This document shows, one piece after another, positions 1 to 27,691 of a stretch of 27,691 nt of DNA (its first letter is position 1; each line of letters begins with the position of its first letter). The stretch comes from a virus. The notes below the pieces were generated by a model. It was not told the origin of the DNA and did no database searches. It was given only the letters and a program-made list of their open reading frames with translations. The position numbers and the translations under genes are program-made. The stretch spans positions 1 through 27,691 of the IMG/VR virus record IMGVR_UViG_3300025131_000322; one strand, written 5' to 3'.

Positions 1-1
1 C

Positions 2-682
2 AAATATGTGGGCCAAACTGTTGGCCCCACTGAGTCGACGGAAGATGACCTAGACGAAGATATTGCTCTGACAGAAGAAATGCTTTCCGATCTGATTGAA
101 GAGCTTGTTGTGGATATGACTCCGCGCCCGCAAGGCTGGTCGTCCCTCAATTCGGCCGACAGCAGTGTCGAGCAAGCCAATAATGATGCCATGTCGGCCG
201 CGTCGGCCGCTCACCTCGAAGAAGAGGAAATCGAAGACGCCGTTGGAACCGCCCCTGATGTGGTTTCTGACGCCGCACTATTTGAGAGTCAGCTCTCAAC
301 ACTTAAAGAATCAACAAGAGAGCTTCGTGCTCTCTTAATTGAGTCCAAGCATCAGCTTACAAAGCTTAACTTGGACAACGCCAAACTTGTTTATCAAAAC
401 AAGGCACTTAACAGCGCCTCCTTGAATGAGCGACAAAAAGAGAAAATTGTCGAAGCTGTTCAATCTGCCAATTCTGTTGAAGAAGCGACAATAATTTTTG
501 AAACTATTCAAAACGCAGTGGGTCTCACGAACAATACGAGTCGTACGAGGCCACAAACACTTCGTGAAGCTGTTACAAGACCAGTGTCGCTTTTGATTAG
601 TTCTAATAAGGATAACAACGCGGCAACTAAAGATCCAAAAATGGGTCGGATGCTGCGTTTAGCAGGTTTAACAAAACAATAA
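2..682 (+). CDS. Prohead core scaffolding protein, gp22-like (5' partial)
   Basis: The protein forms the internal core on which the T4-type prohead is assembled and is later degraded by the prohead protease. The reading frame is open to the left edge, so the true start probably lies outside the window; a GTG at 8 is the first possible start inside it. About 227 codons are visible. The N-terminal part is very acidic (an E-rich patch near residues 70-80) and rich in Ala and Ser. The C-terminal half is a predicted coiled coil, followed by a segment with the core LNERQKEKIVEAV that I recognise from gp22 of T4-like phages. The gene lies 22 bases before the major capsid gene, the usual place for the scaffold. 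The assignment rests on this C-terminal motif, composition and position. Confidence 0.75.
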   Translation, partial: KYVGQTVGPTESTEDDLDEDIALTEEMLSDLIEELVVDMTPRPQGWSSLNSADSSVEQANNDAMSAASAAHLEEEEIEDAVGTAPDVVSDAALFESQLSTLKESTRELRALLIESKHQLTKLNLDNAKLVYQNKALNSASLNERQKEKIVEAVQSANSVEEATIIFETIQNAVGLTNNTSRTRPQTLREAVTRPVSLLISSNKDNNAATKDPKMGRMLRLAGLTKQ

Positions 683-704
683 CATACTAGGAGGTTACAT
701 AAAA

Positions 705-2480
705 ATGTCTATTGTACAGAAATTAACCGAGGGTATCGTTAACCGCGATCTTTCGAAGGAAGGTGCCGCACTCATTGCAAAGTGGGAAGGTACCGGACTT
801 TTGGAGGGCATGGGAAATGATACGGCTCGAAACGGTATGGCCCGTTTGCTTGAGAACCAGGCAAAAGAGCTTCTCCGTGAGGGATCCACTATGTCTAGTG
901 GTGATGTCGAGGGCTTTGCGGCTGTCGCATTCCCCCTCGTCCGCCGAGTATTCGGCTCTCTGATCGCCAACGATCTCGTTAGCGTTCAGCCGATGAGTTT
1001 GCCTTCGGGCCTCATCTTCTTCCTGGATTTCACCTTTGGTGGTGTTTTCCAAGCTGGTGGTCAGAACACAGACACCCGCGCAGGGTTTGTATTCGGTAAA
1101 TCCGTTTACGGCGGCGACGTTGTCGGTGCACAGATCACTGGTGGTGTTGACCTTGCAGGTCTTGGTGGCACTGATGCTGGTGGCGCTTATAACTTGCGCA
1201 ACGGCTACTCGTCTCCGACGGGTAGTACGACTGGTGCGTGGAATGTTGTGTTCTCTGGAACGCTGCAGTCCGGCGGCCGTTGGTCTGAATTGGCTAGTGA
1301 GGGATCACCTTCCCAGCTTTTACCACAAAGTCAGGTTAACAAGATTCTGCGCTACGATCCGGACTTGGTTTCAGGTTCCGACTTCGTTATTGCAGAGAAG
1401 GTCTTGGCGGCTGGTCTGCAGATGAATTGGCGCGATCTTTCCGCCATTGCACTTACGGCGTCCAATACAGTCAGCTTGATGCTTCTGCCTCGACTGACGG
1501 TTATGAGTGCGTCCAATGATGGGACAACCGTCTCTAATATTGCAGGCGGGGACGGTACCATCCATGCTGTCTTCTTGGGGCAGACTACTGCCGGTACGCC
1601 GGTTGGCTTAAGCTCCAGCGTCTTGGACTCGATTGCATCGGTTCCGCAAGAGGATAACTTCCGCGCGGTGGGCACTGCAATTGGTGCGATTGAAGGTACC
1701 ACATCGTGGGCACTGGAAGGTAGCGACCAGATCCCTGAGATCGACATCAAGGTGGATTCCGTGGCTGTCACGGCTGTCACCAAGAAGCTCAAGGCTAAGT
1801 GGACTCCGGAGTTAGGACAAGATCTTAACGCCTACCACAACCTTGATGCCGAGGTGGAACTGACTCAGATTCTGTCTGAGCAGATTGCCCTCGAGATTGA
1901 TCAGGAAATCCTTGAGGATTTGGTGGTCGGTGCGACTGCAGCTACTCGTTGGTGGTCACGCCATCCGGGTCAGTTCCTCAATCGGGAAACTGGCGCCGTC
2001 TCCACTGTTACTCAGGACTTTACTGGTAACGTGAGTGAGTGGTATGAGACGCTCATTGAGACGATCAATGATGTGTCTGCACAGATCCACCGTAAGACTT
2101 TACGCGGTGCGGCTAACTTTGTGGTTTGTTCCCCAGAGATTGCCAATCTGCTTGAGTTTACGGCTGGCTTCCGTGCTAATGTGACGGCTGATAGCGACCG
2201 CGGCGACGCGGGTGCTGTTAAGGTCGGTTCACTTTCGAAGAAGTTCGACGTTCTCGTTGACCCGTACTTCCCGCGCAACCTTCTGTTGGTTGGGCGACGT
2301 GGAAGTAGTTTCCTTGAAAGTGGTTATGTGTATGCGCCCTATGTGCCGCTGCAGACCACGCCTACTATCTTCGGCGTTGAGGACTTTGTTCCTCGCAAGG
2401 GTGTCATGACCCGTTACGCCAAGAAGATGGTGCGTCCTGACATGTATGGTTTGGTGCTCGTCCGCGGGCTCGAAGACTAA
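705..2480 (+). CDS. Major capsid protein, gp23-like
   Basis: This is the main subunit of the icosahedral head. Residues about 72-112 contain the strongly conserved gp23 block (VAFPLVRRVFGSLIANDL, then VSVQPMSLPSGLIFF and FTFG). The C-terminal part (VPLQTTPTIFGVEDFVPRKG, RYAKKMVRPDMYGLVLVRGL) is also typical. At 591 aa it is longer than T4 gp23 (521 aa), so some surface loops are expanded. A perfect Shine-Dalgarno sequence (taggaggt, 688-695) precedes the ATG. T4 gp23 is cut by the prohead protease after a Glu near residue 65; here L57-R58-E59 is a possible equivalent site, which is inference. The gene ends just before a strong intrinsic terminator, as expected for a very highly expressed gene. 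Confidence 0.95.
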   Translation: MSIVQKLTEGIVNRDLSKEGAALIAKWEGTGLLEGMGNDTARNGMARLLENQAKELLREGSTMSSGDVEGFAAVAFPLVRRVFGSLIANDLVSVQPMSLPSGLIFFLDFTFGGVFQAGGQNTDTRAGFVFGKSVYGGDVVGAQITGGVDLAGLGGTDAGGAYNLRNGYSSPTGSTTGAWNVVFSGTLQSGGRWSELASEGSPSQLLPQSQVNKILRYDPDLVSGSDFVIAEKVLAAGLQMNWRDLSAIALTASNTVSLMLLPRLTVMSASNDGTTVSNIAGGDGTIHAVFLGQTTAGTPVGLSSSVLDSIASVPQEDNFRAVGTAIGAIEGTTSWALEGSDQIPEIDIKVDSVAVTAVTKKLKAKWTPELGQDLNAYHNLDAEVELTQILSEQIALEIDQEILEDLVVGATAATRWWSRHPGQFLNRETGAVSTVTQDFTGNVSEWYETLIETINDVSAQIHRKTLRGAANFVVCSPEIANLLEFTAGFRANVTADSDRGDAGAVKVGSLSKKFDVLVDPYFPRNLLLVGRRGSSFLESGYVYAPYVPLQTTPTIFGVEDFVPRKGVMTRYAKKMVRPDMYGLVLVRGLED

Positions 2481-2507
2481 CGTACTCGACGTAAGGTCAA
2501 AATAGTT

Positions 2508-2540
2508 AAAGCCCCGTCTCTTTGAGGCGGGGCTTTCTAT
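2508..2540 (+). terminator. Intrinsic terminator after the major capsid gene
   Basis: The arm at 2508-2520 pairs with 2524-2536 to give a 13-bp GC-rich stem (AAAGCCCCG with CGGGGCTTT, continued by TCTC with GAGG including one G-T pair). The loop is only three T bases. The 3' arm ends in TTT and runs into ctatat. The hairpin starts 28 bases after the capsid stop codon. It should terminate or attenuate transcription before the neck gene, giving more capsid mRNA than mRNA of downstream genes. Confidence 0.88.
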
Positions 2541-2568
2541 ATAGTATTAGACGCACAGAGGAATATAA

Positions 2569-3840
2569 ATGGCCATCCCGAAGCTAAACCCGGTTTCGAC
2601 AACTAATACTAATATTTTGCCCGCAACGGGAAGCACCGCGAACGTTGCAGCGACCCTTCCGTTTGGAATGTATACGACGGCGGCTTTTCTCTCGGGAGCA
2701 GCCGATCAGGTTGCCTATACTTACAAAAAGCTCGGTGGCGATGTATTAGATATTGAGCTGACGGAAGGTAATGTATATTCTGCATATGAAGAAGCTGTAC
2801 TAGAGTATTCATATATTGTCAATATTCATCAAAGTAAAAATTCGTTGTCCGATCTGCTCGGTGCTGCCACAGCGTCTTTTGATCAGGATGGACAGATTGT
2901 GACGGGGCATGCCCTGTCCGGCTCGGATATTGAATTGAGGTATCCACGGTTTGACTATGGGTATGTTAACCGCGTTTCGGAAAGGATAGCAACGGAAGCC
3001 GGCTTTGGGGGCACCACGCCGATTTATTCGGGTTCGATCACTCGCTCCAGCAAGTCACAAGATTATGATCTACAGAGTTTGTTATCGGCTTCCTCAGCCC
3101 CGGGGGGAACTACGGCTGCCCCTTACTTTGGGCGCATTCAGGATAAAAGAATAGTTGTGAAAAAGGTGTTTTTTAAAACCCCTCGCGCAATGTGGAGATT
3201 TTATGGATACTATGGAGGATTTTCAGTTGTGGGAAACCTCAGAACTTATGGCCAATATGCTGATGATTCAACTTTCGAAATAGTACCCGTATGGCAAAAT
3301 AAGCTTCAAGCCATGGCCTATCAAGATGCGTTATATACTCGTATTTCTCACTATTCTTATGAGATATATGATAATAAATTAAGAATTTTTCCGCGCCCTG
3401 ATTCAACGAGCCCCTTAAAGTTTTGGGTTCAGTTTAGTATTGAGCGAGATTACGAGCCATGGGAAGAAACGGGCCGCGGCAAAAATGGTATTAAGGGTGT
3501 TAATAACATGAATACGCTGCCCTTTAATAATATACCTTACAAAAGGATTAATTCTATTGGCAAACAATGGATCCGTCGTTTTGCCTTGGCTTTAACTAAA
3601 GAAATGTTGGGGCAAATTCGAGGCAAGTTTGCCGTAGTGCCGATTCCGGGTGAGTCAGTCACCTTGAACCACTCCGAATTACTGGGGCAAGCTAAAGCCG
3701 AACAAGATTCATTACGAGAAGAGCTTAAAACCATTCTGGATGAGCTTACGTATAGCAAATTGGTGGTCGAGGATGCCACTGTACGGGACTCCACACAAAA
3801 AGTTCTCGATAGCGTGCCCGCTGGTATTTATCGGGGGTAG
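2569..3840 (+). CDS. Neck protein, gp13-like
   Basis: This is the probable head-completion/neck protein that joins the portal to the tail. The most informative part is the C-terminal third (about residues 325-400), where a helix around WIRRFALALTKEMLG is followed by KFAVVPIPGESVTLN and a helical region LREELKTILDEL. This pattern occurs in gp13-type proteins of T4-like phages. The middle region (WRFYGYYGG, RIFPRPDS, FWVQFSIERD) is rich in aromatic beta structure. At 423 aa it is longer than T4 gp13 (309 aa). The start is preceded by agagga at spacing 5. It lies between the capsid gene and the gp15-like gene, which supports a connector role. I recognised the family by memory of its C-terminal motif, so the exact identity is moderately certain. 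Confidence 0.7.
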   Translation: MAIPKLNPVSTTNTNILPATGSTANVAATLPFGMYTTAAFLSGAADQVAYTYKKLGGDVLDIELTEGNVYSAYEEAVLEYSYIVNIHQSKNSLSDLLGAATASFDQDGQIVTGHALSGSDIELRYPRFDYGYVNRVSERIATEAGFGGTTPIYSGSITRSSKSQDYDLQSLLSASSAPGGTTAAPYFGRIQDKRIVVKKVFFKTPRAMWRFYGYYGGFSVVGNLRTYGQYADDSTFEIVPVWQNKLQAMAYQDALYTRISHYSYEIYDNKLRIFPRPDSTSPLKFWVQFSIERDYEPWEETGRGKNGIKGVNNMNTLPFNNIPYKRINSIGKQWIRRFALALTKEMLGQIRGKFAVVPIPGESVTLNHSELLGQAKAEQDSLREELKTILDELTYSKLVVEDATVRDSTQKVLDSVPAGIYRG

Positions 3841-3850
3841 ATAAAGTATT

Positions 3851-4816
3851 ATGGCCCGTAAAACATCAGCCCGAACCGCGAAGCCGCGCACCGAAGCTCA
3901 AATTCGTGACACTCGTAAAAATCGCTACAACTATGTTGGCGATGAAGACGTAGCTAAGAAACTCCACGACGTCGAAGTGATGCCATCCACCCTTGAAACC
4001 ATTGATGGGGCGATGATAAAATTTATAAATGAGGAGCTTAATCTTTCTGTTACGAGTAACGAAGGATTTAAAAAGGTACCTGTATTATGGGTGACAGCGG
4101 AAAGGGCTTATCAACTTAAACATAATAAAGATATTCGGGATTCCGAAGAGACACTAATTCTTCCATTGATTACTATTAATCGTGCCAGCGTAACTAAAGA
4201 ACCGGATTTTCGGGGCAGTGTATACGCTAATTTATATCCTGTGAATGATGCACGCGGGGGCACCATTACGGTGGGACGCCGAATTAATCAACAGAAAACT
4301 GCCGAATTTCAAAATGCTTTTTCAAAACGTAAAATGGGAATAGACAGAAAGGTGGGGGGCAAGATGCTCAACACCAATAAAAGGAATATGTCTACTCAAC
4401 GTGTTGTTTATGAAACGATTACCATTCCATTGCCAGTATGGATTAAAGTAACCTATGAGATCACGGCCCGTACGGAGTATCAACAACAGTTGAATGAACT
4501 AATCTCTCCTTTTTTAACGGTTCCTGGTAACTCACGAACCCCGAAACGTATTAGTAATGAGGGTCACTTTTATGAGACGTTTATTGAAGGAAGCTTTAGC
4601 GATGGGTCCAATCAGGCCAATCTCGGAATGGACCAGCGTAACTATGAGACGACCATTAATATCGAGGTGCTAGGATATCTGGTAGGAGAAGGACAGAATC
4701 AAGAAAAACCCAAAATTGTACGACGTGAAAACGCCGTGGAATTTCGCTTCGCCAGGGAAAGGACTATTTTTGGTGATATTCCACAGAGTATTAAGGATGG
4801 ATTTTACAGAGAATAG
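3851..4816 (+). CDS. Tail terminator / proximal sheath stabiliser, gp15-like
   Basis: In T4, gp15 caps the finished tail and helps attach it to the head. Three blocks follow the same order as in T4 gp15: a KVPVLWVTAERAYQL segment (T4: RVPITYASKEHF), a LPLITINRASV segment (T4: LPRINLHLVD), and WIKVTYEITARTEYQQQLNELISPFL (T4: MIYELSIFTRYEDDMFQIVEQILPYF). A late IEVLGYLV strand also fits. The protein has 321 aa against 272 in T4, with an added basic N-terminus (MARKTSARTAKPRTEA). The gene lies 10 bases after the gp13-like gene and directly before the sheath gene. I see no gp14-like gene between the gp13- and gp15-like genes, unlike T4. Confidence 0.72.
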   Translation: MARKTSARTAKPRTEAQIRDTRKNRYNYVGDEDVAKKLHDVEVMPSTLETIDGAMIKFINEELNLSVTSNEGFKKVPVLWVTAERAYQLKHNKDIRDSEETLILPLITINRASVTKEPDFRGSVYANLYPVNDARGGTITVGRRINQQKTAEFQNAFSKRKMGIDRKVGGKMLNTNKRNMSTQRVVYETITIPLPVWIKVTYEITARTEYQQQLNELISPFLTVPGNSRTPKRISNEGHFYETFIEGSFSDGSNQANLGMDQRNYETTINIEVLGYLVGEGQNQEKPKIVRRENAVEFRFARERTIFGDIPQSIKDGFYRE

Positions 4817-4881
4817 TACCATTGCAACTATTTAACACTATTTAGTTTTGAACGTTTTTAGCGTATAGGAGAACCTAACGA

Positions 4882-7749
4882 ATGTCAATTAAAAATTATA
4901 GATTTGTATCGCCGGGAGTGTTTGTTAATGAAATTGACAACTCTCAGGTACCTGCTTCTCCGGCGGGTATCGGGCCAGTTATTATAGGACGATCAGCAAA
5001 GGGCCCCGCTCTGCGCCCTATAAGCGTAAATTCGTTTGCCGACTATGTCCAAATTTTCGGCGCCCCAGCCCCCGGCAGTGCCGGCGGTGATGTGTGGCGT
5101 CTGGGGAACAACACCACGGCCACCACTTATGGGGCATATGCTGCCCAAGCTTATCTGCGTAATAGTTCTCCCCTAACTTACATTCGACTATTAGGCGCCG
5201 CTGACACGAGTTATACCGTGGGATCTGGTGAAGCTGGTTGGAGTCAAGCGAATGCGTGGGGACTTCTTGTGATGCAGCCCACAACGAGCTCGCATGGTAC
5301 CGGATTCAAGGGTGACGACTTTACCGCTGTTCTCGGGGCTGTTTTTTATGCTCCCGTTACTGTAGATTTTAACCTTTCCGGGGCGGTCGCTCTCTCGACA
5401 TCGGTAGGAATTCCGGGTATTAGTACCCGGAGCAAGCAGGGCGCTAGCTGGGTGGTTGGAGATACTGGAACACGCAAAGAATTCAAGATGGTAATGACTG
5501 GTTCTGCAGCAGGCGCTGCAGCATCGACGACCCTTGTCTTCAATTATGATCGTACGAGTTCGCGCTATATTCGTAAGGTTTTTAATACTAACCCTCAACT
5601 GACAAATACTAGTATTACGGATGCCTCCAATCGAGTAAATTATTGGTTAGGCGAAAGCTTTGATAGACATGTAGCGGCCAATATTACCGATGCTACCCAG
5701 ACTTATGCTGCTATAGTGAGATTAAAAAATCAGGGCGGCGGCAATAGCGCTGGCCTCCACCAGACGGGAGTCACTGCAGCCCAAACGCCGGATGTGATTG
5801 CGTGCCGCACCGATCAAAATCCCACTTCGAAGCCTCTTTTCAAGTTTGTGGCGCTCAATGAGGCTGGCGATTGGACAAACAAAAATATAAAGATTTCTAT
5901 TCAGGACATCAAGCAGTCTACTAATGATGATACCGATTATGGAACGTTTTCCATCGTCATCCGTCACTTAAGTGATTCCGATAATGTGGTCCGCGTACTG
6001 GAACAATTTAATAATTGTGATCTGAATCCGGATTCTCTCAATTACCTCGGTCGAAAGATTGGTAACAACTATACTCAATGGGACTCTACCGAACGCCGGT
6101 ACGTTCACTATGGAGATTATCCCAATAATTCGCAGTATGTTCGCGTGTCTATGAATTCGGATGTAGATGCCGGCCTCACGTCGGCCGACCTGCTTCCCTT
6201 CGGCTTTACAGGAATTATTAAATATCTTGATGACGTCGCCGGCGGTGGCCGCGGCACTGCGAAGATATCTGCCACGTCGGTTAGCGGTTCGTGGCTTACA
6301 GGCGCTCTTGATCCCGATAGTGGCGGCACCATGACTAACTATAGCGGCAAACTTTTAAAGATTCGCGGCGCAACCGGTCCAAAGGTATCCGTTTACTATC
6401 CAGTTCCCGAACTGCGCCTCTCGGCTTCTGACGGAAATCTAAGTAATCCAACAGATGCCTATTTCGGCTATCAGACAACTCAAACAGTGGGTGGAACGGT
6501 TTTTGATCGATCTAATATCGACCTTCTTCGTCCCCGCGGTGGCATGGTAGGGAGCATGTTCTCGGCTGTTACGGGGGATTCTGAACCTTCGGTCACGTTC
6601 ACTCTTGATGATATCTCCGGTTCCTCCGGGGAATGGGAAAGTGGCTCCTTTAGCGAGGCGACGGCCGTCGACCAATCGCTTACGCGTGCTAATGGATTGA
6701 TTAATGGTGTTCTTGATCAGGGTTTTGATCGATTTACCATACCCATGTATGGCGGGTTTGACGGAACCGCCATTACCGAGATGGATCCTTTTGGTAATAC
6801 CGCTTTATCCGGGACTCCCACTGATAAAACTAATTACGTGTTTAATTCTATACGTCGTGCCATCGACTCTGTAGCTGATGCCGAAGTAGTAGAGATGAAT
6901 CTCGCATCTATTCCTGGCCTCACTCAAGAGGGCTTGACCACTAATTTGGTGCGCGTCTGCGAAGATCGTGCCGATGCGCTAGCGGTTATCGACCTCCCAG
7001 ACGCCTTTACGCCGCGTGAGGCATCTACGGCAGTCAACCGTAATAACACCGAGTCCACGATTACCACTATTATTAATGCACTACGGTCTAGGAATCTTAA
7101 TTCGTCTTACGGCTGCGCCTTCTATCCGTGGGTACGTGCCCGCGACACCATTAATGGTGCTTTTATATGGATTCCTCCATCGGTTGCAGCTATCGGGACG
7201 TTCTCAAGTTCCCAGCGCAAGACGCAGGTTTGGTTTGCGCCAGCTGGTTTCAATCGTGGAGGTTTGACGGAAGGGTCGGCGGGTATCCCCGTTGTGGATG
7301 TCGCCCATCAGCTGCGTCGTAAAGATCGCGATGATTTATATGCCGCCAGTGTTAATCCGTTGGCGAAATTCCCCAATGAAGGGATTGTGGTGTTTGGTCA
7401 GAAGACCCTTCAGGTGACTCCAAGTGCCCTGGATCGAATTAATGTTCGTAGACTAATGATCTTTATTAAGAAGCGCATTTCGCAAATTGCCGCGCGATTG
7501 CTGTTTGATCCAAACGTCCAACAGACATGGCTGCGCTTTAAGGGGCAAGTGGATCCATTCTTGGCCAATGTGAAAACTAATTTTGGTCTATCGGATTATA
7601 AGGTAGTATTGGATGAGAGCACAACTACTCCCGATTTGGTTGATAACAATATTATGTATGCTAAAATCTTCTTGAAGCCTACGCGTGCCATTGAATATAT
7701 TGCTATTGATTTTAATATCACTCGAACGGGAGCATCCTTTGCCGATTAA
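4882..7749 (+). CDS. Tail sheath protein, gp18-like
   Basis: This is the contractile sheath subunit surrounding the tail tube. The N-terminus (FVSPGVFVNEIDNSQ, then GPVIIGRSAKGPA and YVQIFGAP) and the C-terminus (LMIFIKKRISQIAARLLFDP, WLRFKGQVDPFL, KIFLKPTRAIEYIAIDFNI) match the conserved core of phage sheath proteins. The C-terminal region forms the subunit-linking domain. At 955 aa it is much longer than T4 gp18 (659 aa). The additional sequence lies in the middle (roughly residues 130-600), is rich in Gly, Ser and Thr, and would form protruding domains on the outside of the sheath. A good ribosome site (aggag) lies before the ATG. The next gene encodes the matching tube protein. Confidence 0.93.
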   Translation: MSIKNYRFVSPGVFVNEIDNSQVPASPAGIGPVIIGRSAKGPALRPISVNSFADYVQIFGAPAPGSAGGDVWRLGNNTTATTYGAYAAQAYLRNSSPLTYIRLLGAADTSYTVGSGEAGWSQANAWGLLVMQPTTSSHGTGFKGDDFTAVLGAVFYAPVTVDFNLSGAVALSTSVGIPGISTRSKQGASWVVGDTGTRKEFKMVMTGSAAGAAASTTLVFNYDRTSSRYIRKVFNTNPQLTNTSITDASNRVNYWLGESFDRHVAANITDATQTYAAIVRLKNQGGGNSAGLHQTGVTAAQTPDVIACRTDQNPTSKPLFKFVALNEAGDWTNKNIKISIQDIKQSTNDDTDYGTFSIVIRHLSDSDNVVRVLEQFNNCDLNPDSLNYLGRKIGNNYTQWDSTERRYVHYGDYPNNSQYVRVSMNSDVDAGLTSADLLPFGFTGIIKYLDDVAGGGRGTAKISATSVSGSWLTGALDPDSGGTMTNYSGKLLKIRGATGPKVSVYYPVPELRLSASDGNLSNPTDAYFGYQTTQTVGGTVFDRSNIDLLRPRGGMVGSMFSAVTGDSEPSVTFTLDDISGSSGEWESGSFSEATAVDQSLTRANGLINGVLDQGFDRFTIPMYGGFDGTAITEMDPFGNTALSGTPTDKTNYVFNSIRRAIDSVADAEVVEMNLASIPGLTQEGLTTNLVRVCEDRADALAVIDLPDAFTPREASTAVNRNNTESTITTIINALRSRNLNSSYGCAFYPWVRARDTINGAFIWIPPSVAAIGTFSSSQRKTQVWFAPAGFNRGGLTEGSAGIPVVDVAHQLRRKDRDDLYAASVNPLAKFPNEGIVVFGQKTLQVTPSALDRINVRRLMIFIKKRISQIAARLLFDPNVQQTWLRFKGQVDPFLANVKTNFGLSDYKVVLDESTTTPDLVDNNIMYAKIFLKPTRAIEYIAIDFNITRTGASFAD

Positions 7750-7818
7750 TCAGTAAAGGTACGGGATGTTTTATTAACTCGTACTAATTAAAGTAGATTT
7801 ACCAGGAGATTTATTACA

Positions 7819-8394
7819 ATGCCATTTTGGACCAGCGCTTTATCAGAACCTAGGAGACAGCATCGTTTTTTGCTGACTCTTCCCAATTTAGCAAGTACGG
7901 CTGAAGGATACCAATATGAACAATATTTGGCAAAGATGGCAGGAAAGCCGGCTTATAACATTAGCGAAATATCGCACAAGTTCCTCGGCAATACGTACTA
8001 TTATCCTGGCACCGTTGAGTGGCAGCCCGTTGATATAACAATCATTAACTCTGTCAACCCAGATGGCAACAAGCTGCTTGTAGACGCTCTTACGCGCTCT
8101 GGCTATTTGATGCCACCTGATCAGGAAGATGTTTTTACCAATCCAGCTCAGGCGCCGGGGACGGTTAATAAGTTCAACTCGATCGATGCTATCGGCAATG
8201 TTGTTATTGAGGAATTGAGTGGTCAAGGCGGCCTAATCGGCACGTGGCTACTCAACAATTCCTTCTTGACGAAGGCTACTTTTGGTAATTTAGATTATGG
8301 TGGCGATGAAATCCTTAACATTGAGGTCTCGATAAGGTATGATTGGGCAGACTACACGCCCGGTCCCGCGGTCGCAGCTGCTGCCGGGTCCTAA
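7819..8394 (+). CDS. Tail tube protein, gp19-like
   Basis: This subunit polymerises into the inner tail tube through which DNA passes. Length (191 aa) is close to T4 gp19 (163 aa). Recognisable parts are the N-terminal RRQHRFLLTLPNL strand, the central ISHKFLGNTYYYPGTVEWQP region followed by VDITI, and the C-terminal LNIEVSIRYDWADY strand, in the order expected of the tube-protein beta barrel. A short Ala/Gly-rich tail ends the protein. The start is preceded by ccaggag. The order sheath then tube is the common one in contractile tails and supports the call. Confidence 0.9.
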   Translation: MPFWTSALSEPRRQHRFLLTLPNLASTAEGYQYEQYLAKMAGKPAYNISEISHKFLGNTYYYPGTVEWQPVDITIINSVNPDGNKLLVDALTRSGYLMPPDQEDVFTNPAQAPGTVNKFNSIDAIGNVVIEELSGQGGLIGTWLLNNSFLTKATFGNLDYGGDEILNIEVSIRYDWADYTPGPAVAAAAGS

Positions 8395-8416
8395 TCAGAA
8401 AGAAAGAAGGTGATTT

Positions 8417-9271
8417 TTGGGAACAAGAAATAATGCGGGGCGCTTACAGGCCCCCGCACAAGATACAAGCACACCCGCCACCACAATAACGAGCACAGAC
8501 GACCTGTTTTCGTTTGTTAACCCCACAGAATTCGTGTCTTTGCCCAGCGAAGGCCGTTTTTATCCCGAAGGTCATGTGCTCCACAACGCGGACACGATCG
8601 AAATCAAACACATGACGGCGAAGGAAGAAGACATCCTTACGTCCGAGACTTTATTAAAAAAGGGCGTCGCTATTAATCGCATGCTGGCCTCTATTCTTAT
8701 CGACAAAAAGATAAAAGTGGAAGATTTGTTGCTTGGCGATAAAAACGCAATATTGATTGCCTCACGAATTACTGGTTTTGGGCCGTTTTATGAAGTGGGC
8801 ACCACATGCCCCTCCTGTGCGAAAAAAGAAGAAAAGACGTATGATCTGCGCGACATTCAGGAAACCGAGCTGCCCGAAACCCCCGAAGGAGTGGAAGTAT
8901 TGGATAACGGTTGCTTCGTTATAACGCTTCCAACAGCAGATGTGAAAATGACAGTGCGTCTGCTTACCGCGCAGGATGAGGAATCTTTTCAGACCAATAT
9001 TGAGAACAAAAAGAAACTTAAAAAGGAGTCCACCGTCGTAACTGATTTATTAAAAGCAATTATTGTCGCAGCGAACGAGCACACTGATCGTGATATCATT
9101 GATCAGTTTGTGAATGTCATCCCTCTCCGCGACGTCGCATATTTAAGAAAACAATATGAGCAGATTAAACCCGGCATGGATATTAATTTTGATTTTGAAT
9201 GTCCCACCTGTAGCTATGCCGGAAAGGTGGTGATGCCGATGACGGCAGAGTTTTTTTGGCCTCGGGCCTAG
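8417..9271 (+). CDS. Baseplate/tail assembly protein, T4 gp26 type, with zinc-binding Cys pairs
   Basis: The protein belongs to the T4 baseplate family represented by gp26, found upstream of the tape measure in many T4-like phages. The N-terminal region has FVSLPSEGRFYPEG and IEIKHMTAKEEDILTS, hallmark segments of the family. Two Cys-x2-Cys pairs, C131/C134 and C262/C265, probably bind one zinc ion. The start is TTG at 8417: an in-frame stop lies just before it, a strong Shine-Dalgarno sequence (aagaagg, 8404-8410) lies at good spacing, and the first in-frame ATG is more than 60 codons later. Close to its end the gene has a run of seven T bases (9251-9257), followed by a 52-aa gene in another frame. 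This is the arrangement of tail assembly chaperones, and that role is inferred. Confidence 0.8.
   Translation: MGTRNNAGRLQAPAQDTSTPATTITSTDDLFSFVNPTEFVSLPSEGRFYPEGHVLHNADTIEIKHMTAKEEDILTSETLLKKGVAINRMLASILIDKKIKVEDLLLGDKNAILIASRITGFGPFYEVGTTCPSCAKKEEKTYDLRDIQETELPETPEGVEVLDNGCFVITLPTADVKMTVRLLTAQDEESFQTNIENKKKLKKESTVVTDLLKAIIVAANEHTDRDIIDQFVNVIPLRDVAYLRKQYEQIKPGMDINFDFECPTCSYAGKVVMPMTAEFFWPRA
9251..9257 (+). other. T7 run, candidate ribosomal frameshift site
   Basis: Seven T bases fall in the zero frame as TTT TTT T, five codons before the TAG of the gp26-type gene. The frame of the 52-aa gene (9285-9443) is open back to 9243, across the run. A +1 or -2 shift on the run would fuse the two proteins through a linker that reads about GLGPRYQEG. 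A -1 shift would instead enter a frame whose translation looks like noise. Frameshift fusion is common in tail assembly chaperone pairs before tape measure genes; use of this site is inferred. Confidence 0.35.
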
Positions 9272-9284
9272 GTACCAAGAGGGG

Positions 9285-9443
9285 ATGTATGAGGAATTTT
9301 TTAACCTCAAACATCATGGTGGGTGGTCCTTCACTGAACTTTATAATCTTCCGATTGCTTTGCGTCGCTGGTTCCTTACGCGGCTTACTCAAGAATTCGA
9401 GCGCCAGGTCGAAGAGACCAAAAAGGCCTCCTCAAAAAGATAA
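9285..9443 (+). CDS. Small tail assembly chaperone-like protein (52 aa)
   Basis: This small protein is encoded just after the gp26-type gene. It begins MYEEFFNLKHHGGWSF and continues with TELYNLPIALRRWFLTRL and a charged tail ending in KR. I recognise the pattern of an aromatic/Gly segment, then YNLPxxLRRWF, from short proteins found at the same place in many T4-like phages, between gp26-type and tape measure genes. It probably works with the gp26-type protein in tail assembly, perhaps as a chaperone for the tape measure; this role is inferred. The ATG has a purine-rich gagggg directly upstream with very short spacing, so translation may depend on coupling or on frameshifting from the previous gene. 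The overlapping longer frame (9256-9477) has no family resemblance and is rejected. Confidence 0.7.
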   Translation: MYEEFFNLKHHGGWSFTELYNLPIALRRWFLTRLTQEFERQVEETKKASSKR

Positions 9444-9491
9444 ACACTTCTTTTCATTTAAAACTAGTTATATTTAAAGAGCGCCACCCTT

Positions 9492-9824
9492 ATGACTACA
9501 GTGAAAAAAGACATTATAAACTTAAATCAAAAAGAAGTCCCCTTAACTGAGAGAATACGTGCTTTTAATAAGTTTGCAGGACAGGCCCAGAAGGCCCTCC
9601 TCGACCTTTTTATGGGAGGCATTGATATTCCTCTCCAAATATCGGGAACGCAGGGTCAGATAGACTCCTTTATGAAGGCGCTTGCGGGGGAGAAGCGCTA
9701 TATGAATTCATATCGAAGGAATGGTCTTAATGACCCGCGCACTCTTAATTCTCGGTATTCTCTTGCTGCTGCTGTTCAGCGCTTTGAGGGCGAAACAGGT
9801 TTGCGGTGGCCCTTTAAAAACTAA
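9492..9824 (+). CDS. Hypothetical tail-region protein (110 aa)
   Basis: I do not recognise this gene. The product is a 110-aa, mainly helical, basic protein without signal peptide or membrane segment. The N-terminal half has polar segments (KKDIINLNQKEVPLTERIRA), the middle has FNKFAGQAQKALLDLFMGGI, and the C-terminus is KRYMNSYRRNGLNDPRTLNS followed by a helix and RWPFKN. It lies between the chaperone-like gene and the tape measure gene, 13 bases before the latter, so a role in tail initiation or assembly is likely. No strong Shine-Dalgarno sequence is visible, only aaagagcg. Its in-frame length, composition and position support a real gene. Confidence 0.7.
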   Translation: MTTVKKDIINLNQKEVPLTERIRAFNKFAGQAQKALLDLFMGGIDIPLQISGTQGQIDSFMKALAGEKRYMNSYRRNGLNDPRTLNSRYSLAAAVQRFEGETGLRWPFKN

Positions 9825-9837
9825 AGTAGGATTTTAA

Positions 9838-12045
9838 ATGGCAGAACTTACTAACGAAACAGTCCAACGACTTAATAAGGTCCTTGAGAAACTGGCTAAA
9901 GAAAAAGCCAAAGAAAAGGGCGGTAAAGCTGCTGGTCCTGCCAAGGCGAAACGCGGTCACGCCCGGGAATACGATGAGGACGCTCAAGCCCTCGAGAAGC
10001 GGAGCCAGCAAGAAGATCTTGCGGAACTCAATGCGCGCAAGAACCATGCGGCCGCCCTCGGCCGAAGAGAGGAAACAAAGAAGCTTGAAGAAGATATGGA
10101 GCGTCTTCGACAGGACATGGACAACTCCGAGATGCGCCGCAAAGCCGGAGAACTGAAGCGTAAAGTCCGTTCGAACGACGCCACTGCTGAGGAGATAGCC
10201 CAGCTTCACGATCTAGAAGCCGCATTAGATGAGGTAGCCGATGCGGCCGATGCTGCAGCTGAAGCAAAGCAAAGGCTTAATGACCAGACCCGCGCGGGCA
10301 CCCAGGCTGCCGAGTCGTGGTTAAACTCTGCTTTGAGCCCCTCCTCCGCCATGCTTGGGAAGCTCCAAAAGGGCCTCGTGATGGGTAAAGGTGGCATGAT
10401 GGCCTTCGGCGCCTCCATAATGAAATCCGCCGCTAGCGGAGAACTTTTTCTTAATATGGGCATCAAGCTAGCTGACCTATCTTTGGATCTGGCAAAATAC
10501 ATGATTGATTTTGCTCTCGACCAAGATGCGGCTATATCCAGTTTCAGACAAGCCACCGGCGCAGGCAAAGAATTCAATGACGAAATTCGAAATACCGAAC
10601 GACGTCTCTTTGCTATGGGCGTGAGCACGGCTGACGCTGCCAATGCGACGCAGGCGCTCAAAAACACCTTTGTAGACTTCACATACCTTAGTGACGCCGC
10701 CCGTGATTCCGTCCGGGACCAGACCCTGATGCTTGAAAAGCTGGGAATGGCACAACAAACATCAGCAGAGATTTATCAAATCGCTGGCGAAAGTATGAAT
10801 ATGTCGGTGGAGGAAAGCAGCCAACTTTTGCTTGATCTCACATCTACTGCTCGTTCTCTCGGCGTCGACGTCGGCAAAATGGGACAGGACTTCGTGGCCA
10901 ATAAAGAGTTTATCGTGAGTTTCGGTAAAGATGGGAGCAAAGTATTTGAAGACCTGGCGAAGCAAGCCAAAGCTTTAGGAATGGAGATAGGCACGTTGAC
11001 GGGGGTGGTAGACAAGTTCACTACCTTTGACGAGGCAGGCAAATCAGTGGGGCGCCTTAACGCTATCTTGGGTGGACCGTTCTTAAACTCTATTGATATG
11101 ATGAATGCAGCCATGGAAGATCCAGCTGAAGCGATAAATATGCTTCGCGACTCTTTTGACCAAGCAGGCGTCTCAATGGAAGACATGGGTCGTGCTGAAA
11201 AGATGGCATTCGCGTCTGCTCTGGGGATGTCTATTGAGGATATGACGAACATGATGGGCCAATCTAGAGAAGAGATGGAAATCGCGCGAATTGAACAAGA
11301 AGCGCTAGCTGAACAATCTCGACAAACCCAGAAAATCACTGATCAACTTACATCAGCTATGAATGGTTTTTATGTGCAAATGGGGCCCATTATTGAGGAT
11401 ATTTTGGTGCCCTTTATCGAGAAACTGGCCGGTGTTACTACCGCAATAGCAGAGGTTGTATCTTCTGGTGGCGCATTAAAAGTCTTTTTTGCTATGTTTG
11501 GCGCAATGTTCGGCGCCGGGATTGGCCTCGCTATCGGCATGGCGTTTGCGATGCAAGCCGCGACTGCAGCCATTCCTGTCGTGGGCCCAGCACTCGCGAA
11601 GATACAGGGGAAGATGGTTAAGGCGTTTATGAAGAAGGCCCTCGCCTCCGCTGGGCTGGGATTATTAGCCGGCGTCGCCGTAGGATTGGGGGCAGGAGTA
11701 GCCGCAGGATCCATGAGCGGTGGAGGCGCCAAGAAGAAGGAGGAAAAACCCAAACCCCGCGCAGGCTTCGCTGAGGGTGGTGTCGTGACGGGCACCGCGG
11801 TCGCTATGGTGGGAGAACGGGGCCCCGAAATGGTTGAAATGCCTATAGGCTCCCGCGTAACAAATGCTCCCACCACCCAAATGTTAACGGCGGCGCTACT
11901 AAAACTCACTAAGAAACTAGATAGAATGAATACCGATCGAGGAAACATAGCGGTATATGTGGGTGACAAAGAGGTTACTGACATTGTGGTAAAGGCTATG
12001 AACTCCTCAAAAGCCAAACAAGCTATAAGCCCTTACGGACAATAG
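9838..12045 (+). CDS. Tail tape measure protein
   Basis: The tape measure sets tail length and leaves the tube during DNA ejection. The first 170 residues or so are highly charged Lys/Glu/Ala-rich coiled coil. A long helical middle follows, with Met- and Ala-rich repeats. Two strongly hydrophobic, Gly/Ala-rich segments lie at about residues 542-590 and 601-626 and could insert into the host membrane. The C-terminal part (about 646-670) has GGVVTG then VAMVGERGPEMVEMPIG, a signature of many phage tape measures. At 735 aa, using the usual rule of about 1.5 Angstrom per residue, the tail would be roughly 110 nm long. The gene follows the chaperone-like pair and precedes baseplate genes, as in most tailed phages. 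Confidence 0.9.
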   Translation: MAELTNETVQRLNKVLEKLAKEKAKEKGGKAAGPAKAKRGHAREYDEDAQALEKRSQQEDLAELNARKNHAAALGRREETKKLEEDMERLRQDMDNSEMRRKAGELKRKVRSNDATAEEIAQLHDLEAALDEVADAADAAAEAKQRLNDQTRAGTQAAESWLNSALSPSSAMLGKLQKGLVMGKGGMMAFGASIMKSAASGELFLNMGIKLADLSLDLAKYMIDFALDQDAAISSFRQATGAGKEFNDEIRNTERRLFAMGVSTADAANATQALKNTFVDFTYLSDAARDSVRDQTLMLEKLGMAQQTSAEIYQIAGESMNMSVEESSQLLLDLTSTARSLGVDVGKMGQDFVANKEFIVSFGKDGSKVFEDLAKQAKALGMEIGTLTGVVDKFTTFDEAGKSVGRLNAILGGPFLNSIDMMNAAMEDPAEAINMLRDSFDQAGVSMEDMGRAEKMAFASALGMSIEDMTNMMGQSREEMEIARIEQEALAEQSRQTQKITDQLTSAMNGFYVQMGPIIEDILVPFIEKLAGVTTAIAEVVSSGGALKVFFAMFGAMFGAGIGLAIGMAFAMQAATAAIPVVGPALAKIQGKMVKAFMKKALASAGLGLLAGVAVGLGAGVAAGSMSGGGAKKKEEKPKPRAGFAEGGVVTGTAVAMVGERGPEMVEMPIGSRVTNAPTTQMLTAALLKLTKKLDRMNTDRGNIAVYVGDKEVTDIVVKAMNSSKAKQAISPYGQ

Positions 12046-12054
12046 GAGACAAAT

Positions 12055-13188
12055 ATGGCAGATCCACCACGCACACCCTCATCCACAGGAGGCCCCCGGC
12101 CTGCCCCTACCCATAGCCGCGCCCGGGGCTTAGGTGAGACTACCCGAGGCGCCGGGTCGACTCGCGCGACCGATCCGGTGACGATGACAACTGGGGAGTC
12201 CGTCAACCCAGGTCCAGGCGCAGCCGGCCGCCGCGCTGGGCGCACCTCATCGCCAAGTTATGCACGCCCGATGGACACCCGATTAGCGGTATCTTCCTAT
12301 AAGGAAACTCCAGCTTTACGAAAGGAAGACTTTTTTAAAATTAAATTTACTCATTTGCCAACGGGAGAGGCGGTCGCATTTGAAGGATGGGTGACAGATT
12401 TTTCGGATAATTTTGGGTCAAACTGGAATACTCAAACGGTCTATGGGCGCATGGACCCTCTGGCGACCTTTCAGGGAACCCAAAGAAACATCTCAATAGG
12501 CTTTGATATAGTTTCCGACAACATGGGACAGGCCATGATGAACCTGGCGAACGTTAACCGCTTAATACAGTTTTTATATCCCGTGTATGAACAGCACGGC
12601 GCCACCGCCGACCAAACGGTTCTGAAAGCGGGCCCGTTGATTGGGTTAAAGTATACGAATTTGATTGCGTCTGTGTCCCCGGCCGGCAATTACCTTGTGG
12701 GCTTCATGGATGGAGTTACTTATAATCCTGACATGGCCTTCGGAGGGTTTCTGCCGGGGGTGGTGACCGTGGAGGACACGGAACTCGACAGCCACGCGAC
12801 GGCCGTGGATGAGGAGCTTGGCATCGTCACTGCAGGCGAGCGTGAGATTAAAAGAGACACGACCATCTCAAAGGCTTATGTCCCCAAAAAATTAAGCATC
12901 AGTTTAACGTTCACTGTCATGCATACCCACCTACCGGGGTGGATAGCGGATGGCACCGGCTATGTCTTCGGAAGCACCGAGATGAATGGGAAATACCCCA
13001 ACGCACAGTTTGCTGATTATACAACGTCCGAGACCCTAAAACAAACATGGAAGTTGTCCGAGGAGGGCGCAGCAAGAGCGGCGGGCGGCGGCGGGACGCC
13101 GCTCTTGGAAGACTATGAGATGACGGGCGAAGCAGTCATTCCCCCGGAAGTTGTGGAAGCTGACCAAAGCGAAGTCTTGGAAGGGTAA
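12055..13188 (+). CDS. Tail tube cap / baseplate protein, probably gp48/gp54-like
   Basis: The protein likely sits between baseplate and tail tube. Residues 1-70 or so are low-complexity Pro/Gly/Ala/Arg/Thr-rich and probably disordered; the DNA here (about 12060-12260) is visibly GC-richer than its neighbours. The folded part begins near KEDFFKIKFTHLPTGEAV and contains FEGWVTDFSDNFGSNWNTQ, VYGRMDPLATFQGTQRNISI and FDIVSDN. The 'YGRxDPxATFxGTxRxIxxxFD' pattern occurs in tube-initiator and LysM-associated tail proteins of contractile phages. The position between the tape measure and the gp53-like gene fits. A clear ribosome site (taggaga) precedes the ATG. Exact equivalence to gp48, gp54 or another tube-like protein is uncertain. 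Confidence 0.6.
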   Translation: MADPPRTPSSTGGPRPAPTHSRARGLGETTRGAGSTRATDPVTMTTGESVNPGPGAAGRRAGRTSSPSYARPMDTRLAVSSYKETPALRKEDFFKIKFTHLPTGEAVAFEGWVTDFSDNFGSNWNTQTVYGRMDPLATFQGTQRNISIGFDIVSDNMGQAMMNLANVNRLIQFLYPVYEQHGATADQTVLKAGPLIGLKYTNLIASVSPAGNYLVGFMDGVTYNPDMAFGGFLPGVVTVEDTELDSHATAVDEELGIVTAGEREIKRDTTISKAYVPKKLSISLTFTVMHTHLPGWIADGTGYVFGSTEMNGKYPNAQFADYTTSETLKQTWKLSEEGAARAAGGGGTPLLEDYEMTGEAVIPPEVVEADQSEVLEG

Positions 13189-13193
13189 TACTT

Positions 13194-13532
13194 ATGCCTA
13201 ATCGTTATGACGACCGTCCTGTATTTACGAATAGCGACGATCTTTATGAAAAGTTTTTCGCGCGCCGAGGTAAGCGTTGGATTCGCCAGGTCGGTACCGG
13301 GCGCCTTAGCTATCCCACCGCCAAACAGATAAAGAGTTTAACGCGCTCACAGCATGTGTGGTCCGCCGGCGATCGCTACTATAAACTCGCGTTCCGGTAC
13401 TATGGAAACCCCAGTTATTGGTGGGTAATTGCCTTATTTAATAAAAAGCCGACGGAAGCAGATTTGCGCGTGGGAGATCTTCTGTATATACCATTACCGT
13501 TAGAGGCGATTTTAAGGGTCTATGAGGACTGA
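13194..13532 (+). CDS. Baseplate wedge protein, gp53-like (LysM-type fold)
   Basis: This small protein joins baseplate wedges. Residues about 52-103 hold the diagnostic region: HVWSAGDRYYKLAFRYYGNP, then SYWWVIALFNKK and LRVGDLLYIP. This is the LysM-like motif of gp53-type baseplate proteins, where the fold is used for protein contacts and not for peptidoglycan binding. The length of 112 aa is shorter than T4 gp53 (196 aa) but typical of many distant relatives. It begins 5 bases after the previous gene and ends 13 bases before the large hub gene, so the three are probably co-translated. Confidence 0.82.
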   Translation: MPNRYDDRPVFTNSDDLYEKFFARRGKRWIRQVGTGRLSYPTAKQIKSLTRSQHVWSAGDRYYKLAFRYYGNPSYWWVIALFNKKPTEADLRVGDLLYIPLPLEAILRVYED

Positions 13533-13545
13533 GGAAATTGCCTAG

Positions 13546-16500
13546 ATGACCAATACTCCAGTAACTACTCCCGAAACAGAAGCCGCTTTTATAGCACTCC
13601 TTCAATACTACTATGACATTGAGGCTATGCAGCTTGCGTGGAACCATTTTAAGCAACACTGGAGTAAGTACCAGGCCGACGTCGCCCTTGGAACTACTCA
13701 TAACGGCACTGCCCTTGTAAAGAATCTCAGCGAAGCCGAGGCCTGGATCGGGCCAGCGGATGGTACGATCCGTACCGCCGGCGACCAGGCGAGTTATTTT
13801 CTGTACCAGTATACGACGTTTAAAAGAATTGGAGTCGTGACGGGGATCAACCCCAAGTATATAGAGGAATATCGAACAACGGCCGAGGGGTGGAAAACTG
13901 CGCTCGGCAATTGGTGGCGCGACCAGCATGAAGAAATGTGGAATCTGGATGAACGGAAAGGGAAAGGAATCCAGTTCGGTACGGACAGGAGCAAGTGGCA
14001 ACTCGACGTCGACGACAAGCGGCCGATTGTGGTGCCCAAATTTCCGAACGACAAGAGCCTCCTGCGCGTTGTCCTTCCGGAATCTGATGAAAAAGGCCGC
14101 GATGAGATGGAAGCGGATGGCGGTACCGCCCTCTATTTTTTCACTCCAAGTATGCTTAATTATATAGCTCGTAAAGGGGCGGCTGGGCCGGCTCAGAATC
14201 CTTATAGAAATCTTTATAAAGCGTTACTGGAGCTGATCAACGAGCTAGAGGAGCTGACTTTTCTTGACCTTAAGGGCATGTCTGGCGCGAGGCACGAGCG
14301 GGGCCGTGGTAAACGCACCTATGACGACATGAAACGATATAGACGCCGCGTCGACAAGGACCCGGAAAGTGCGAACCCTTATACGCTGGCAGCTAACTTG
14401 GTGGGCGGCGGCGCCAACCTAGCGCAGATAGACGACCCCCCGAACCCGCTGAAAAAGGGTTTTTACAGAAAGTCGACAAAGGGCTTCAAGAACAACTCTC
14501 CAATCAAACCTGGCAGCCAAGTGCCCGGGATCAAGAACTACGGCGTAGCGCATTATGCCGGCAACGTCCATGTGAGGCCTTATGTGGCCCTCTCCGTCGC
14601 CCAGGGCCATGGCTGGGACACCGACGACAACAACTTCAAGGGATTTAGCGCATGGATGAAGGAGAATATCTCGGGGAACCAGGGCAAAGGCGCCGCGAAG
14701 CTGTTTGCGGTTGACACCGCTATCATGGCACTCATTGAGCACCTGGCAGACAAAGTTTTCATGGGCACGGCGACGTCGTCAACCGGGTTCAAGGGGGACG
14801 ACTACAGAACGGACCGTAGGAACAAGCGCCTTGACATGATCAAGGGATTTTTTGGAGACTCTACAGCGCCGACCTCGGGTGAGGTGGGGGAGAGATCGGT
14901 AGCGGAGAAGGTCACATCCAAGACCGTTCAGGTCAAGGCCAAAAAACAAAATTTAGTTCCCATGGATTTTCAGTGCTTTTTATTAGAACAGATCCGATTT
15001 CTGTCTAATGGTCATAACTCCAACTATAAGCACATTATGAAGCTGGGCACCGATCGGCAACCAGGCCTCGTTAAAAATAAACTTAATAAGACACTGAGCA
15101 CCGACCAGGTACAGGCGTTGCTCGAACTATGCCCCAGCACTCAAGCGCTTTTCACGCCTTACCTTAAAATTTCACGAGTAGATTATGATGAGTATGGAAA
15201 ACCCACCGGTGTTGAGAAGCCCTTAAAGATTCCTAATTTTTTGAGCGGCGAGGCCCTCTTCGACCTGGCCTCGGGCCTGGCGCCCCGCGTTCCAGGCGCT
15301 GGGATTAAATCCTTCAGCTGGAGCCTTGATGGTGTTCAGCCGGCCGAAGTAGATAATAACATATCAGCCACGCTCGAGCTCTATTTTCAATCTGTCAGTG
15401 ATTTTTTTGCCAGCAGCATGCAAGCGGGTGAAGATGAAGCCTCTTATTTAGACTTGGTGATCTCATCCCCGGGGACTGCGAAGAAGAAGGAGAAGGAAGA
15501 GGACCCGACAAAGAAGGGAGACGCCGTGAAATGCGGCCGCCGCGTGGCGGATATGTTGGCGCGCAAATATGAAGGAAGTAATTATAGAATTAAAGTGGTA
15601 GCTGGGTGGGCTGACCCGGGGGTTGAGGCCCTAGGGAGGGCGCTGGGTGAGGATGCAGATCGTTATACGGCTTACAACATCTCGGAGGCTATTGAGAATT
15701 CTAAAATGAGCCTATTTTTACAGCAGACCCGACACGAATTCAAGTTTAACCAGGACGGCAGCCTCAACTTATCGATTGAATATCAGGCTAGCTTAACGGG
15801 AATGTTAGTAGGGCCGACGGCAGATATATTGGGTCCTTCGGGGGCTAAAATTGCGGAGGAGATTAAAGCCAAAGAAAAAGTGGTTGATAAGATGAAGAAA
15901 GATGAGGACAAAGACGACGAAAAATACAAAGAGGAGCTGGAAGAACTTAAGAAACTGCGTGGACAGGATAAACTGCAGAAATATAAAAAAGTATTAGCGA
16001 AGGTATATGACAGCGAACATATCTATGCTCTGGCAGTTAATCCACAAGAATTTTTGTTGCCCCGCATGGGGGATCTTACAGCCAAAGAACGCGCTGAGCG
16101 CGCTAAGCGCAAAAACAGTACGACCCCTAAAGTTGTAATGGGCCCCAGTGCGAAGAACACGGCCCAGACGGAACTTCTAGATGCCTTGGCCGATCCCAAC
16201 GCCAGTGAGGATGAGGTCGCGGACGAGATGAGTTCAAACATGACAATGAGATACGATAAACTCGAGGAAAACCCGGGTCACGTAACTCACGTCCCCTTTA
16301 TGTTTCTGGGAGATCTTTTAGATGCCGTTTTAAGCCAAATGGAGGCTAATCATGAGGGGTCACTAAACTTATTATTCTTCCTTTCAGAAGTGGAAATGAT
16401 TGATCCCTTAGCAGCTCTGCAAATTAAAAATATTGGCCAGATTATGAAGTGTGGTCAAGATATACGGGATGCCGCCTTCGTCCAAGCTCTTACGGATTCT

Positions 16501-17667
16501 CGTGAAAGCACGTTTTCCGCCGGCGCCGGCATTACCCAGTTGATGAATATCGGGGACATACCTATATCCCTTGACGCCTTTCAAGTATGGTACAAAGACT
16601 ATGTAGTGAAACGAGATCGAGATAAATATTATTTCTTGCATTTTGTTAAAGATATTTGTGCTTCATTAATAACCAAAGCTTTGGCTTCTAAGTGTTTTGG
16701 ACCCGACGTTAGAATGACACAACGATTCGATGCGCAGCCGATAACTGTTTTCAACACGAAAGACTTTGGTCCCAACAAGCTCGTCACCATGCGTCGGTTG
16801 AACGCTGAAAGGAAAAGGCTGAAGTCCACCACCCCTCCCGAAAAGGTGGGGATGGGCCTCGTATTGTTGTCGACCGACTCTAAACCCAAGGGCTTAAATG
16901 GAATATATGAGGAGGATGTTGAGCAGGGAGTCTATCATCATTACTTGGGTAGTCAGTGTGGACTTGTAAAAACCATTAACTTTAATCGGGAAAACCAACC
17001 CTATTTGAGAGAATCTAAAATTCAAAAGGCCGGGAGTCTTGGGGCCGAACAGTTGCGGGAGCTCTACTCCGCCGAGCTGGAACTCTACGGTAACACATTA
17101 TATAAAAATGGACAGTATGTTTATATAAATCCGCGTCTTGTGGGGGCATCGAAGGACGAACTGACGATCTTGGGGCTGCATGGGTATTATCTAATAACGA
17201 GCGTGAGTTCCACCGTTACTGAAAACTCTTTTGATGTTTCGGTGAAGGCCTTACATGAAGGAATAGAGTTTGGCGATGAAGTTCTTATGGAACCTGAAAC
17301 ATTTGGCGACGACCTTCAAGCCGAAAATACGCCCTATGAGAGTCCCAAAGGCAAGAAGAAGAAGGCCGAAGCACCGCCTCGGGCCGCCGGGACTCCACCC
17401 CCGCCGGTGACTGCGACGACAGCGGAAGAGCGCGCACAGCAGGCCCTACAAGACGATATCGCTGCAGGCGTTACCGACCCGGCGGTGCTGGAGGAACACG
17501 GGTTTAACATTAGAGAAGCAGCCCGCCTTGCAGACTATGCAGCCGGCATACACGAGGACCCCACCGACGCAGACCGCCTGAACCAGGAACTGTTCCGCGC
17601 CCATAACGCCGATCCGTATGTCCAAGACCACCCTGATCAGACATGGCACACACCGGGGGGACCCTAA
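13546..17667 (+). CDS. Large virion structural protein, probable baseplate hub component (1373 aa)
   Basis: This is the largest gene of the window. I cannot match the whole protein to a known family. Several regions resemble baseplate hub proteins: near residue 595 IKSFSWSLDGVQPAEVDNNI, near 730 LFLQQTRHEFKFNQDGSLNL, and near 1200 LGLHGYYLITSVSSTVTENS followed by FDVSVKALHEG, which looks like the C-terminal beta domain of hub proteins ('GYYxVxxV...FxVxVxAxxEG'). A Lys/Glu-rich coiled segment lies near 770-815. The last 120 residues are a low-complexity linker (Lys-, Pro-, Ala-rich) plus a helical acidic tail. Its place after gp53-like and at the end of the tail block supports a baseplate role. 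It overlaps the next gene by one base (TAATG). A fusion of several baseplate proteins is possible. Confidence 0.6.
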   Translation: MTNTPVTTPETEAAFIALLQYYYDIEAMQLAWNHFKQHWSKYQADVALGTTHNGTALVKNLSEAEAWIGPADGTIRTAGDQASYFLYQYTTFKRIGVVTGINPKYIEEYRTTAEGWKTALGNWWRDQHEEMWNLDERKGKGIQFGTDRSKWQLDVDDKRPIVVPKFPNDKSLLRVVLPESDEKGRDEMEADGGTALYFFTPSMLNYIARKGAAGPAQNPYRNLYKALLELINELEELTFLDLKGMSGARHERGRGKRTYDDMKRYRRRVDKDPESANPYTLAANLVGGGANLAQIDDPPNPLKKGFYRKSTKGFKNNSPIKPGSQVPGIKNYGVAHYAGNVHVRPYVALSVAQGHGWDTDDNNFKGFSAWMKENISGNQGKGAAKLFAVDTAIMALIEHLADKVFMGTATSSTGFKGDDYRTDRRNKRLDMIKGFFGDSTAPTSGEVGERSVAEKVTSKTVQVKAKKQNLVPMDFQCFLLEQIRFLSNGHNSNYKHIMKLGTDRQPGLVKNKLNKTLSTDQVQALLELCPSTQALFTPYLKISRVDYDEYGKPTGVEKPLKIPNFLSGEALFDLASGLAPRVPGAGIKSFSWSLDGVQPAEVDNNISATLELYFQSVSDFFASSMQAGEDEASYLDLVISSPGTAKKKEKEEDPTKKGDAVKCGRRVADMLARKYEGSNYRIKVVAGWADPGVEALGRALGEDADRYTAYNISEAIENSKMSLFLQQTRHEFKFNQDGSLNLSIEYQASLTGMLVGPTADILGPSGAKIAEEIKAKEKVVDKMKKDEDKDDEKYKEELEELKKLRGQDKLQKYKKVLAKVYDSEHIYALAVNPQEFLLPRMGDLTAKERAERAKRKNSTTPKVVMGPSAKNTAQTELLDALADPNASEDEVADEMSSNMTMRYDKLEENPGHVTHVPFMFLGDLLDAVLSQMEANHEGSLNLLFFLSEVEMIDPLAALQIKNIGQIMKCGQDIRDAAFVQALTDSRESTFSAGAGITQLMNIGDIPISLDAFQVWYKDYVVKRDRDKYYFLHFVKDICASLITKALASKCFGPDVRMTQRFDAQPITVFNTKDFGPNKLVTMRRLNAERKRLKSTTPPEKVGMGLVLLSTDSKPKGLNGIYEEDVEQGVYHHYLGSQCGLVKTINFNRENQPYLRESKIQKAGSLGAEQLRELYSAELELYGNTLYKNGQYVYINPRLVGASKDELTILGLHGYYLITSVSSTVTENSFDVSVKALHEGIEFGDEVLMEPETFGDDLQAENTPYESPKGKKKKAEAPPRAAGTPPPPVTATTAEERAQQALQDDIAAGVTDPAVLEEHGFNIREAARLADYAAGIHEDPTDADRLNQELFRAHNADPYVQDHPDQTWHTPGGP

Positions 17668-19022
17668 TGAACAGAAATTTCCTTGACTACGACGAATACG
17701 ATGTTGAGCATCCGGTGGCCACTAATACCTTATCCTCTGAGTCCACCTATTTTCAGCGCTCTTTGTATAGAGAAGCAATTTATCCTAGCAATTTGCCTGC
17801 CCCCTTAGACATGTGGTATGGAAAAATTTATTATGGCAAAATTGATCAACTCCAAAATAGTATCATCGTCCGTACGGAAAATTTGAAGCCCGTTATGGTA
17901 AGTGTGGGAACCAATATTTACGCCTTAGATGCTCTGGTTGATGCTTTTGTGGCTTTTTCAGCGCACATGAGGCGGGCGCAGCTTGGAGGATTTCTTTCGA
18001 CGTTGGGTAATCCTGACTTAGTAGATGTGATGGCACACAAAGGCTACGTCGACTCCACCCAGGCATATCGCCAGTTTACTAATAGTTTTTATGGGGCTTT
18101 TAATGCAAAAACACGACCAGATGAAAAGAATAAGATTGACGATTTTCAATCTTTTTTGAGTGTATATACTCCATATTTGAAAAAGGTGTCGGCCGCGATG
18201 GGGGTGACAAAAAGCACCTTCATCTTAAGTCGTCAGCTTGATATACATAGTTCAGGGCTGGCCCTCTCCATAAGCAGCGGCCCCCCGGACAAGGATGCTT
18301 ATAAATATAAGAATTTTATTGACGATCCCAATTTTGCTTTTTACGCCGCATCTGCCAAAAAATTTGGTCTTATTATCGACAAGAATCGACCGTGGATATT
18401 AGCTTTAGATCTTTTTAGTAATGCTGCGCTAAAATATATAGGAAACTACTATAATACAGATTTGGGTCATGGCTTAATCGATAAAGAAACCTTTTTTTAT
18501 TGTAACTACACTCCTACTTATTTGACCGATATCGAGGAGCTTAAAACTATTCTTGTTAATTCATATCTAACGTTTGTGGCCCAGAATCCTTACAGAGAAG
18601 AGAGAGTATATCTTCCACATTGTGATAAATATGGGGTGGAGTTAGAAGACCGGATCCCGCGGCCGGCTACTGGGCTACGCGCTGACCTGACTGATGGCTA
18701 CATGATGAATTTTTATTTGCAACTGCGCCATGCGGAGGCCCAACAACCCTTCCGCCTAACTCCACAGCATTATTTGGATTTAAATAATATATACACGGTT
18801 CAGGCTCTCAAAAACATCACCCCTCTTCAGAATGGGGCTCGGTGGATTAATTCTCTTTTCCGAGATTATATTTATGGGCGTAATTATCTAAAGTATGCAA
18901 ATAGAAAAAGTGTAAATCATTTATTAAACCTTGACACGGGCCCCAGCTTTGGTACAATAACAACTACAGGCGCCCCTTCTCCAACGGCGGGTGGCACTGG
19001 GGGTGGTGGCACCTCTTATTAG
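17667..19022 (+). CDS. Hypothetical protein at the end of the structural block (451 aa)
   Basis: I do not recognise this family. The chosen ATG overlaps the stop codon of the hub-like gene (TAATG) and has a G-rich stretch (gggggga) upstream; an in-frame ATG at 17643 would add eight residues. The protein is rich in Tyr, Phe, Asn and Leu, with no signal peptide or clear membrane segment. Notable parts are FSAHMRRAQLGGFLSTLGNP, KKFGLIIDKNRPWILALDLF, and a tail of Thr, Gly, Pro and Ser. It is the last gene before the replication block and is probably co-transcribed with the baseplate genes. A virion structural role is most likely from position, but a replication-associated role cannot be excluded. 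Confidence 0.6.
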   Translation: MNRNFLDYDEYDVEHPVATNTLSSESTYFQRSLYREAIYPSNLPAPLDMWYGKIYYGKIDQLQNSIIVRTENLKPVMVSVGTNIYALDALVDAFVAFSAHMRRAQLGGFLSTLGNPDLVDVMAHKGYVDSTQAYRQFTNSFYGAFNAKTRPDEKNKIDDFQSFLSVYTPYLKKVSAAMGVTKSTFILSRQLDIHSSGLALSISSGPPDKDAYKYKNFIDDPNFAFYAASAKKFGLIIDKNRPWILALDLFSNAALKYIGNYYNTDLGHGLIDKETFFYCNYTPTYLTDIEELKTILVNSYLTFVAQNPYREERVYLPHCDKYGVELEDRIPRPATGLRADLTDGYMMNFYLQLRHAEAQQPFRLTPQHYLDLNNIYTVQALKNITPLQNGARWINSLFRDYIYGRNYLKYANRKSVNHLLNLDTGPSFGTITTTGAPSPTAGGTGGGGTSY

Positions 19023-19033
19023 GCGGAGGTCGA

Positions 19034-20224
19034 GTGACATTATTTCAACTATTAGATACCAAGACCGAATGTATCGGGTACTATGCTAATAATATGATCA
19101 ATTCCCAGCAAGAGCTGCCCTGCGCCGGCGAGACGTGGGATTATTCTCCACGACTACCTGGCAAGATGTATGAACTGGCGCGCCTTTATAGCTCCGGAGC
19201 CTCTCTCACAGACGTTTGTCCAGCAGAGTTGAAGACCGACTGGGAGCGCATTAAGAAGACGCTTAAATCGTGCCTGAAAGCCTTTGGAGCATCCCGTCTT
19301 TCTTTAGATGAAAATTGTTTTTATGATGTATTGCCCCAATATTTTCTCTTTGAATATCTAAACGCCAAAAACAAGATTACTCAACATGTATTAACCACGT
19401 ATCAACGCCCTCACAATTATGAATTTATGTATAATTTAGTGGAGATGCTTTCAGATATTCGTGCACGGCCCCTACACATCGAAATTGATCCTATTAAACA
19501 TCTGTTAAGTTCGGTGGGGGGGAAGAACTTTCACCGCACCCTTCGAAACATTAAACACGCATGCGCTTATAATGCATGGGGAACCGTAACTGGGCGTTTA
19601 TCTACTGATCCCGGTACATTTCCCATTTTAACAATGAATAAAGAATTCCGCGCATGTGTACAGCCTCAGAACGATTGGTTTGTTGAACTGGATTTTAACG
19701 CTGCCGAACTTCGGATACTGTTGGCGCTCACGGGAACCGAGCAGCCGACTACTGACATCCATGATTGGAATCGTAAGAAGGTTTTTAAGAATACTTTAAG
19801 TAGGGACGAAGCTAAGGTGAAAACATTCGCATGGTTGTATTCCGAGCGAAACCATAGTGATCTGGACCGACTTTATAACAAGGATTTAGTGCGAAATAAG
19901 TACTGGGATGGCTGTAAAATTGAGACAGACTATGGCAGAATAATAGAGAACGTAGACGCGCACCATGCGCTCAATTACATCGTTCAAAGCACCACAATTG
20001 ACATGGTGCATGAGCAGGCTTACAAAGTTTATGAGCTTTTGAAGGGGAGAAAGAGTCATATTTCATTTTTGATTCATGATGCTGTGTATATCGACCTCGC
20101 GGAGGAAGACCGCTATGAAATTTTAAATTTACTTGACACCTTCAAGAACACACGTTATGATATGTTCAAGGTCAACGTTTCTGCCGGCCGAAATCTTGGT
20201 GAAATGAAAGGATTGAGACTATGA
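19034..20224 (+). CDS. Compact family A DNA polymerase (polymerase domain only)
   Basis: The protein extends DNA strands and is probably the phage replicative or repair polymerase. The motifs of the Pol I family are clear: TGRLS at 186-190; motif A D220-FNAA-E225-LR (equivalent to E. coli D705 and E710); motif B with R257, K261, F265 and Y269 at the exact spacing of R754, K758, F762 and Y766; the N314...Q318-S-T region; and motif C H348-D349-A350. The usual second carboxylate of motif C (E883) is Ala here. With 396 aa it is much shorter than T7 polymerase (704) or Klenow fragment (about 605), and no 3'-5' exonuclease domain is visible. The start is GTG with ggaggt upstream. Its stop overlaps the next gene (ATGA). 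Confidence 0.88.
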   Translation: MTLFQLLDTKTECIGYYANNMINSQQELPCAGETWDYSPRLPGKMYELARLYSSGASLTDVCPAELKTDWERIKKTLKSCLKAFGASRLSLDENCFYDVLPQYFLFEYLNAKNKITQHVLTTYQRPHNYEFMYNLVEMLSDIRARPLHIEIDPIKHLLSSVGGKNFHRTLRNIKHACAYNAWGTVTGRLSTDPGTFPILTMNKEFRACVQPQNDWFVELDFNAAELRILLALTGTEQPTTDIHDWNRKKVFKNTLSRDEAKVKTFAWLYSERNHSDLDRLYNKDLVRNKYWDGCKIETDYGRIIENVDAHHALNYIVQSTTIDMVHEQAYKVYELLKGRKSHISFLIHDAVYIDLAEEDRYEILNLLDTFKNTRYDMFKVNVSAGRNLGEMKGLRL

Positions 20225-20544
20225 AAGAAAAGAAACTCTACTATAAACTTGTCCGCGACCGTATTCCAGAGATTATTGAAGAGAGTGGGAAGGAATTTTC
20301 AGTATGCCAAGTACCAGAGGAACGCCTCCAAGACTACGCTATGCGAAAATTGCAAGAAGAAGTGATGGAGTTTGTCGAGAATCCGTGCGCGGAAGAAGCA
20401 GCTGATATCATGGAAATAATGAATTTTATTTGTTACCGCTTGGGTATTCACGACCATACTATTGTCGCGTATGCAACTGCAAAGCGTGTCAGTCGCGGAG
20501 GGTTTGATATGGGGTATATTTTGGAGTGGGTTGACGAAAAGTGA
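20221..20544 (+). CDS. MazG-like nucleoside triphosphate pyrophosphohydrolase (COG4997 type)
   Basis: Enzymes of this all-alpha NTP-PPase superfamily hydrolyse nucleoside triphosphates to monophosphate and pyrophosphate. The N-terminus YYKLVRDRIPEII is a hallmark of the COG4997 subgroup. The metal-binding pattern is present as E46-E47-x2-E50 in the first helix and E59-x2-D62 in the second (EEAADIMEIMNF). The length of 107 aa is normal. The ATG overlaps the polymerase stop by four bases (ATGA), and its own stop overlaps the next start (GTGA), so the three genes are probably translated together. In phage biology such enzymes are linked to dNTP pool cleaning or to alarmone control; the exact substrate cannot be seen. 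Confidence 0.85.
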   Translation: MKEKKLYYKLVRDRIPEIIEESGKEFSVCQVPEERLQDYAMRKLQEEVMEFVENPCAEEAADIMEIMNFICYRLGIHDHTIVAYATAKRVSRGGFDMGYILEWVDEK

Positions 20545-21383
20545 AGATCGTAGGACTTGGAAGGGCTGGATGCAGCATAGCGAAAACTTTTTCTAAGTTT
20601 CCGCAGTACGAAACCTATGGCATTGATACGTGTCGCGACGCAGATATTACCATCAAGACTAGAGAGAGCCACGAAGCCTATGACCAACATTTTCCTAATC
20701 TGAAGAAGCGTCTCAAGGTTACTAATAGCGAAGTATGTGTGGTACTAGCCGGGACGGGCGTGATCTCGGGGGGCATCCTTCGTCTGTTAGAGCAGTTGCA
20801 AGGCAATAGAATTCGACTGGTCTATATTCAACCTGATTTGGCTCTAGCGAGTGAAGTACAAAAGATGCAGGAAAAAATTGTAAGAAACGTCTTGCAAGAG
20901 TACGCGCGCTCGGGCCTCTTGGAAACTATGTATCTGATCGATAATCAAATGGTGGAACGGGGCATTGGGGATGTTCCCATTATGGGATACTATGATGTAC
21001 TCAATCAGGCTATTGTTAATACTCTTCACATGATTAATATTTTTGAAAATAGCGAAGCCGTGATGGGGAGCTTTATCCGTCCCTCTCCGGTCAGTCGGAT
21101 TGCCACGATTGGAATCGTGGACATTGAAGAAAAAGAAGAAAAATGGTTTTATGACTTGACAAACGGTCGTGATGTGGTATACTACTATGGTATCAATGAG
21201 GAAGAGCTTAAGGAGGATGGCACTTTGTTTGGAAACATTACCACCTATGTGAAGGCGCAAATTATGCCGGGAGTTAATGTTTCGTATGGTGTTTTTCAAA
21301 CGTCCTATGAACAAAAATATTGTTATTGCATTAAGTATTCTTCTATGGTACAATCATATTTAGACGATCAGGATATTAGCTGA
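20541..21383 (+). CDS. Divergent tubulin/FtsZ-like protein
   Basis: The 280-aa protein resembles FtsZ in layout. The N-terminus MKIVGLGRAGCSIA matches the first FtsZ strand and glycine loop (IKVIGVGGGGGNAV); GIDT at 27-30 matches FAVNT. VVLAGTGVISGG at 67-78 occupies the place of the tubulin signature loop GGGTGTG in a reduced form. Next, VYIQPDLALASEVQKMQEK resembles VTKPF...EG..R...A, and MYLIDNQMV...DVLNQAI..TLHMI resembles the LI.IPNDKL...DAF..AN.VL...V region. The acidic catalytic loop in the C-terminal part of FtsZ (NxDxxD) is not visible, so GTPase activity is doubtful. The start is GTG, overlapping the previous stop. A different Rossmann-type fold remains possible. This is my own recognition by eye and not a database match. 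Confidence 0.55.
   Translation: MKIVGLGRAGCSIAKTFSKFPQYETYGIDTCRDADITIKTRESHEAYDQHFPNLKKRLKVTNSEVCVVLAGTGVISGGILRLLEQLQGNRIRLVYIQPDLALASEVQKMQEKIVRNVLQEYARSGLLETMYLIDNQMVERGIGDVPIMGYYDVLNQAIVNTLHMINIFENSEAVMGSFIRPSPVSRIATIGIVDIEEKEEKWFYDLTNGRDVVYYYGINEEELKEDGTLFGNITTYVKAQIMPGVNVSYGVFQTSYEQKYCYCIKYSSMVQSYLDDQDIS
21326..21354 (+). promoter_or_regulatory. Possible sigma70-type promoter for the SSB gene
   Basis: TTGCAT (21326-21331) and TACAAT (21349-21354) are separated by exactly 17 bases. The -10 box matches five of six consensus bases, the -35 box only three. It lies inside the 3' end of the tubulin-like gene, about 65 bases before the SSB start. A transcript from here would begin with the hairpin at 21364-21387. 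It is weak evidence alone, but the position suits a gene that needs its own expression. Confidence 0.33.
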
Positions 21384-21387
21384 TCGT
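21364..21387 (+). promoter_or_regulatory. Leader hairpin before the gp32-like SSB gene
   Basis: ACGATCAG (21364-21371) and CTGATCGT (21380-21387) form a perfect 8-bp stem with an 8-base loop, spanning the stop codon of the tubulin-like gene. After it come 30 A-rich bases with little structure, containing the Shine-Dalgarno sequence aaggag and ending at the SSB ATG. No T run follows, so it is not a normal terminator. The layout resembles the T4 gene 32 autogenous operator (structured element, then unstructured A-rich ribosome site). I could not find a convincing pseudoknot. Confidence 0.45.
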
Positions 21388-21417
21388 ACTATAACCCAAC
21401 TATAAGGAGATAAAAAA

Positions 21418-22197
21418 ATGGGTATCAATTTAGATAAGATGAGAGAGAAGCTCTCGTCACTACGCGGAGAAGGAAACTCCTCAAATGACACATTCTGGCG
21501 CCCCGAAGACGGGGAACAGACTATTCGAATCGTTCCGACAGCGGACGGAGACCCCTTCAAGGAAATGTGGTTTCACTACAATGTCGAAAAGGGCGGCTTC
21601 CTATGTCCCAAGCGCAACTACAGTGACGAGTGTCCTGTGTGTGAGTTCGCCTCACAGTTGTGGCGCGAAGGCGCAGACAACAACGATGAGCACAGTAAGA
21701 AGGTCGCAAAGTCCCTCTTCGTGCGGCAGCGTTTCTTCAGTCCTGTGATGGTTCGCGGGGAAGAAGAGAGAGGCGTACGCATATGGGGCTATGGCAAGAC
21801 TGCCTACGAGAATCTTTTGACTCTCGTGCTCAACCCAGAGTATGGTGATATCACCGATACAGAGACAGGCACCGACCTGCAGATGACCTACGGGAAGCCG
21901 CCAGGGGCTTCCTTCCCACAGACGAAACTTGTACCTCGACGTCGGTCATCCCCGCTTTGCGAGGACCTGACCCCCGAGAAGTGCGCTGAACTTCTTGATG
22001 CTATCCCCGATTTTGGGGGGCTGTTTGATAGAAAGTCGACTGCTGATGTACAAACAATTCTTGATAATTTCGTCAACTCTCAGGTTGATGATCCCGAGAG
22101 CGTAAGTAGTGAGACTACACGTTATGGGACTTCGGCGTCTACCGACACCGAAACGAATGCTGTTGATGCCGCTTTCGCAGAGCTTGGCGCTCTCTAA
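21418..22197 (+). CDS. Single-stranded DNA-binding protein, gp32-like
   Basis: The protein coats single-stranded DNA during replication and recombination and works with UvsX and the helicase. A zinc site of the gp32 type is visible: H53, C63, C72 and C75 (FHYN...FLCPK...ECPVC), the same His-Cys-Cys-Cys order as T4 gp32. The N-terminal basic segment (LDKMREKLSSLRG) suits the cooperative-binding domain, and FWRPEDGEQTIRIVP begins the OB-type core. The C-terminal 40 residues are Ser/Thr/Asp/Glu-rich and end in a short acidic helix, as expected for the protein-interaction tail. At 259 aa it is slightly shorter than T4 gp32 (301). A strong ribosome site aaggag precedes the ATG. Confidence 0.88.
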   Translation: MGINLDKMREKLSSLRGEGNSSNDTFWRPEDGEQTIRIVPTADGDPFKEMWFHYNVEKGGFLCPKRNYSDECPVCEFASQLWREGADNNDEHSKKVAKSLFVRQRFFSPVMVRGEEERGVRIWGYGKTAYENLLTLVLNPEYGDITDTETGTDLQMTYGKPPGASFPQTKLVPRRRSSPLCEDLTPEKCAELLDAIPDFGGLFDRKSTADVQTILDNFVNSQVDDPESVSSETTRYGTSASTDTETNAVDAAFAELGAL

Positions 22198-22204
22198 TAA
22201 TCCC

Positions 22205-22240
22205 CCCCACAGGGAGGCACAGGGTTATCAGGTGTCTCAT
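22205..22240 (+). repeat. Repeated hairpin element, copy 1 (before the H1-like gene)
   Basis: A stem is formed by GAGGCAC (22214-22220) and GTGTCTC (22232-22238), with one G-T pair and an 11-base loop AGGGTTATCAG. The left flank is CCACAGG. A second copy lies at 22459-22488 before the next gene. Both copies sit between a stop codon and the Shine-Dalgarno sequence of the following small gene. The 5' arm contains a ggagg sequence that the stem would hide. No T run follows, so this is not a standard terminator. Confidence 0.6.
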
Positions 22241-22257
22241 ATTAGAAAGGAAGGGTT

Positions 22258-22446
22258 ATGACTACTGAAACGAACCGACTTGAGGAGCTTATTACACTGC
22301 TTGAGAATACTCGCGCAGATCATGAAAAGTTCTTTGTCCGCGGCAATAATGCTGCCGGCACGAGGATTCGCAAAGCAATGCAAGAAGTAAAGACATTAGC
22401 TCAGGAACTGCGGACCGACGTCCAAGAGACAAAAAACGCAAACTAA
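22258..22446 (+). CDS. Histone H1-like (Hc1 family) small DNA-binding protein
   Basis: The 62-aa product matches the short Hc1-type histone H1-like proteins found in several bacterial groups. The key segment is RGNNAAGTRIRKAMQEVKTL (residues 28-47) followed by AQELRTDVQETK. In the family, 'kGNkAAGtRxRKxmQelkxlaqelRxevqelk' is the conserved pattern. The N-terminus (LEELITLLENTRADHEKFFV) also fits. The long Lys/Ala-rich tail of chlamydial Hc1 is missing, as in other short members. The protein could bind or organise phage or host DNA, which is inference. A strong ribosome site (aaggaaggg) precedes the ATG. A repeated hairpin element lies upstream. Confidence 0.72.
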   Translation: MTTETNRLEELITLLENTRADHEKFFVRGNNAAGTRIRKAMQEVKTLAQELRTDVQETKNAN

Positions 22447-22458
22447 ACCTGGACAAGC

Positions 22459-22488
22459 CACAGGGAGGCATGGGCTACAGATGTCTCA
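22459..22488 (+). repeat. Repeated hairpin element, copy 2 (before the 163-aa gene)
   Basis: A stem is formed by GAGGCAT (22465-22471) and ATGTCTC (22481-22487) around the 9-base loop GGGCTACAG. Compared with copy 1, the last C-G pair of the stem is replaced by T-A, so both partners changed while pairing was kept. The flank CCACAGG and the loop bases GGG..TA..CAG are conserved. An ATG at 22470 lies inside the hairpin and would start the downstream frame 15 codons earlier, but it is poorly placed for ribosome access. Confidence 0.6.
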
Positions 22489-22514
22489 CATTTATCAAAA
22501 GGAAAGAGTATAAA

Positions 22515-23006
22515 ATGGGAAGTATTATAGAAACACTTCAGGAACTTAATGTGAGCGATGAGGATTTTGTTTATTTGAATTATACGGATACTGCTAGCGT
22601 ATGGCACATTGCGGATGACCATATTGAGACAGCGCTGGCGGAGACTAATACGGCAGAAATGCTGGCGAGGTTGCTGGCGTGCCCCGCTAAAGTTACGGTG
22701 CTGTCGCGCTATGATGAAGACATTTTAAGTTACATGCGCGCCGAGGGAATGCTAGAGGATTACGATCGAGAAGGGGGGTTCGAAGAATACCTGACCGAGA
22801 AGATTCAGGAAGAGGCATACCAATACGATTTGTTAACGATCTCTACGGAGCGGCATGACCATAAACGCGGAACCTGTGAGGTTGCATCCAACGTTAAGGT
22901 CCTCGCCGGGGAACTCTATCAGATGGGAGACCGCCTCGCGGATGCGTTTGTGAGCGCCTTTGACGTCGTGGTACAAACGCAGAATGGAACGCTTACGCTA
23001 TCGTAG
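22515..23006 (+). CDS. Hypothetical protein between SSB and UvsX (163 aa)
   Basis: I do not recognise this protein. It is acidic, mainly helical, and has no membrane segment or signal peptide. Notable segments are MGSIIETLQELNVSDEDFVY, SVWHIADDHIETALAE, MLARLLACPAKVTVLSRYDE and a C-terminal amphipathic helix LYQMGDRLADAFVSAFDVVV. The chosen start has a clear ribosome site (aaaggaaagag) and lies after the second hairpin element. An in-frame ATG at 22470 would add 15 residues but lies inside the hairpin. It shares its upstream element with the H1-like gene, so the two may be regulated together. Function unknown. Confidence 0.7.
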   Translation: MGSIIETLQELNVSDEDFVYLNYTDTASVWHIADDHIETALAETNTAEMLARLLACPAKVTVLSRYDEDILSYMRAEGMLEDYDREGGFEEYLTEKIQEEAYQYDLLTISTERHDHKRGTCEVASNVKVLAGELYQMGDRLADAFVSAFDVVVQTQNGTLTLS

Positions 23007-23015
23007 GCGAAGACG

Positions 23016-23177
23016 ATGTGGGCTTGTATGGTGGGGTGCGCATGCTTCTTCGTAGTATTTATGATTATGGACACGCGCCGCGAGATAAGAGAGATTGGTG
23101 AACAGGTGAGCATGCTGCAGCAAGACTTTATATCAGAGATTAACGATCGCTATGGAGATCTCCGTGGCAAAGAGTAA
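23016..23177 (+). CDS. Small predicted membrane protein (53 aa)
   Basis: This short frame begins with MWACMVGCACFFVVFMIM, a continuous hydrophobic stretch long enough for one membrane helix, then DTRREIREIGEQVSMLQQDF, an amphipathic helix suited to a short coiled coil, and ends in RYGDLRGKE. The frame starts 9 bases after the previous stop and overlaps the start of the UvsX gene by up to 26 bases, as is common for real phage genes. The Shine-Dalgarno sequence is weak (gcgaag). Function unknown; a small anchor or scaffold protein is possible. Support comes from the bipartite protein pattern and from filling the only gap in this block. Confidence 0.5.
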   Translation: MWACMVGCACFFVVFMIMDTRREIREIGEQVSMLQQDFISEINDRYGDLRGKE

Positions 23178-24285
23178 ATCAAAAGCGGGGAAAGTTTCGA
23201 TCGACGGGCTTCGCACCCTCATTAATAAAACATCCGGACTCGAAGTTGCCCACAACTTAAACCAAGCAAATCCCACAGAAGTAAAAGAATGGATTCCTAC
23301 GGGTTCACGCTGGTTGGACTCTATTGTTTGTAGGGGGCAGCTTGCTGGTATTCCTGTGGGTAAATTCACGGAGATTGCTGGCCTGGAATCAACCGGCAAA
23401 TCTTTTATGGCCGCACAGGCGGCAGGGAATGCCCAGAAGATGGGGATGAATGTTATCTATATGGATTCTGAATCGGCGATTGACCCCGGCTTCCTTGAAC
23501 GCGCTGGGTGTGATATAAACGAACTTATCTATGTTCAGGCACAGTCGGTTGAACATGTACTAGAAACTGTTGAAAACGTTTTGAAGTCAGGAGCAGAAAG
23601 AACCCTGTTCATCTGGGATTCCTTGGCCATGACTCCAACTATCACAGATGTGGAGGGGGACTTCAATCCTCAGTCCACGATGGCAATGAAGGCGCGCATC
23701 CTCTCCAAGGGGATGTCTAAACTAACCATCCCGATTGCAAATACCAAGTCAGCCTTCCTGGTTCTCAACCAGTTGAAGACCAACATCCCCCAAGGACCAA
23801 ATGCTCGCATCGTCGCAATGACGACCCCCTTCATCACCCCCGGCGGGAAAGCCATGCACTATGTATATTCACTGCGCGTGTGGCTTACGGGACGCAAGGC
23901 CAAGTCTGCTTTCATCGAAGACGAGAGCGGCTTCCGCATCGGCTCGGAGGTGAAGGTCAAACTTGAGAAGTCTCGTTTCGGCACACAGGGGCGCAACTGC
24001 GCCTTTAAGATTCTCTGGGGTACCGACGAGGTTGGTATCCAAGATGCCGAGAGCTGGCTGGAAGCAATCAAGGGCTCCGACAATCTTAAACAAGCAGGCG
24101 CCTGGTTCTCCCTGGTCCATAAGGATGGTAAAGAAGAGAAGTTCCAGACTGCCCATTGGATTGAAAAGCTTAAAGACAAGAAGTTCAAGAACCGAGTGTT
24201 CGAGATTATGGATGAAGAGATCATTCGTAAGTTTGACACGCGCGAGGGCAGCGCTGAGGATTTCTACGACGTAGATAAAGAATAG
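23152..24285 (+). CDS. UvsX/RecA-like recombinase
   Basis: The ATP-dependent recombinase forms filaments on single-stranded DNA and drives strand exchange for recombination-dependent replication and repair. Walker A is GLESTGKS (77-84), Walker B is LFIWD (152-156), and a catalytic acidic site is in DSESAID (105-111). NQLKTNIPQG and the following segment FITPGGKAMHYVYSLRVWL correspond to the RecA loop 2 region. At 377 aa it is close to T4 UvsX (391). An alternative start, GTG at 23164 (giving MAKSKSKAG...), has a better ribosome site (ggag at 23154-23157, spacing 6) than the ATG at 23152 and may be the true one. It partners with the gp32-like SSB upstream. Confidence 0.9.
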   Translation: MEISVAKSKSKAGKVSIDGLRTLINKTSGLEVAHNLNQANPTEVKEWIPTGSRWLDSIVCRGQLAGIPVGKFTEIAGLESTGKSFMAAQAAGNAQKMGMNVIYMDSESAIDPGFLERAGCDINELIYVQAQSVEHVLETVENVLKSGAERTLFIWDSLAMTPTITDVEGDFNPQSTMAMKARILSKGMSKLTIPIANTKSAFLVLNQLKTNIPQGPNARIVAMTTPFITPGGKAMHYVYSLRVWLTGRKAKSAFIEDESGFRIGSEVKVKLEKSRFGTQGRNCAFKILWGTDEVGIQDAESWLEAIKGSDNLKQAGAWFSLVHKDGKEEKFQTAHWIEKLKDKKFKNRVFEIMDEEIIRKFDTREGSAEDFYDVDKE

Positions 24286-24291
24286 AACTAT

Positions 24292-24313
24292 TTATAAGTG
24301 ATGAAACTTATAA
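24292..24313 (+). promoter_or_regulatory. Hairpin with start codon in its loop
   Basis: TTATAAGT (24292-24299) and ACTTATAA (24306-24313) form a perfect 8-bp, A/T-rich stem. The 6-base loop GATGAA contains the ATG at 24301. No good Shine-Dalgarno sequence is present before this ATG. The element could influence translation start of the 75-aa gene. The stem is weak and may be chance. Confidence 0.3.
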
Positions 24314-24528
24314 TGGAAGGCTGGCGCGATTTTTTAGGTAAGGCTCGCAAGAAGCCGAAGCCCGAAGAAGAAGAGGATGAACCATCGTCGGTAGTAAAAG
24401 CTTTAATGATTCGCGGTGGCCTAACAAGAAAACAAGCCGAAGTAATGGTAAAACAGCAAGTTGAATTAGAGGAAGACCTTGAAGAGGGTTGGAAAAAAGG
24501 CGCCGACGAAGATTTTATCAAAGTATAA
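24301..24528 (+). CDS. Small charged protein with MKLIMEGW N-terminus (75 aa)
   Basis: I cannot assign a function. The protein begins MKLIMEGWRDFLGKARKKPK, an amphipathic helix with basic end, followed by an acidic run PEEEEDEPSS, a helical segment VVKALMIRGGLTRKQAEVMV with UBA-like character, and an acidic tail ending DEDFIKV. T4 internal head proteins carry a short N-terminal capsid-targeting peptide of loosely similar character (MKTYQEFI...), so packaging into the head is one idea; this is only inference. A GTG at 24298 could add one residue. The gene lies 15 bases after UvsX and just before the exonuclease promoter. Confidence 0.6.
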   Translation: MKLIMEGWRDFLGKARKKPKPEEEEDEPSSVVKALMIRGGLTRKQAEVMVKQQVELEEDLEEGWKKGADEDFIKV

Positions 24529-24540
24529 AAAACTAAACCC

Positions 24541-24569
24541 TTGACTTCGAAGCTCCTGTGAGGTATACT
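24541..24569 (+). promoter_or_regulatory. Sigma70-type promoter before the 5'-3' exonuclease gene
   Basis: TTGACT (24541-24546) and TATACT (24564-24569) are separated by 17 bases, each box matching five of six consensus positions. The expected start of transcription is near 24576, about 25 bases before the ATG at 24600. It is the clearest host-type promoter in the window and would drive the exonuclease, helicase and reductase genes as an early operon. It lies in a palindrome (24549-24581). Confidence 0.75.
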
Positions 24570-24581
24570 CATAGGAGCTTC
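24549..24581. promoter_or_regulatory. 33-bp palindrome overlapping the promoter (possible operator)
   Basis: The arms GAAGCTCCT (24549-24557) and AGGAGCTTC (24573-24581) are perfect inverted repeats. Inside them TGAG and CTCA continue the symmetry, with one G-T position, giving 14 paired positions around GTATA. The -10 box overlaps the centre and right arm. No T run follows on either strand, so it is a poor terminator. It may be the binding site of a dimeric regulator, or form a hairpin in read-through RNA. Confidence 0.55.
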
Positions 24582-24599
24582 ATACGTTAGGGGATACAC

Positions 24600-25568
24600 A
24601 TGAAAAGAGTAATGATCGTTGACGCTCTCAACGCCTATTTCAGGGCGTTTATCGTCAACCCGAGCCTGTCTACTCACGGGCAGCCCATCGGTGGCTTAAA
24701 AGGCTTCCTAGGCATCTTGCAGAAGCTGTGTCGGGACATCAAGCCAGACACGGTGATGATTATCTGGGATGGCCCCGGCGGCAGCCGCAAGAGACGAGAA
24801 CAAAATAAGAACTATAAGGCCGGCCGCAAGCCCATTCGAGTCAATCGACAGACCGATTTGACTGATGAGCAGCAGCGAGCCAATATGGCGTGGCAGCAAC
24901 TGCGTCTGATGGAATACCTCAACGAGTTACCAGTTGTACAACTACGTTTTGATGAAGTAGAGGCCGACGACGTAATAGCATACGCTACGCAAGTCGAACA
25001 GTTCAAGGGTTGGCAGAAGGTAATTGTGTCGAGTGACAAGGATTTCATTCAATTGTGTAATGATGAGACAGTATTGTTTCGGCCCATCCAAAAGAAGGTT
25101 CATAACAAGTTAAACATTGTGGAGGATTTTGATATCCATCCTCGCAACTTTGCGATGGCCCGGGCTATTGCCGGGGACCCCTCGGACAATCTTAAAGGAG
25201 TGCCTAGAGCAGGCTTGAAAAGTATTTCAAAAAACTTAAAATTTCTCAAAGAGGATAAGGACGCGACATTGCAGGAGATTTTTGATTTTTGTCTCAAAAG
25301 TGATTCTAAAGCCAAATTTTTCACGAACGTTTTGGCTCACAGAGATGTAATTATAGAGAACTATAAATTGATGCAACTTTACGCTCCCGCACTCTCGTTG
25401 CAGTGCCGCGACAAGGTGCACTATGCACTGGATAATTTTGAATACGATTATAATAAAACCGAGGTTATTCGCATGATGAATCAAGATGGGTTTGGGGTGT
25501 TTAACTGGGATGATCTACACGCCACAATGAATCGGTTTTGTACCGAACGGCCGCTGCAAGACAAGTAG
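24600..25568 (+). CDS. 5'-3' exonuclease / flap endonuclease (T4 RNase H / FEN family)
   Basis: The enzyme removes RNA primers and 5' flaps during lagging-strand synthesis. Family motifs are in order: VDALNAYFRAF (D8), WDGPGGSRKRRE (D57, with basic residues), EVEADD (119-124), VSSDKDF (D146, D148) and GDPSDNLKGVP (192-202). The last group begins the helix-three-turn region, although the usual GIGPKTA is changed to RAGLKSI. The length (322 aa) equals the normal range (T4 RNase H, 305). Because the DNA polymerase here has no exonuclease domain of its own, this separate enzyme probably does primer removal. The ATG is preceded by aggggat. Confidence 0.9.
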   Translation: MKRVMIVDALNAYFRAFIVNPSLSTHGQPIGGLKGFLGILQKLCRDIKPDTVMIIWDGPGGSRKRREQNKNYKAGRKPIRVNRQTDLTDEQQRANMAWQQLRLMEYLNELPVVQLRFDEVEADDVIAYATQVEQFKGWQKVIVSSDKDFIQLCNDETVLFRPIQKKVHNKLNIVEDFDIHPRNFAMARAIAGDPSDNLKGVPRAGLKSISKNLKFLKEDKDATLQEIFDFCLKSDSKAKFFTNVLAHRDVIIENYKLMQLYAPALSLQCRDKVHYALDNFEYDYNKTEVIRMMNQDGFGVFNWDDLHATMNRFCTERPLQDK

Positions 25569-25574
25569 GGTGAG

Positions 25575-26957
25575 ATGGTGACACGGGCGATGAAAATTAA
25601 GAGCGACTCTGTAAACTTTTCCAAGTACGGCAAGACCTTCCAGGAAAAGCTTTGCATGGTAATTTTAGATGATCGCTCATTCGCCGATCAAATTGAAGAG
25701 GTACTCGATGTAGGATTCTTGGAACTTAATTATCTTAAACTCTTCTTGAATAAAATTTTTAACTATCGGAAGAAATATGGCGTTCATCCGTCGCGCGATA
25801 TTATGAAAACCATACTTCGATCAGAGCTCGATAATGAAAATGAGCTTACCGCCAAGCAGGTACGAGAGTTTTACGTGCGTAGTCAGGTGACCGACTTAAG
25901 CGACATGGAGTATATAAAAGATACTTCCCTAGATTTCTGTAAGAAGCAGAACCTAAAGTCAGCAATGGTAAAGTCTATTCAGTTACTCCAGACTTCATCC
26001 TTTGATGAAATTTCTCAGGTCATTAATGATTCTTTAAAGCTCGGCATTAATGGTGATGAGGGCTATGATTATAAGAAAGACTTTGAAGAACGTTTTAAGC
26101 CGCGATTTCGCAACCCCATCAGTACGGGGTGGGATTTGATTGACGATCTGTGTAAAGGGGGCTTGGGACAAAAAGAACTTGGGGTGGTTATAGCGCCTAC
26201 TGGTGCAGGCAAGAGCATGGCTCTGGTCCACTTGGGAACTGAAGCACTCAAGCAAGGGAAAACGGTTGTTCATTATACTTTGGAACTCCAAGATACTGTA
26301 GTGGCTTCTCGCTATGATTCCTGTCTTACGCAAATTCCCCTCCAAAATTTGGTGGCCTTCAAAGAAAAGATTTACGAAGAGGTACAGGACATTGAAGGTA
26401 AATTAATTGTTAAAGAGTATCCTACGAAAACAGCCACCACACAGACGATTCGAAATCATTTAGAAAAACTTAAAATGCGTAATACTGTAGTAGATATGAT
26501 TCTTATTGACTACGGCGATCTGCTACGCCCTCTGCGTTATCTTAAAGAGAAGCGCAATGAGTTGGAATCTATTTATGAGGAACTCCGAGCTATCGCTACC
26601 GAGTATCAAGTACCGGTGTGGACGGCATCCCAGACTAATCGTTCGGGCCTTAATGCCGAAGTTATTACAATGGAGTCTATTTCAGAAGCCTTTAATAAGT
26701 GCTTTGTATCTGATTTTATTTTTACTATATCACGAACAGTAGAAGATAAAATGACTAATAGGGGGAGAGTGTTCGTGGCTAAAAATAGAAATGGACCTGA
26801 TGGACTCGTGTTCCCACTTTTCATGGACACGTCCAATGTTTGTATTAAGGTTCTTGAAGCTTCAGAAGATGATGAAATTATTGAAGTGAGCGCCAAGAAG
26901 CAAAAAGAAGATCTATTTGAAAAATATAAGAAATTTAAGCAGAACAAGGGAGGTTAG
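25575..26957 (+). CDS. Replicative DNA helicase, DnaB/gp41-like
   Basis: The hexameric helicase unwinds DNA at the phage replication fork. The N-terminal part (residues 1-150) is helical. The RecA-type motor follows: Walker A APTGAGKS (207-214), catalytic E237 in TLELQ, Walker B MILIDYGDLL with D312, and TASQTNR (350-356) with the conserved Gln. A Lys-rich C-terminal tail ends the protein. The length of 460 aa is close to T4 gp41 (475). It starts 6 bases after the exonuclease stop with gggtgag as ribosome site; an alternative ATG at 25590 is possible. No primase is visible in the window. Confidence 0.92.
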   Translation: MVTRAMKIKSDSVNFSKYGKTFQEKLCMVILDDRSFADQIEEVLDVGFLELNYLKLFLNKIFNYRKKYGVHPSRDIMKTILRSELDNENELTAKQVREFYVRSQVTDLSDMEYIKDTSLDFCKKQNLKSAMVKSIQLLQTSSFDEISQVINDSLKLGINGDEGYDYKKDFEERFKPRFRNPISTGWDLIDDLCKGGLGQKELGVVIAPTGAGKSMALVHLGTEALKQGKTVVHYTLELQDTVVASRYDSCLTQIPLQNLVAFKEKIYEEVQDIEGKLIVKEYPTKTATTQTIRNHLEKLKMRNTVVDMILIDYGDLLRPLRYLKEKRNELESIYEELRAIATEYQVPVWTASQTNRSGLNAEVITMESISEAFNKCFVSDFIFTISRTVEDKMTNRGRVFVAKNRNGPDGLVFPLFMDTSNVCIKVLEASEDDEIIEVSAKKQKEDLFEKYKKFKQNKGG

Positions 26958-26959
26958 AC

Positions 26960-27691
26960 ATGTTTGACGAAAGCGAAGTGAGAGGGGCGACTCTCAACTA
27001 TTTTAATGGGGATGAGCTTGCGACCAATGTCTTCATGACAAAGTATTGTTTGCGAGACAAAAAGGGGAATTTTATGGAAAAAACCCCGGCTGACATGCAC
27101 CGCCGCATGGCTAAAGAGTTTGCACGGATTGAAGCTCAGTTTGAGACAGACCGCACGGGCCCCGTAGCGGGCAACACTTATGCACACCGCGCAGGCCCTC
27201 ACCTCTCTGAAGATGAAATTTATTCGTTTTTGAAAGATTTTAAATATATTGTCCCGCAGGGTTCGCCCATGATGGGAATAGGAAATAACCATGTTAATGT
27301 ATCTCTCTCTAATTGTGTTGTTGTCGACAACCCCCAGGACAGTGTTTCGTCCATTATGGATGCTGGCAAAGACCTTGCTAACTTGTTTAAACGTCGCTGT
27401 GGTGTTGGGCTTGATATTTCTGATCTGCGTCCCGAGGGCGCTCCCGTTAACAACTCTGCTCGGACTACTACTGGCGCTTGGAGCTTTGCTGATTTTTACT
27501 CCTATGTCTGTCGGATGATTGGACAGAATGGTCGCCGCGGCGCCTTAATGGTCTCACTCGACATCCGGCACCCGGATATAGAAAAGTTTATTACTATGAA
27601 AAGAGACCTTACTAAGGTGACCGGCGCCAACGTATCAGTGAAAATAACTGATGCTTTTATGGAGGCGGTTGAGAACAAGGAAATGTTTACG
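26960..27691 (+). CDS. Ribonucleotide reductase large subunit, probably class II (3' partial)
   Basis: The enzyme makes deoxyribonucleotides for phage replication. Only the first 244 residues lie in the window, and the frame stays open to the right edge. Typical segments are VPQGSPMMGIGN (98-109), LSNCVVVDNPQDS with C119 as likely first redox Cys, CGVGLDISDLRPEGAPV (147-163), GRRGALMVSLDIRHPDIEKF and NVSVKITDAFMEAVE. The last two agree better with adenosylcobalamin-dependent class II enzymes than with class I NrdA; the class is therefore probable and not proven, because the radical site is outside the window. The ATG lies two bases after the helicase stop with gggagg upstream. Confidence 0.87.
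   Translation, partial: MFDESEVRGATLNYFNGDELATNVFMTKYCLRDKKGNFMEKTPADMHRRMAKEFARIEAQFETDRTGPVAGNTYAHRAGPHLSEDEIYSFLKDFKYIVPQGSPMMGIGNNHVNVSLSNCVVVDNPQDSVSSIMDAGKDLANLFKRRCGVGLDISDLRPEGAPVNNSARTTTGAWSFADFYSYVCRMIGQNGRRGALMVSLDIRHPDIEKFITMKRDLTKVTGANVSVKITDAFMEAVENKEMFT

Follow-up and report, generated by a model that had tools for sequence, protein, structure and literature searches.

In FtsZ, the T7 loop (GxxNxD) reaches into the nucleotide pocket of the next subunit and starts hydrolysis, and N165 is the asparagine of the T6 loop that contacts guanine (PMC8456036). Tubulin folds are also linked to mobile DNA. PhuZ, or phiKZ TubZ, of nucleus-forming jumbo phages has a functional GTPase site, and its filaments depend on an extended C-terminus (PMC3678025, PMC4244570). 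TubZ of Bacillus plasmids and phages, a protein of about 400 aa, has a catalytic T7 loop and ends in a C-terminal tail (PMC5322520). FtsZ of Nitrosopumilus maritimus, a tubulin-family protein with neither the T7 motif nor the canonical signature loop, does not polymerise, as was shown in yeast (PMC3684127).

Here we describe a viral gene, labeled TUB, that resembles each of these systems in part. It is encoded in the virus record IMGVR_UViG_3300025131_000322, positions 1 to 27,691, and this whole stretch of 27,691 nucleotides is referred to as the window (Table 1). As in FtsZ, an N-terminal domain is followed in TUB by the core helix and a C-terminal domain, and the T1 glycines and asparagines equivalent to N165 and N186 are present, but TUB has no GxxNxD T7 loop and no helices H8 and H9, its T4 signature is reduced, its length is only 280 aa, and it is coupled to a phage polymerase rather than to division genes. 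The likeness to PhuZ lies in a tubulin fold encoded by a phage and in a likely link to phage DNA; however, TUB shows neither the GTPase site nor the extended C-terminus, and its tail is predicted to be disordered and is absent from deep relatives. A tubulin fold and a link to mobile DNA are likewise shared with the longer, T7-bearing TubZ, while the neighbors of TUB are polA, a gene for a 107-aa protein, and gp32. N. maritimus FtsZ, in contrast, is a cellular archaeal gene with no link to a polymerase. The best viral fold matches in BFVD, A0A6J5RW92 ("FtsZ" of an uncultured Caudovirales phage; TM(query) 0.71) and A0A8S5UFG9 ("Cell division protein", ctcyQ27; TM(query) 0.61), are phage-encoded as TUB is, but they are much longer (452 and 387 aa, respectively) and show 13-15% identity.

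Table 1. Positions of genes, motifs and overlaps in the window and in related sequences.
Feature	Sequence	Position	Strand	Size, match or basis
Protein encoded upstream of the polymerase	window	17643..19022	+	459 aa
Minimal family-A DNA polymerase	window	19034..20224	+	396 aa; PF00476 E 8.5e-13; phrog_17 E 6.9e-16
ATGA, overlap of 107-aa gene start and polymerase stop	window	20221..20224		4 bases
Putative all-alpha MazG/HisE-type NTP pyrophosphohydrolase	window	20221..20544	+	107 aa
GTGA, overlap of TUB start and 107-aa gene stop	window	20541..20544	+	4 bases
TUB, predicted tubulin/FtsZ-fold protein	window	20541..21383	+	280 aa; GTG start
T1-like glycine loop GLGRAG, residues 5-10	window	20553..20570	+	conservation over 105 representatives
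PQY motif, residues 21-23, directly past first helix (H1-S2 region)	window	20601..20609	+	
T4-like signature loop GTGVISGG, residues 71-78	window	20751..20774	+	
QEYARSG motif, residues 119-125, end of long fourth helix	window	20895..20915	+	
N135, at the alignment position of E. coli FtsZ N165 (in T6 loop, contacts guanine)	window	20943..20945	+	
N155 in core helix H7, at the alignment position of E. coli FtsZ N186	window	21003..21005	+	
Residues 170-186, place of T7 and H8: loop without GxxNxD and without helix	window	21048..21098	+	predicted secondary structure, conservation
C-terminal tail DDQDIS, predicted disordered	window	21363..21380	+	pLDDT <50 for residues 274-280
gp32-type single-strand DNA-binding protein	window	21418..22197	+	PF08804 E 2.5e-14
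Histone H1-like Hc1 ORF	window	22258..22446	+	62 aa; PF07432 E 1e-19
UvsX recombinase	window	23152..24285	+	phrog_97 E 1.2e-54
5'-3' exonuclease	window	24600..25568	+	PF02739 E 1.8e-27
DnaB/gp41-type replicative helicase	window	25575..26957	+	phrog_19 E 9.7e-70
TUB-family gene with degenerate pocket	L235	7188..8036		
Gene resembling D12-class adenine DNA methylase	L063	6692..7531	+	by eye
129-151 aa protein of TUB-less records	L117	7867..8256		
129-151 aa protein of TUB-less records	L118	1346..1801		
129-151 aa protein of TUB-less records	L119	7374..7763		

Predicted fold of TUB

Sequence libraries miss the fold of TUB, and its relation to known families is faint by sequence alone. Pfam, PHROG and NCBIfam gave no match at their cut-offs, and a sequence search against the PDB found nothing. 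The Pfam Tubulin profile (PF00091, curated cut-off 33 bits) did not match the window protein at E<=1 and gave no match in the nine large contigs described below; the relative L230 reached 13.1 bits (E 0.12), which is below the cut-off.

An AlphaFold2 model of TUB, based on an alignment of 49 relatives, was obtained with pLDDT 88.6 and pTM 0.87, and a second AlphaFold2 model, for a relative that is 55% identical to TUB, had pLDDT 88.9 (pTM of the two models 0.87-0.88). When the TUB model was compared with the PDB using Foldseek, 580 chains were matched at E<=0.001 (best E 1.1e-11, TM(query) at most 0.71). Each of the 50 matches listed is an FtsZ, a TubZ or a tubulin, with FtsZ the best, and the 50 matches listed for the second model consist of the same families (best E 9.7e-12). 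The order of elements in the models, which were named by comparison with FtsZ, is S1-H1-S2-(H2)-S3-H3-S4-H4-S5-H5-H7, then S7-S8-H10-S9-S10. Both tubulin domains are thus predicted, namely a Rossmann-like N-terminal domain and, past the core helix H7, a C-terminal domain with strands S7-S10. Additionally, a profile of 105 diverse relatives was compared with a small FtsZ alignment, which gave a score of 34.5 over 251 columns in both domains; the controls, 40 column shuffles and three alignments of unrelated real families, scored no more than 20.0 and 16.6, respectively. An earlier note, made from the sequence of the window, had proposed a tubulin/FtsZ-like protein, and the two independent fold predictions and the controlled profile-profile comparison agree with it. 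We also looked in the models for a different Rossmann fold or a missing C-terminal domain, which the note had named as grounds for giving up its proposal, and found neither.

The N-terminal part of TUB, with GxGxxG followed by D29, fits the signature of the TrkA_N domain, and at E<=1 the TrkA_N profile finds 11 of 27 family members, with a best E of 6e-5. TUB could accordingly be an NAD(P)-binding Rossmann enzyme that is not tubulin-like, which we consider very unlikely. The window protein reaches only 13.8 bits against the TrkA_N cut-off of 23.8, over residues 3-32 only, and genuine FtsZs also match NAD-binding profiles weakly (PF13460, E 0.0015-0.0021). No NAD-binding structure is found among the 50 PDB matches listed for either model, the C-terminal domain S7-S10 is present in the model, and both guanine-recognition positions carry asparagine in 103-104 of 105 representatives. 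By its predicted fold and its pocket residues, TUB belongs to the tubulin/FtsZ superfamily. It is not FtsZ, a canonical tubulin GTPase or PhuZ, as judged by the T7 region, helices H8 and H9 and the curated sequence score, and within the superfamily it is most aptly described as a new, divergent family, a large and previously unnamed branch.

Conserved pocket and lost catalytic loop

Conservation was counted over 105 representatives with less than 80% mutual identity. The loops G5-L-G-R-A-G10 and G71-T-G-V-I-S-G-G78, which the earlier note had quoted from the frame at 20541-21383, are present as described in this 280-aa protein, and they cannot be attributed to chance because they are kept across the 105 relatives. 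In the T1-like loop, G7 is invariant (105/105) and G5 and G10 are each found in 104/105; in the signature loop the counts are 91/105 for G71, 100/105 for G73, 101/105 for S/T76 and 89/105 for G77. The T4 signature GGGTG(T/S)G is reduced in the family to G-x-G-x-(I/V)-(S/T)-G, and two relatives, L230 and L238, have a GGGxTSG form (SGGGRTSGA and AGGGQTSGA, respectively). Asparagine is found in 103/105 at N135, in 104/105 at N155; D29 is kept in 104/105 and Y150 in 99/105. At the end of the protein, a DDQDI(S/G) tail is kept in most relatives of the close clade.

The pocket is kept in 104/105 representatives, so nucleotide binding appears to be important. In a single sequence, L235, it is degenerate (G5A, G10A, N135Y, N155S), yet the gene still lies between polA and gp32, with which a structural role would fit better than an enzymatic one. 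The most invariant positions of the family are Y23, Q119, R123, S124 and H163, and to our knowledge none of them is a known pocket residue. Within the PQY motif, Q22 is found in 102/105 and Y23 in 105/105, and QEYARSG, with Q119, R123 and S124 each in 105/105, is the most conserved stretch of the family. The location of both motifs outside the pocket suggests that they form a protein-binding face.

No acidic catalytic loop had been visible to the earlier reader, and none emerged from the alignment. Between H7 and S7 (residues 170-186) there is no T7 motif GxxNxD(xxD/E) and no acidic column that is invariant over the 105 representatives, the best being position 172 with D/E in 78/105. Helices H8 and H9 are missing from the predicted secondary structure of both models; the loss of T7, H8 and H9 was read from this prediction and from the alignment rather than from model coordinates. 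One candidate for the FtsZ T7 asparagine, N166, which is possible in the profile alignment, was rejected: both models place it inside H7, and another residue stands where the Asp would be. Since the pocket is kept and the hydrolysis element is lost, the nucleotide would serve as a ligand and not as fuel. An unusual route of hydrolysis may nevertheless be conceivable, given the frequent acid at position 172.

The main rival to an accessory or scaffold function is that TUB forms a cytoskeletal filament which positions or segregates replicating phage DNA in the manner of PhuZ and TubZ, perhaps as a static GTP-bound anchor. The tubulin fold, the presence of TubZ among the best structural matches, the conserved nucleotide pocket and the location of the gene in a replication operon are all in line with a filament. 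Loss of the catalytic loop is compatible with it as well, because GTPase-dead PhuZ D190A still polymerises with GTP and gives stable filaments (PMC4244570). However, TUB is missing H8 and H9 along with T7, the loop directed at the next subunit (PMC8456036), and a dynamic GTPase filament is made less likely by the lack of the T7/H8 element. There is also no C-terminal extension like that of PhuZ, for TUB ends 13 residues past the last strand. Moreover, N. maritimus FtsZ, in which the T7 loop and GGGTGTG are absent, fails to polymerise (PMC3684127), and in TUB H8 and H9 are absent too. We regard a filament as possible but unlikely.

Linkage to the DNA polymerase

In the window, polymerase, 107-aa gene and TUB are joined by consecutive 4-base overlaps. 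The earlier note had TUB sharing such overlaps with both other genes, which is correct for the 107-aa gene and incorrect for the polymerase in the window; TUB overlaps the polymerase directly in relatives without the 107-aa gene (L063 and deep relatives). Similarly, a replication block that had been described as T4-like does contain gp32, UvsX and a gp41-type helicase, but its polymerase is of family A and not of T4's family B.

The proposed link to a phage polymerase turned out to be universal and stronger than the earlier reader could have known. Among distinct proteins with enough flanking sequence, polA lies upstream of TUB in 127/127 and gp32 lies downstream in 125/125. In 113 of 126 distinct loci, the start of TUB overlaps the nearest upstream gene or lies within a gap of <=1 base from it, and in 77 the overlap is exactly 4 bases. 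Because many loci had been found through TUB itself, we ran the reverse test with the polymerase as bait. Two scans with the polymerase alone gave 52 and 69 loci that extend more than 1.3 kb downstream, and TUB is encoded in all of them (52/52 and 69/69, 121/121). Each scan had more than 570 matches, of which the 80 best were used, and the two sets may share a few contigs. Wherever a locus recruited in this way could be checked, TUB is an obligate neighbor of the polymerase; more distant polymerases may lack it. TUB is co-inherited with polA and gp32, as pairwise identities correlate (r 0.88 for TUB-polA, r 0.93 for TUB-gp32), and it is under purifying selection (median dN/dS about 0.08, 38 pairs). 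Nine contigs of 102-204 kb contain one TUB match each (9/9). Conservation of neighbors in a core module can also have another cause, shared expression timing alone.

Several observations concern the surrounding genes. The 396-aa polymerase has conserved catalytic residues D220, K261, Y269 and D349 and leaves little space for an exonuclease domain. The 459-aa protein encoded upstream of it keeps its syntenic place in most relatives, but its sequence changes quickly (about 22-45% identity) and has no family match. The Hc1-like ORF lies directly past gp32 and occupies the same place in most close relatives, while at this place L063 has an ORF that by eye resembles a D12-class adenine DNA methylase. 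Insertions of about 1-1.5 kb separate the TUB-family gene from gp32 in L031, L037, L114 and L116.

The 107-aa protein is probably an all-alpha (MazG/HisE-type) NTP pyrophosphohydrolase. This function, which the earlier note had assigned, finds agreement in an invariant EE..E/EE..D..E pattern of the MazG/HisE type, whereas profile matches are weak (best PF04447, E 0.0044, in 1/15 members). TUB follows the 107-aa gene directly in 90/95 distinct loci of the close clade, mostly with a 4-base overlap, and its guanine-type pocket is conserved, so the two proteins might together act as a sensor or regulator of the nucleotide pool (e.g. dGTP/GTP) that feeds the polymerase. We think this improbable, since the 107-aa gene is present in only 77/127 distinct loci with more than 1.7 kb upstream, the rest keep TUB beside the polymerase, and the enzyme assignment is weak. 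The 107-aa gene was also rejected as an obligatory partner of TUB, as many relatives do not have it.

The linkage bears equally on the idea that TUB is a decoy whose nucleotide face binds host FtsZ filaments and, having no T7 face, caps them and stops division. Conservation of the nucleotide (top) face with loss of the opposing T7/H8 side is the geometry expected of a cap, and inhibition of FtsZ is common among phages, as with lambda Kil (PMC3961180) and T5 Hdi (PMC10714956). Known phage inhibitors of FtsZ are usually small, accessory, early genes, however, and TUB is a core gene that every relative keeps in coupling with the polymerase and that is co-inherited with gp32; this obligate bond to replication genes argues against a primary role against FtsZ, and the most conserved motifs, PQY and QEYARSG, are not pocket residues. 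On balance a decoy seems improbable.

TUB as a substitute for a sliding clamp was considered and dropped. Neither gp45 (PF02916) nor a beta clamp (PF02767) was found in the nine contigs of 102-204 kb, but three related phages without TUB have no gp45 match over the cut-off either, and the absence of a clamp therefore says nothing about TUB.

Distribution of the family

The first scan of IMG/VR identified 88 relatives, a profile scan 163, and a deeper profile scan at least 578; among the 105 representatives, the most distant share about 31% identity with the window protein. We found no TUB in 50,697 records of cultured phages searched with the window protein and a distant relative, and none in the GTDB genomes searched. 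TUB is absent from Microcystis phage Mel-JY01, a Flavobacterium immuto phage and LR756508, whose gp32 and polymerase are related. Three phage records without TUB (L117, L118 and L119) instead share, between polymerase and gp32, a protein of 129-151 aa with the pattern CTF(T/S)...HRKKxxNTLYTIN. The TUB family belongs to an uncultured, mostly marine lineage of T4-like phages with a minimal family-A polymerase, where the term marine is taken from the names of metagenome contigs and from phage relatives. A full-text literature search found no description of the family.

Proposed role

The universal linkage, the overlapping frames, the single copy and the purifying selection point to a core role in replication. 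From these observations and from the predicted structure we infer the function of TUB as a whole, and we propose with moderate confidence that it is most likely a guanine-nucleotide binder without tubulin-type hydrolysis, probably an accessory or scaffold protein of the replisome. TUB would be made in amounts coupled to the polymerase, if the overlapping frames reflect translational coupling. It would bind GTP or another guanine nucleotide, presumably without hydrolyzing it in the manner of tubulin, and this nucleotide could serve as a structural cofactor or as a sensor of GTP levels. Through PQY and QEYARSG, TUB may contact the polymerase, the single-strand DNA-binding protein, or both, as the gene order would suggest. 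More tentatively, TUB could be a tubulin fold that has been turned into a constant subunit or cofactor of the polymerase, in which GTP is structural or regulatory, and thus represent a new class of accessory factor.

The tubulin/FtsZ superfamily is known as cytoskeleton, and TUB would be a stripped-down member of it, without the hydrolysis machinery and tied to a phage polymerase. Its many relatives in IMG/VR notwithstanding, it goes unseen in Pfam, PHROGs and NCBIfam and in the collection of cultured phages. If TUB forms filaments, it would be a further phage tubulin system and would test whether filaments can manage without T7 and H8. If it helps replication, tubulin folds would have a role other than in filaments, and an abundant viral lineage would have a replisome part that has gone unrecognised.

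Follow-up and report, generated by a model that had tools for sequence, protein, structure and literature searches.

A predicted RNA pseudoknot family directly behind ssb genes of uncultured marine phages, with a possible role at the 3' end of the ssb message

Behind ssb, the gene for a gp32-like single-strand DNA-binding protein, the phage DNA analyzed here carries the first of two copies of a short element that is predicted to fold as an H-type RNA pseudoknot, composed of a 3-bp helix of the form CC(C/R)/(Y)GG(G) (S1) and a 7-bp helix (S2). Comparison with relatives supports this fold and indicates a structured RNA class, well supported and absent from Rfam, for a large group of uncultured marine phages. 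To judge from its placement, the most likely target of the element is the 3' end of the messages upstream of it and not the genes that follow. The favored explanation, to which a probability of roughly 0.45 is given, is that it serves as a 3'-UTR or intercistronic pseudoknot protecting the 3' end of the mRNA of ssb (and of a histone H1-like gene).

The window, meaning the whole stretch of 27,691 nucleotides that was analyzed, comes from the genome of a myovirus-like phage, as indicated by genes for a major head protein, a tail sheath and a DnaB-like helicase. On its plus strand are found, in order, ssb (21418..22197; PHROG 1192, E=1e-21; Pfam gp32, E=2.5e-14), copy 1 of the element (22205..22239), a gene for a 62-aa histone H1-like protein (22258..22446; Pfam PF07432 (Hc1), E=1e-19), copy 2 (22456..22488), a gene for a 163-aa protein that matches no family and is conserved in relatives (22515..23006), and the gene for the UvsX/RecA-like recombinase that closes the interval (23152..24285; PHROG 97, E=1e-54); a short ORF also lies within the interval. 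An H1-like protein of the Hc1 family is unexpected beside a phage ssb. The ssb-uvsX interval (22198-23151 in the window) is an insertion hot spot for genes in the window and in relatives, with cargo that includes H1-like, FKBP-type isomerase, DGQHR-domain-like, GHKL ATPase-like, lipoprotein, DNA methyltransferase-like and tRNA genes.

Copy 1 belongs to a class with an A inserted before the loop GGG (the A-insert class), and its first CC is 9 nt past the ssb stop codon. The 5' strand of S1, CCC (22206..22208), is predicted from covariation within this class to pair with GGG in the hairpin loop (22222..22224), and comparison of the S2 helix assigns GAGGCAC (22214..22220) and GTGTCTC (22232..22238) as its arms. 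Copy 2 belongs to the non-insert class, and its CC is 11 nt past the stop codon of the H1-like gene; the 5' strand of S1, CCA (22458..22460), has TGG (22471..22473) as its partner predicted from R-Y coupling, and the arms of S2 are assigned in the same manner to GAGGCAT (22465..22471) and ATGTCTC (22481..22487). Each copy is a 7-bp hairpin, with a loop of 11 nt in copy 1 (AGGGTTATCAG) and 9 nt in copy 2 (GGGCTACAG). As the original prediction had it, CCACAGGGAGGCA and TGTCTCA are common to both copies and pairing is kept at the seventh stem pair, which is C22220-G22232 in copy 1 and T22471-A22481 in copy 2; the letters of GGG..TA..CAG, which it also gave as shared, are right, but their spacing differs by 2 nt. 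No direct repeat in the 3 kb examined is longer than the one formed by the copies (22207-22240 and 22458-22491). A calibrated covariance model (R1) has exactly two strong matches in the window, copy 1 with 55.4 bits (E=4e-14) and copy 2 with 48.6 bits (E=3e-12), both of which resemble sequences used in building the model; the next best match has 10 bits. By minimum free energy alone both leader regions of the window are unremarkable, and the evidence for the element comes instead from comparison among relatives.

The S2 helix was compared in 101 distinct copies, a set collected by requiring pairing and therefore with an inflated pairing percentage. Double changes occur at four pairs (types G-C/A-U, A-U/G-C, A-U/C-G and C-G/U-A) and fill 72 cells, a number reached in 0 of 500 shuffles, so that covariation extends beyond the two copies of the window. 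In an unbiased test, for which copies were picked solely by the lead CCRC(A/G)G after ssb, all seven pairs form in 171 of 181 copies, compared to 50% when arms are swapped between copies. The S1 helix, in which the 5' CC pairs with GG of the loop, divides the copies into the two classes. The base ahead of CC is C in 31 of 33 copies of the A-insert class versus 20 of 68 copies of the non-insert class (p=3e-10, ignoring shared ancestry), and departures from C in the A-insert class are mostly compensated: the combinations are CCC/GGG (23 copies), ACC/GGT (2), TCC/GGA (1), TCC/GGG (2) and ACC/GGG (1). In the non-insert class, the R of CCR is coupled to the Y before GG as G-C, G-U or A-U (CCG/CGG, CCG/TGG and CCA/TGG; p=7e-5, with the same disregard of ancestry). 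Class-dependent coupling and compensatory changes in S1 thus point to an H-type pseudoknot with its register shifted by one where the A is inserted. In the non-insert class a base triple is suggested, since Y, the S1 partner of R, also varies in concert with the base that it faces in S2. CAGG is invariant and loop positions are near-invariant, and copies behind the H1-like gene are of the non-insert class in 42 of 43 cases. Two loci (L184, 3415-3467; L185, 3405-3463) have an additional hairpin within the loop, after GGG, which is compatible with the predicted fold because the loop of a pseudoknot would permit such an insertion. Selection for RNA structure, originally proposed from the single compensated pair, is borne out by hundreds of relatives, by strong covariation and by the additional pseudoknot helix, and recent duplication does not explain the copies of the window, which are of different subclasses.

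The element is widespread, and pattern scans together with protein-guided sampling give at least 359 copies in IMG/VR. An exact pattern scan of IMG/VR identified 57 contigs, and the loop consensus is present in nearly all of them; a similar pattern has 27 matches in 257 Gb of prokaryote genomes, all without the loop, which for the exact pattern used are judged to be chance. Among cultured phages (a collection of 50,697 records) no copy was found, and the element is absent from Microcystis phage Mel-JY01, the isolate with the nearest SSB and UvsX proteins. Where loci were sampled by SSB and UvsX protein, independently of the motif, the element directly follows the ssb stop codon in most. It is present in 104 of 126 distinct ssb-uvsX intervals, a share somewhat inflated by inclusion of pattern-found loci, always in the coding sense and often in two to four copies. 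Contigs of up to 222 kb have one to four copies, nearly all at the ssb-uvsX interval and on the coding strand, not the many dispersed intergenic copies per genome of a REP element. Weak partial matches to the covariance model, of 23-27 bits and far from the main locus, in three contigs (G021:115427-115456, G035:177293-177322 and G038:161658-161687) are possibly diverged copies elsewhere in the genome. The element is preceded by an AAA (MoxR-like) ATPase gene in three contigs (L017, L049 and L419) and in two of these is followed by a DUF2201 VWA gene; identification of the downstream gene of L017 and L049 as uvsX was rejected on the basis of Pfam, which gives the DUF2201 VWA protein. In one contig the element stands before a clpP-like gene. 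In these four contigs (G001, G005, G013 and G032), one of them 222 kb long and all possibly incomplete, no SSB of the gp32-like family was found.

The position of the element is fixed with respect to the preceding gene. The first conserved C is 6-13 nt past the upstream stop codon in most copies (median 10), a spacing that holds in 33 of 42 upstream gene families among the matches listed, while the distance to the next start codon is from about 20 to more than 150 nt (middle half, 20-33 nt). At least 209 copies are directly preceded by ssb and others by many inserted small genes; among the matches listed no copy is located before ssb or after uvsX, and the ssb leader of the window has no match to the covariance model. 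The element is followed by uvsX, by H1-like genes, by genes that, reading the sequences by eye, we take to encode FKBP, lipoproteins, DGQHR and GHKL proteins, by tRNA genes (tRNA-Glu or tRNA-Met in L010, L159 and L427), or by promoters. A sigma-70-like promoter-like site (TTGACA-17-TATGAT) comes after the element in L009 and L051/L055, and 10/12 promoter-like sites are found behind 9 of 109 copies that have at least 45 nt to the next start, compared to 3% in shuffles. In L392 and L402, ssb is followed in turn by the element, a canonical terminator (GCCCCTTCGGGGGC-ATTTTT), a promoter-like site and uvsX; the element there can belong only to the 3' UTR of ssb. The original assignment of both copies to the leaders of small genes is not supported, given the tight spacing to the upstream stop, the loose spacing to the downstream start and the tRNA genes, promoters or terminator plus promoter that may come next. 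Nor does the element appear to hide a GGAGG ribosome site, as had been suggested: GGAGG is about 40-50 nt before the start codons, too far for a Shine-Dalgarno sequence; an AAGGA-type site is present separately, outside the element; and GGAGG loses its A in copies with a changed partner (A-U to G-C). Tight stop spacing, loose start spacing, the presence of terminators at the same site in some relatives and the terminator plus promoter before uvsX together argue for action on the preceding gene.

Given the size of the ribosome footprint, the element would start just outside the area covered by a ribosome terminating at the upstream stop codon, and the pseudoknot could remain folded during translation of the upstream gene. 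If the transcript is cleaved or terminated further downstream, the pseudoknot would become a stable 3' end that would stop 3'-5' exonucleases, and the message of ssb (and of the H1-like gene) would then outlive the genes behind it, with a presumed effect on ssb dosage. An RNA-processing site, one of the roles originally proposed, is possible as a part of such a 3'-end mechanism. SSB is required in stoichiometric amounts. The most stable message of phage T4 is gene 32 mRNA (PMC3014915). Protection of upstream operon mRNA by intergenic 3' structures is established in E. coli, where the structure at malE-malF, once cleavage has occurred, halts 3'-5' exonucleases and increases the yield of the upstream product (PMC5927463). 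The malE-malF analogue, the stoichiometric need for SSB and the stability of T4 gene 32 mRNA are the reasons for which a 3'-end-protecting pseudoknot is favored. Against a barrier to decay it counts that a U tract behind about a third of the copies fits termination too, that the class of the element correlates with the downstream gene about as well as with the upstream gene, and that four contigs have the element away from ssb, beside the AAA ATPase/VWA or clpP-like genes. Conservation of CAGG and of the loop TA..CAG beyond what a plain barrier would need hints at a specific partner or a tertiary fold.

Pseudoknots of this family, pseudoknots of a second family and intrinsic terminators interchange behind ssb. 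Where the element is missing (22 intervals), the region behind ssb holds a canonical terminator or a hairpin resembling one in 7 cases and a second pseudoknot of unrelated sequence and the same layout in about 11, and it leaves no room in at least 2. The second pseudoknot, CCG-[AC]T-GGCAGAC-CGG-loop-GTCTGCC followed by a U-rich tail, is located behind ssb in L231, L238, L239, L245, L253, L258, L262, L263, L161 and L169, in the last two of which it is near a copy of the first family. Its 7-bp helix has double changes at five pairs (0 of 500 shuffles), a count biased by the requirement for the fold in finding the members, and its CCG/CGG helix is invariant. Each contig has it in a single cluster of one to four copies, at the ssb-uvsX interval. 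In L176 a long inverted repeat (AACCAGCGCTCAA...TTGAGCGCTGGTT) is behind ssb, where the element would be. A broader proposal, which is tentative and on balance doubtful, is that marine myovirus-like phages have evolved, at one and the same place behind ssb, at least two families of H-type pseudoknots, unrelated in sequence, that would be bacterial analogues of exonuclease-resistant RNAs. Folded at the front edge of a ribosome terminating there, they would block 3'-5' decay and in this way set the dosage of SSB over recombinase.

The terminators in place of the element in 7 relatives and the U tracts that end the analogous second-family pseudoknots are also expected of a pseudoknot-type attenuator or partial terminator, in which the fold and a weak U tract would stop some polymerases and yield more ssb than uvsX message. 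TTTT is present within 14 nt behind the element in 115 of 301 distinct tails versus 20 of 284 in the next stretch, and U makes up 63-69% at positions 5-6 behind the stem. However, most copies, including both copies of the window, have no U run, TTTT is found in 0 of 33 copies before the H1-like gene, the element would be redundant in L392 and L402 with a complete terminator after it, and a terminator scan did not flag it, so that attenuation is considered unlikely. Slightly less probable again is a translational operator, in which a phage protein (the gp32-like SSB or another) would bind the pseudoknot and a G-poor stretch and block initiation of the next gene. In its favor, about 10 nt behind the element are nearly without G, in many copies a ribosome site is about 10-20 nt behind it, and the topology is that of the T4 gene 32 operator pseudoknot, beside a gp32-like gene (PMC535899); but it is the upstream stop and not the start to which spacing is fixed, some phages have tRNA genes, promoters or a terminator next, no copy is ahead of ssb among the matches listed, and the four contigs without the gp32-like family, fragments or not, have the element nonetheless.

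Occurrence in phages without that SSB family would also allow the partner to be a host molecule, and a pseudoknot so small and so highly conserved, with CAGG invariant and loop positions nearly so, could be a riboswitch-like or host-protein switch, its loop and tail binding a small molecule or host factor; this is improbable, given that the downstream genes have no pathway in common, that neither an alternative fold nor an expression platform was seen, and that the exact pattern found no loop-bearing copy in prokaryote genomes. Marginally more improbable still is a boundary of cassettes at the DNA level, with the repeat as a recombination or homing site for gene entry: intervals with more inserted genes have more copies, up to four, and the cargo is very diverse, but RNA is indicated by the compensation seen in both helices, copies of different class coexist in the one genome of the window, and the element contains no promoter. 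Copies may well recombine with each other as a side effect. Sites for RegB (GGAG) or CsrA (GGA) were rejected, as column 11 varies between A and G with its partner and the variants CAGGAAGGC and CAGGTAGGC exist. The 8-9 nt spacing had raised the idea of stop-codon readthrough or frameshifting, which was rejected as well: in the window a second stop follows the first at once (TAATAA), and by eye no conserved frame is found behind the ssb stop.

No family of Rfam 15 reaches its gathering score in the window, a permissive scan of 22150-22560 gave only chance hits to eukaryotic families, and a literature search, largely outside subscription journals, found no description of the motif. The RNA family is new; its kind, the cis-acting pseudoknot or 3' mRNA structure, is already known. 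If the role at the 3' end is correct, the element would be a portable RNA part by which the replication and recombination proteins of one operon are made in different amounts, and control at the 3' ends of phage mRNA would be directly testable with a 35-nt RNA. The PeSL (promoter early stem-loop) cassettes of T4-type phages are units of an early promoter and a stem-loop, repeated in intergenic positions between variable small genes; in contrast, the element has no promoter inside it and has RNA covariation and a fixed place behind stop codons. Like an intrinsic terminator, it is structured and rich in G+C and comes after the last gene of a unit, at a site where relatives have terminators; unlike one, it is a predicted pseudoknot, mostly without a U tract (neither copy of the window is a G+C-rich hairpin with a U tract directly after it), and a real terminator can follow. 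With the operator of T4 gene 32 it shares an H-type pseudoknot, here predicted from covariation in two helices, at a gp32-type ssb with a G-poor stretch after it; the T4 operator is 5' of gene 32, in the leader, and binding spreads over the start site (PMC535899, PMC3014915), whereas the element is 3' of ssb, is unrelated in sequence and is found also in phages without the gp32-like SSB family. The element differs from the barriers of malE-malF (E. coli) and puf in that it is a putative H-type pseudoknot of strongly conserved sequence, in phages and at one locus; like them, it would be a stable RNA fold within an operon, placed immediately after the stop codon of a gene needed in excess (PMC5927463), at 6-13 nt in most copies.
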